Part shown: one piece after another, positions 1 through 64,000 of the stretch | Numbering within the stretch: position 1 is the first letter of the stretch | How the letters are laid out: each line of letters begins with the position of its first letter | Assembly (NCBI GenBank): GCA_021292105.1 | Contig: CM037870.1 | Location: 43,418,576-43,482,575, forward strand | From: Anadara kagoshimensis | Lineage: Eukaryota > Mollusca > Bivalvia > Arcoida > Arcidae | DNA: 64,000 nt | Reading direction: 5' to 3' | The notes under the pieces: model-generated | The model's input: the letters and a program-made list of their open reading frames with translations, nothing else | Databases searched by the model: none | What the model was told of the DNA's origin: nothing | Made by a program: the position numbers and the translations under genes

Positions 1-2110
1 ACAAAAAGAAAAAGGTATAAACATCAGTTTGATGTTAAGAAAATGATCACCAAGACAGTTGCACCAACGTTAAACAATATTGTAATTTTAAAAGCAGGCT
101 TTTACGGTATTGTAATTTTTTGTGTCAAAATCATAACGATAAACATTTAAAAACGCAGAAAAAGACAAACAGTTATTTTATGCTAGTCATGAACACGGGC
201 ATTGAAGGCAATGACTAAAAAAATCACTGGATTAAATTTGATTTTAAATATGTTTTCCAATTAGTTGTCAGAAGGCTTAATGGTGACTTTAAAAGAAAAA
301 TAGTGAATTCACGGAAATATTCCCAAAAAGGGCCCATACACATGTATTTGACCGAAGCAATTGAAGTAAAATCGGAAAGGCAAAATTATGTACAGTAGTC
401 TGCGGTGAAATACAATGGACATAAACAAAAACAAATGACGTCACTTTTCGTAGGTAGACATTTACCCAATCAAAACACGAGTAACAAAGTTACCGATGAC
501 ATCACCTTTTGCAGTCACCAAGTTCACCAACCACAAGGACTTTTTGTAGACAATCAATCGAACTGTAAATCACACGTTCTGAGATCTTGAATGGTAGCGA
601 GTGGAAACATTCCTATGGTTACTCATGGTTTATCGAATACTGACGAAATGCAAATACTATCCGGCATATGAGCTGTATTGTTCCTAGACGAACACTTAGC
701 CTGAAGGATTTCAAATGTGTTAATACTTCCGAAGGCTGATGTTTCTAGATGCATTAGATGCATATCTGAGACATAAAATACATAAATTGCCGATATAATT
801 ATGATTTATCATATTACAAAATTTTATTCTCGTATATTTGTATTCAAAACCGTTTTTCTATTGATTCAAATGAAACAAATCATGTGTGTTTGTTGCTCGT
901 TTAAAGGTTTTCTTTCAAATCATATGTCACACTCGAGGTGTATTCAAAAATGAACATGTCATAATGTTTCAAAGAATTTCAGGTAAGGGGTGTTAGACGA
1001 GGGGTGTGGGTAAAATCGATTAATTGGATTAGAGCTAAATTTTGACAAATTAGCCATGTCTATCGGTTTAAAAAAAGTCATTTCTAAATTTGTGAAATCA
1101 ATAAATCAATAAATCAATAAAATGTTCGTCTAAACACTTGAAATTCAAATACATATTTTAGTGCTAGTATAGCTATATATATTAATATATCATATTTAAA
1201 TATATTTACAAACTCTAAAACAGATTTACAATCTTTGGCTTAAAGTGGGCAATAAAACAAAAAAAAAGTTTGTATCAAAACAAATTTGAGATATGTAATG
1301 TCACAAAGTATGAAGTAATGCTTATATAATGAACTTTTTTGAATTTAGAAATGATACTAATAAAAATATACAAACAATATGATTAAGCTTTGAAATGTAC
1401 AACGTAATATTGCACCATTTAAGAACAAAGATATTACACATTATAACATGATTTTAGGTGAGCAATTAATGGACATTAAGTTGGAATTGTATGCTTTGAA
1501 TAAAATTGAAACAAAATCTCGCCTTTCAAAAAGGTCTCTTTATATACATAAGTTGTAAAAGTTACAAATATACAATGTTTAAGAATTGATATAGGCCGCC
1601 CGCAGTATTTTGGCATACAAATATTAGTGCATTTTCAAATAGGGTTTCAGTTTCGCCCTTCATTGAATTTAGGGTAATAAGGTTGTCTCCATTGCATACC
1701 CTGTGTATCTATCTCATCACTATGCCAATATACAACGGGCGGTCCAACGAGATTTGAAATATGCAAAACAATATAATATATTTACAAACAAATTAAATAA
1801 AACAGCATCATGTGTGTGCATGTTTTGAATGTATGTGTATATTCATGTATTGAAAAGAAAAACACATTGTAACAAGTGTATGCATGTGTATGTATGTGTG
1901 TACATATTTGTGTATCAAAAAAGGCACATATTTAAACAGATCTAACATAATTTAAAAAGGGAATGTGCATAGTTAGCTTTTCAGCACCCAACTCCAAAAT
2001 TTAAAAAAAGTGCATTTGTATTACAAAACGACTCAACACAACTTGAGCATGAACCAATCTGGTCACCATTTGATTTATCGTTGTATCCTCCATTAAAGTT
2101 CTATTTTCGG
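1..2110. other. 3' flank / 3' UTR of the 3CxxC gene
   Basis: AT-rich, no convincing coding sequence. On the minus strand the first clear AATAAA after the stop that I find reads from the TTTATT at 823-828. If used, the 3' UTR would be about 1.3 kb; this is a guess. Positions 380-600 are slightly richer in GC and hold a 61-codon ORF (405-590) without recognisable features. Confidence 0.4.
823..828 (-). promoter_or_regulatory. Candidate polyadenylation signal AATAAA
   Basis: TTTATT on the plus strand gives AATAAA on the minus strand, about 1.28 kb downstream of the stop codon at 2111. It is a plain hexamer match in AT-rich DNA, so the evidence is weak. Confidence 0.25.
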
Positions 2111-2275
2111 TCACGAGAATGACCATTCCTCTTTACATAGCCCTTCCTTACAAGCCTGGCATAGTTCAGCATTATGCTGATTCCTTGGTTTACCGGCACG
2201 TCGATCTATACGTAATGGTGGCCTCACAAATCCGTAAAATATCTGGCCAACACGGTTATATACGTTACCGAGCAC
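2111..2275 (-). CDS. Exon 4 of the 3CxxC gene: C-terminal ligand cluster and stop
   Basis: 54 codons plus TGA, phase 0. The acceptor is TTATTTCTGCAATTTCAG. It begins VLGNVYNRVGQIFYGF, a helix found in RTP-like proteins, followed by a basic stretch (RPPLRIDRRAGKP). It ends with H-N-A-E-L-C-Q-A-C-K-E-G-L-C, the canonical H-x4-C-x2-C-x4-C finish of the domain (H201, C206, C209, C214), then KEEWSFS and stop. The stop follows the domain after only seven residues, so there is no extra C-terminal tail or membrane anchor. Confidence 0.92.
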   Translation of the reverse strand: MLGNVYNRVGQIFYGFVRPPLRIDRRAGKPRNQHNAELCQACKEGLCKEEWSFS

Positions 2276-5200
2276 CTGAAATTGCAGAAATAAGAGAAAA
2301 TGTTTAGGTTTTATTTGTCATAAATCAAATACAAACATGTCGATATGTCTCAATTCAAAATAGCAAAGCAAAGTAAAACATTGCAAGGTAGCACTTTAAG
2401 TTAAACGCTTGAACTTCCACTAGGGAAATGAGGTCGGGTGCTCCGGTATGGAACTCACCTCTTGTCAAGCTAGCTATATCCGTTAAGACTGTATAAGCAT
2501 TTAAAATGAGGAAACTGCTCATTATGATGGCGTGGGATTCCAGAATCACAAAATATTATAAATACACGTAAAATAAAACGACACACGCTTATATGATGTT
2601 TCGACATACTCCGTTTATAAATACAAGCTTAATTTTCGCTTTAGATTATCTCCCTTCAACCTCCAGCATTGAAACAAATTACACGACATGTAGACACGAC
2701 AATGTTGTCATTTATTACCGTTGTGAACAATGGAGGCGATTCAGAACATTTTTAGAATTTTGTTTTAATATTCAAGGTCAATGAGGAATTTCATAATAAT
2801 ATATGCACAGAAATTAATTCTGTCTCACTGACATTAAGACTCGTCTGGTTTAATTCTAATTAATTTTAAAACACGTGGCATGAGCTTAACTTCCTGAGCG
2901 AAGGTTTACCCTTTTAACGGTTAAATTAAAATTGAAAAATTGTAATAATATTTTTTATAAATATTTTTTTTTCAAAAATTGATTTTGTAACAACGTATTA
3001 ACAACCATCTTAACTATGTTGACATAACTGTTGAGGGATGAGAAATCATCGGATTCTAAAACGCAAATTATATTTCTAATTTAGTTTAATTCAACATATG
3101 TATTTTGATTAACTACTCAAATTTCCATCCAAGCAGGCCACAACATTTATATTTACCAAATATGAAGTAAGAGAGTTAATGAGTAAGGTGTGGGTTTTCA
3201 ATCCTGTCGGTTCACTAGCAAGCACATGTGTATCGAGACAATGTGCTCATGGCTTTCTCTACATACCTCTCTTATCATCACATGGGGAATCGGTTTTCTA
3301 AATTTACTGCTTGTGTCACTTTAAAATAATTCCTCAAAAACTAATGTATACTCCTTAATGCAAAGTATTTCTTTCGCTAAATTTTGTAAAATATATTTTG
3401 GTTCTTTGGGTATCTTGAAAAAAAATAGTTTAACAATTATGGTCCAAGCACTTCTGATAAGGAATCGTATTCCAAAACGGGCATCTAGTGCTATAAAATT
3501 AAAACTGGTACGATTTGTTATTTTCAAAATCTCATCAAAAGAACTCATTTGTATGCAGGATATAAAAATCTCAGAGCACCCCTGTATTTGAACACACGTG
3601 TATGAATACACATGAACTTACTTTGACTACTTCTTCCGGGTACCACATGGCGTGTTCGTATTTGCCGTTCTTACACCTTGAGCATTGCTGACCGTATAGT
3701 TTAAACATAACATAACCAGAGTTCGTAGCGTAGTTCAACTGGAACCAGAAGATAACTCGTCCTTTCATTGATGTCCAACCATGGCCGCATTCCTAAAAAT
3801 AGAAGGTATATGTTGACATGTTTACATTTTCTTGTAAGTTATAATTGGTTCCTGTTACAAGGGTTTGAGGTACTGTGTTGCATAGTGGAATTGCATTTTT
3901 GGTAAAATATAAAATTTATATTAACAATTAAAGTAATCAGAGAAGCAAATAAAGAGAATACCAGTCTACTCATAAAAAAATGGTACAATCGACAACAAAC
4001 ATACAGATTCATGTTCAAATCGCGACCCTAAAGCAAAACAAAAAATTGAAAAAGTGAGTACGAGAAAGTCTACCAGGGAAGTGAGGCCGATTGCTACAGC
4101 ATTTAATTTCAGTTGAACGAAACATTTTAAGCCTACTGCATCAAAATCGTAACATCATGAGCTGCTGTGAACGTACGCGAGCTTCAGATACTATAACTTG
4201 ACACTATATCAGTGTCAATACCCGCTGTTATCAGATTATCAGTTAAAAGTACAAAACAATTACCCCGCATGTTAAAACTTGTCAAACACTCAACAACTAC
4301 CATCGTGACACTTACAAAATGTTCTTCTTTAAGTATTGATTTTATATACAAATTGTTGTTGCATCATTTGAATTTTAATTCTTTGCTGTTGCAATATTTA
4401 AATTTATTTAGGGTTGTATGATCATTTCATATTCAATGATGGATCATGAACAAGTCAGTATTTGTGTTTATAGTTTCATGTTGCATCAGGAATGTGTTGT
4501 TGGTCAGCTGTTCAATTAGAATCAATTAACGCAAGGTCTTGTGGTGTATGCGTCTGTGCAAGTGCTTTGTTCCATTATGCATTGACGATTGTACGGATGG
4601 TGTATGCATCTTTGCATACAGAATTGAGTTAATCCGTGCGTTGATGTTTAATTTAGAGAACTATTACAATGGGCCACAACAATACATACTCAAAGGCAAC
4701 TGAAGTGATAAAATATGCGAGCATTTGTGAATGAAGCTTGTAAAATGCTTATCTATGGGGTTATTATATTCTAAAAGGGAACAATATGTTCATTTTCCGC
4801 TTTACCGATTAAAGATATCATCATCAAATTCAAAGCCAAAGTTACTCTTTCTTACTTTGGGCAGTAGGGTTAAGTGACAGAGTAGTCTAGGGCACCACTT
4901 ACGAATAACAAGACATACCATCACATAGGTTCAATAAAGGTTTTCAAAGCTTGCGGACGAATGGCTGTTTTTCTATTAAACTTGTTTCCTTCAATATTCC
5001 GTAAAACACAATAACACCATTTAACTCCAACAAGTCCATTCTACATGTTTGTTAAATGTTCGTTCGATTAAAATTTTTGCAAAATTATATCATCTCCTAT
5101 ATTATTGGTAAGGTAAAAAGTAAAGTAGCAGGGTTGATTGTAAAGCAAAAGAAAAACAAACAATATTTGCACTCTTTTTTAAAATTGGGGGCCACATATT

Positions 5201-7605
5201 TAAATTATTATTATCGCTGATCGATATCAATTTCGACAAAATATTTGTTTCAATAAGACAAATAAGAACAGATAATCTTATTTAAGTTAGGAGAGTAAAC
5301 CACTCTGACCCCGGTCAAATGAGTATAGATAGCCCAGTAACATCAAATACCTTGATCGTAGGGTGAGACCAAATCCTCCATGATTTTCGTTTAAACACAG
5401 AACAAATAACATGAAAAAACGAAAAAATTGAATATTAGTGTTTCTAAGTAAAGACGTTATGCCCTATAATAAATACATAAGTTCGCTGTGATCGTGTGTG
5501 TATGTATGTCAGATGTATCTTGTTTTTTTTGTAATGCATTTGTTTCTATATAGATATATAAAATCTTATTTTTTTTAAATGCATTTTAAAGTGCACGGCT
5601 GCACATATAAATAATGGTGTCAACACGATTCCCGATTTTTCCATAAATCTGTAGCAACTCCGAAAGTTAATGACACAGTTTAAAGCTGTTTAATGTACTG
5701 TACTAGTTGAGCCGTTATATTAAGTAGTATTTTAATTAAAAGGCTCTGAATATTTTTGATGGACCAGAATCCTAGCTGTTTCGATATGAGTTGAGTTGAA
5801 TATTTCACTTATATCAAGACGTTGCCAGCTATAGGAAAGGGTGCAGAAATTTTGCCTGTGTGTTGCGCCGATTACATTATACCACAAGGATCTTTATCGT
5901 GGTGTCATATACCACTTTTTTAATGTTCAGTGTAGTCATAAAATGCATTTAAAAGGTGATACCACGGGGGACGTGGGTTTTTGTCCCTCAAAACACTGCG
6001 TTATTTCTACTAGTGGTGAATGGTACCTTGAAAACAAATTATTGCGCTTAAATTAATAATGTTGATAAGGGTAAGTTAAAAAATACATTTTAGGATGCAC
6101 AGTTGTATAGTGCACAACGCTTTGTCAAATGTTGTACTTATCGAAGTCTAAAAATCGATAATCTAATGTGTATTTAAACCACTTTGCATTAGATTTTTTC
6201 TGGTGACCACCGGGACGAATTTGATTTAAAACAGAAAGTAAAGTTTTATGGTGTACAGTTTTACCCATTGATAAAAAATATTTTGACAGGTATATAGCAA
6301 TCGTGTACCTGTGAAATTTACAATGTACTGACAGCTGAATGTCTGACAATGTTTGTTCTTCACTTTGTAGTACTTCAGATTTATATAGACATAAACTATA
6401 TGTAAGTTTTGTCAACATTTCAAAAAAATCGCATGTTGACCGAGCAGTTTACATACTAAGTACTATATACTTATTTTGAGATGAGCCGTATTTGGACTGA
6501 CCAATATTTAAACAGTACTAAGACATAATTAAAGCACATGAATCTTAATTATGTTTTATTATTTCTAAGTTTACTTAAATCAAGCTTTTACTGTTTGCTT
6601 TATTTTGGAATTATCTCCTTTCTAAAATTTAAATCTTTAATTGACTTCGAATTTAAAACACTTGACACTTATAAGAGAATAATTCCATTGCGTATATACA
6701 ATACAATTGTCTTATGTTTGACAACAAGGCTTTTCTCTTTCCAGAAATGCCAAAAGACTAACATTGTCAATCTAGTGGTTATTGGAACGACGTTTTCATT
6801 TATATTAAGGAATCTTCATTAAAATTCTTTCACCAATAATCATTATTTTGTTTAGTATTAATTGGTGACAGCATTAAACATTGGAGCTATACTTATAATT
6901 ATAAACATTTATAGTCTAAAGTCTGGTACTGACAGTAGCAAAACCTGTATAAGTATTGAAAAGACCAAACTTTCTAAATAGAACCGAGAAATAGTGTTAT
7001 GTTTTATTTAAAATTTCTGCCTTATAGTTCATTTATATTACGCTAGCTATGGTGTTTGATACAAACTCCAAGATCAGATCATAAATTGGCGCAATAATGT
7101 GAAACTGTATTGTCTGACACTTTCCATGTATGTTTATTTTTTGTATTTGGTATGTACATGTAGAGTTAGAATGGATATGCCTTGGGTTTCTGAGAATATT
7201 TATATGTAAATGTGGTTAATCTCCAGATTTAAGTGCAAAAAGAATAAAAAATTAATATTTCCATCATGAATACGCCAGGCTTAAGATATAGAGTAAAAGA
7301 AAGTAACAAAGAAATAGAAAAATCAATTGTGGGCACTTTGAAACGATAAGCAATAGCTAAACATTTTTCTCTTTTCAGTGTTCATCCAAATGGAGTCCAT
7401 TGTCTCAATATCTTTGTATTTTGGATCTTGTTTCTTTTCTATTAAGTTTGTCTGTCGTGAAAAATTCTTCTTTTATTATCAATAGTCTCAATATATATTT
7501 ATTTTGAACTTTGGTTTCTGTTAGGTTTGTTGGCGTGGCATGTTGTTCTTGGCTTTAGCTGATATCAGGAACATTTTATCACACAATCAGCTGTAAATCT
7601 CTCTC

Positions 7606-7643
<38 letters not shown>

Positions 7644-10600
7644 AACAAACATGACAGCCACACACAATATATACTTACTTGACATGAAAATCTAACTTTA
7701 GCACTATCTTTAAATGTTCTCCATCGATCATTTGGTGGATAAAATGTTGGTACTAAGCACCAGGTATGAGGAAAATATTGGCTAAATAATCTGTCGAATT
7801 CTCCATGCCATACCAATTCCATCCTGAAAATAAGAAGAAAAAATATTTTCACATAAAGAAGTGGTTTGATTTTTTGCTTACAAAACTGCTAGGGGTGTCT
7901 AGTCGGTTTCTGCAGAAAAAAAGATAATAATGTGTATTGTATAATTATGATTTGACCAGATGAACATCTCCAATCAAACCGATGGTGATAATCTTTTGAC
8001 TAATTAAGGTAACATTGATTATGGGTCGGGTCTAGCAAGCATTCTCTATGTTCTTTTGCGGTTATTTGATAGAAAGGAAGATAATTTTACTTATTCACTG
8101 TTGAAACTAATTAATTTAATGAAGAATCAACGGGAATCTCCATTATATAGAAATTTCCATTATACAAAATAGAAAAATATACATGCATATAAATAGCGCT
8201 CTTGGTTGAGGGAAACATGGAGGATTCAGTGTCTCATCGAGGGAACATTATCTCCCGAGCAGAGAAGCGAGGGATATAAAGTTCCTGAGGGGAGACAATC
8301 CATTCAAGGGCACTACTAGTACATGTATTTACTTTATTATACCGAACAAAAAGATGTTTTCTTTTACCTTTTATTCCGACAACATGGAATATTGACTATG
8401 AATAGTTAAAGTCAAGATGCTTGGGAGCTATTTATAAGAACTGAGGGATATACGGACAGAGATTACTCGGTTGTTTCCGTGAGTTTTCATGCAAAGCGGT
8501 GAACATTGCAATATTCCATAACAATGTTAACCGCTGTTTCAAACATTGTGAATTGTTTCATGCCACACTATCAGAAGTTGAACAATAACAGTTAAAGAAA
8601 TTTCAGTGAGGTTTAATAACATGTTATATATGTGTATCAAGGGATGTTATATTGCAAAAGACGGGAGTTTTAAGCCATGTTTTGAATTTTAAATGAAATT
8701 TGAATGTACTTGAAACCACATGATTTGATATCATTTTATATTCTGTGTGTTTCCAATGTTAGTGTTTATAGCCAGTAATCGGACTATGTGTGTCTCCTTT
8801 TCTTAATCCGTTCGTATGCTAGAACATGTTCCATGTGGCATTGGCTTTTGGCGAGTATAACTCTTCAGTATGTCATAAGGTGCATGGAATTTAATTAACG
8901 TTATTCAACACGGATGGTCTTGGGCACTTAACCTGTGGAACAACGAAGCTAGTGTCAATCAAACATGTTTGGGGAAATATTAGGAAGCCGTTAGATTAAG
9001 GTGTTCTTCTATGATTATAGATTAAGCGTACATGTTAGCTGAAAAACGAGTGAGAAGTCATTGCTCAATACAGAAGTTGCAATATTCTGAAAAAGGTTGT
9101 TGGACAAGTACCACATGCAGGATGGAATTTTCCAAACACCTATGATCTTCGGTTTCATTGGAAAACTGATTAAAAATCGATGTCCACGATATTACATAGA
9201 CACTAAAACATGTATGCAATGTATTCATAACTCTGGAAGATCTGTATAACGCTGTCTTGTCATAATTTCATTACATGTCATATTTTAGGTAAAGTTGCCC
9301 TCATTCTCAACAAAAAAGGAAAAAAAAATAACTGAAGATGTTAATGGGATTTTTCTTCAGATGTCTACATTTTTTTCGACGGCGGATATGCGTTTGTTGA
9401 CAAATGTTTGTATATATTTTGCCATAAAAACCTATGTTAACATTGTTGGCTTGTAAAATAAGATAATATAACAGTCACTTTTTGACAAGTGCCGTGTTTT
9501 ACATTGACATATAGTGTATCTTGAATAGGTTTTTAACTCGTATATATGCACAAGACTGTAAGGTGATATTATATAACGACTTAATACAATATATCTTATT
9601 TAACATACTCTAGGTCAAGGAATTGCTCATAATAGCTGAACATTCACTTATTAAAATTATATGTACATAAAAAAAATTAATAAATGACCTAGTCAAGACA
9701 GGGTTTTCAGTCAAAGTGTCCTATCATTTTTTTCATTTCTTATAATTCAATAATTGATTCAAGTTACATTCAGGTTTATGTATAGTATAAGTAACAACAC
9801 ACAATTTATATGTAGTGTTAAAGAAGATATGTATGTGTCCTTGTGTGTACTTTACATGTATAATGCATACCGACCGGTATTAGTAAATGTGTTTTCGAAA
9901 CATAAAAAAAACTTGCTAAAACAGTCTTATTTAATACTGTTAACTGTGAAATTTTAGCGGCAGTTTTATTTTAGCGCTTTTAGTAGTCAGATCTTTCCGC
10001 TAAAATACATCTGCGCTAACATTACATATTCTTTTTTCGGAGTTCGTGCAAAAAGTTCATTCGCTAAAATTAAACCTCTTTAATTACTTATGATAAGAAA
10101 ATTCGCTAAAATAAGTATGCGCTAATATAAAGCAGTTTCGAGCTTCAAAATGTTTTAATGGAAGATCCAGGACCTTTTGCCTTTATTTTTGGCAGGTCCG
10201 ACATAAAGTTTTGACTGATTGATAGTTTAAGTATCAAGGGTACCAATGTATCAAAAGGTCATGTGACCTGGGGAATTTTGAACCTCTGAATAACCCTTAA
10301 AGGTTAAAAACTTTATTTGGTTGCTTACTGCTAGATGCACACTCAAAGATTACATAGCGAATACACGTCCATTTTGATAAAAGAAGAAATGGTAAGCTTT
10401 AAGATAATTTCATGATTGATTCGTTTTTTTTCATTTTTTAAATTTCAATAAAAAAGCAAGGGTTTCGTAAATGTGCTTAACACAACGTACCACAAAAATA
10501 TCAATATGACTCTTATTAAACTGCTTTGATTTGATAAATTCATTCAGTCAGTCATGAGGAAGATATCAATATGGCACAAAGAAGTGTCATTTGCTACAAG

Positions 10601-13600
10601 TGACTAGACGTCACTAGCACTGCAGTTATGTGGTTTTGTAAAAGGTGACATTGGATGAGGTTTCAAGATCTGAAAAGTTTCCTGAACACTATCAAGTAAT
10701 AAACTATTAGCAACATGGAAACCATTGATTAACATTTTTTAATTACTAAAGATGGCAAAGTTTGGGAAAACGTTTGCCAATTGAATGTCTAATTCTATTG
10801 TACAAGTAAGACCACACTTTATAATGACTGTAAGAAAAATGGCCTTGACTTAACAGCGGCAAACATGATGTTGAGGAAAGATACACTGTCATATGATGTT
10901 TAATACGTTTGTACAACAATGTCGTATTTACATTTACTACTGTGGTTAAATATGAATCAGTTTTTATATGTGTAAAATTTCATTCAAGATGCTCATCCGC
11001 CCATATAGAACTATTGATATCAACATCTTTTTTCACGCAAGGTGTACAAACAAACGTGTATAATGATAGGTTTATCTGAACAGGTAACGAGCGTTATATA
11101 GAAATTTTAATATGGAATTACTTTGATATGCGAAATGATAAACAAAAATCTTTAAAACGCATGTTTTATTAGAAATAAGACAACTGAGACAGTAACAAAA
11201 TAGATACTTTGACTAAATAAAAATACTTTAGTTTCCTACTATAAGTCGTGATAAATATGTCTGTTATTAACATTTATATATACAGATGTACAAGAGTAAA
11301 CAAAAGTTGTGATGTTACGCTGTGGTACAAGGGTACAATGCGGTATACTGTAGTTTGATATACGGGGTTAAAGAAACTGTGTTTTTAGCTCGGGTCAAGA
11401 TTATTTGCTCAATGAGCTTGGTGATAGAACGCACTCGGTGCAGCCGGATATGTACGGTCCGTCCTTGAGTTGACAAACCATCACAAGTCGAAGTCGCACA
11501 ATAAACCCGCAATACTGAACATTTAAACACAGAATGTGGCCAAATACGCTGATCGCAAGCAAGAGAAAAACAACTCTGTGGTCACGTTGGGTGGCATTAC
11601 CAAAGGTTATTTGTACACCTGTGACCTTCAGTTCCTGACACGATTGTATCATACATGTAACTTCAACCGCTTAAGAAAAACTAAGTCTCAAACGTCCAAA
11701 GGGAGTTGTTGACCTTATCAGTCGTTTGTTCCAATTTGTACAGTAGAATACTTTCCAGGCAAATGTTTAATGATCTGGGTTATTATGTGATTGCCAATAT
11801 TATACAGGTAATTTAGAACGTGCTTCTTCTATAGCTAGCTGTACTGTGAAAAGGATATTTAAAAATTGTCTTTAACATGAATACCTATAAAATTAAAACA
11901 GTTTGGAATGGATAATAATGTCATATTTAGACCCGGAAGTGTCTTTAAATACGAATGATGTTTTATATACACGTAGTCACACTAGTAACGATGTCTAAAT
12001 AATGACCGTAATAAGTTCTAAACACTTGAAATTTAAAAAAAAGAGTAAAACCATACATTTGATATAAAGTATAACAAATCTACATAACGATATATTTTAT
12101 TGCAAATATAACTCCGATGTTTTATTTAAAAAGTCACAAGACCGTCGTCACTTTTTGTAAAACATACATTCAAATATTAAAAGTATCATATTACACATGT
12201 ATGTTCCGGTCCAGTTCCAAGGGGAGACTGACTTTGAAACTTTATCATAATGTAACATAATGCGTGTTTGCTGTGACCTACTTTAAACTCATCTTCAAAG
12301 CTTGACTTTCAAATTCTGTCAAGGTTAGAATGACCTTGTAACTAAAATATACTATCAATTCATCGGATATATATCTTGATTTATCTTTCAAATTTAGTTT
12401 CGTATTTTAAATACATTATACATTATTTTATTATCAACATTTGACATTGTAAAGTCCGGAGATTGATAAACCTTGAATAGCAACGGGATGCGCTTGTATC
12501 AATTTTTGGACAACTTGTCGGAAGTCAGGATGTAATAGTGCAATCAGTGCTCATTGGTTTCATTGTTACTCTATTCCCAATTTTCTAGATTTAATTTTTA
12601 AGTCCGAGGTTTATTACCACGATTCTTTACTTTTTTATTTGGACAAGTAACAATAAATTTTACATATTTAATTCAATCTAATAAGACACAGTTGAATAAA
12701 AAAAACCAGATGAACTAACACAAAAACAAAATATGGCAAAAACAAAATTAAAACTCTAAACCCCTATCTTGCAATATTGGTGTGGTCAGACAAGGTTAAA
12801 TGTGTCCATCTCTAAACTCTGTCTAGCAATAGAGGGATAAATAGACAATCAAGATTAAATTTACTCATCTCTGAAGCTCAATCTAGCATTATAGAAATGG
12901 CCAAACAATTTTTAATTTACAAGCTCCGTCTAGAAATGTAGAGATTATCAAACAAGCCAATTATGTCCATCTTGCATTACAAGAAAGACCAAACAAGGTT
13001 AAATTTACAAGCCCCGTCTTGCCATACAGGGATTATCAAATATCATTATTTACATCTCAAACTACATACAAGTATGTATCAAGCAATACCGGGATGGATG
13101 GTCAAACAACATTTAATTTAAGATCCCAAATTAGAACAGAACTGTTGACAAATAGGACTCGAAGTTCGACTGTCGAGTGGCCGAGATGTAGATAGTTAGT
13201 GACCGAAAAGTTACCATGCCGAAATAGATAGCAGCTTCTGATATAAAGCAAACACTGTCGATTCTGCACTAATTCGCTAGCTCAGTATTAAACGTTCGAC
13301 AGGCGGCACTGTATACGTACATACATGCAGGGCATAAACGGTTACCTTAGATATTATCTATACTAAGTTTAAATTTCAGGTATAGTCAATTAGGTATTCC
13401 GCGTGTGTAAGCCATATTGAAGAGAAACCGAGAATTTCAGAAAAAGAATGTGAATTTATTACCATATAAAATCCAACCGACTGATCTACAGTGGTACAAT
13501 TAAAGGAAATTAAATATAAAACATTGGTTGATTATATCTAAATCACTGACCAGTACTGCCCATTGGCTATGTCCTAGGTGACATTGACTACATATGTCCA

Positions 13601-14703
13601 GAGGTATTGGTCCGTTAAATCGGACTTTTACGTGGAGTGGTCAAGAAGTTATCGAAAGCATTTATCATACTCATCTAGCAGACGTCATTAATATGTCGTC
13701 ATATTCTCTTATCTGGCTTAATTAATAAGCTTAGCGCCAAGAAGAAAGATTGGAGATTTATTCAGCAGTCCTTGAGATTTATTACTGTGGGAAAATGTAG
13801 TTAATGTTGTATTTTGTTCTACTTCTTAATTGTATGCGTTATTAAGCATGAAATAATATACTAGCCTTGTATATTTATGTGTATCCACCACACAGTAGAA
13901 CTTTGATAAAACACTGGTCCTGGTTTCACAATCATTTTTAAGTAAGTTTTTCCTAAACTTAAATCTGACATTAATAACATTGTTACTTATCAAGATATTT
14001 AGGAATTTATGGTGCCATTTTGAAAATCATTTCTATAGCTTTGACCATTTGTTTCAAGAAGGATTATCAAAATTTGCAAAATAAAATTCAAAATGTCTAA
14101 TATGATGTATTCTGAACATCATCGTATAATTAACTGCTAGCAAGACAAATATTCAGTACGCAATGATCACCAGCTGTATGTGACCCTACAGGTTAACGTT
14201 ACTGTAAATGGACAGACGGGTATCACAAAGCACAAAATACAAACACGACGGAACCGCGGTCGTCAGATGCATGTTACATAACTATTGTATTCAATGTGAC
14301 GCGTTGAATGAGTGCAGAGTAATATGCACCAAGTGGAAACGGTAAACTTGAGCCAAGAAAATTGGTTTAGAACCCCTCGTTATCGGCAACCACCCATAAC
14401 CCCTCGGCCCCCTTAGGAAACAAGCTAAAGAATAACTATGATCAAATTGAGATAAAGAGTAACAGTTATCGTGCATTTTGGTCATATACTCAATGTTACA
14501 ATGTGATTATAGATATAAAACATGTTAATTTCCCCTGGAATATATAATTTATTGGTCCCTTTTAAACAAGCCTAAATAGCCAGGTAAATTAATATGTATG
14601 CATTTATGCACATTTAAATTTATGACATTAATAAATGTAGCTGTTTATTTGACATTTTCAGACATTTTTCAGGTTGCGTTGCCATAAAATTATTTCCTCG
14701 TAT

Positions 14704-14756
<53 letters not shown>

Positions 14757-17700
14757 AAGTAAATTTGAGTGTTTATGTGTTTGTGTGTTAGATGTCAACG
14801 GAGAGTTCATTTGTCAATTGATGTATGCGGAACGGAGAAATGACTTGTATATATTATAACCATGACAACAGTAATTTAATGTACATGTTGAAGGGTTTTA
14901 TAGTAAACAATCTCATCCTAGTACCTGTAATTAAGGGGAAATAAATTCACACCTCAAAGATTCTAAATGATATAAAACATTCCAGTAATTGCTTCTATGT
15001 CTGTAATCAAACTTCGGAATCTTCACATTTTGTTAAACTAAATCGAAAAACATATTAGTATCCCTTAACCTTCTAATAGCATGTGAAGACTGCAAGGAAC
15101 CCCCCCCCCCCTCTCTCTCTCTCTCTCTTATAAAGCAATGGACAACAGAGTACATTTTGGACAAACATTCTCAAAGGGAATGTTTTATTACCCAGGAAGA
15201 GGAAGGAAAGGGTGTAATGATTGCTATTGTGTCCCAGTCAATATTCATTAGTTTCTGTCATTTATGGGATGGTGGAGGGAACCGAAATATTCGGAGAAAA
15301 AAAACTGACCTTGGTTATTAATTTTACAAACTTTTCACACTAGCAACTCTCACGAGTGCGCTTCGAACCAGGTCGGTGCAAGGCACCCTTATTCGAGTCT
15401 GGTTTATGCGAGACAATCTGGTTCGAACCTGGCCCGTGAGAGGCACTCTCATTCGAGTTTACCCGGTGCTTAGCACTCTAATTCAAACCTAGCCAGTGAG
15501 AGATACTCTGATTCGAACCTGGCCAGTGAGAAAAACTCTGATCTTAACCGATGAGGTTTATCATGATCAGTAGAGTAATCTATAACACGATTTTTTAATC
15601 TGAAATTGAGCGGACTTTATCTTTGGTAGTTTTCCTAAACTGGGGGTATGCTAAGAGGTACCTCCTTACTATGCAGATCACGTTGTAGTACATACAGATA
15701 AAATCACATCATAGTTCTAGTTACTGTCCCTATGACGAAATACGAGCTACCTCAACTATCATCTGATCAGGGTGTTTTAAAGGACTTCGTGACGTGGTTT
15801 AATTTGATTTAAACATTGTATAAAGATTTAAACATTAACTTTGATTTTATACTGAAAATATAGAAAGTAAACAATAGAAACAATCTTTACTGAAAATGAG
15901 TACACATTTGAGTAAATTGAACATCTTCTAATAAAAAGAAGACCTTGAAGCGATCAAGATAAGTGAAATAATTCTTATTTCGGCGTAAAACACAATTCTT
16001 CCACCAATCCATATATTTATTTAAAGCACGGTAACTACACATGCTTTATGATTAATATACAACGTACCCTGTGATAAGCTTGAGGAGTTTGTTAAATTGT
16101 TGTGGAAAGTATGATTTATATAATTTATTACAAGTGAGAGATCCTGGTATTTTGTCGTCTGCTAAAAGTAATTTAAAACTAAAATATTCTAAAATGTTAA
16201 ATGTATTCTTCTTTCATTTTTTTTCTTTTTTGTATTTTCTTATTGCCTGATAGATTTCTTACAATTTTATATTTGAAATCGTTAAAATTAGAGGACACAG
16301 AGAATTCATAAAACAGGATGTATTTTTCTCAGGTGAGCAGACGACCAACGTTACAAAATGAAATATGACAACCACGAGTTTTACAAGTATTACCTAATAT
16401 TTCACGCAATGTGACATGGTTTATGCAAATGTAGCCAGATTAGGACAAAGTTTATACAGGGAGGGTAAACATATTAAAATTTATTACTCATTTTAATTCT
16501 GCAAAAAGGTCAAAAACTGTAAAACTTAGCTTGTTACTCATTTCATTCTGCAAAAGGTCAAAAACTATGAAATTCATTCTGCAAAAAGGTCAAAAACTGA
16601 GAAATTTATTACACAATTTGGTAAGATAATGCACCTCTGCAAAAAGACCAAAATGTGAAAATAGATTTATTACTCATTTTAGCAGGAAAATAGACATGAA
16701 TTAGACTGTACCCTTGGCAATTTAGTGATCCGTTCATCACAGCTATTTTTGGATTTTAATGAAATAAAAATAGCACATGACTATTTCTATTCTAGTATAG
16801 ACAGTTTAAAAATCAAAAATAACTCGTACCACGCTTTAAGGTATGTGTCAGTTTTATTCTCAAATGGAAAAATAAAATCAGGTTTTAAACACATTGCATA
16901 TGTCATTGTCAAATAAATACGACTGTATATGTATATTCTGAATCTTGAACTTCCTTCTTAGGTCTTTCAGCTTTCTTTTTTACAAAAGTTTATAATTTAC
17001 CAGCGAAAAGAGAATTGTGGTTTTAAGGACATTATTCATTATATCAACTGACGAAAAAATCGTGTTTTTGAGGACAATATTCATGATACCACCGACGAAA
17101 GAAATCGTGGTTTTGACGACAATGTTTATAACATCATCAGCGAAAAAGAAAATCGTGGTTTTAAGGACAATATTCAGTACATCAACTGACGAAAAAATCG
17201 TGGTTCTGAGGACAGTATCACTGATAAAAGAAAATCGTGGTTTTAAGGACAATATTCATAATACATGTTGTCTGGTGAAATAATACATTTCGTCTAATGC
17301 TGTATTTTTCACTGGTTGTCACATTAATACGACAAGTAGAGATTTATTTTGGTAGAAGATGTTCGTAATTCCTAGTTACCTGACGGTCTGACAGTGTGTA
17401 TAGTATTATGTTATAGTATTATGTATTTAGTCGGTAGTCATACATGTTGACATACTGATGAGTGTTTCCATATCAGTTTTCCTTTCAATATTTAACTTTA
17501 ATTAAATGTATGTAAATATAAAGACAAAAAGATCGCATTACAAGTCCGGTAACTCAGGGATATAAAGCTAACATCAACATTCAGATTTACACGATACTGT
17601 ACACATATTAATGATTATGAAAGGTCAGACCTCCCGTCCAAGTTACCAGCATATCTATGCAGGTAAAACAACTAAAGCATACTCCAACATACAGCTAACT

Positions 17701-17917
17701 ATACACAGAAGATAAACAAAATTTAAGCATACCTTTGAGATAATAGAAGTCCCAAATCCTTGTCTCCATAGTTAATTAAGTGCATAATTCCTGGACTTAA
17801 TGTCATTGGTGCCACAGGATTTACTGGACTTACACCCGGACTGACCACCGGACTCACCCCGGGGCTGATCCCGGGGCTCACCGGCTGTGTGACCGGTGGG
17901 GTCAGTGTATAGATCAT
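2111..17917 (-). CDS. 3CxxC-type zinc-finger protein (RTP/ZAR1-like), four-exon gene
   Basis: Spliced CDS join(17917-17733, 7823-7679, 3792-3622, 2275-2111) on the minus strand: 185+145+171+165 = 666 nt, 221 aa plus TGA. Residues 1-61 are a Pro/Ser/Val-rich leader. Residues about 63-216 match the 3CxxC zinc-finger layout: an N-terminal W-x-F-x-x-L segment (WHGEFDRLF), RFSC-QEC-GHGW (C109, C112), YGQQCSRC (C147, C150), and a C-terminal H201...C206-Q-A-C209-x4-C214. This order is the signature of receptor-transporting proteins (chaperones that help chemosensory GPCRs reach the membrane in vertebrates) and of ZAR1-type RNA-binding proteins. No C-terminal transmembrane segment follows the domain, unlike vertebrate RTP1/2, so a soluble protein is more likely. 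The exact role is unknown. The ATG is the first in frame after an upstream TAA at about 17955 and has A at -3. The splice junctions all obey GT-AG. I am very sure of the domain and less sure of function. Confidence 0.9.
2276..3621 (-). other. Intron 3 of the 3CxxC gene
   Basis: 1,346 bp, GTAAGT...CAG, phase 0. It is AT-rich and carries one dispersed-family copy (2362-2482) close to exon 4. Overlapping short ORFs on both strands at 3321-3611 have no recognisable product. Confidence 0.85.
2362..2482 (+). repeat. Dispersed family A, partial copy
   Basis: Carries the family core in degraded form: AGCAAAGTAAAA, then GAACTTCCACTAGGGAAATG, GGTGCTCCGG and AGCTAGCTA. It lies in intron 3, about 90 bp from exon 4. 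Confidence 0.65.
3622..3792 (-). CDS. Exon 3 of the 3CxxC gene: zinc-finger core
   Basis: Exactly 57 codons in phase 0. It begins ECGHGWTSMKGRVIFWF and ends HAMWYPEEVVK. It supplies C112 (second ligand of the first CxxC), the conserved G-H-x-W-x-S and K-G-x-V-x-F strand, then YGQQCSRC with C147 and C150. The acceptor is CTATTTTTAG and the donor AAA|GTAAGT. The W-Y-P-E-E-V segment before the donor is the family's usual link to the C-terminal helix. This is the most diagnostic exon for the family call. Confidence 0.93.
3988..4106 (+). repeat. Dispersed family A, partial copy
   Basis: Has the AACAAACATAC opening, a degraded middle and CAGGGAAGTGAGGCCGATTG. Located in intron 2. Confidence 0.55.
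5788..5910 (-). mobile_element. tRNA-derived SINE, tail fragment
   Basis: Matches the tail half of the SINE at 57071-57394: GAATATTTCACTTATATCAA, GCCAGCTATAGG, GTGCAGAAATTTTGCCTGTG and ATCTTTATCGTG. The tRNA head is missing. A palindrome fragment follows directly at 5903-5966. Confidence 0.7.
5903..5966. mobile_element. Palindromic MITE, degraded copy
   Basis: TGTCATATACCACTTTTTTA followed by TCATAAAATGCATTTAAAAG and GGTGATACCA resembles half of the palindrome at 63777-63896. Both copies sit next to the same SINE family. Confidence 0.5.
7598..7642. repeat. (CT)n microsatellite 36 bp inside the exon-2 donor
   Basis: About 45 bp of CT with one CTAT interruption. On the transcribed strand it is a (GA)n purine tract beginning about 36 nt after the GTAAGT donor of exon 2. 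Confidence 0.95.
7679..7823 (-). CDS. Exon 2 of the 3CxxC gene: N-terminal part of the zinc-finger domain
   Basis: 145 nt: one base finishing codon 62, then 48 codons beginning MELVWHGEFDRLF and ending KDSAKVRFSCQ. The acceptor (TTCTTATTTTCAG) has a good pyrimidine tract and the donor is the consensus CAA|GTAAGT. W-x-x-x-F near the start and W-R-x-F...A-x-V-R-F-x-C at the end are the family's typical spacing before the first zinc ligand, C109. The intron that follows falls between the two cysteines of the first CxxC pair. An internal ATG sits at the second codon, but the phase match with exon 1 makes it an internal methionine. Confidence 0.9.
9941..10137. repeat. TTTAGCG-rich repeat, probable MITE relic
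   Basis: Several TTTAGCG / CGCTAAA motifs occur in both orientations (ATTTTAGCGG, TTTAGCGC, CGCTAAAAT, GCGCTAA). The ends TAACTG...AGCAGTT look like decayed inverted termini. No coding sequence. Confidence 0.4.
12760..13125. repeat. Degenerate minisatellite, roughly 40-60-bp units
   Basis: Six or so units of the pattern CTCTGTCTAGCAATAGAG followed by ATCAAACAAGGTTAAATTTA, each diverged with indels. It looks old compared with the satellites at 19.6-23.8 kb. Confidence 0.65.
13130..13330 (+). repeat. Dispersed family B, copy 1
   Basis: Shares GCTCAGTATTAAACGTTCGA, a CAGG...ACTGTA end and upstream TCGAGTGGCCGAGA-like text with 33740-33900 and 41915-42135. Diverged; no coding content seen. Confidence 0.4.
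14705..14753. repeat. (CT)n microsatellite
   Basis: Uninterrupted CT dinucleotides, about 49 bp. Confidence 0.97.
15100..15128. repeat. Poly-C then (CT)n
   Basis: About 12 C followed by about 8 CT repeats. Confidence 0.95.
15361..15540. repeat. 30-bp tandem repeat with tRNA B-box-like motif, six units
   Basis: Six units start exactly every 30 bp (15361, 15391, 15421, 15451, 15481, 15511), with a decayed partial unit before them. The unit reads ATTCGAACCTGGCCAGTGAG then AGACACTCTG. Units 3 and 6 carry [G]TTCGAACC, close to the RNA polymerase III B-box consensus GGTTCGANNCC. No A box is at the correct distance, so these are not tRNA genes. Confidence 0.85.
16472..16681. repeat. Imperfect minisatellite, TCTGCAAAAAGGTCAAAAAC units
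   Basis: Four copies of TCTGCAAAAAGGTCAAAAAC or close variants, separated by TTTATTACTCATTTTA-like spacers of variable length. Confidence 0.8.
17008..17268. repeat. Minisatellite, 51-57-bp units next to exon 1
   Basis: Five to six units of the form AAATCGTGGTTTTAAGGACA, ATATTCAT and CATCAACTGACGAAAA. Both strands stay open for about 90 codons because most unit lengths are multiples of three; no start context or known protein supports coding. Confidence 0.85.
17733..17917 (-). CDS. Exon 1 of the 3CxxC gene: start codon and Pro/Ser/Val-rich leader
   Basis: Encodes residues 1-61 plus two bases of codon 62. It starts MIYTLTPPVTQPVSPG and continues with five or six imperfect S-P-G-[IV]/S-P-V steps, then a short conserved-looking tail (PGIMHLINYGDKDLGLLLSQ) that leads into the domain. 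The exon is clearly more GC-rich than its surroundings because of the CCCCGGG-type repeats. The donor is AAAG|GTATGC on the minus strand. The exon ends in phase 2 and is completed to Arg by the first base of exon 2. The leader is probably disordered and could expand or shrink by repeat slippage. A 5' UTR intron is possible (TTTTAG lies just upstream of the ATG) but cannot be settled here. Confidence 0.82.
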
Positions 17918-19605
17918 CGTTTCTCCTAAAATCGACTCCAGTTGGACTGTTTAAGTGAACACTTTAAAATTAAAAACCTGGCCGTTTTGGTCACTTCACC
18001 AGAGAATTGTGATAACTTTTGGCTAGAAGAAGTAATGTTGTACTGAGTCAGATATTATCTGTGTGTCCAGTTACTTGTAAATGTCCCTGGGGATATTACT
18101 AACGGTAAACAGTCTTCCTTCTTGCAAAATGATTATAATTTCTTTTTCGTTTCCTTTAAGTAGAGTCGTTTTAATTGACTTTCCTGCAGGTGCTCTTATT
18201 AATGTTGATAATTAATAATTTCTCTACTAAAATACTGTGGTATATCCCTGTAAACTTGATGTACATCCATATATAAATAATAAACAGTTAAATTTAAAAT
18301 CTAAAATAATAATACAAAAGTTTTAAGTAAACTTATGAAGAGATCATCAAAACAATATATGTGATAGAAGATACATCTATCTAGTATATATACACTTCTT
18401 TAAAGTCTCGTTACAGGTGTTTTACGGTTGTAACAATCCGACTCAGTCGTTGACTTTTCACCAACTGACAAATTCGTCCTATATGTCCTGTATATATATT
18501 TAATATACTATCTCTTGCTTCACTGGCTCTCCTCGTCCTCAAAATAGAAAAAGTTCAAACACAGAGGTTATATACATAAATGTAAGAACAAATATCCCAA
18601 ATATCGAACCCCTCAAGTTTACATACTCCAACCGGTGGAGCAGGAGGCATGTGTATACATAAAACTTTATATCTGGGCTACCTTTTACATACTTTATTTA
18701 AATATCTTATATTACCTTTGTATTTGAATTGTACTCGTATATTTACAGAAAAAACGCTTATTTACTGAAGAAACGATTGCGCAATTTCAAGTGCTTGTTT
18801 AAAATAAATCATAATCTAATGAAGTGGATGATACAGGAATTGTGACAAAACTCGAACTGGCCTGATAAAACATACATTTGTACATGTATGTTACATGGGC
18901 AAACAAAAAAGCATTATGTTTATCAGAATTTAAAAAATAACCATAATGCAAAAATATTGTGCATACATATTGCATATCATTGTAAATTAAATTGTGACAA
19001 AATTTGACTTCTTAGAATTTATAGGTACAGATAAAATATCTTTTAATATCTGTTCTTGTGGATTTACTCAAAATCTTTTTGTTTGAAATCAGATCAATTT
19101 TAATAAGATTATAAGGATAAATGACACTTTAATATCTTCTGTAATAACCTGGCTTGTTTGAAAGCGAGAAAATTCTATTACTTTTAGACATGTATTTCTT
19201 GGTAGATTTCAATAACGCACCATATACATTTTCATACTATTTAGTGTTATTTATATCAAAAACTCGCAAAGGAATTATTCTTAAAAAATCAATTGAAAAA
19301 AAGAAATAAAAAATTTAAAAAAAAAATAAAAAAGAAGAAAAAAACCAGGGGAAAAATTATGAAAGAAAAAGGGAAAGAAGTGTTGCAAAATTTATTAATC
19401 TTTACTTGAAGTCTAAGTAGGCACCGATCACGGATTGTACAACAAGGTATATATTATCGATATATCGCATTTTAACCTGCAAGTGACGTGGCATAAGTAG
19501 GCATTTATTTATTGTTTAAACGTCAGCTAAATTAAAATATATTTTATGCAAATCACGAAAAGACATTTCAAGATCCAACAAGTTTAATAAGAGCGTTTAT
19601 CTGAA
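17918..19605. other. 5' flank of the 3CxxC gene
   Basis: Upstream region of the gene, AT-rich. An in-frame TAA lies at about 17955 on the minus strand. A low-complexity A-rich stretch occupies about 19290-19380. I see no clear TATA box, CpG-rich promoter or further exon. Confidence 0.5.
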
Positions 19606-21785
19606 ACCACTGGTAATGGCAGACAACTGATGGCTTCTCAGTGTTTGTTGTAAGTGTGACCTTACCGAACACACCAATGCTGACGTTCGAATTCTAGTAT
19701 ATGCAGTGTGTATGGTTCAAAGCACACAATGGTGAAGTTCAACGACAGATAAATGATGGCTTCTCCGTGTGTAAGTGTGACGGTACCAAACACACCAATG
19801 CAGACTTTCTAGTATATACAGTGAGTTTTGTACAAAGCACACAATGGTGAAGTTCAAAGACAGACAAATGATGACTTCTCCGTGTGTAAGTGTGACGGTA
19901 CCAAACACACCAATGCAGACTTTCTAGTATATACAGTGAGTTTTGTACAAAGCACACACTGGTGAAGTTCAAAGACAGACAAATGATGACTTTCAGTGTG
20001 TAAGTGTGACGGTACCAAACACACCAATGCAGACTTTCTAGTATATACAGTGAGTTTGGTACAAAGCACACAATGGTGAAGTTCAAAGACAGACAAATGA
20101 TGACTTTCAGTGTGTAAGTGTGACGGTACCAAACACACCAATGCAGACTTTCTAGTATATACAGTGAGTTTTGTACAAAGCACACAATGGTGAAGTTCAA
20201 AGACAGACAAATGATGACTTTCAGTGTGTAAGTGTGACGGTACCAAACACACCAATGCAGACTTTCTAGTATATACAGTGAGTTTTGTACAAAGCACACA
20301 ATGGTGAAGTTCAAAGACAGACAAATGATGACTTTCAGTGTGTAAGTGTGACGGTACCAAACACACCAATGCAGACTTTCTAGTATATACAGTGAGTTTT
20401 GTACAAAGCACACAATGGTGAAGTTCAAAGACAGACAAATGATGACTTTCAGTGTGTAAGTGTGACGGTACCAAACACACCAATGCAGACTTTCTAGTAT
20501 ATACAGTGAGTTTGGTACAAAGCACACAATGCTGAAGTTCAAAGACAGACAAATAATGACTTTCAGTGTGTAAGTGTGACGGTACCAAACACACCAATGC
20601 AGACTTTCTAGTATATACAATGAGTTTGGTACAAAGCACACAATGGTGAAGTTCAAAGACAGACAAATGATGACTTTCAGTGTGTAAGTGTGACGATACC
20701 AAACACACCAATGCAGACTTTCTAGTATATACAGTGAGTGTTGTACAAAGCACACAATGCTGAAGTTCAAAGACAGACAAATAATGACTTTCAGTGTGTA
20801 AGTGTGACGGTACCAAACACACCAATGCAGACTTTCTAGTATATACAATGAGTTTGGTACAAAGCACACAATGGTGAAGTTCAAAGACAGACAAATGATG
20901 ACTTTCAGTGTGTAAGTGTGACGGTACCAAACACACCAATGCAGACTTTCTAGTATATACAGTGAGTTTGGTACAAAGAACACAATATTAATGGTGAAGT
21001 TCAAAGACAGACAAATGATGACTTTCAGTGTGTAAGTGTGACGGTACCAAACACACCAATGCAGACTTTCTAGTATATACAGTGAGTTTGGTACAAAGCA
21101 CACAATGGTGAAGTTCAAAGACAGACAAATAATGACTTTCAGTGTGTAAGTGTGACGGTACCAAACACACCAATGCAGACTTTCTAGTATATACAGTGAG
21201 TTTGGTACAAAGAACACAATATTAATGGTGAAGTTCAAAGACAGACAAATGATGACTTTCAGTGTGTAAGTGTGACGGTACCAAACACACCAATGCAGAC
21301 TTTCTAGTATATACAGTGAGTTTGGTACAAAGCACACAATGGTGAAGTTCAAAGACAGACAAATGATGACTTTCAGTGTGTAAGTGTGACGGTACCAAAC
21401 ACATCAATGCAGACTTTCTAGTATATACAGTGAGTTTTGTACAAAGCACACAATGGTGAAGTTCAAAGACAGACAAATGATGACTTTCAGTGTGTAAGTG
21501 TGACGGTACCAAACACACCAATGCAGACTTTCTAGTATATACAGTGAGTTTTGTACAAAGCACACAATGGTGAAGTTCAAAGACAGACAAATGATGACTT
21601 TCAGTGTGTAAGTGTGACGGTACCAAACACACCAATGCAGACTTTCTAGTATATACAGTGAGTTTTGTACAAAGCACACAATGGTGAAGTTCAAAGACAG
21701 ACAAATGATGACTTTCAGTGTGTAAGTGTGACGGTACCAAACACACCAATGCAGACTTTCTAGTATATACAGTGAGTTTTGTACG
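19606..21785. repeat. 114-bp satellite array, about 19 units
   Basis: Period 114 bp, beginning with one degenerate unit and followed by about 18 very similar ones. Core ACAATGGTGAAGTTCAAAGA, then GATGACTTTCAGTGTGTAAG, GACGGTACCAAACACACCAA and TCTAGTATATACAGTGAG. Variants recur in a two-unit pattern (for example the GCTGAAG/AATAATGAC variant at about 20530 and 20758). Two units carry the same 6-bp ATTAAT insertion, 234 bp apart (about 20987 and 21221). The minus strand is open for 537 codons, a by-product of the 114-bp (38-codon) period. No transcript evidence can be drawn from the sequence. Confidence 0.97.
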
Positions 21786-23756
21786 TATGGTACTGAGTAT
21801 ACAATGGTAAAGTTTAAGGACAGACCACAAATACCTTGCTATTTATTGTCCGTTGTAAGTACAATGGTGAAGTTTAAGGACAGACCACAATTACCTTGCT
21901 ATTTATTGTCCGTTGTAAGTGTGGTACCGATTATACAATGGTGAAGTTTAAGGACAGACCACAAATACCTTGCTATTTATTGTCCGTTGTAAGTGTGGTA
22001 CTGAGTATACAATGGTGAAGTTTAAGGTTAGACCACAAATACCTTGCTATTTATTGTCCGTTGTAAGTACAATGGTGAAGTTTAAGGACAGACCACAATT
22101 ACCTTGCTATTTATTGTCCGTTGTAAGTGTGGTACCGAGTATACAATGGTGAAGTTTAAGGACAGACCACAAATACCTTGCTATTTATTGTCCGTTGTAA
22201 GTACAATGGTGAAGTTTAAGGACAGACCACAATTACCTTGCTATTTATTGCCCGTTGTAAGTGTGGTACCGATTATACAATGGTGAAGTTTAAGGACAGA
22301 CCACAAATACCTTGCTATTTATTGTCCGTTGTAAGTGTGGTACTGAGTATACAATGGTGAAGTTTAAGGTTAGACCACAAATACCTTGCTATTTATTGTC
22401 CGTTGTAAGTACAATGGTGAAGTTTAAGGACAGACCACAATTACCTTGCTATTTATTGTCCGTTGTAAGTACAATGGTGAAGTTTAAGGACAGACCACAA
22501 ATACCTTGCTATTTATTGTCCGTTGTAAGTACAATGGTGAAGTTTAAGGACAGACCACAATTACCTTGCTATTTATTGTCCGTTGTAAGTACAATGGTGA
22601 AGTTTAAGGACAGACCACAATTACCTTGCTATTTATTGTCCGTTGTAAGTACAATGGTGAAGTTTAAGGACAGACCACAAATACCTTGCTATTTATTGTC
22701 CGTTGTAAGTGTGGTACTGAGTATACAATGGTGAAGTTTAAGGACAGACCACAAATACCTTGATACTTATTGTCCGTTGTAAGTGTGGTACTGAGTATAC
22801 AATGGTGAAGTTTAAGGACAGACCACAAATACCTTGATACTTATTGTCCGTTGTAAGTGTGGTACTGAGTATACAATCGTGAAGTTTAAGGACAGACCAC
22901 AAATACCTTGCTATTTATTGCCCGTTGTAAGTGTGGTACCGATTATACAATGGTGAAGTTTAAGGACAGACCACAAATACCTTGCTATTTATTGTCCGTT
23001 GTAAGTGTGGTACTGAGTATACAATGGTGAAGTTTAAGGACAGACCACAAATACCTTGCTATTTATTGTCCGTTGTAAGTACAATGGTGAAGTTTAAGGA
23101 CAGACCACAATTACCTTGCTATTTATTGTCCGTTGTAAGTACAATGGTGAAGTTTAAGGACAGACCACAATTACCTTGCTATTTATTGTCCGTTGTAAGT
23201 ACAATGGTGAAGTTTAAGGACAGACCACAATTACCTTGCTATTTATTGTCCGTTGTAAGTACAATGGTGAAGTTTAAGGACAGACCACAAATACCTTGCT
23301 ATTTATTGTCCGTTGTAAGTGTGGTACTGAGTATACAATGGTGAAGTTTAAGGACAGACCACAATTACCTTGCTATTTATTGTCCGTTGTAAGTACAATG
23401 GTGAAGTTTAAGGACAGACCACAATTACCTTGCTATTTATTGTCCGTTGTAAGTACAATGGTGAAGTTTAAGGACAGACCACAAATACCTTGCTATTTAT
23501 TGTCCGTTGTAAGTGTGGTACTGAGTATACAATGGTGAAGTTTAAGGACAGACCACAAATACCTTGATACTTATTGTCCGTTGTAAGTGTGGTACTGAGT
23601 ATACAATCGTGAAGTTTAAGGACAGACCACAAATACCTTGCTATTTATTGTCCGTTGTAAGTGTGGTAACGAGTATACAATGGTGAAGTTTAAGGACAGA
23701 CCACAAATACCTGGCTAGTGTCTGCGGTAGGTTTGATACCGGACCTACAATAGTGA
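21786..23756. repeat. 60/74-bp satellite array, about 29 units
   Basis: Unit ACAATGGTGAAGTTTAAGGA, CAGACCACAA[AT]TACC, TTGCTATTTATTGTCCGTTG, TAAGT (60 bp). Many units have an extra GTGGTACTGAGTAT (74 bp). Rare variants recur together about 731 bp apart (TTGATACTTATT units and the ACAATCGTGAAG unit at 22874 and 23605), showing block duplication. Its core is almost the same as that of the adjacent 114-bp satellite, and the switch near 21786 happens without any unrelated spacer. Confidence 0.97.
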
Positions 23757-23893
23757 AGTTCAAGTATTTCTTAAAGCGCTGAGCATTATATATAAGTACA
23801 TGTATATAATAACAAGGTTGACAAAATAATTACGTCAAAGTCAAAACCAAAGTCACATAGAATGTACTTGATTACTTAAATTAATATCAATTA

Positions 23894-24055
23894 CAGTCAA
23901 ACCTGCCTTAAAGGCCACCTCTATATAAGGGTTACCTGCTTATAAAGACCAGTAGAATTGGATCCCAATTGTTCTTTATTCATACTATTTGAACCTGTAT
24001 ATAAAGGCCACTTTTACTGGTTCCCTTTGGTGACCTTTATATACAGGTTTGACTG
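23894..24055. mobile_element. Mariner-type MITE, 162 bp, TA target duplication
   Basis: Perfect 12-bp terminal inverted repeats CAGTCAAACCTG...CAGGTTTGACTG flanked by TA on both sides, and sub-terminal AAAGGCCAC repeats in both orientations. CAGT ends and a TA duplication are typical of Tc1/mariner derivatives. Too short to code for anything. Confidence 0.85.
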
Positions 24056-24674
24056 TATTTATATTTATATTCGTTTCAAAAGTTTAAAAATCCATGATAC
24101 TTTCTACCAGATATATTTTGTCAAATTAGAAAAAGAAGAATAAAAGCCCGCTGATTTTATCTCTCGTGTTAACACTCTCCATGACTTCAACCCATGAACG
24201 GGTCATAACGAAACTACAAATTAACGAAAGTAAAAGCTTATTTATATATAAATATTGCCTACAATCGGAATATTAAAAATAAAATTAATGTCAACATTAA
24301 GAACGCCAAAAAAACCACAAATTCTTACATAATTGACGCGATTCTAACCACCCGATTTTTGCTTTACCTAGAAAATTGCATATTCAAGCTGGTAACGTGA
24401 CCAGACTTACAGCCCTTAATTATCGAAATTGAAACGTAAACATAAAGATATCCAATTTATTTCCAGATGGGTAATTGTCTTTGTTTTTCTCGCAACATCA
24501 GTTAACATCATATCCATAAAAATCGTAATGGGTAAGCGCTGGAGGTGTGAAAATCTTTAAGTAACTGACTACGAGAAATACAATTATGTAACTTTGTTTA
24601 TAAAAATTAAAAGTAAATAACACATAGCGAAGTTATAGAATTATTGAATATATTATTTTAATTTATTTTGTCAG

Positions 24675-24905
24675 GGAACAGCGCCATACCCTGTAACGTT
24701 TATGCCAAACAATTATTTCTATTGGTTATTGAATTGCGAAAAATTTTCTGCGAAATTGCGGCGTAAACGCTTTCCAAAACGTTCCACTCAAACGTTAAGA
24801 GGTATGGATAACGTGTTACGCTGGCGAACTTCACAAGCTTTGTACCAGAAATCCCAGTCTGATGATAAACTTATTAAATATACATTTAACGTCTTAAGGA
24901 TTTGA
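24675..24905 (+). CDS. Possible 3' terminal exon, unknown protein
   Basis: A good acceptor (TTTAATTTATTTTGTCAG) precedes 76 in-frame codons, starting GTAPYPVTFMPNNYFYW and ending KYTFNVLRI then TGA. Base composition is a little richer in GC than the flanks and the middle is basic (KLRRKRFPKRS). I recognise no family and found no partner exon, so chance is the better explanation. Confidence 0.15.
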   Translation, partial: GTAPYPVTFMPNNYFYWLLNCEKFSAKLRRKRFPKRSTQTLRGMDNVLRWRTSQALYQKSQSDDKLIKYTFNVLRI

Positions 24906-25737
24906 TGTTCTGGTTACACTTTGTATTATACTGTTGTGTTTGTGTATAAATTCCAGATAAACCGGTAATACTAGTCAATATTTAAGAGATAAACAAAATC
25001 CCTAAATAAATAACACATAAAAAGTTAAAAGGTATAGAAAAATATACAAATGACCTATAGTTGTATATCATAACCCGGATCATATATTCGGTTAGTGTTA
25101 GTAAACTACATATAAAAACATGTACTAACAGTCGTAGCTCAATGGACATTATTGGTGTAAAACAAAACTTTTTTTGCAAATACAAAAACGATAAAATGTA
25201 AAGCAACAGCAAATTTAAAGTAGGTGCATCGGTGAGCAAGTGGTTCAGGTGTTAGCAGTCATATTTCATTAGGTTTGACCCAGGAATGGGAAAATATTTT
25301 TCCTTTTCGAACAGAGTGGTCTGCAATGTTTATCTGTATCATTGCTGGCAAGTTTATAATAGGCCTAAAGGAAGCTTTAAGTACGTGTAGACTTGTGAAA
25401 CATATCAAAAACAGTTGAGCAAAAATCCATGTACCACATGAACTTGTGATTAGAATAATCTTTGAGGTTAATTTGACAATACTATATCACCTTGGTACCA
25501 TTTTACAAGGACTTCTGTGCGACTAGAAAATGTACAATCGTGTATAATATAACCTTTAGGATACAATACAAACATAGATGTAAAGTTATCCATTGACGTA
25601 ATAACATCTCATTGTAAATAATTGCAGCATTAGTCTTATATTACGCATATGATACTGTTTTTTTAAATAGAAAATTAATTCGCCTAATTTGCAAGAAAAC
25701 TTCACATCGGGTTTTTGTCAACATGTATGTATCGTCA

Positions 25738-25784
25738 AAAATAAATAAATAAATAAGTAAATAAATAAATAAATAAATAAATAA
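25738..25784. repeat. (AAAT)n microsatellite
   Basis: AAAT tetranucleotides with one AAGT interruption. Confidence 0.95.
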
Positions 25785-26727
25785 GGAGAATATAAAAATA
25801 TTTCAACACTTTTCATCTTCTTTTAATTATTTTAATAAATAATTACCAAGTGAGCTCGTTTGAAAAAAAAACAACTTGAGATCAAACTTTAACAGGTGTT
25901 TCGTTTTGTGAAAATTTTTAAAATTGTTTGTTAAAATTCTCCAGACTACTTACCAATTCATTTCATCTGGATGCTCTGTAATTTTATTTTATTATTTTTT
26001 TTAGGTTTTTTGTAGGTTTTGATATTTCCAAACTTATAGTTATATTGGATAATGTATTCTTGTTCATTGATTCAGATAAGGTCTTAAGACTAATGCATAG
26101 GAACAAACCTAGCCTATCCATTTACTTGTTAATTAAGTCTTTAGAATATATTACTATATCAAATTGTAACCTTGCAAAGAACATTTGTAAGTCACTTGGA
26201 TAATGCTATGGCAATGGAAATTAACTTTAGTTTGACATTTCATAATGACAATGAAGTGAGCAATGTTTATAAACAGCACTGAAGATAATCTGGGGGTTAA
26301 CATTGAGGACCAAATATTCACAATATTTTTTACAAAGTGCATCACTCTATCTTCACCGAATACTCCCCCTCGCTTTTAAAATTTTCCTGTTGTAATTTCG
26401 CATCTGATACCGTGATTACTCAGTATTGGTTTAGTATGTTTTCTCTTGCATGTATAACACGTCACACATTACATTTTGTATATAAAAGATTTTCCCTTTT
26501 ATGATATTTATAGACAGTATGAACATATTCTTCCTATATTCATAGTTTTAAGTTTATGAAAAGATTTATTGACTTTCATAAAGTGATAATGGAAATATTT
26601 TTTTTTTCATTGTTAATTTTCTGTCTATATACAAACCAATCAAACAATATAATGCAGAAGCGTCAACTTACAACACAACTATTGCAACATGTGTACTTTG
26701 GTTATAGCAATTGTAACCAAGAGCACA

Positions 26728-26892
26728 TAATCAAAAACAAACACACTAATCCATGTCTGAATCAGAATCCAGAAGCAAAGTAAAAACTGACAAGTTATAT
26801 TAGACACGTGAACTTCCACCATGCAGGGAAGTGAGGCCAGTTGCTACGAAAGGGTAAGGACCTCCTGTTTAGCTAGCTACACTCGCCACATT
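26728..26892 (+). repeat. Dispersed family A copy
   Basis: Good copy: ATCAAAAACAAACACACTAA, CCAGAAGCAAAGTAAAAACT, GTGAACTTCCACCATGCAGG, AGGGTAAGGACCTCCTGTTT, AGCTAGCTACACTCGCCAC. Confidence 0.85.
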
Positions 26893-29760
26893 TGTAACTA
26901 TTTTAAGTGAAATTGGACAACTAAATCGAAATGAAAAATCACTTAACATTGCATCTTATTATATAGGATCCTATTTCCAAAGTGATTCCTAAAAACAAAT
27001 ATGTGTATTTGATTTTTGAAAATAAAATAAAATAGAAAAAAGAAGTAAACCCATGCATTCATCAATGTGCATGTAGGATGACAACTTTATAATTTTACGG
27101 ATTACAAGTTAATTGTCCATTGTATAAACATAAGTACTAGATAAATTTACGGAAACACTAGCGGAAGGAAGTAATTTCGTTGACAGTTTTTGTTTTAACG
27201 GGATCAAATACCTTTTGACATCCCTCTCCCATTGTTTTTTAACATGTGACATTATGTTGTTAACAGATGACTTCTAAGTAACACATGTGGTTTGACTCTA
27301 ATGTGCTCGCACCTGTGATAATCATGAGCAATTAAAAAGAAACAAAATGTTTTTTCTTGTAATGAGTTCATTGGCGTTTATTATTATCAAAAAACGTAAA
27401 TAGATTTTAATTTAAAATTTTCAATTTGAAGCTTAACCATTTTTTAACATTTTTTAGATATCCATAGCAAGCATGACCCAGTACACTCATTTACACAATA
27501 TTTTTAGAATTTCGAAATCTTACATCATTTTTAATGTTTGGGGTTTTACAATCACGTGTCATACAGTAGTTATCAGAGATTGTGTACCCAACCATACATC
27601 AAGCACATGTTAATAGTGTTTATTAGTATTATATTAGGTATCGACTAAATAGTTCTAGAACATATAAAGTATTTGTTATTTTAGCCGTGTAACAAGTTTG
27701 TTTTCTAATTTATCTTTTCAACTGTTTGCGTTTTATTGTAGAACAGATATCAATGTAATTAAACTATGACATACAAACAAACGAAAAAATTATAAGAAAG
27801 CAAAGCAACACATATAGAGACCACTCATTCCCAAACTCCCCACCGTCACTGGGCAGTAGGTACAGGTTTTCAGGTCACGTATACGAAGCAGACATATCAT
27901 GATGAAAGTTCCAAATAAATGAAGATTTATTTTACTTATACAATATGCAAATATACAATTTGCAATGTATGCTTTTCATGCGTCTCAGTTCGCATAAGTC
28001 TGAAAACATTTTAGTTAGTTCTTGAAACATATACAGACGTTGCGAAATATCTTAAAATAGAACAAATTTTTTATAATAAAAAGAGAACAAACACATTCAG
28101 AAAAAGTAGAACTGGTAAATAAAACATAAATATTAAGTATAGGAAAGCAGCATAGATTTGAATGAAATAGTATCAAGCACGGGGTTGTTAAGTCATCATC
28201 ACGCCTGTGAATGCGTTTATCATTTCATTTTGTGCATATTCATTATGAATTAGCATATAGGGTTGTGTCTATGATTATATCAATGATGTAAATGTTATCA
28301 ATTAGAGGTCATTTTATAGAACTTTGTCTAAGGATCTACCTGACGCACAAATTATTTATATTAGTTCAAACGTAAACATATATTAAACTGCTGAATTTGT
28401 TTGTCTTTAAGTAAGATATGACGAAATAGTTCAGTATCTGTTTTTAATGATATGCTCGATAAAACTAAAGGGTTAATAATACATTTATATCCAAAATCGG
28501 TTACACAATCGCTATACGTATTCTCATGTCTGGTACTTGGAATTTAAATTTTGCAATGTCAAAATTAATAGAAAAGGATGCACATTATATCAGCATTGGT
28601 TCTCATGATAAAAAATACATATTTTATATTAAGAATTACAAGTTGTCTGAATTTAAACAACGGAAAAGTGAAACTATAGAAAATCGTTAAAATGGATACC
28701 TCTAGGTAGGGTACTAATAAATACTGTTGGATCATATTCCCCATATGCCAAAATCTGAAAAGTATTTCGTAATCGTTATTTGGTATTTCATAATTTACAT
28801 AGTGCTGATCTTCATTATTTGATCAGAATATAAATCGTAATAGTGTTGTATATTTATTATATAATGAAGAGATGAGCATTGTTAATCGATAGGAGGTGCT
28901 TGAGCACCAAGCATCACTTCCTTGGTGTGGGGATTTCGTTTTAAATTCAATTTACCAGTTTTCAATTTTTTTTACTTTGATTTTGGGAAGTTTGATTGGA
29001 ACATTGACTGATATCTTTGTTTTTGATTTATTTTTCTAATCTCTCATAATTATGAAATCAGTAGAAACAGCTTGAACCCAGACGGTGTTAAATTAAAGGT
29101 GTAACCATTTAAATTTCTTGAGTTTTATAATGTCAGACACTAAACTAAAATGTGCTTAAAAACTTTTATGAACTCCTTTCAAAACTGTTTTGCAACCTGG
29201 GATTTTCCCTGATTTCGATTTCATTATTACGTACGATTTTACATTGTGTGTTTCAAAGCAACAGGTAGATCTATGAATATTTCGAAGAACTAAACTTTCT
29301 CTAAAAATCCACATTGACAAGACTTAATTAATGGGTCATTTTCAGGGTATGTGAACTATTTTTGTATTTTACAGACGTTCGATATTTATCATGATATGAC
29401 TTGTGAAGATATTTTTATTTCACCACTTACCACAAGCCCTGAGTGTTTATTTATTAGATAGTTAGTAGGCAAAACTACTTAATAATTGACAGAGAAGAAA
29501 ATAAAACAAATATAAATGACATTATTAATCAGCGTTATCGTACTGTCAAATCAAACTCAGATATATATTATGTAGGTCAGTCTCATTTGCGTATCTCCAT
29601 ATCTCTTATTGCTATTGTCTACTTTGTATTTATGAAGAGAAATTTTGAGATTGTCTGAACTGAAAACTGGACATTTGGCCTGCAACATGGAGCAATGCAA
29701 TGATCTCACGAAAACGACGACGACACAGATGACACAGATAGCGTAAGACAACCATAAGAC
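26893..29760. other. AT-rich intergenic sequence
   Basis: No gene or recognisable element. Short ORFs here show no splice-site framing or known motifs. Confidence 0.5.
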
Positions 29761-29774
29761 ACGTAAATGAAACG

Positions 29775-29860
29775 CATCACTTTGAACTTAAACATTTCCT
29801 AACTTTTCCCTAAGTTCAAACTTAGGAATGAACTTAAGAACGAACTTACGAGCGCAAAAA
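29775..29860. repeat. Inverted TAAGTTC-rich patch
   Basis: Contains CCTAAGTTCAAACTTAGG, a perfect small hairpin, and neighbouring AACTTAAGAACGAACTTACG repeats of the same theme. Confidence 0.5.
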
Positions 29861-29873
29861 CGTTTTTCGTTAT

Positions 29874-29905
29874 CGGGGGAGGGGGACGGGGGGGGGGGGG
29901 GGGGG
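29874..29905. repeat. Poly-G tract
   Basis: About 30 bp almost all G with two interruptions (A and AC). Could form G-quadruplexes and is prone to assembly error. Confidence 0.95.
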
Positions 29906-30549
29906 TTCAAATTAAACATGGAACAATTGCGTTTATTAAGGGATTTCTATTTCCGCTGAAATTCGAATTCAGTATTTTCGTAATTTAGAATTTTCTGAGA
30001 TTGCAAGTTCTAGAATAGTTTTATCATTTTCAGAGGAAACCTTAATATTGGCTATTACATGACACCATATTCAATATTTTTCTCTTAAACACAAAGAATC
30101 TGATTATTAATTATCATATTTATTAATTCTTCCTGAACATTTTTGTAGCCAAATTCGTGGGCCGACAGCCATAAAAACTAACAGAAAAGGTGTGAATCTT
30201 GTTATTTTGTGGGAAATGGAGTTACATTTATGAAGACAAATCTTTGGTTTCCCTGTCAAAGAAGGCTATAAATAAATGTTATATTAAGTATATATTTAAC
30301 ATAATGTCCCCCCAACCAAATCACTTGTCAAGAAATATATCACTGTATTATCTAAGGGGAGTACAAGTTACCATAAATTAAACTGAAATATCTGCACATT
30401 TATAGTGTCTTTCTGACATAGACCGGGATATTTGTGTTTGATTAAAACACATGCGTAAATAAAGTGATTTGTAGCTGACATTTTATTAACAAAAGTCAAA
30501 TAAAAAACCAGAAAAATGAACAGAACAAAATGCAATGTCAATAACTAGA

Positions 30550-30790
30550 ATAAACGCTGAGAGCTAAATATCCCCGCCCCCAACATTTACAAGGACGCGA
30601 TCTTGGCCTTTCTGATATGACCTTGGTTCAAGGTCATGACACATCTTTGGACCATGTAGATTATTAATGTAAAGTTTTATGACAGTCATGAAAAAGAATT
30701 ATGATGATTTTACACGGACAAATAGACAGATGGACATGGTGATTGCGATATCCCTCAAACTAGTTTGCGGGGGGAGGGGGGTTGTATATT
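30550..30790 (+). repeat. Dispersed family D, copy 1
   Basis: Pairs with 62505-62745: GAGCTAAATATCCCC, GATATGACCTTGGTTCAAGG, TCATGACACATCTTTGGACC, TTTTATGACAGTC, TTTTACACGGACA, AAACTAGTTTGCG. A retroposon 3' region is possible; no ORF. Confidence 0.75.
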
Positions 30791-31326
30791 TAATTGACTT
30801 GACCCAGGCTGACCAATCGACGGATTTATCCGTTTGATGGATTTGTACATAAAAACGGATAGACAGCTGACGGATAAAATGAAAAAGTCAACCAGACAAT
30901 TTTTACAATTTTTGACGTTTTTTAAATTAAAAGTACTAAAAATTCGGACTTTTGTCTAGAATTGTACCAAAACTCAATAAAGAAGTCCTAAATGGCAACC
31001 TTACACACTAAAAAAATGTACCAATCTGGACAAATAGATAATTTGATTGGTAAGCATATTAACTAGTTGTATAAACTCCAGAATTTGGAAGGTAAATAGG
31101 ACGGGCATACTTTGACGAGTAAAAGTGATGCAGTTCAGTAATTAAAGTCTCTTTGACATTAATGCAACATTTTGTCCAATTGAAAGTACAAAAGGTAGAA
31201 AATATGGTAAACAACTTACTAAAAACAAGGTAAGTTCCTTCCATCAGATTGTTTTCAGAAACTTTCCATGGCCAGGCATTGCTTACCATTTCAGATCACC
31301 TACCTCACTTTCGTGTGTTAAACTTA

Positions 31327-31400
31327 ATTTTCAAGTTTTCAAAGTTTTTACTTTGCTTTTAGAATTTTGATTGAAGCATGGACGGGTGTGTTTGTTTTCA
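31327..31400 (-). repeat. Dispersed family A, end fragment
   Basis: Reverse orientation: AAAGTTTTTACTTTGCTTTT, AGAATTTTGATTGAAGCATG, GTGTGTTTGTTTT. Only the leading end of the family is present. Confidence 0.6.
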
Positions 31401-31652
31401 AATACGTTGAGTCGTTTAGAGACAAAACAGAATTTGATGTATTTTGTTATAAAACTACATAAATGTGTAGCACATTCTTGCAATTTCATTCTTTCAGAAA
31501 ATGCCTGATCTCCCATCATTAAAATCTAGTCTTGAACGTTACTTTTCCGAGTACAAGAAGCTTAAGGATATTCAAGCGAAAATATTCTAAGACAAAAGCA
31601 TACATGTACATGAAGCTTCATTATTTACATATTATACCAGTTTTTATTTTAC

Positions 31653-31721
31653 AGCACTGTCATGTGCTGATTTTGAATGCATTATTTTGATAAAAATTCA
31701 AAATCAGCACATGACAGCACT
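31653..31721. repeat. 25-bp inverted repeat, 19-bp loop
   Basis: Arms 31653-31677 and 31697-31721 match at 23 of 25 positions (core CTGTCATGTGCTGATTTTGA). A second, related AGCACTA/TAGTGCT pairing continues to 31766 on the minus strand. Confidence 0.9.
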
Positions 31722-32542
31722 AGAAAGGACGGCCGGTCTGGAATACAATTCCTCATCAGTAGTGCTTTGACCAAAATTTTGAAACTAATTTTTTAGATGT
31801 TGACTGAAAGATACCCAAAAGAACTAACATATATTTTTCAAAAATTAGCTAAGAACTATGTTGCATGAGGGAGTAAACCTTAGTTTATGAGGAAATTCAG
31901 ATTTTAACTAGCAGCAAATTTAGAATATAGTTTATTTCTGACAACAATACACATAATACATAATTAATTAAAATTTCGTTTTACAATAATTCTTCTTTTT
32001 GACTTCACATTATTATATGTCATACATATTAGCTGAATTGTGGTTTATTGGTGAGATTATACTATGGATGGGATAAAGTACACCTTAGTAATTATAAATC
32101 ACCTTGTTATTAACACATCATTATTTAACTCAGACCCTTACAAATTAATTAACTTTTTATGCAAAATGAACGGAACGGATATGACCTACTAGCAACAGAA
32201 CATTTATTCTTCATTTTATTGCTGCAAAAAAGTACAAAAGACTACAAAAACATCCATTGAGCAAGTAGGCAAGTAGAACAGCATTGTTTTCTAAGTAGAC
32301 GACAGAATGAATTCGAAACAGGGGTTAAACTAGATCAAATTGTTATGCGGATTTAAACTACGCACCATGACCCAAATTCAGCAGACACACATTAATTTTT
32401 AATGCAGAACCGTGACTAGATCGACACGAAAGCCACTACAACCCAGGTTTAACACACACCTACATCTACACGAATTCGGATATACTTATCAATATATACA
32501 TAATTTAAAGAATTTTATGCTTAATTTCATTACAATAATGAC

Positions 32543-32830
32543 TGCCTCGATAGCGCAATGTTAGAGGTCAACAGTAGGTCATGGGTTCGAACCCCCAGTC
32601 GGGTTATACACTAGGCTTTAAAATCTGAGACAGCGCTTCCTCGCATGACGACTTGAATTAATAGTAGGACAGAGTATATACTGGTCCACCCGGTGCCAGG
32701 ATAATGGAACTGGGGGAGTGGTTTTCTTGTCTGCGACGTACTGACTCTGTGAGGTTACCACCTTAACGTAGCCGTGAGTGTGGGTTAGTACAAGGGAGAC
32801 CATAAAACACGCGTACACACCTCGCGCATA
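32543..32830 (+). mobile_element. tRNA-derived SINE
   Basis: The head is tRNA-like: GCCTCGATAGCGCAAT (A box from 32551) and a perfect B box GGGTTCGAACCC (32583-32594). The 3' side of a cloverleaf is not kept, so it is not a working tRNA. The body runs to about 32830 with no similarity that I can see to the 57-kb SINE tail. Confidence 0.6.
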
Positions 32831-33739
32831 CATGAACTTCTTGTTAGATTAATCCTTGAAGATTGATTAATTTACACTAATATGATTGTTAAGTGAATTA
32901 TGTATATTAATTTTTGAAATTATTAATTTTAATTTTATATACATGCATACATATGAAAATCGTAGTAGGCTTCTGAATTACAATAGTCATGAATAATTTT
33001 AACATCATATTAAATATTAACAGTTTTGAATCTAAAGACCTTCATTATTGAAACAATAGTGTAACTGCAGCGATTTAATCGCCTTGTCAAATTCTCTAGA
33101 AATGAAAATTTTACTGGGTTCTTCCAGGAAATAAAGTAATATGTCAGTAAGACGGTATTTAAGATGTCGTCAACTGTCAAGCAGGATTCAGCTCCACAGG
33201 TTTACCTGTCAAGGAAAGTGTCATCGTCATGTAAAACAGAATTTTTTATTTAAAGCAAATTATGACCTGCACCAAAACGTCTTTGGGTTATTCGTTAACA
33301 AAGTATATATTCATTGTGTTTATTATATATATATATTTCAACGTCAAATTTAAACTAATGTGTCTTGAATGCATAATGTTACAGTCATTGTTCAACATTG
33401 TAATATATGCAATAAAAGAGAACTATATAATCTATAAGCCGCTTAAGCCGATACACAAAACCTGTACAACATAACAGACTCATTAGCATTTCTGATGCTA
33501 TATTTGTAATTTTCTTAAATTCTTAAGTCCGTGAGTTTTAATTTTAGTTTCACATAGTTATCTAATGAGTGATATGAAGTGTCAGTTTTGAACTAAAATT
33601 ACAAACAATAAAACTCAAAACTGTCGTCAACATATCAGACAGAATTCAGTCTGAATCATCAAGAATGGCACTAAACTTAGCAATCTGAGAAACAAGACTA
33701 ACAAACTGTATAATCTATATTTTTATATACGTACACATG

Positions 33740-33900
33740 ACTATTGAATGAGGAATCGGCAGCTAATCCCGACCTCTCCATAGTTATATATCGATATCTT
33801 TTCAGCCATCTCTCGACACTCGGCCACTCGGCACCCAAGCTTCGATTACCTTTTCGTAAGCTCGGTGTTAAACTTTTAACAGGTCTGTACTGTAGCTAGG
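33740..33900 (+). repeat. Dispersed family B, copy 2
   Basis: GACCTCTCCATAGTTATATA, TCGACACTCGGCCACTCGG, GCTCGGTGTTAAACTTTTAA, CAGGTCTGTACTGTAGCT. Matches 41915-42135 in order. Confidence 0.5.
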
Positions 33901-34980
33901 TCGTTCTTGAAGATTGTACAAACAGTACGCAAGAAATAAGGAAAGTACAAATGAATTAAGGTAAATTGATTGATAATAAAACGACAGATTTTGAACAGAC
34001 AACCAGCAAAAAGTAAAATGGTTTTAAGTAGTATGTAGTAAGGTTCAACTTTGTTTGCAGAACCTTACCCATTTAAAACCAATGGCCCTACAAATTGCAA
34101 TTCACATGTTTTAACATTTAAAATCATAGGTACAAAAGTCTTATTAAACAAAACAGTAAACAGACAATAAACAATACGTATTGAAAAAAAACTTAATTGC
34201 AATTTGCAATGGTCAGAAATATACAAGAATTTCGAAAACATAAAATCTATAACATTTTTTTTCAAAAATAACACATTTGGGTTTTATCGTCATAAAGTTG
34301 TTGACATTGTAAAAGAAAATGAATAAGCCAAAAGACCATGAGTATCCTATTGGCTACTGTTTATGGACGAAAATTCTAGAAATGATAAACAAAACAACAA
34401 AAAACTGAAACAATCGTGACAATAGCACGAAGAGGACTTGCACATTTCAACTGTATCAAGGCAGCAAAAACAAATGCTACATTCCACAAATACAAAATAT
34501 TGCAAATGTTTCTAAATACCAAAATAATGAATATTCTGGAAAGATGTTTCAAGCTTTAAATACCCTTATTAAATGATAAAGAATTTTCTAAAAACATCTG
34601 TGTACACTGAACGTGTCGACATAACTCTACAATGATTCATATACAATTATGTATATATTTATTTGATATATATCATTTGTTTTCACATAGCATTATAAAA
34701 TGTTGTTTACCGTTAAACAGACACAGGAAATATGCACATATTTAGATGCACATATTTCATTGTAAATACAAAGTTGTTTATTGTACCTTGTTACGTAACT
34801 GCAGCGCAGTGAGACGAGTAAAGACTACCGTCAGTGTTTATAAACACACAACAGACTAGGTTTGCACCAAACAAATCAAACGGGACAGAACTACGTAAAA
34901 TCTTATTGTGCGAGTGTACAGTGTTTTGCGCGATTGTATATAACCCTTATTATAACTAAATAAATTCATTTCAAATAGGC

Positions 34981-35130
34981 TTAGCATGATAAAGAGCCCT
35001 GCTGTATAATGCCATAAGCGCAACGCACAGGCAAAATTGCTGCACCTTCACCTATAGCTGGCGACGTCACGATGTAAGTGAAGTATTCTTGACTGTGACG
35101 TTTAACACCATTACTTAACTCAACGCATTC
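34981..35130 (+). mobile_element. tRNA-derived SINE, tail fragment
   Basis: Same family as 57071-57394: GCGCAACGCACAGGCAAAAT, CCTATAGCTGGCGACGTC, GAAGTATTCTTGACTGTGAC, GTTTAACACCATTACTTAAC. No tRNA head. Confidence 0.75.
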
Positions 35131-35414
35131 AAAAAAGACTCTTTGTGTGAGCTTTGCCAAAGCATTCAAATGCCAAGTCGTCTTATATTTAGAAAAAAAA
35201 ATTATTGGCATATATTGTATGAATGAAATGCATGACTGTGGTAGAAAGAGCAAACATACGTTTTATCCGTGTCACATGTGATATCATGTGATATCATAAT
35301 TTATTTGCTCATTTGAGATGTGGGATATTGCAAAACCAATACTGTATTTTATTCAAGACAAACAAGGGATGGCCTTCTGTATTCAATCATCTGATTTAAT
35401 AGTTTTTGTAAAAT

Positions 35415-35560
35415 ATATTTTAAAATTTCAGTCGCTTTGTATATTAAAATGTGTTTAATAAAAAGAAGCTATTTTTCCAGCACATCTGAAATTTCAGTCA
35501 CTTTGTATATTTGAATGTGTTTGACAAAAACCTTTTTTCTCAGTACGTCTTTTCTTGGTT
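35415..35560. repeat. Tandem duplication, about 70 bp, two units
   Basis: AAATTTCAGTC[GA]CTTTGTAT, AT[TA][AT]AATGTGTTT and a following AAAA...CAGCAC/CAGTACGTCT end occur twice in a row. Confidence 0.8.
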
Positions 35561-35659
35561 TCTAAATCATAGGCTATGGATCCATCACTTAACAGATCAA
35601 CTGGTCGAATACAATGTATTGTCATATAATATCGAACATTAAGGGTCGCTTAATGTCTT

Positions 35660-35950
35660 AATCAAAAACAAACACACTAGTCAATGCCGGAATCACGATC
35701 CAGAAGCATGGTCAAAACTTTGAAACTGACACATCCGGTTAAACACGAGAACTTTCAGCGGGAAATTAAGACCGGAATAAGCACCCCCTGTATAGTAAAC
35801 CACACCTGTAACGTGCGTAAGCAAAACTGAGAGTGAAAGATACTTGGAAATGTGGGACGTCAAATACACCCAGACTATCCGGGACACGGAGATATCATAC
35901 TTATCAACAATACTGTGATGGCGGCCATAAAACTTTTTGAGGGCCACGAT
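35660..35950 (+). repeat. Dispersed family A, long copy
   Basis: AATCAAAAACAAACACACTA, CCAGAAGCATGGTCAAAACT, then GTGGGACGTCAAATACACCC and ATCAACAATACTGTGATGGC. Shows that the family extends beyond the common core. Confidence 0.75.
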
Positions 35951-36271
35951 AAACCTAGGCTTGCAATATTTCTGGGTCAACAATTTATTTGTAAGCAGCT
36001 TGCTCGGTTGTATAAAGTTTTCGTATTGGAAGCACAGTTTACCATTTGTCCGAAGAAGAACGACATTTTCTATATAATGTGTTGTTTGATATATCCACGT
36101 TGTGCATTATATTGATCACACAGTAAATTACATGGAATCGAACGAGTTTTAACGAATGATGTAAGTTCACATGGATATATAGAACTCTGTTATGTTTATA
36201 TGAAGAATTTTGGAAACATAACAATTCCAAACCAATGCTAGCTGTTTGTTCAAAATAAAAAAGTGTAAGTG

Positions 36272-36480
36272 GGAGTTCGTGGGTTCGAATCCTGTGTCTG
36301 ACCCATACTTAAAAGTGTTCTTTCGCAAAGCACTCGGCATCACGGTAGGCGTGGCATAAAGAGCCTTGCTGCATAATGCCGTCAGCGCGAAACACTGGCA
36401 AAATGTTTAAACCTTTGCCTATAGCTGGCTTTGTCTCGATACACATGGAATATTGACTGGGACGTTAAAAACCAAAAAGT
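36272..36480 (+). mobile_element. tRNA-derived SINE, head partly kept
   Basis: Perfect B box GGGTTCGAATCC (36281-36292), then GTGTCTGACCCATACTT, CGCAAAGCACTCGGCATCAC, GCCTATAGCTGG and GACTGGGACGTTAAAA in the same order as the full copy at 57 kb. The A box is lost. Confidence 0.75.
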
Positions 36481-39400
36481 TGTTGTATTTGACAATCATG
36501 AGCCCGCGCAATCAAGAACCAAAGCGAACGAAATACGAGAAAAACATAAAAACAAAACATATGCATTATAAACGCAAAGCAAGGTCACTCATAATTTATA
36601 TACTACTCCCAAACTTAACTTAGGATGGTGTTGAATAAAGCCCATAGTTATGATTGATATAATCTCCGTGTGCCGGAAACACGCAAAATGTTTGTCCAGC
36701 TTTAGGTTAATTCACGTGTCAACAGAATCAGAATTGCTTAAAACACAAAATTGTGCTGTTTTTATTACAGGTCTTATATTTGAGATTTGCGTCGAATGCT
36801 CAGAATACATGATTTTCTTCGTGGTTGAATTCACGGTCATATATTATATGATTGATGAAGATGCACTTTATTAATAACCTGTATTCTATTTTTCTAAAGA
36901 TCAGAGGTGTTCCTTAAATAGCAAGTTGAGACAGGTTCACCGAGCATTGTTTTAAACAATTAATCCTCTTGTCTGATATATAACTTCATAGAGTCTATGC
37001 ATATACAACTTTGGTTTACCTGAATAAGTCTGCCAGTTACTTAATTCAACCCCTCTATGAAATGTATTAAAATAGTTTTTGCATAGAAGCACTTTTAGCT
37101 TGCCTAAATTTGCGAAATATTGTATGTTTTTGCATAAGCATTATTCCAGCTTGCTGAAAAGAACACATGGAGCAAAATTTGATTTAATGAAAATACCAAA
37201 ATTCTAGGAACATATGTTTCAAGCATTAAGAACAACATTCAATTTTTGTTTAATTAAGACTAAATAATACAAATGACTTAACCCAATTTTTCTTTTGATG
37301 AATAATATCATTTTAGCTCTACATTTTGTTTTGTTTTAACCTAGCTTGGAATTCTTTCACAGGAACTAACTAGGCAACTAGACAGAGTAACGTTTTTATG
37401 ACAGATATCACAATTTTAAAAGGCTAATGAACAGACTATTTTGCAATATTGTAAACAAATCATCAATACAAAGCAACAAACAACACCTTTGTAGTTTATG
37501 GGATTTGCATTTAATTCTGCCGAACGCGAATTAATGGATATTGCTTCAGTTACGTCAATTGTGTTTCGTTTGGGATAACCTTAGTTTCGAGATCAACCTG
37601 TTATCTCAAATAATTTTGATTGTTTTCAAAATATTGCCAATAAATAGTCGATATTGTGTTTTTGATATTGTGATCATTCCACATATCACATATATCTAAT
37701 GGAACACTTGACGAATTCTGGTGCGACAGAAAACCATACATTAGGAACATCCACGGTTTCGTCTAATTCACCAATTGAAACATATCAATTAATCAAATTG
37801 AATTTATTTCATGTTCTGCATTAAAACAAACACGTTTTCAACTGTTCTCACTCTAATGTTATAAAAGTTAGCATACATTGTACATTGTCGTTTGTAAAAT
37901 CTCATAAAACAGTTTCTCTCTCTTGTTATATATTTGGAATAAGTAAGAGACGTTTCATTCAAATTTTACATCAAAACCGTCTGGACAGGTTTAACCTTTG
38001 ACCTCATGAATATATTATATAATATTAATTATTTTTATTAAAATTTATATTTCACACTTGTCTAGGGATAGTAACTGTAAGTTATTGTTTTTCATGCTCT
38101 ACTTGTGTCATTACAGACATACTATAAATGACTTTTACCAGTCTCTGAGGAATTGACTAATAAGTCATAATTAAGCAGACTTGTATATCCGGCCTCAGTT
38201 TTTATAATACTGTCCATTAAAATGGAACATCCCGTCAATTTGAATGACACGTAAATTTCTTAATTCATTTTTGTTCTGAGAAACAATGACATAAAAATAT
38301 CCCCCAAAAGAATAACGTTTCCGAAGAAAAAATTCTTTTTTATATTGTTGCCATATGCATGTACATGTAAATATCTTCTTAATTTTAAGTAAGCATTGTT
38401 TATCATATGGTTTCTTTCTTGACCCATCAACACATACATTTCAATAGCCTGATTTTACAGTCATACATAAGCGGCTTTAGCATACATGTTTTTTCACTCC
38501 ACGAAGCTTTTCTGTGACCAGAATAACTTAATGACATATACAGACTGTATGTTATCCTACAATTCTGCTTTCATTGCAAAGCTAGGTCGTCTAGTTATTT
38601 TCAATGGGCTACTTCTATGGAAATTAAAGATTTCACCATGACAGAAGAATAGAACAACATATCCAGCAAATCCGAACATAATTTGTTTTGCAAGTTTAAT
38701 TGTGAAGGAAATATCAACAATGTTTTGTCATCGACTAAATATAGTGTTTGTATTCAGTAGTGTATATAATACCGGTAATTATGAGACAAAGATCAAGATA
38801 TTATATCCTTATTTAATCTAATGGATGTGTATGTAAGATTGTAAAACACAACGCTATTTTTGGATTTATAAAACTTTCATTAATATATGCATATGATATA
38901 TAGCGATTAAAGCTTTTCCTTATAAGATCTTAAGATTGGTTGGTCGGTTGGTTGGTTGGTTATCTGCATATTGTTAAAAGTTACATCAGCATTGGAAAGT
39001 TATTGGCGTCAAACCAACTACATATCAATCTGATAGATAAATTATTTTCAATGAGTAAGTTACAAGTGTGGAAGAGGATGACTTTAATTAAGAGCATCAA
39101 AACATTCGCAAACATAGTCAACCACATGTCTGTCTTAAACACCGTTGATCTGAGTCAAACCCACAATGTCGAGATTGCTAAGATATGAAGTCGGTTTTTT
39201 TAATTCTCATTTAAATAATTGCTATGTGCGAGGTCCCCCAATATTACTATCATCATACTACTTCACATAAACCCCAGTGTCAGTCCAAAATTTCTTTTCA
39301 TGTCGTCTTGTTTGGATGTGTTGAGTTTGTGGTTGCATTGGCTGTTGCAAAGTGTGTGGTTTTTAGTTACAATTTTACCTCTGTCTCACCTCAGCTCAAG

Positions 39401-40175
39401 AGAATTACCATGGTATTAGTGGCATTAGTAATTGGAAAAAGTCATTCTATAAAGCAAACTTCAGATTTAAACCCAATCACCTGTACGACCACTTATGGCT
39501 TATCTAACTTCTATAGATACTTGGTTTGTCCAAGTGTCTTCCATTGACAAAATATAGTGTACATAATCAGTAGTGAATGAAATAATGTTGATAATCTATT
39601 GATCCAAAATTTAAAAGGTCACGATATACCTGTAAAGTTCAAGGGCAAATATGACAGTGACGATTAATCTATGAGCTGATGATACACATGACATACATTG
39701 AAAACGACAATAACATTTACCACAGCAGAATTTAATTGAAAAACTTCAAATGGAGTAAGAAATAATAGCAAATGGTATTGATTGCATGCAACAATGATTC
39801 TTGTTGTCGTAGCCTCTTTCTAATAGTATTAAATCACCATTTAATTGGAATAATAATTTGGTATCTGTTTACATATACCCACAAAAAGAATACCTCTTGA
39901 CCTCCTGATATCGTTGTTTGAAGCAGCGGAATTTTATTATCACGGACACAATTCTAAATTTAACACTTGCTTTTGCATCTTTTATATAAGTCAATTCAAG
40001 TTTGTCGGTTTTATTCAGTAATTAGTGTTAATGCCATTCATAGCAGCATTTTTTCTGCAAAATAGTAGAAACTGAGGCCCAATATCTTTAATTTTGCTGA
40101 ATTTTGGTTAAAACAGACCCGCGGAAATCTCTGATGAAACACCAGTTACATGTACATTAATTTGCTTTGTTGAAA
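36481..40175. other. AT-rich intergenic sequence
   Basis: Holds a (TTGG)n tract at 38936-38961. A 107-codon ORF at 39224-39547 has a hydrophobic middle (CVEFVVALAVAKCVVFSY) but no confirmed exon structure. Nothing else recognised. Confidence 0.45.
38936..38961. repeat. (TTGG)n microsatellite
   Basis: GGTTGG-type tetranucleotides with one TCGG unit. Confidence 0.9.
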
Positions 40176-40187
40176 AATAAATAAATA

Positions 40188-40218
<31 letters not shown>

Positions 40219-40245
40219 GTAAATAAATAAATAAATAAATAAATA
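40176..40245. repeat. (AAAT)n microsatellite
   Basis: About 17 AAAT units with one AAGT and one AATATAA interruption. Confidence 0.95.
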
Positions 40246-41914
40246 CCATCATTCCAAGTGTGAGAATAGTTGGTATTATGTACGTAGAGAAGGGAATCAA
40301 CAGTGAGGTCTACATTCTATAGGAGTTCAAACAAGTTCTCTATTACGTAACCTATATTTAAATAATGTTCGTGAGTTGTGATACATGATCACCAGAAATG
40401 AAATAAAGCCTACTTACCATTTGAATGGCAGATTTGTTGTAGAATCCTTAATAAAAGGAATCAAACTTATTGACTCAGTTTTTAAATGCATGTGTGTTCA
40501 GATATATCTCACGATGATATGAAGTGTCCAACCTTAAACACAAAAATCACATTGCAATATTTGAAAGATAACTTAAATAGTTGACATTATTTAATATTTG
40601 TTGTTGTCCCGTGGTGGATCTCAGCTGACCTCAACGTAACATGTATTGATGGTATGTTATGACTGATTAACAAACAGAATTACAAACAAACATTACACAT
40701 AATTACATGATTAAACCGAGTTGATTTGTCTCTCTATCACTTTGAAAAACGCATTTAAATCGCTCAATTTGCTTAACGAAAAATGACGGTAAATCCGTGT
40801 TTAGTCAATTACTAAATGTTTATTTACTGGTTTTTATTTCTGACAGATCAAATGTATATCTTCAATCAAGCTAGAAAAGGTAAGCGGTTTTTGGTTTACT
40901 TCAAAAGTTATGTTTTGGTCCATGGAACTTTTTTAATTGGCAGTCATGGCAAACAAAACTGTTTTACTTGATTTGGACGTGATGCCTCATGGCTCTGTCC
41001 AGTACAGAAGTAGAGGTAGAAGTGTTTGAAGTTATTGAAGGTATATAGGTATCAAGCTAGTGTTTCATAATGTAAGTGTTTGTGTTCTGTTTTTATGCGA
41101 TATTGATGGACCTGACTTTCATTCTTTTGAAACTTTCTAAAATAAGTTTTAAACATATGCCCCGTTACACGAGAATCAGACAAACATGTTATTGAGTACG
41201 AAAGACGACAAAAAACTAGTTATATAATTGCTAAATGCAACAAAACCAATAATTCCGAAAAACAGGTAATATCTTTTTTTCCAAAAAGATTAGGAAAAGT
41301 GACTTGACGAAATATGTGAAACCATTATTACACGAAAAGCGATAATCAAGCCGTATTCTGAAGGGCAACAGTAAATTTAAGAACTGTTTCACAGAAATAC
41401 AAGCCAAATAAATATTGTAAACGAAATCTTCAATTCTGCTTGTCTAGGTAAAATGATGAAAGGAACAACCTCTGATCAAGAAAAATCACACTATCACTTT
41501 CATCAAATCAAATTATTCCTGAAAAGTACGATGAAACAATTTGGAAAACTCAAGACCTTTGTGAATACATTACACATGTTCCTGTCCATCCGTCATTTCT
41601 TTTATTAATTATGTGTACATAGAAATAATGAATAATTGTCAAATGGTATCAGAGATAAACTTTATTCAGATTATTCTTAGTTATTTGATTGTATGACAAT
41701 TTCTCTTGTAGCGATCCTAATGAATTCCCACAAAGTATATCAACTGTCATTAATAAGTCAAGATAGTGCGACATTTCAAATGACAAGATAACAAGCAATC
41801 AACGGTTACTACTCATAACATTGAGGACAAGACTGGTTATCAGCTGTTTGTGTACAGTTAGACAGTACAGATCTGTCTAAACTTTAATAACCTTACACTA
41901 ACGAAGAAACGAAG

Positions 41915-42135
41915 AAGTGCCGAAATCGACCTCTAGTTAGCTATATCTCGACAGTTTTTCGGCAGCTGCCATCAATTTCTCGAAAGCTTTTTGTGACAGC
42001 TTTTAGATATTTGTTATCTTTCTCTCCACAGTCTTTTGCCACTAGCTTACCGTATCTGGCCCACACAACAACCAATCCTAGACTCCATTTTGTTTGCTCA
42101 GTGTTAAATTTTGGACACACCTGTACTGCAGATAA
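41915..42135 (+). repeat. Dispersed family B, copy 3
   Basis: GACCTCTAGTTAGCTATATC, TCGACAGTTTTTCGGCAGCT, GCTCAGTGTTAAATTTTGGA, CACCTGTACTGCAGAT. A 67-codon minus-strand ORF covers it, but the family's other copies do not keep that frame. Confidence 0.5.
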
Positions 42136-42590
42136 ACACGGCACATATTGGTAACCTTTATTACATAAATCTAGATTGGGAAATAAAATGCACCATGCAT
42201 GGTAAAAAAATTACCAAGGCCAAAACCATACTGACTGCATATACACGTTATGGACGTAATAAGTTATCTTAACTGATAAATTAAGTATAGACAAGTTTTA
42301 ACTCAAACAGCAACGTCGGTATGTTCACTACTGATATTGTGTAATACACTTGAGATGTTTTTAGGTCAAATATATAACTTGATAAATGAAGCCTATTTTG
42401 GTCATAGCTCTATTGGCTTAATCTATACGTTGGTTAAAGATTTTTTTATTATGTCATATGGAACATATATTGATGACCCCCATCCCCTCTTCTCTCTGTC
42501 GTTTTTTTTTTTTTTTGTCTGTTTCCCTATTACATTGGTTTCCACAGAATAGCGGTTGCTTAGTTGAAATTATACCATATATTGTAAATA

Positions 42591-42716
42591 GCGAGTGTAG
42601 CTAGCTAAACAGGAGGCCTAGGTTTTTACCCTTCCGGAGTACCCGGCCAATTTCAAAAGTTTTACTTTGCCTCTGGATTGTGATTCGGACATGGATATGT
42701 ATGTTAGTTTTCGATT
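42591..42716 (-). repeat. Dispersed family A copy
   Basis: GCGAGTGTAGCTAGCTAAAC, AGGAGGC, CCCTTCCGGAGTACCCGG, TTTTACTTTGCCTCTGGATT. Confidence 0.8.
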
Positions 42717-43263
42717 ACACTAGTACATTGACAAATATCCTAAAAAGGAAGAAGGTTATAGTTATGTCAATGGAGTTCGCCAGCGAACCATATGATAAAT
42801 AATATTTAACGTTTGTGCAGAACGTTTTTGAAAAGGCTTGCGTCGAAACTTCCCGGAATAATAACGGTAAATGTGAACTGAAGCGCTTCCATCTTCAATG
42901 GAAATAATTATTGCACAGAAACGTTATAGGGTATCACGTGGTACACAGGCGAACCCAAACTGTCAAGGTAGTTCTAGGATTTTCAAAACTGTGTTTTCTG
43001 TCGTAATTACATATTATTGTCACCCTTCAAAGAAAATTCTCGCATAGCGATCGGTTAACTTGCCGGGGTACATGGAACGATGTTCGTAAATCTGCCGGGG
43101 TACATGAGAGCACGCGACGTTTAGCGGTAAAAGGGAAGTAACTCGTACATCTCTGACGTCTAGTTACGGTAAACAAACATGGCGACAACGCACGCAAGTC
43201 ACAGAAAATACGAAATGGAAGTTAAAAAGATCCAACTGGTAACGCTTTGAAGGGTGACAAAAA

Positions 43264-43400
43264 CGTTATACAGGGCTTTGGCAGGTTACACGGTCCCATG
43301 TACCCTGTCAAAGATGAATGTACCCTTCGCCTGCGGCTCAGGGCACATAAATCTTTGACGGGGTACATGGGACCGTGTAACCTGCCAAAGCCCTGTATAA
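43264..43400. repeat. Long hairpin: 51-bp arms, 35-bp loop
   Basis: Arms 43264-43314 and 43350-43400 are complementary at 50 of 51 positions (ends GTTATACAGGGCTTTGGCAG / CTGCCAAAGCCCTGTATAAC). The loop (CGCCTGCGG) can itself pair in part. The sequence GGGGTACATG of the arm also appears twice nearby (43065-43110). GC-rich compared with its surroundings. Confidence 0.95.
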
Positions 43401-44039
43401 CTTATATTGTCTTCATACTGCTAAGATTTTGAACATGGGGGTCACATTTAATTGTTTATAAACAAACATTCTTATGTTGCAGCAGTTCTTATCTCATCTT
43501 TGAAGTTAATTAAATCATTTTGGTTCGATTGACGTTAGAAAAAGTGAAAGCTTGTAAATATTAATTTGGATATACTTATTTCAAATACGAAATACCAAGT
43601 TATTATAACAAATGTGGTCCTTAAATTGCCCCAAAAACGCAGTGCAAAACTCTGAACCTTATTAACTTGTGCTATCCTAAAGGTGATTTATCAGAACGCT
43701 TACCTTATACTGAGAGTATTGAAGTATTTATTTCAAAATAATACAAGAGAAGGAAAATGTCAAGTAAAACCAGTCTTTAAATGTCATCCCAATGGAGGAA
43801 TCGAGTAGTATCTTAATCTTTAGCACATTTTGAACAGAATTTATGCAGAACCTTGTTAAATCTGAAGAGAAGACTGTTACAGAAGCATTCAAGTCCACAT
43901 ACAGATATATAGATTACGTAATCCTAAGTTTGGAGTGTGTGAATGCCGTCTATCCTAATAAGCTTGAAATAAAAGATACGACTGATTTTTCAAGCCCCTC
44001 AAAAAGTTTTATTTCCGTCATTACAGTATTATTGATATT

Positions 44040-44283
44040 GTCTCCGTGTCAAGAAATGCCCTGGATATATTTGATGTCCCATATTTCCATGTATCTTCCA
44101 CTCAATTTTGATAACAGACGAGGCGGGTGTAGCTAGCTAAACAGAAGATGCTTATCCTTCAAGAGCAACTGGTCTGATTTCCCTGGTGGAATTTGACGTA
44201 TTCAACCTGGTTTTTCAGTTTCAAAGATTTTGCTTTGCTTCTGGATTTTAAATTGGATATGGATTAGCATGCTTGGTTTTGAT
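44040..44283 (-). repeat. Dispersed family A, long copy
   Basis: TCTCCGTGTCAAGAAATG, GGATATATTTGATGTCCCAT, GGGTGTAGCTAGCTAAACAG, TTCCCTGGTGGAATTTGACG, TTTTGCTTTGCTTCTGGATT. Spans both the core and the extension. Confidence 0.85.
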
Positions 44284-45225
44284 TCCAATAGTGTGACATA
44301 TGTGGTTTATATATAATGAAATCAAGTTCTACCTTGCTTCGGTTTACCAGTTACCTGTCAGAATATTGCCAATGCAGAAAAAGGTACTAGTATTTCGGAA
44401 AAATATGCAACTCAAAAATGTAAATCATCTTCTACAAATTAAATGCAAATTTGAATAACAATGACCAGTCCAAAAATGCATGAATGGATATAAATGTATA
44501 TCATTTAAATCAATAAGCAATATACAAACATGGAAACCTAATACGGGATGTTATTTAATTTATGCTAGTTTAAGATGAGCCGTAACTGAATCCTTTACAA
44601 ACGTATATGATTATGTACCTGTGTATCTTAAATACATTATGTTTTACTTATAAGTGGTGTCAAGGGTAGATAACGAAATTTATATGACATTGTATAATGA
44701 AGGACAAAAATTTATTTAATACCATGACTTTGAGGTAAGAGTTAGACCCATGGCACCGAACATGAAATCCGACCCCAGCCTAATCAAGGACGTTCAACTT
44801 AAAAAAGTCAAAGAAAAATGAAAAAAACCCACTCAGGTTCGAGTGTAGTGTATACTATTAACTCTTCGCTTTCATTTGATTTACTGATTTTCTTTCAACC
44901 CTTGAATTTTTTGCAACGTATAGGAACGATAACCCGTGTTTTGGTTTGTGAAACACTCGCTGTGCACTGTATATACACTCTTATTGAAGTCCAACGCCTA
45001 ATGAAGCCCCGGAAATCCGTTAAATATTACATCACAAAACATATAATGAAGCAAAATGTTGTAACAAGGTAAATGTTTGTAACCAGTCTATAGTCGCGGT
45101 TATAACTGCTGACTTTGCGTTTTCTGCACACATTATAAGACATACATTGTATAAGAAGAACATTAGCGAGGAAAATAATTCGCGATTTTCACGGCGACTC
45201 TTGTACCGCGAATGCGTCTTCTCAG

Positions 45226-45247
45226 CAAAAAAAAAAAGAAAAAAAAA

Positions 45248-45281
<34 letters not shown>

Positions 45282-45285
45282 AAAC
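45226..45285. repeat. Poly-A / A-rich tract
   Basis: Almost pure A for about 38 bp, then AAAC repeats. It may be a retroposon tail; no upstream element body is recognised. Confidence 0.9.
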
Positions 45286-45491
45286 ATTTTAATGTAAAAT
45301 TTTGTTTAACAAAAGCTTCTACTTTGTAAAATAAACACACATATGTATGAAGTAAATTAAAGGCTTACTACACATGTATCCAGAAATCCTATACATGTAT
45401 GACTAACGAAAGAACCAAAATAATGCATCTGAATAGCATATCATGTGTATGTACTATACGATAAGCAAGATACCAAAATCATGGAAACGTT

Positions 45492-45600
45492 CGGCGGCGT
45501 AGAAGGACCAAAAGAAAAAAAATACTAATTCGTTCGAACGATTTACTTAAATCATTCTTACGAATTAGTATTTTTTTCATTTGGCCCTTCCACGCCGCCG
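45492..45600. repeat. Long hairpin: about 41-bp arms, 26-bp loop
   Basis: Arms 45492-45533 and 45560-45600 (CGGCGGCGTAGAAGG...ACTAATTCGT) match at roughly 90 percent. GAAACG is found near both outer ends, not exactly abutting. The loop contains CGTTCGAACG and the near-palindrome GATTTACTTAAATC. Confidence 0.92.
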
Positions 45601-45709
45601 TAGAAACGAGTTAAAAAAAACCCAGAATATCGATGATTTAAACTTGTACGTGCATTGTGATAAAATGTTTGCAATGGTTTTGTTGAATCTTAAATTCTTA
45701 ATCGTATCT

Positions 45710-45738
45710 TAATAAATAAATAAATAAATAAATAAATA
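45710..45738. repeat. (AAAT)n microsatellite
   Basis: About seven AAAT units. Confidence 0.95.
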
Positions 45739-46421
45739 TTCGTTGATTTCGCGTTCACATTTGCACGATTCTTTTTCTGTAAACCATATATCAATTTTAA
45801 GTTTGACCAAGTTGACATTTCGTTTTAAAACCTAATTGAGAGTGTCCAAAGTGCACGGTTGTTTATAAAGAATGACTTTTGTTGACATTTATTCGGGAAA
45901 TAATTTGGGCAATAGGATAAATAATTGTGTTGTAATGATATAAAAGTCCCTTTTATGCGGACAGTAATGCGTCTTTCATATGCAGATACAAATATATGCA
46001 TTTTTACACCCATTTATTCTGACAAGATTTAAACACCTTTGAATTTATACATATAAAATAGCAATTTGTGGCTCCATATTTATGTTTTTAAGTTTAAACA
46101 ATAAAGTATTTATACAGAAATAGCTAAAAATATGTATGTTTCACAAAAATATTAACTTATACTTTAAAACCACATCCATGCCAGATGTTCATTGGTAAAA
46201 CAAGGCTTAATAAACGTATATATTTAAGTCTTTTTATTACATTGAAGAATATCACTAGTTGTTTTGCTGTCGACATTACGTCAATGAACATAAATGATTT
46301 TTTTCTGCCATGATACGACGTAAAACAACAATTGTAGGGTAAAATTAAAACATAACTACAGGAATGGCCAAAAAGGCAAAAGAAAAAAGAGGCTCAAAAA
46401 GAACCTAAAAGCTTGTATTTT

Positions 46422-46680
46422 ATGGGCGGACATGACCGAGTGATACTGTCACTGTCTTTCGAAGTGAAGGGTTGTGGATTCAAACCTAGCCAGAGACTTG
46501 GGCATTTTCTAAGATGATTATTATCTCCTGCCTATACTTGAGCTGTAAAAAGCTACATACATATAGTCTTTCGGGTGAGACTCAAATCCGAGGTCCTGTG
46601 CCTCAGTGCGCACTAAAGGCACCTCTGTAGAGTTCAAAATTGTGTAGGCCACCTGGGGTCGCTACAGAGGACGCTTACAA
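46422..46680 (+). mobile_element. tRNA-derived SINE, second type
   Basis: The head has an A-box-like CATGACCGAGTGATA and B box GGATTCAAACC (46476-46486). The body has CTTTCGGGTGAGACTCAAAT and CCGAGGTCCTGTGCC, and the tail ends in TACAACTAAAAAACAA. It differs from the 57-kb type in the body. Confidence 0.65.
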
Positions 46681-46684
46681 CTAA

Positions 46685-48164
46685 AAAACAATTGTAACAG
46701 TCTGAGCAAAGTTAGTCAGATTTCATGTCATATTATCAATGAACATAATTTTGTTTGCTGAAACGACGTCAAACAACAATTATGTGGTCAAATGTGCTGA
46801 AGTTGAATTTTTATTAAAATAATGCAATCAAAATCAGTACATGGGAATAGTAACCAACAAATGGAGCGATGCATAACCAAATGTTGTAATTAGAACACGA
46901 GACTACTGGTTTCGATAACTCTGACACAGGTGTTAATTAATTAAGAGAGCATTATAAATTAATGTGATGTGATGCATACATGTACATGTACTTCCGTTAC
47001 AAATGTGCAGTTGTCCTTAAAACAGTAATGAATTATAATGAAAGTGCAAATCCGCTGCAATAATTGTGCAATTGTCTTTAGGATTATAATGTATGTTAAT
47101 TAAAGTGCAAACTGTATAGTTGTTTTATAAGTAGATGCATAAAATCATAAAATATAAGAGGTTTTTATTATCGTTATATAAGTGTAATAAATTGTAATGT
47201 CATGAGCTGGAACAGGTTACTATGTCATGTAAGGACGTTAAATTATATATGATACGACAAGGTGACCTTGTAAGTTTGTCAGTAGTCATCATCTTACCGA
47301 TCAGTAATGAGTGATGGTGCAATATTTCGATGCTATATTTAATATACAAATGTGAGGATAAAATTATTAAAACCAAGAAAGCAGTAAATTGTCGTTTAAA
47401 TAAACCCAATTTAATTTTTTTTTTGAATTTTAGATATAGAGAAGATATGAAAAATTACCACCACCATCGCCGCCATCATAATCGTTATAATAACTGTACA
47501 ATTTTTTTTCACTTTATGAATAAAATTTGCAACGTTGTAAAAGTCATGTAAATATATCACAGAATACAGTAAAGTGCGTCAAATTTGACCTGGCCGATTG
47601 ATTATAACATTGGGCTTATATATACACTGTATGATTTAATTAAGACAGCATATTTCATTACCAAAACACCTGGTACCTATATTACTATCAGTTATCTTTA
47701 TATATTCACATTATAAAGCTCCTAAATGTCCGTCTGAATATTCAAATTAAAAGGTCAAACGGCCAGGTCAGACTTGACGCACTAGTAACAATATATGCAA
47801 AATCTATTGATTGTTTAAGACTGCCAGTCGACAGCGTCGGTGCCAAGTGGTGGAAATGGACGGCGAGGTTAAGTATGGCGTATACAAATTTGTCTGCTCG
47901 GGTGGAATTATTCCAAGTCTTAAATAATGTAACGGGAATAATTTATTGAGATTTAAAACATGTACATAATGTCCAGCAAAATAAAAATAAAATGACAAGT
48001 CTTTTTTTTAAAAAAAAGGTATCACAAATATGGTACACCAATTGTCAGATACTAATGATTCACTAAAGAATTCCATACGCAGAAATCGAGGCCCGATCTG
48101 AAGGGTTATCTGTCCTTACATTAAAAGTCGCCCTATACTGACGATCGTAAATCTTAAAGTTTAA
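46685..48164. other. AT-rich intergenic sequence
   Basis: No gene or clear element found. Short ORFs at 47200-47551 overlap on both strands and have no recognisable product. Confidence 0.45.
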
Positions 48165-48170
48165 CTGACA

Positions 48171-48938
48171 CACGGGGGTAATCCTGATACACCGTATTTC
48201 ATTTACGTCGGAGTATTCCGTCGGTTTTAATTTACGTCCGAGTAAAATGATGCATTTTTGGTCGTTACGCTTTACGTTAAAGAGAACAGATGACCATTTT
48301 TAATATAACTTCATAAAAACGAAACTTTAACAGAAAGCAAAATGTTATTCACATTATATTTGATAGTATTTAACTTCTTCATATAAAAACTTGCAAGAAA
48401 TATTCATATTTTTCACGCACTTTTAACATTTCCATTTTTGGCAGGTGCTTTTTTTTAGCAGCTGATTTTAATAAAACGGACTTTGATTCAAATGACGTTT
48501 CTATTCAAAAATCTCAAGAAATGTCTTTACTTTTATAAACTCGCAAAAACAGAAGCTTTACTCGGCTTTTAAATGAAATTTTAGGTTTCGTTTAAGCGGA
48601 GTGGTATTAATGTTACGCTTTCCGTTCAGCTGTGTTATGCTTTACGTGAAGGTATGTTACGCTTTCCGTTTGATATGATTCGCAATTAACAGAGCTCAAT
48701 CTTCATTATAACTTTAGATCGAATGTCTTTCTCGATTAAATCTTCACAAGTTGTTTCAGAAGTGATTCAGAAAGCATTGCAGGATAGGATTCAATTTTTG
48801 AAAGAGAACGCAACCATACACAGTTCGTAACTTGAACCAATAAAGAACAAAACCAACATACTGTCATCCATGCTTATATAGCAATACATTATATAAAAAA
48901 GTGAACACTTACGATAGAGTAAACCGACTTATTGATAG
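48171..48938 (+). repeat. Left 768-bp terminal inverted repeat
   Basis: Holds motifs repeated within the arm: TTTACGTCGGAGTATTCCGT and TTTACGTCCGAGTAAAATGA near the tip, and several GTTACGCTTTNCGTT boxes (about 48267, 48611 and 48657), possible transposase sites. Confidence 0.92.
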
Positions 48939-49379
48939 TTATATCTATTACGCAGATAAATTAAACACGTGTGAAATACCATTTTGAAAAGGATCAAATG
49001 AAGATCATATTTTTTATCACTCTTCCTGACACTTTCTACATTAAGTCATGCTTGTGACATACCAGGAGACTCAGCTTTCACCATCTTCTTGTTATGTGGC
49101 GTATATTGACTGTGGTGCCTTACAGCTAAATTCTTGCTATTATCACCACCCCTTCTGTACTTTTTCAGGTCATAAGCAACAAGCGGTTCGTAAGTTTCTT
49201 CGTTTAACGTGAGGACATATATCTTCATGTGCCTCAAATAAATGTTCAATGATTATTTATTTCAGACCAGTATTGGCATTTGTACATGGCCCTTGATGTT
49301 TCAGACATTATGAATTCATGACTGAAATTTTAAATGCATGATTGTATTTCACTAGTTGGTTTCATACGTGAAAAGAGAT

Positions 49380-49615
49380 CATCTGTGGCCGAGGGGTCTA
49401 AAGGATGGGCTTATGTATTAAGGTGCCTCTCATCGCCTTGGAACGAGTCCCACCTAGCGAAAGTCGGCGGCTTCTCTGGGCACAGTGACACTTGTTTCAT
49501 TCACCACCTATGCTGAATTGACCGCCTCGACATATGTGGAATAATCTTGACTACGGCGTAAACAATATTACATTTGACTGGGGCGTAAAACACCATTACC
49601 CAACTGATTAAAAAG
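49380..49615 (+). mobile_element. tRNA-derived SINE with leucine-tRNA-like head
   Basis: GTGGCCGAGGGGTCTAAAGG (A box of tRNA-Leu/Ser type) and GGAACGAGTCCC (B-box-like, 49440-49451). The tail GACTGGGGCGTAAAACACCA is shared with the 57-kb family. It is inserted inside the long-TIR element. Confidence 0.65.
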
Positions 49616-49777
49616 TTGAAAATTAACAAAAGAGGTTGATGGGCATCAACGCTCACCTTAGTATATACAATGGATCAATGGTCGTCCTAACACAAGAGAT
49701 AAAAATGTAAAAACTCATGTCATTATCTGTTTATATAGTCAAGTTATAACACTTTTAGTATTATTTCTATATCTGTA

Positions 49778-50215
49778 ACCTTGACCCTGAACCCATGACC
49801 TTGATCTATATTATCACCATGTCAATACCTACAACATTCTTACTTGCATGCCTATACAAAAAGTTAACAGTCTTGCAGATAATTAACCATTTTGGTTTAC
49901 TTGTGCATCTGTGACCTTGACTTTTGAACCCATGGCTTGATCTATGCCATGTCAATACCTACACTATTCGTATATACATGCCTATTTAATAAGGTAATAG
50001 TTTTGCACATAATTAGCCATTTTGGTGTACTTGTGCACCTATGACCTTGATTTTTGAACCCATGTCCCTGATCTTTGTATCAAAACGATCGTCATGTCAA
50101 TACATACAATAAACTGAAAATCCCATGCCATTATTGCCTGAAAAATTAGCAATTTTATGAAAGTTCAAAAACTGAGATATGACCTTGAGCTTTGATCTTT
50201 ACATCAATTCGAGGG
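49778..50215. repeat. Tandem repeat, 130-138-bp units, three and a bit
   Basis: Units start with GACCTTGA at about 49780, 49913, 50043 and 50181. Shared text: TTTTGAACCCATG, CATGTCAATACCTACA, ATGCCTAT, AATTAGCCATTTTGG and ACTTGTGCA. Confidence 0.8.
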
Positions 50216-50579
50216 AAATTGCGAGCCAAGATCGACAGTATATACTCAATATATTTATCTTCAGTCTTTGTTGAGTTATAACAATAAATGTCCCGTTTTA
50301 CAAATTACGAATTTTACGCAAAACACGCTTAACCAATTTTTCGTTCAATTTTCATGTTCCCGAGTATCCCGAATCCAAATATCCGATCGAAATTTGCCTG
50401 CACGTTTTGGTTTCAGAGAAAAAAATATTTTTGCCTTTTTTGCTATTTAAGTAACGGCAGCTATCTTGTTAGGCGTGGCCAAACCCCTAACACAATTCTG
50501 AAAGCCTGTTACCCAGGCCTGCTAATCACCAAGTTTCATCAAATTTGCCCAAGCAGTTTTGGAAAAGATGATTAAAATG

Positions 50580-50662
50580 GAAAGTTTACGAACGACGCAC
50601 GACAAACGACTGGCGATGATAATGACAAAAGCTTAACTGAGCCTTTGGCTCAGATGAGGTGA
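50580..50662 (+). repeat. Conserved hairpin end of a dispersed repeat
   Basis: GGAAAGTTTACGAACGACGC, ACGACAAACGACTGGCGATG, then the hairpin CTGAGCCTTTGGCTCAG. This kind of ACGACGACGACG...AGCC-TTTGGCT ending is familiar from molluscan interspersed repeats. Confidence 0.6.
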
Positions 50663-50709
50663 AGACCCTATATATAACTCTTAAAAATGGTATTTAACCG
50701 TGACACGTA

Positions 50710-50817
50710 CATTCGAATCTGCCTTAAAGATCACCTCTATTATAAGAACCACTTGCCAATAAAGGCCACTTTTACTAGTTCCCTTTAGTGGCTTTTATAA
50801 GCAAGTTTGATGACTGT
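50710..50817. mobile_element. Mariner-type MITE, degraded second copy
   Basis: Same interior as 23894-24055 (CTGCCTTAAAGATCACCTCT, AAAGGCCACTTTTACTAGTT, CCCTTTAGTGG) but with decayed ends. It lies just inside the right arm of the long-TIR element. Confidence 0.7.
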
Positions 50818-50842
50818 TGTTTATTTTGTGCAATTGGTATAC

Positions 50843-51610
50843 CTATCAATAAGTCGGTTTCCTCTATCGTAAGTGTTCACTTTTTGATATAATGCATTGC
50901 TATATAAGCATGGGTGACAGTATTTTGTTTTTGTTCTTTATTGGTTCAAGTTACGAACTGTGTATGGTTGCGTTCTCTTTCAAAAATTGAATCCTATCCT
51001 GCAATGCTTTCTGAATCACTTCTGAAACAACTTGTGAAGATTTAATCGAGAAAGACATTCGATCTAAAGTTATAATGAAGATTGAGCTCTGTTAATTGCG
51101 AATCATATTAAACGGAAAGCGTAACATACCTTCACGTAAAGCATAACACAGCTGAACGGAAAGCGTAACATTTATACCACTCCGCTTAAACGAAACCTAA
51201 AATTTCATTTAAAAGCCGAGTAAAGCTTCTGTTTTTGCGAGTTTATAAAAGTAAAGACATTTCTTGAGATTTTTGAATAGAAACATCATTTGAATCAAAG
51301 TCCGTTTTATTAAAATCAGCTGCTAAACAAAAGCACCTGCCAAAAATGATAATGTTAAAGGTGCGTGAAAAATATGAATATTTCTTGCAAGTTTTTATAT
51401 GAAGAAGTTAAATACTATCAAATATAATGTGAATAGCATTTTGCTTTCTGTTAAAGTTTCGTTTTTATGAAGTTATATTAAAAATAGTCATCTCTTCTCT
51501 TTTACGTAAAGCGTAACGACCAAAAATGTATCATTTTACTCGGACGTAAATTAAAACCGACGGAATACTCCGACGTAAATGAAATACGGTGTATCAGGAT
51601 TACCCCCGTG
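50843..51610 (-). repeat. Right 768-bp terminal inverted repeat
   Basis: Mirror of the left arm, with a few point differences and small compensating indels; total length is identical. Confidence 0.92.
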
Positions 51611-51628
51611 CTGACATACTAGACCATG

Positions 51629-51724
51629 TTCGAATCACAATCCAGAAGCAAAGTAATAACTTTGAAACTGACAAGTCAGGTTAAACACGTGAACTTCCAC
51701 CAGGGAAGTGAGGCCGGTGCTCCG
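51629..51724 (+). repeat. Dispersed family A copy
   Basis: CGAATCACAATCCAGAAGCA, AACTTTGAAACTGACAAGTC, ACGTGAACTTCCACCAGGGA, GTGAGGCCGGTGCTCCG. It directly follows the CTGACA duplication of the long-TIR element. Confidence 0.85.
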
Positions 51725-52544
51725 TTTTCCATATTACATTATTGATGATATTAATAATAAATTGGTTTTCAGTTCTTTCCGATTTTGACTTTTAAATGTA
51801 TTTGCAATGACGTCATTAAAATTAGAATTGAATAAAGGGGTGCTATTTGAATGACGCACGGAGTTTCTAAGTGACGTATTTTCTAATTCGTTAATTAGCT
51901 TCTCTGCACATCTGTGTAACATGTCTTTTTTTATATTCCAGTCAACAATTGTTTGTCTCGTATTATCTCTTTATATGTCTCATAACTACATGAATTATTG
52001 GCAAAATAACTTAACGGCACCGTTATTGACTCACATTTCAAATAAGCATTGTTATTCTGCTATTCGAAGTAACAGTGATTTAACATCAAATATTAAAATA
52101 TTTAATGTTGATTTTCTTCTCAGAAAATCACCTTTGATTGTTGTCTTGCTTCATGTTGGCAATTTTTCAGATGTTTCTATATAAGATGTATGATTTGAAT
52201 GTAATAAAACCGTTCCTACCAATGGTTCGAAGTTATAACCTATACAACTTTCTGTCTTAGTTTGTCCGACTAATCAGACCACTAAACCCCCATTTTAATT
52301 TTTGACTTGTTGGAGGTTTGTGGTCTGACAGCTTCCATTGTTGAATTCTTGAAATTTCTGGCGAAAACGGCAGAAACGAAAACACGCGTCGATTACTTCC
52401 AGTATTTCCTTATCTCGCTCTTGCTGACAACATGGAACACTTCCTAAAACATTATTCTACAGATTCATGCTTAACTTTTAATTAAAATTCGTCGATATCG
52501 GTAGAAATACAAGGGTTTCCGATGTCTCTTCGGCTCTCTGTCAC

Positions 52545-52983
52545 TTTCGCATCGTGAAGACATTACTAATCTGCATTGACCAATCAGATCGCATTTGGAT
52601 GATGGAACTCGCAGTTCTATCTTTAGCAAGCACATGGCGATGTTTATTTACACGAGTAATTCACGTTATTAATGATGTTTTCACACGTATAACATATTTT
52701 ATTTTTATAAATATCATGTGAAGACATGTGTACTACATCCAGTGAAGATATTCCATCATTTTTCGTTTTTATCTAAATGAATTTTTTCTCAAATTGGGTA
52801 ATTTACTATCATATCTCTCCTGAAATGCTGTCAAGTTTTGACCTATATTTTGTAGATCGTAGAGTTAAAGTTTAACACAAGAGTACTTGTTAGCAAGTCC
52901 ATTAAAATTAATTCTCTTGTATTCATCCCGACCACACTGTAAATTTTGTCATAGGGTTTAGTTTTTAACTGTATTTTGCATGA

Positions 52984-53020
<37 letters not shown>

Positions 53021-53389
53021 TATGCTAAAAAATCCAAAATTACTGGAATAATATTTCCAGATACTAGAAAAAGATAAGAGGGGTAAAGAATATAATTTTT
53101 TATTTTTAAAATACATGTATATAGAGAAGATGCTACTCCATTTGAAAGTCTACATATAAATCTGTCCATTATATCTCTAAATATTTTGCATACATTTTAA
53201 TGTTGACTTTTGTAAAGTATTTAAACGCCATGTAAATCACAGCGTAAAACACCATTAGTAACGTGAATTACTCATGTAAATAAACATCGCCATGTGCTTT
53301 CTAAAGATAGAACTGCGAGTTTCACCATCCAAATGCAACACGCGATCTGATTGGTCAATGCAGATTAGTAATGTCTTCACGATGCGAAA
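52545..53389. mobile_element. TIR element, 845 bp with about 140-bp arms
   Basis: Arms 52545-52681 and 53247-53389 are inverted copies: TTTCGCATCGTGAAGACATT, TAATCTGCATTGACCAATCA, AGATAGAACTGCGAG/inverse, ACATGGCGATGTTTATTTAC. The middle (about 565 bp) holds a TA microsatellite and no transposase. I could not find a clear target-site duplication. Confidence 0.8.
52988..53018. repeat. (TA)n microsatellite
   Basis: About 15 TA units after a CACA run, inside the TIR element. Confidence 0.95.
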
Positions 53390-54235
53390 ATCATGAAAAT
53401 CGATGTCTAGAAAAATTGTAACTTTTAACTGTTGTCAAACTAATGATTTATTTCATTCAACCTTAATACTAAAACTATGTAAAATGCTAAAAACTTAGTA
53501 TACTTCAGATCATTTTGAATTTCCAACAAATGTAAAGGATAAAAATACATTTTAAAGCAAAATGCAAATGCTGTTTTAGTACTATCGGGAAGTCTAAAGA
53601 TCGCATCAAAATTTGCAACATATCTAAATATAAGTTTCAGTAACTACAATAATTTGTAATTTTGCTTTAACTGATAACCTGTGATGAAAACAATTTTATT
53701 TTTAACAGAAATTGTTTTTTTTTTTTTTTGCAAGCCTTTTTATATGCTATTAAGGTAACCTATCTTTAATGATTAAAGAAGTTATTTGTTGAGGTATGGT
53801 TTATAAATTACACCTGACAATACCACTAATTAGTTTGTATACCTATCAACTTCTTTTACTGTTTTGATATAATGGTAATTAAGAAACATTCAGTGAATAA
53901 AATAAATAAAAAATAAAAACATATAATATGAAAAAATTCCTCTCTGTTTTTCTTCTTCTTAGTTTTTAGAGTAAAACAGAAATGTATATTTGGATAATAA
54001 AAAACCTGACATAGATGAACAATCAACTTTGACAAATTTTGTAAAACCTACTGGTAAACAGCAGAAATATCAGTTGAATGACCCAAAGCAAAAAAGAATC
54101 TATACATGCACTTATTGACTATATATACTCCTTTTTTCAACAGTTGAAAATCAAAACATAAGAACTTTATAGAAAAAGAACCCAAAATTTCAATTTCAAA
54201 TTCTGAATCCGAAACATATATTATTTATATGTTTG

Positions 54236-54400
54236 GATTCTTTATGAAATGTAATGTGTAATGTAATGCATTACTTTGGTAAAGTAATTGTAATGTAATG
54301 CATTACTTTCCAAAATACATGTAATTGTAATTGTAATATAATGCTACTTTTGTCAAAGTAATTGTAATGTAATGCATTACATTGCAATGTAATTCGCCCC
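54236..54400. repeat. TAATG/CATTA palindromic repeat
   Basis: GTAATGTAATGCATTAC occurs repeatedly with GTAATTGTAATGTAATGC and a GGTAAAGTAATTG / CAAAGTAATTG spacer. Multiple overlapping palindromes centred on ATGCAT. Confidence 0.85.
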
Positions 54401-54461
54401 ATGCCTGCTAATTACCATCCCCTTTGTTTATCTGTCAAATTTTTCAAACATTTTTCTCTTA

Positions 54462-55102
54462 TAGGTCGACAAAGATAAAGTGGCACATCCGGGCGGTTTA
54501 GTGTTTATAAACACAGTTTGTAAACACGGGTATAATTAGGAAGACCATCATTACCTAAAACTATTTAGCAGGAGCATATCTGTAGTTTTATTGTCCGATA
54601 ATCATAGTGGGTTACAAAAAGCCATGCCTATATGTTTAGAGCCAATAAAGACTTATTGGATTTAATATATTTAATGTTTAATGTAAGAGCCATTATAATT
54701 GTTTAATGTAAGAGACATTATAATGCCTCTGCTTAGTTTTGAGTGGAAATGATTATAGCTGTGGCGGTAGTCGTAATCTTTAATAATTTTTTCCAAAAAA
54801 ATGAGGGATGTGAAGTTATTGTTCATTTGATTGATTAAGGGAGCAATTCGTGTTTCTGCTGAGAAAAAATACGAAAACTACTAAAATTAAAATAAATTAA
54901 AAAGTGAAAAGAAGTGAGGATCGAACCATTAATTCTTTGTAGTAAATGAAGACCTATTGCTTGTTCCACTGAGCTACCTCGGCGATATAAACGAGAGGGT
55001 GTTAAATCGGATATATCAACTTACGAAGTCACACCCGTGTTTATAAATTGTATTTGTAAACACCAGGTTGCCCGGATGTGCCACTTCATCTTTGTCGACC
55101 TA
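54462..55102. mobile_element. 641-bp MITE with 70-bp TIRs and internal tRNA-like sequence
   Basis: Arms 54462-54531 and 55033-55102 (TAGGTCGACAAAGAT[AG]AAGT, GGCACATCCGGGC) are 70 bp each and match at 60 of 70. TA flanks both ends, as for Tc1/mariner-type insertion. All ten differences between the arms are transitions. The inside has no transposase but contains a minus-strand tRNA-like segment. A small tandem duplication TTTAATGTAAGAG lies at 54660-54725. Confidence 0.85.
54912..54985 (-). pseudogene. tRNA-like sequence inside a MITE
   Basis: On the minus strand: GCCGAGGTAGCTCAGTGG (A box at 54966-54976) and GGTTCGATCC (B box at 54918-54927) at roughly tRNA distance. The T-arm and acceptor stems do not pair well, so it is a tRNA relic or SINE head rather than a working tRNA. 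It may still be a polymerase III promoter. Confidence 0.55.
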
Positions 55103-55684
55103 TACTAGCTTTATATTTGATTTTTTTGTGTTTTTCATTCTTGACTTGTGTCGTCTTCTTGGTCGAATTGGTTGTTGTCCAGGACATGTTTTTCAGTTGC
55201 TTATTCTAAATGTACATGTATTCATTTTTCTCGCATATGTGACAGATTAATCTCACGGAATAGGTGGTACGATATTTTTTCCATATCGTACCCCGCGTGA
55301 GCGCGTGTAGGGTATCTCAGTATAACGGGGACTACTTTTTCAATAATAGCAAGGGGCGTAATTCATGATACAAGGGATATCATAATATATTAGCGCTATC
55401 TCCCTAACAACTGATTTCTATAATTTTTAATTCTGTTTTACTATTGTTTGTTATAAAAAGTATAATTTTGACTAATAAGTGTTAAAAAAAGAAAATGTAT
55501 TTTGTTGTTGTTTGTTATCACGTAGGTCCACATTTCTAGATCTGCTCTGAGCGACACGTCATTGATAATGTTACAATATTACGTATTTATCCGCTAGCAA
55601 AATCTTTGTTTTGTAGTAGGAAACTTCAATGTCTTTGGGCTTCAAATAGAATCTATATGCTAGAAAAATAATCAATTACTCGAT

Positions 55685-55807
55685 CCAGGCCGAGATAAGG
55701 AAATTCCAATCTCGTGGTCAGACATTTTCATCTCAAACTCGAGAGAACCTCGTTTGAGATGAAAATATCTGACCACTCGACTGGAATTTCCTTATCTCTC
55801 GGTCTGG
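55685..55807. repeat. Long hairpin: about 55-bp arms, 13-bp loop
   Basis: Arms 55685-55738 and 55752-55807 (CCAGGCCGAGATAAGGAAAT ... ATTTTCATCTCAAAC and its inverse), roughly 90 percent complementary. It would form a nearly continuous duplex in RNA. Confidence 0.93.
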
Positions 55808-56029
55808 AACTCGTTAATGATTCTCTTTATTTAAAATTAAACCTTTTAGGACAAACTGGATTTTTTAATCTAGTCTAGATAGATTGTTTTTAATGAATGC
55901 ATGGATATTTATGTTTGAAAAGAGGCGAAAATAGAATGAAAGAGCAGATTGTTAAAATCGCTTTGTGTTCGCATGTGTTCTTCACATAGCGTATGAAACT
56001 ACCTATAGAGTCCTTAACAATGTTTTCTT

Positions 56030-56360
56030 ATCTGTCAAAAACAAACATACCAATCCATGTACAAACCACAATGCAAACGCAAAGTAAAAAGAAACATGCA
56101 AACCCATGTCCAAACCACAATGCAAAAGCAAAGTTAAAACTTTGGGAGTGGAAAGTTGAGTCACCGGGGAAGTGAGGTCGGGCGCTCCGGAAGGGTAAGC
56201 ACCTCCTGTTAAGCTAGCTACACCCGCCACGTGTAAAATCGAAATTTAGAATGGAAGGAACATGCGATTATGGGACGTCAAATATATCCAGAGACATTTT
56301 GGATATGAAGACATGGGACTTATCAATAATATTGTGATAACGACAATAAAAAATTTTGAG
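56030..56360 (+). repeat. Dispersed family A, long copy with internal duplication
   Basis: ATCCATGTACAAACCACAAT and CCCATGTCCAAACCACAATG repeat within the copy (about 56058 and 56101). Then the core (GGAAGTGAGGTCGGGCGCTC, CCTCCTGTTAAGCTAGCTAC) and the extension (GGGACGTCAAATATATCCAG, CTTATCAATAATATTGTGAT). Confidence 0.85.
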
Positions 56361-56749
56361 GGTCTGGATAACCCTTTGCTTGAAATATTCCCGCGCCAAC
56401 ATTTTCTTTTTATGAAATCCTGGAGTGGTTCAAACTAATAGTTCTATAACTGTAAATGTTAAGTACTGTACCATTTACATCTTTACGGCATGTCAGCAAA
56501 CGGTCATCATTTTTTGAGCAATTGGTTTTGCCTCAATAACTGTATAAGTGTGTTGCTTTTAGACATTTCAGTTAGAGGGTTAAAAATGTGTAGCTTGTAA
56601 CAATTCAAAAGAAACGTTTATCTATGAAAAACTCATCCAAAAATTAATAATATACAATAATTCTAATGATACTAATATTTTTAATTTGATTTGATTAACA
56701 AAGACTGTGTTGCTCGTGTAATAGCGTTAATATGTAATATTTTGGAGAC

Positions 56750-56809
56750 ATCCATAATCAAAATAAACAAAGAAACCAATTAATGTCCGAATCACAATAT
56801 AGAAGCAAA

Positions 56810-56847
<38 letters not shown>

Positions 56848-56930
56848 TGAAACTGACAAGTTAAAGACGTGAACTTTCACCAGGAAAATGAGGCCTGGTG
56901 CTCTAGAAGGGCAAGCACGGGTTTTCCAAA
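56750..56930 (+). repeat. Dispersed family A copy split by a TA microsatellite
   Basis: CCGAATCACAATATAGAAGC, then (TA)n, then TTGAAACTGACAAGTTAAAG, GTGAACTTTCACCAGGAAAA and GGGCAAGCAC. The microsatellite grew inside the element. Confidence 0.8.
56811..56844. repeat. (TA)n microsatellite
   Basis: About 17 TA units inside a family A copy. Confidence 0.95.
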
Positions 56931-57070
56931 TGTTTGATGAATCAACCCTTGAATAGTTACCATGATAGGTAAAATATTATGTTGAAATATTACTTATTGA
57001 AAAATCTTATTATAATAAAATTAAACGTTCTAAAAATAAAAATATTTGATGAATCACGACACTGTTGCGT

Positions 57071-57394
57071 TGAGTTGAGTAATGACGTTTAACGTCCCAG
57101 TCAAGAATATTTCACTCATATCGAGACATCGCCAGCTATAGGCGAGAGTGCAGAAATTTAGCCTGTGCGTTGCACTGATGGCATTATACATAAGGGTCTT
57201 TTATCGTATCCCACCTTCCGTAACACGGGACCTCGTTCATCCGAAAGAACCGTGAATTTCATTTCGTAATACCGCGTGCTTGACGAAAGAACAGCCATTA
57301 CCCACTTTCAAGTCTTGGGTCAGACCCGGTCGGGATTTGAATCAACGACCTCCCAATAACGGAGCGAGCACTCTACCAACTGAGCTACCGCAGT
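57071..57394 (-). mobile_element. tRNA-derived SINE, full-length reference copy
   Basis: On the minus strand the head begins ACTGCGGTAGCTCAGTTGG (A box TAGCTCAGTTGG, 57376-57387), with B box GATTCAAATCC (57333-57343). The body is GGGTCTGACCCAAGACTTG, GCCATCAGTGCAACGCACAG and CGCCTATAGCTGGCGATGTC. The tail is GACTGGGACGTTAAACGTCA. About 324 bp. Fragments of it occur at 5788, 34981, 36272, 60866 and 63606. It may belong to one of the described molluscan tRNA-SINE families, but I cannot confirm which. Confidence 0.85.
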
Positions 57395-57863
57395 AATGAA
57401 TCATTGTTGAGAATACATGTAAGTATTAACTTGAAGTCTGTTGAATTAAATGTTCATACGATCAACATTAAATGTGACTCATGATCACGTATAAGGAAGG
57501 CCTATTCTATAACCATATAACTCACAATATAATATTCGAATTTTAAGTTTAAGAGGTATTTGATGTACCAGATCTAGACCCATACAAATGAGTAAAAGTT
57601 CCATTACGGTCTAACTATTAATATGGAAATGACATTTAAAGAGTTATAACTTCAGTGCCGTGCAAATCAAACTGGTTTAAACAAACAAGCATTACAAACA
57701 CAGTTTTTTAGACTGTTTATATTTCGTTTTTTTAAAGATTCTATATTTTTAAATCCTGAAAGTATTTAAATCACCACTGCTTACGACATGATTGTCACTC
57801 CGATGAATGACGTCACACGTATCTAGACGGTCATCTTGTTATTTTGGGAATTTATAGACGAAT

Positions 57864-57975
57864 CAAAAACAAACATACCAATCCATTGTCCAAATCACAA
57901 TCCCAAAGCAAAGTAAATATTTTTAACTGGCAAATTATAAAATTAATTTAAACACATAAACTTCTAAAAGGGAAT
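57864..57975 (+). repeat. Dispersed family A, degraded copy
   Basis: AATCAAAAACAAACATACCA, CAAATCACAATCCCAAAGCA, ACATAAACTTCTAAAAGGGA. It is followed 85 bp later by an inverted copy. Confidence 0.75.
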
Positions 57976-58059
57976 TGAATTTTGTTCTTAAGTTTAATGT
58001 CTCTATATCCAAAATTACCTTGGATATATTCCATAGTTCGAAATTCAATTTTTATTACA

Positions 58060-58212
58060 TGTGGCAGATGTAGTTATCCAATCAAGGATGCTTACCTTTC
58101 CGGAGCACCCGTTCTCACTTCCCTGGTGGAAGTTCACGAGTTTGACTTAATTTGCCTGTGTCAATTTTTATTTTACTTTTATTTTGGGGCTGTTATTTTG
58201 ACGTGGATTTGT
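58060..58212 (-). repeat. Dispersed family A copy, inverted relative to 57864
   Basis: GTGGCAGATGTAGTTATCCA, CTTACCTTTCCGGAGCACCC, ACTTCCCTGGTGGAAGTTCA, CGTGGATTTGTTTGA. With the 57864 copy it makes an inverted pair. Confidence 0.8.
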
Positions 58213-58214
58213 TT

Positions 58215-59239
58215 GATTTTTATGTGCAATTATAAATTTAATACTTGCTATCATGTTGAAAAGTGTAATGCTTACACCGGAGTTATGCCCTTGATGATGT
58301 ATTACGCCGTATGTACAGAAGGGACCTTTATTCCCTAACATGCAACATATTCCCCGTTCAGAGATTATTCTTTTATTTGTAATCACGGGTGCGCTTAGGT
58401 ATTTTCCGTTAAGATTAGATTCAAATAAAAAATACCAAACGTTTTATGGTGAATAGTATTTTCTTTGAAATTTTTATTATTCGCTGTTGCCACCAGTTGG
58501 CCATATAGTAATAATTTTCTATTTCCATAGAAAATTTAATAAAATTGGAAAAAATAGTGATATTTTTCACTTGTCTGTGTCTATTCGTAACAGTAAATTT
58601 GCAAGCGCACTCGCGATTATCGTAAACAGTATCTCGTTGCTCCATGCGTGTGTAGAAAGAGAAATAACTCTATTTATATTAAATACTTTGTCGTTGACGT
58701 GCTATTTTAATGTGTTAGACCAGAAATCCAAATATCCCACATTCAAAAGTAGTCCCATCTCGACCCATTCTATGACGTCATCTAACATCGTCAATATTAT
58801 AAAGGTACATTGTAATTTGTCATCGAATACTTCCAAAAAATCTTGAAAATAAAGGCGTAATTAATTCTTTGTAAAAGAGCTCTTATTACAGTTTTTCTTT
58901 TCATTAATATCTGTTTTGGTTGAAGGGACATTTAGAATTTTGATGGGGTCCAGGGAATAAAACACATCTTGAGTTTTTGCGCTAGTTTACGAAATCCAAA
59001 GGAAATGTCTAATGCGTTGCAGCAGCATCCGTATTTAGAACAGTGAAATAGATTGCATATATGTTTTCAAAGATATACTTCGCTTATCTGTTGCGTAAAA
59101 AGTAACACCCATACAACTTACCGACTCGGATGTAGTAAATATAGTTCAATGTGCTTATAAAAGAAAAGTGGCATTGAGTAAAATATTGATTTTGTCTTAA
59201 AGTGATGAAAAAGATGCTCATAGCTCTGCTTAGATAGCA

Positions 59240-59240
<1 letters not shown>
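58215..59240. other. AT-rich intergenic sequence
   Basis: A 119-codon ORF at 58487-58846 overlaps another on the opposite strand (58421-58645). Neither shows a known motif. No gene called. Confidence 0.4.

Positions 59241-59275
<35 letters not shown>
59241..59275. repeat. Poly-A tract
   Basis: 35 uninterrupted A. It could be a retroposon tail, but no body is recognised on its 5' side. Confidence 0.95.
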
Positions 59276-59278
<3 letters not shown>

Positions 59279-60126
59279 TCTCTGAAATCTAATTTTTTTC
59301 AACAGCTACTGTATAATTCCTACCACGGGACAAAAAGCCAGAGTGCGTACTTTTATACGAAATATTAGCTTTGAATAAATTGTAAAAATAAAACAACAAG
59401 CCGATTATATTTTCAGTTTTATTGAAGCTAAGGCTTAGAAATTAAACTCTTGAAATGATCAACGTTTTGATAAAATGTTTGCAAAATACTTTTCAAAATA
59501 TAACTTTTACTTAATATAAGCAATTAAATATATTTATTTGTCTTCGTGTATTTGGGAATTGTGAGGTGAACTTATGCGAATGCTGCATTGGTATTGTCGG
59601 CGATTAACAAGATAGAAAGATCAAATGATTTTAACCTAAAATGTAAAGTCACATGCTGTGCCAGCAACAGGATGGGATGAAATTCAAGACTTTATATAAA
59701 TCCATAAGTGTATTTTAGCACAATTTAATACATCAGTGAAAAATCTGTTTTTAGCGTTATAAGTCGCTCACTATTGTTTTAATTAAACATGGCGTTAATA
59801 CATGGTTTAATTCAATTAAATATTCAAATAATCGGATTGTAGCGATGATCTTAAATGTTTATAATTGAGTAGTTTTTGAGCAAATTAACAGCAATTGTAT
59901 CATTCATATTTCGATGCACTGTATGCAGTTTCCAAATAGACTTTATGAAGCCCGTAAAAGGGCCTGTCGGTTTCCGTTTTCTATACATCGGAACTTTTTG
60001 TCAAGTACTGATTGGCTTCCGGTTGAGCATATCCAGTCAATGTACACTGCGTACTTTCAGGACAGGAGCATCTGCAAAAGAATAAAAAGACGAAAACAAT
60101 CAAATATAATTTCGTTAAAACACATT

Positions 60127-60233
60127 TAAGAATTGACTGTCATTTTCCTGGTTCATCAAGTAATGAACCAGATTTTAAACCTAGCAAATCTGATGAAACT
60201 GCGAAGAACCAGGAAAATGACAGTCAATTCTTA
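60127..60233. repeat. Perfect 28-bp inverted repeat, 51-bp spacer
   Basis: Arms 60127-60154 and 60206-60233 (TAAGAATTGACTGTCATTTT ... CTGGTTC) are exact reverse complements. The spacer holds smaller pairings (GGTTCATCAAGTAATGAACC). Confidence 0.97.
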
Positions 60234-60865
60234 TATTTACAATTTATTCTTTCTTTACGAGAGCAAAATTGCAATTCCGTTGAATGAAATAAATTCCAAA
60301 TGTTTGAAAAAGAATTTTAACGGCGGACGTGACCTAAACATGGAACAGCTGTTCAGAAACATTAAGCCCCGCCCATTTGACGTCATGTCTGGAAGAAACA
60401 AAATAGGTCATCAATCTTGGATAATATTTCAAACAAATTTTATTTCAGTCAATGACAACAAATTACATATTCATATTTATGGTCAAGTTACAGTTATTGA
60501 AGGTAGAGCTTGTTAAAAACTAGACTTAATAGACGAAAGAGTGCTCGACATCTGGACTTGATGTTAACGAATTTCGGACATTACAATACAGTTACAGTGT
60601 TAGCTAACCAAGAACATTGATACAACTTTGATTTTATTTATATTCACTTGCAATGAATAGTTAATTTTACTGTGATATAATTTGAACATTTCTAGATATA
60701 CAATTTCTGACAGAGTAAGTGTCATTGACCTTTTGAGCTCGCTTGTCGAAAGTCGTTGGCTTTCTCCGGAAGCTAAGATTCCCTCACAAGTACTTAAGAG
60801 ATTCTATTATCTAAAAAAATTATGTTTGAAGCGAAAACTATAAATTGATTGATTGAATGAGGTTT

Positions 60866-61060
60866 TACGTCCAGTAAAAAATATTTCACTTATATCAAGA
60901 CGCCACTAGCAATAGGTGAAGTTGCAAAAGTGATCTTTGAAGTGCGCTCAGGGTATTGTGAAGGGATGGTTCTTTTACATGCCTTGCCTGCCGTGACACG
61001 TGACGTCGGTTTACGGTCTTTTTCGAATGACACCGTGATTACTATTGATTCTTGTATGCA
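60866..61060 (-). mobile_element. tRNA-derived SINE, degraded tail fragment
   Basis: TTTTACGTCCAGTAAAAAAT, ATTTCACTTATATCAAGACG, GCAATAGGTGAAGTTGCAAA, CCTGCCGTGACACGTGACGT. Older than the 57-kb copy by its divergence. Confidence 0.65.
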
Positions 61061-61957
61061 TTCTATGACGTATCAGCGCTGATTTGATAATTTATTAATA
61101 TCCGTTGAGATATTTGAAGGTGATTTTGGACCTTTGTGATAATTGTTAATGTATCGATCAGCGTGGGATGGTATATCTAACTAAAGGATAATCCACAGGG
61201 AAGTTTACCGAAATACATTAATATCAGCTAAATTATCAACATCAAACATAATTATTTCCTAGGATTCTTATTGTGAATGAGTTTAAAATAACGCATAACC
61301 ATTGATATCTGAATCAAAGGAATTCTAATGTCAATGATTAATAAAATCTGTTATTCCAAGAAAAGCTATTTCGGAATCACGTTTGTCAAATTTTACATAA
61401 AGCTATTGAATCCGGAGATGCCGGTCAGTTTATTACTTCAAACGCATCCAATGTACTCGATCAAAAGAGTATACCAGTAGATTTGTCATTCATGTACTAA
61501 AACAAAAACTTTATTAACCACAGCAAATCAAAATATAAGACTTAAAAATGTCTGAATTTATCCAATGATTGTTCAAGAATGGAAAATTAAATATTTCCCG
61601 AATTTGTAAAGATATTAGTTCCAATATACTAAGTAGTTGACCGTTTAGTACTCAAGCTCATGATTACCACTACGTTCGGTCAAGGGGTCGTGGTCTGTTT
61701 TTAATCTGCGTTTACATAAATAGCACATTGCAAAAGCATTAGGTTCTAAATCTTCGCCTGTTGACATTAAAACATCCTCTAAATTGCGTGCGTTCACTAA
61801 ATGTTCACATCAGTGGTTAAAATTAATTGTAGCTTAATAAGGTCAAACCAACCCGCTTATTAAATCCCAATGTGTTCCATAAGCGTACCTTAAAACTAGC
61901 AGGAGGTGTAAATGCTATCGCTTTACTTGCTACTTCAATGTTATTCTAACTTAAATA
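61060..61957. other. AT-rich intergenic sequence
   Basis: Nothing recognised: no coding exon, RNA or clear repeat. Confidence 0.45.
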
Positions 61958-62150
61958 CTATATTTAAAACTGAAAAACAGTTTAGTGGACAATTTCTATT
62001 ATAATATTTCCAGGACGTTATTTTATCTTGTTATCGTCAAAAGTACTATATTTAAAACTGAAAAACAGTTTAGTGGATAATTTCCATTATAATATTTACA
62101 TGACATTCATTAATTTTCACAATTTTATTTTGTTATCGTCAAAAGATTTT
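61958..62150. repeat. Tandem duplication, about 86-105 bp, two units
   Basis: Both units contain ACTATATTTAAAACTGAAAA, ACAGTTTAGTGGA[CT]AATTT and TTTT[AG]T[CT]TTGTTATCGTCA. The second has an insertion around GACATTCATTAATTTTCACA. Confidence 0.88.
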
Positions 62151-62504
62151 AGCTTATTATTATGACGCATAAAAACCAGTAAAACCTTGAAAATTACAAT
62201 AAAAAGAGTTATTGTCCTATTTTCTATAAATAATTTATGTCTTTAAATAGTTTTAATTAAAAATAATGTTTTTTTCTGTATTTGGTTATACTGATATTAA
62301 TACCTTTTAAGTTTGTTTATAGTAGGAAACTCCGGGATGTTAAGATGATTATATTGATTAAATACGCAAACGAAACTAAACATTCTTTGAAACGCTTCTT
62401 GAAATACTCATATTAATTTCTTAACTAAGTATTTGTATATTCATAAATGATCCCAATTCAGTAATTATTATAATTATATGTAATTATAAACTAAACTGAT
62501 TCTT

Positions 62505-62745
62505 GGGAGCTAAATATCCCCTGCCACCAAAATTTATCGTTTTCCCTTGACCTTTCCGATATGACCTTGGTTCAAAGTCATGACACATCTTTGGACCATG
62601 AAGATTACGCATGTCAAGTTTTATGACAGTCGTCCAAAGCAGCTATGAGATATGACCTGGACACGATTTTACACGGACAGACGGACAGACAGACAGGTAG
62701 ACATACCCTTTTTAAACTAGTTTGCGAGGGGTATAATAATTGATG
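62505..62745 (+). repeat. Dispersed family D, copy 2
   Basis: Same order of motifs as 30550-30790, including GATATGACCTTGGTTCAAAG and TTTTATGACAGTCGT, plus a short (GACAGACG)n stretch at about 62678-62700. Confidence 0.75.
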
Positions 62746-62958
62746 GGCCAGATACACAGCTAGTATGATAAACACAATTGCCAACAATGCATGTATCTGG
62801 TTTATTTTGAACAGTTTGTCTCGTCTGTCACTATACAATTCTCACCAAACTGAATTCCATTTCATAGTAAGCAGTTAGACACTCCTAGCCTTGCAAGCTT
62901 AACAGTATTATAGGCGATAAAAATGAAATTATAATGTACGTCGTTAACCTTCCCTAAA

Positions 62959-63524
62959 CACTAGAAGGGGGTTTTACCGGAATAATTGCGAAAATCCGGA
63001 ATAATCAGACCAAATCCGGAATAAACCAAATTGATCCGGAATAATCAGGTAAAGTCCGGAATAAACCGGTAAAATCCGGAATAATCAGGCAAAATCCGGA
63101 ATAATCAGGCAAAATCCGGAATAATTGGACTATTTTGTTACGGTAAGTTTTCCGTAATCTAAAAATTACGGTAAGTGTCTGATTATTCCGGAAAATGTTT
63201 AAAAAATTTTTTACCGTAATAATTGGACATTTGCCGGAATAATTAGATTTTTACCGTAATAATCAGTCTTTTACCGGAATAATCAGACAAGTTACCGTAA
63301 TAATCAGACACTTGCCGGAATTTTTAGAATCCGTAAAATTTACCGTAAAAATATTCTTATTATTCCGGATTTTGACCAATTATTCCGGATTTTGTCCGAT
63401 TATTTCGGATTTAGTCTAAAAATTCCGGAATTGATCAAAACATTTCGGATTTTCGCAAAGATTACAGAAAGTGTCTTACTATTCCGGAATTTCGCAATTA
63501 TTCCGGTAAAACCCCCTTCTAGTG
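62959..63524. mobile_element. CACTAG-ended foldback element, 566 bp
   Basis: Perfect 36-bp terminal inverted repeats (CACTAGAAGGGGGTTTTACC, then GGAATAATTGCGAAA), flanked by TAAA on both sides (62955-62958; 63525-63528). The whole interior is built from CCG[GT]AATAATCAG-like units in both orientations, switching direction several times. CACTA tips and sub-terminal repeats recall En/Spm (CACTA) elements, but those give 3-bp, not 4-bp, duplications. No coding sequence. Confidence 0.88.
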
Positions 63525-63605
63525 TAAACCCATGCGATAAAAGGCTTCAGAAGCAGAAGTACCCAATAAATGGTCATATAGTGAATAACGTGTGTGGACG
63601 AATGA

Positions 63606-64000
63606 GTTGAGTTGAGTAATGGTGTTTAACGTCCCAGTCAAGAATATTTCACTTATATCGAGACGTCGCCAGCTATAGGCGAAGGTGCAGAAATTTTGCC
63701 TGTGCGTTGCGCTGATGGCATTATACAGCAGGGTTCTTTAGCTTACCAAGCCCACCGTGACCTCGTTTAATTTAAGTTCCTGTCATATACCATTTTTTGA
63801 ATTTAATCATAAAATACATTCAAAAAATGGTATATGACAATATACCATTTTTTGAATGTATTTTATGATTAAATTAAAAAAATGGTATATGACATTCCCA
63901 TCCGAAAGAACCGTGACTTTTATTTCATAATGCCGAGTGCTTGGCAAAAGAACAGTCACTACCCACTTTTATATCTTGGGTTAGACCCGGTCGGAGATCG
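63606..64000 (-). mobile_element. tRNA-derived SINE interrupted by a palindromic MITE, cut by the window end
   Basis: Matches the 57-kb SINE from its tail (GTTTAACGTCCCAGTCAAGA) through GGCATTATACAGCAGGG and CATCCGAAAGAACCGTGACT to GACCCGGTCGG at the edge. The tRNA head lies outside the window. Removing 63777-63896 and one copy of TTCC rejoins the SINE. Confidence 0.85.
63777..63896. mobile_element. Palindromic MITE, about 120 bp, inserted in a SINE
   Basis: Ends TGTCATATACCATTTTTT and AAAAAATGGTATATGACA. The two halves are near-perfect inverse copies meeting at about 63839, and each half is itself partly palindromic. TTCC flanks both sides. Essentially all stem with no loop. Confidence 0.88.

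Follow-up and report, generated by a model that had tools for sequence, protein, structure and literature searches.

A window of 64,000 nucleotides from the bivalve Anadara kagoshimensis, the whole stretch of DNA analyzed here, carries what we judge, with a probability of about 0.6, to be an intact, constrained nuclear gene for a soluble protein of the RTP type, whose zinc ribbon likely binds RNA and may act as a receptor adaptor. The predicted protein would begin with a Pro/Ser-rich, disordered N-terminus, continue through an RTP-type lead-in (residues 63-102), and carry a basic 3CxxC zinc ribbon (residues 103-214). The practical value is modest: a testable gene model that single-ORF scans overlook.

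A predicted four-exon gene and its zinc ribbon

The earlier note on this DNA had proposed four exons of 145-185 bp, joined at consensus splice sites with matching phases into a protein of 221 residues; this model, with its predicted splicing, is confirmed at the level of sequence. All four exons lie on the minus strand. Exon 1 (17733..17917, 185 bp) opens with the ATG, encodes residues 1-61, and ends with the first two bases of codon 62; the 9.9-kb intron 1 (7824..17732) is in phase 2. Exon 2 (7679..7823, 145 bp) completes codon 62 with its third base and encodes residues 63-110, which include the first half of CxxC motif 1, which is interrupted after Gln110 by the phase-0 intron 2 (3793..7678). 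Exon 3 (3622..3792, 171 bp) encodes residues 111-167, with Cys112 and CxxC motif 2 (C147/C150), and is followed by the phase-0 intron 3 (2276..3621); exon 4 (2111..2275, 165 bp) encodes residues 168-221, with H201, CxxC motif 3 (C206/C209) and C214, and the stop codon. Every intron is GT-AG (donors GTATGC, GTAAGT, and GTAAGT; acceptors TTTCAG, TTTTAG, and TTTCAG), and the joined exons make 666 nt with one stop, the terminal one. A possible poly(A) signal, AATAAA at 823..828 on the minus strand, lies ~1.28 kb downstream of the stop; it is the single AATAAA/ATTAAA match on the gene strand between the stop and the window edge.

Exon 1 differs from its surroundings in composition (GC 0.50 vs. 0.30-0.38 in 2-kb bins) and contains a weak 24-bp tandem repeat. 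Its product is rich in Pro, Ser, and Val, with 11 Pro in 61 residues, and is presumably disordered. An acceptor-like TTTTAG ends 8 bp upstream of the ATG, so an additional upstream exon is possible.

Why would a gene of this kind escape notice? The earlier note had held that no single ORF reveals it, and the numbers agree: an unspliced genome search gives 41.6 bits for the exon 3 region and 16.4 bits for exon 4, whereas the spliced protein matches Pfam PF13695 (Zn_ribbon_3CxxC; curated cut-off 23 bits) with 78.7 bits (E 5.3e-22), residues 103-212 covering positions 2-100 of the 100 in the profile; thus, the whole domain is revealed by splicing. This comparison, which the earlier note had named as a check, gives the significant match expected of a 3CxxC protein. 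NCBIfam returned two matches only, both far below their cut-offs.

The three CxxC motifs and the conserved His of the 3CxxC family are present, and the ligands named in the earlier note (C109/C112, C147/C150, H201, C206/C209, and C214) are where it placed them; all are invariant in an alignment of the window protein with both ZAR1-type proteins encoded on contig C15 (see below) and with human RTP4, as we take its sequence to read. C214 is the least secure of these because human RTP1, which stands outside the alignment, presumably lacks the last cysteine. The three CxxC pairs and His201, perhaps with Cys214, would bind zinc and fold the ribbon, which is basic (pI 9.5, with 17 K+R vs. 7 D+E). 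Upstream of it, the exon 2 lead-in follows a W-x3-F ... W-x-L ... W pattern common to our assumed RTP4 sequence. The earlier note had remarked on the missing C-terminal membrane anchor, and indeed none is found in the 221-residue protein: there is no transmembrane stretch, and the mean hydropathy over 19 residues peaks at 0.78.

The surroundings are repetitive. Two adjoining tandem arrays, at 19649-21784 (114-bp unit, 18.6 copies) and 21800-23717 (60/74-bp units), lie upstream of exon 1 at a distance of ~1.7 kb; long ORFs between 19739 and 23538 were rejected as genes, their products being translations of tandem repeats. No second gene was seen among the translations read of 71 stop-to-stop frames of at least 75 aa, Rfam gave no match at its gathering threshold, and a search for viral contigs gave four pattern matches, none confirmed. 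Elsewhere in the genome, on a chromosome-scale contig, COX1 sequence containing many in-frame TGA codons (Trp in the mitochondrial code) occurs at three places within C4:4487676-4537603; these are mitochondrial DNA, inserted or mis-assembled. COX1 translates well with the invertebrate mitochondrial code (code 5).

Two copies on one contig and coding constraint

The genome searched comprises 1.115 Gb in 36 contigs, of which C14 (72.7 Mb) contains the window. A whole-genome search with the protein gave eight matches, each of the four exons twice: a second copy lies at C14:42732181-42748425, ~688 kb from the window gene on the same strand, with an identical protein and with all exon lengths and splice sites kept. 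Nine of the 666 coding bases distinguish the copies, and all nine differences are synonymous (dN 0, dS 0.067); the chance of this under neutral site counts is 8.4e-7, 2.7e-6, or 5.2e-6 at transition weights of 1, 2, and 3, respectively. Exon 2 has two of the differences, exon 3 six, and exon 4 one; exon 1 has none in its 185 bases, so the comparison gives no test of exon 1. The introns differ at 2.3% (intron 1), 9.2% (intron 2), and 6.5% (intron 3) of aligned bases, plus indels. This is good evidence for purifying selection on exons 2-4, and for what appears to be a working, constrained coding gene; the uniformly synonymous differences are the strongest evidence for the gene model. What they say about function is less specific, since dN 0 from two near copies fits housekeeping and other conserved roles alike.

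Could the model nevertheless be a decayed gene or an accidental chain of open frames? The tandem repeat in exon 1 would speak for this; but a full-length domain is spread over three exons, and the splice sites are kept alongside nine exclusively synonymous changes in the second copy, which makes a spurious gene barely credible.

The similarity extends far beyond the gene. Seventeen collinear pieces account for 67.7 kb of the 92.7 kb compared, with a mean identity of 94.2% (43.3975-43.4902 vs. 42.711-42.800 Mb), a chain that leaves out one overlapping collinear 8.8-kb piece at 90.7% identity. Divergence per 500-bp bin lies between 0% and 12%, apart from a single bin, next to a large indel, that reaches 26%. 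Of four probes placed outside this stretch, that from 43.10 Mb has its counterpart at 42.41 Mb (91%) and that from 43.39 Mb at 42.698 Mb (98%). The 43.64-Mb probe is single-copy, and the 43.508-Mb probe belongs to a dispersed repeat and lacks a partner in the expected position within the 40 scored of its 620 candidates. The hits shown for the probes from 43.10, 43.39, and 43.508 Mb, with 40 candidates scored for each, are confined to C1-C19 of the 36 contigs. Between ~42.41-42.80 and 43.10-43.49 Mb of C14, homology thus recurs at an offset of ~690 kb wherever sampled, that is, with one probe at 43.10 Mb and one at 43.39 Mb, and continuously from 43.397 Mb. The first tandem array upstream of exon 1 is ~4.7 kb long beside the second copy (42750121-42754847) and 2.1 kb in the window.

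Is the second copy a second gene? These patterns favor the other haplotype, left unmerged in the assembly, over a true paralogue. A recent tandem paralogue at ~0.69 Mb, which would mean two functional genes, is suggested by the shared contig and strand, by the long collinear chain and the further homology between 43.10 and 42.41 Mb, and by two ZAR1-type loci on C15 that each appear once in the family search, so that doubling is not genome-wide. Yet patchy divergence with many insertions is what haplotypes are expected to show, and another 3CxxC exon is also doubled: a PF17180 exon (97.9 bits) occurs at C5:9943280-9943387 and C5:7544593-7544700, 2.4 Mb apart, and the three longest DNA pieces shared by these copies are 90-96% identical. 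We consider a paralogue rather unlikely. If the C14 copies are haplotypes, dN 0 and dS 0.067 describe polymorphism, and constraint is still shown.

The RTP branch and its relatives in the genome

The family search found two further PF13695 loci above the cut-off, both on C15 (7174554-7175681 and 9956257-9959658), 2.8 Mb apart in opposite orientation and diverged from each other. At each, a phase-0 intron that separates CxxC motif 1 from motif 2 splits the ribbon over two exons; the joined exons score 44.2 and 48 bits against PF13695, and the joined proteins match the structure of zygote arrest protein 1 (9jko) with E 8e-26 and 3.9e-23. By these matches, both loci are ZAR1-type. The product of the first, C15:7174554-7175681, ends in an acidic Asp/Tyr-rich tail. 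The doubled PF17180 exon on C5, which we take to be ZCCHC24-like, encodes a related 3CxxC ribbon at a locus separate from the window gene, with a spacing of 20 as counted by eye. A weak 3CxxC exon at C16:36917375-36917521 scores 20.1 bits, below the cut-off, and has stops and a broken second CxxC motif; it looks like a decayed RTP-type exon. In two genome searches, which give a lower bound, it is the only RTP-type match besides the C14 pair, so there is no sign of an RTP-type expansion. The genome thus has members of at least three 3CxxC branches, the window gene being the RTP-type one.

What places the window protein on the RTP branch? The CxxC motifs are spaced 38/59, as they presumably are in human RTP1 (38/59) and nearly so in human RTP4 (38/61), if we have their letters right; in the ZAR1-type proteins of this genome, motifs 1 and 2 are 27 apart. 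In local alignments, residues 61-221 reach z 23.0 with our assumed RTP4 and 22.2 with our assumed RTP1, vs. 4.0 and 8.7 with the genome's own ZAR1-type proteins (ZAR-a and ZAR-b) and 2.2 with ZAR1 as we take it to read; for scale, ZAR-a itself gives z 34.3 with that ZAR1, 9.9 with RTP4, and 7.5 with RTP1. The assumed RTP4 agrees with cysteines reported at 55/93/154 in the available text of PMC10470548; CXXC starts are given as 57/95/157 in that of PMC12431671. Because spacing, gene structure, and alignment concur, and separate ZAR1-type genes exist in the same genome, the window protein very probably belongs to the RTP type. The earlier note had left its kinship undivided between RTP and ZAR1; that kinship is upheld and sharpened to RTP. 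The two branches are related to each other, as the ZAR-a alignment with RTP4 indicates.

A ZAR1-type maternal RNA-binding protein would share the Pfam family, the eight ligands, and the order of a disordered N-terminus followed by a C-terminal ribbon, which we take to be that of ZAR1. RTP4 has a variable region and a membrane anchor after its ribbon; the window protein, unlike RTP4, ends 7 residues beyond C214, so that in domain order (ribbon last) it resembles ZAR1. However, two distinct C15 loci already match the solved ZAR1 structure, whereas the 221-residue window protein finds no match in a PDB sequence search even at E 10; its spacing is 38 rather than 27, its introns are placed differently, and the extra CxxC pairs are absent. 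A ZAR1-type identity is accordingly very improbable. The C-terminal transmembrane anchor of RTPs is likewise absent, but it does not define the group: in the part of PMC8172065 that is available, fish RTPs lack an anchor, amphibian RTPs vary in this respect, and anchors are dispensable for both RTP roles. Since fish RTPs do without one, its absence from an RTP-type protein is not unusual.

Possible functions and known systems

ZAR1 binds RNA. In the available text of PMC10470548, the zinc fingers of RTP4 bind viral RNA, the third finger being dispensable for antiviral activity, and RTPs regulate cell-surface receptor levels according to that of PMC8172065. Because RNA binding is common to the RTP and ZAR1 branches, it is the activity chosen here: by analogy, the folded ribbon would most likely bind RNA, and it may also serve as an adaptor that brings membrane receptors to the cell surface, in the manner of mammalian RTPs. 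This soluble RNA-binding zinc ribbon, which might double as a receptor adaptor, is a tentative proposal; the strong conservation points to a steady housekeeping or developmental role over an arms-race antiviral one.

Could the gene instead be immune-induced and antiviral, like vertebrate RTP4, or challenge-responsive, like Ciona Ci8? As described in the available portion of PMC3639994, Ci8long has an RTP-like domain and five exons, with a phase-2 exon 1 encoding a Pro/Gly-rich product; LPS raises a short transcript that ends in intron 1 and, slightly, the long one. Upstream of the window gene, one GAAANNGAAA site lies 231 bp from the ATG, a single short motif that is uninformative, and the 1.48 kb scanned contains no NF-kB consensus. 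Candidate signals for a Ciona-like polyadenylation in intron 1 (ATTAAA at +231, AATACA at +306, and AATAAA at +385) are unremarkable in AT-rich DNA and were set aside. Positive selection is reported for many vertebrate RTP clades (PMC8172065, available part), whereas not one residue has changed between the C14 copies at dS 0.067, which speaks against an arms-race role; nor is an expansion seen, with one decayed-looking exon besides the pair in searches that give a lower bound. We regard an immune role as unlikely and prefer a constrained, soluble RTP-type protein with the RNA-binding or adaptor activity outlined above.

When did the RTP branch arise? The available text of PMC8172065 places its origin in jawed vertebrates. 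In one invertebrate, RTP-type and ZAR1-type proteins are encoded by separate genes, which suggests that its ancestors already had two distinct branches. It is an even bet that the RTP/ZAR1 split predates the separation of the main bilaterian groups and that a single constrained RTP-type gene, with a Pro-rich exon 1 like that of Ci8, keeps an ancestral, pre-antiviral function; if so, RTPs would be older than that stated origin. With a soluble product and what appears to be a single locus, the gene lends itself to asking which tasks RTPs had before their antiviral and odorant-receptor chaperone duties arose.

RTP-like genes of invertebrates have been published before: besides Ciona Ci8long, Vizzini et al. 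(2013) include RTPs of Ixodes (a tick) and Clonorchis (a fluke) in the available part of their paper (PMC3639994). A literature search, with broad queries of which only the top matches were considered, found no molluscan or bivalve RTP.

How does the window gene compare with these known systems? With vertebrate RTP1-5, whose letters we assume, it shares the 3CxxC ribbon, a spacing of 38 between motifs 1 and 2 and ~60 to motif 3, the H-x4-CxxC element, and the W-x3-F and W-x-L lead-in; it differs in having its ribbon at the C-terminal end, a Pro-rich N-terminal exon, and neither variable tail nor anchor. It has four coding exons, vs. two exons in the human RTP3 gene (PMC3153387, available part). 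Ciona intestinalis Ci8long, compared by description in the accessible text of PMC3639994, is likewise an invertebrate, multi-exon gene with an RTP-like domain and a Pro-rich exon 1 that ends in phase 2 (218 coding nt, the phase being computed from the published number, vs. 185 nt here); unlike the window protein, Ci8long has 437 aa, five exons, and two predicted membrane segments. ZAR1 and ZAR2 belong to the same Pfam family and have the same eight conserved Cys/His residues, but differ in a spacing of 27, extra CxxC pairs, and a phase-0 intron separating motif 1 from motif 2. The window gene is a well-formed addition to the known RTP/3CxxC family rather than a new kind.
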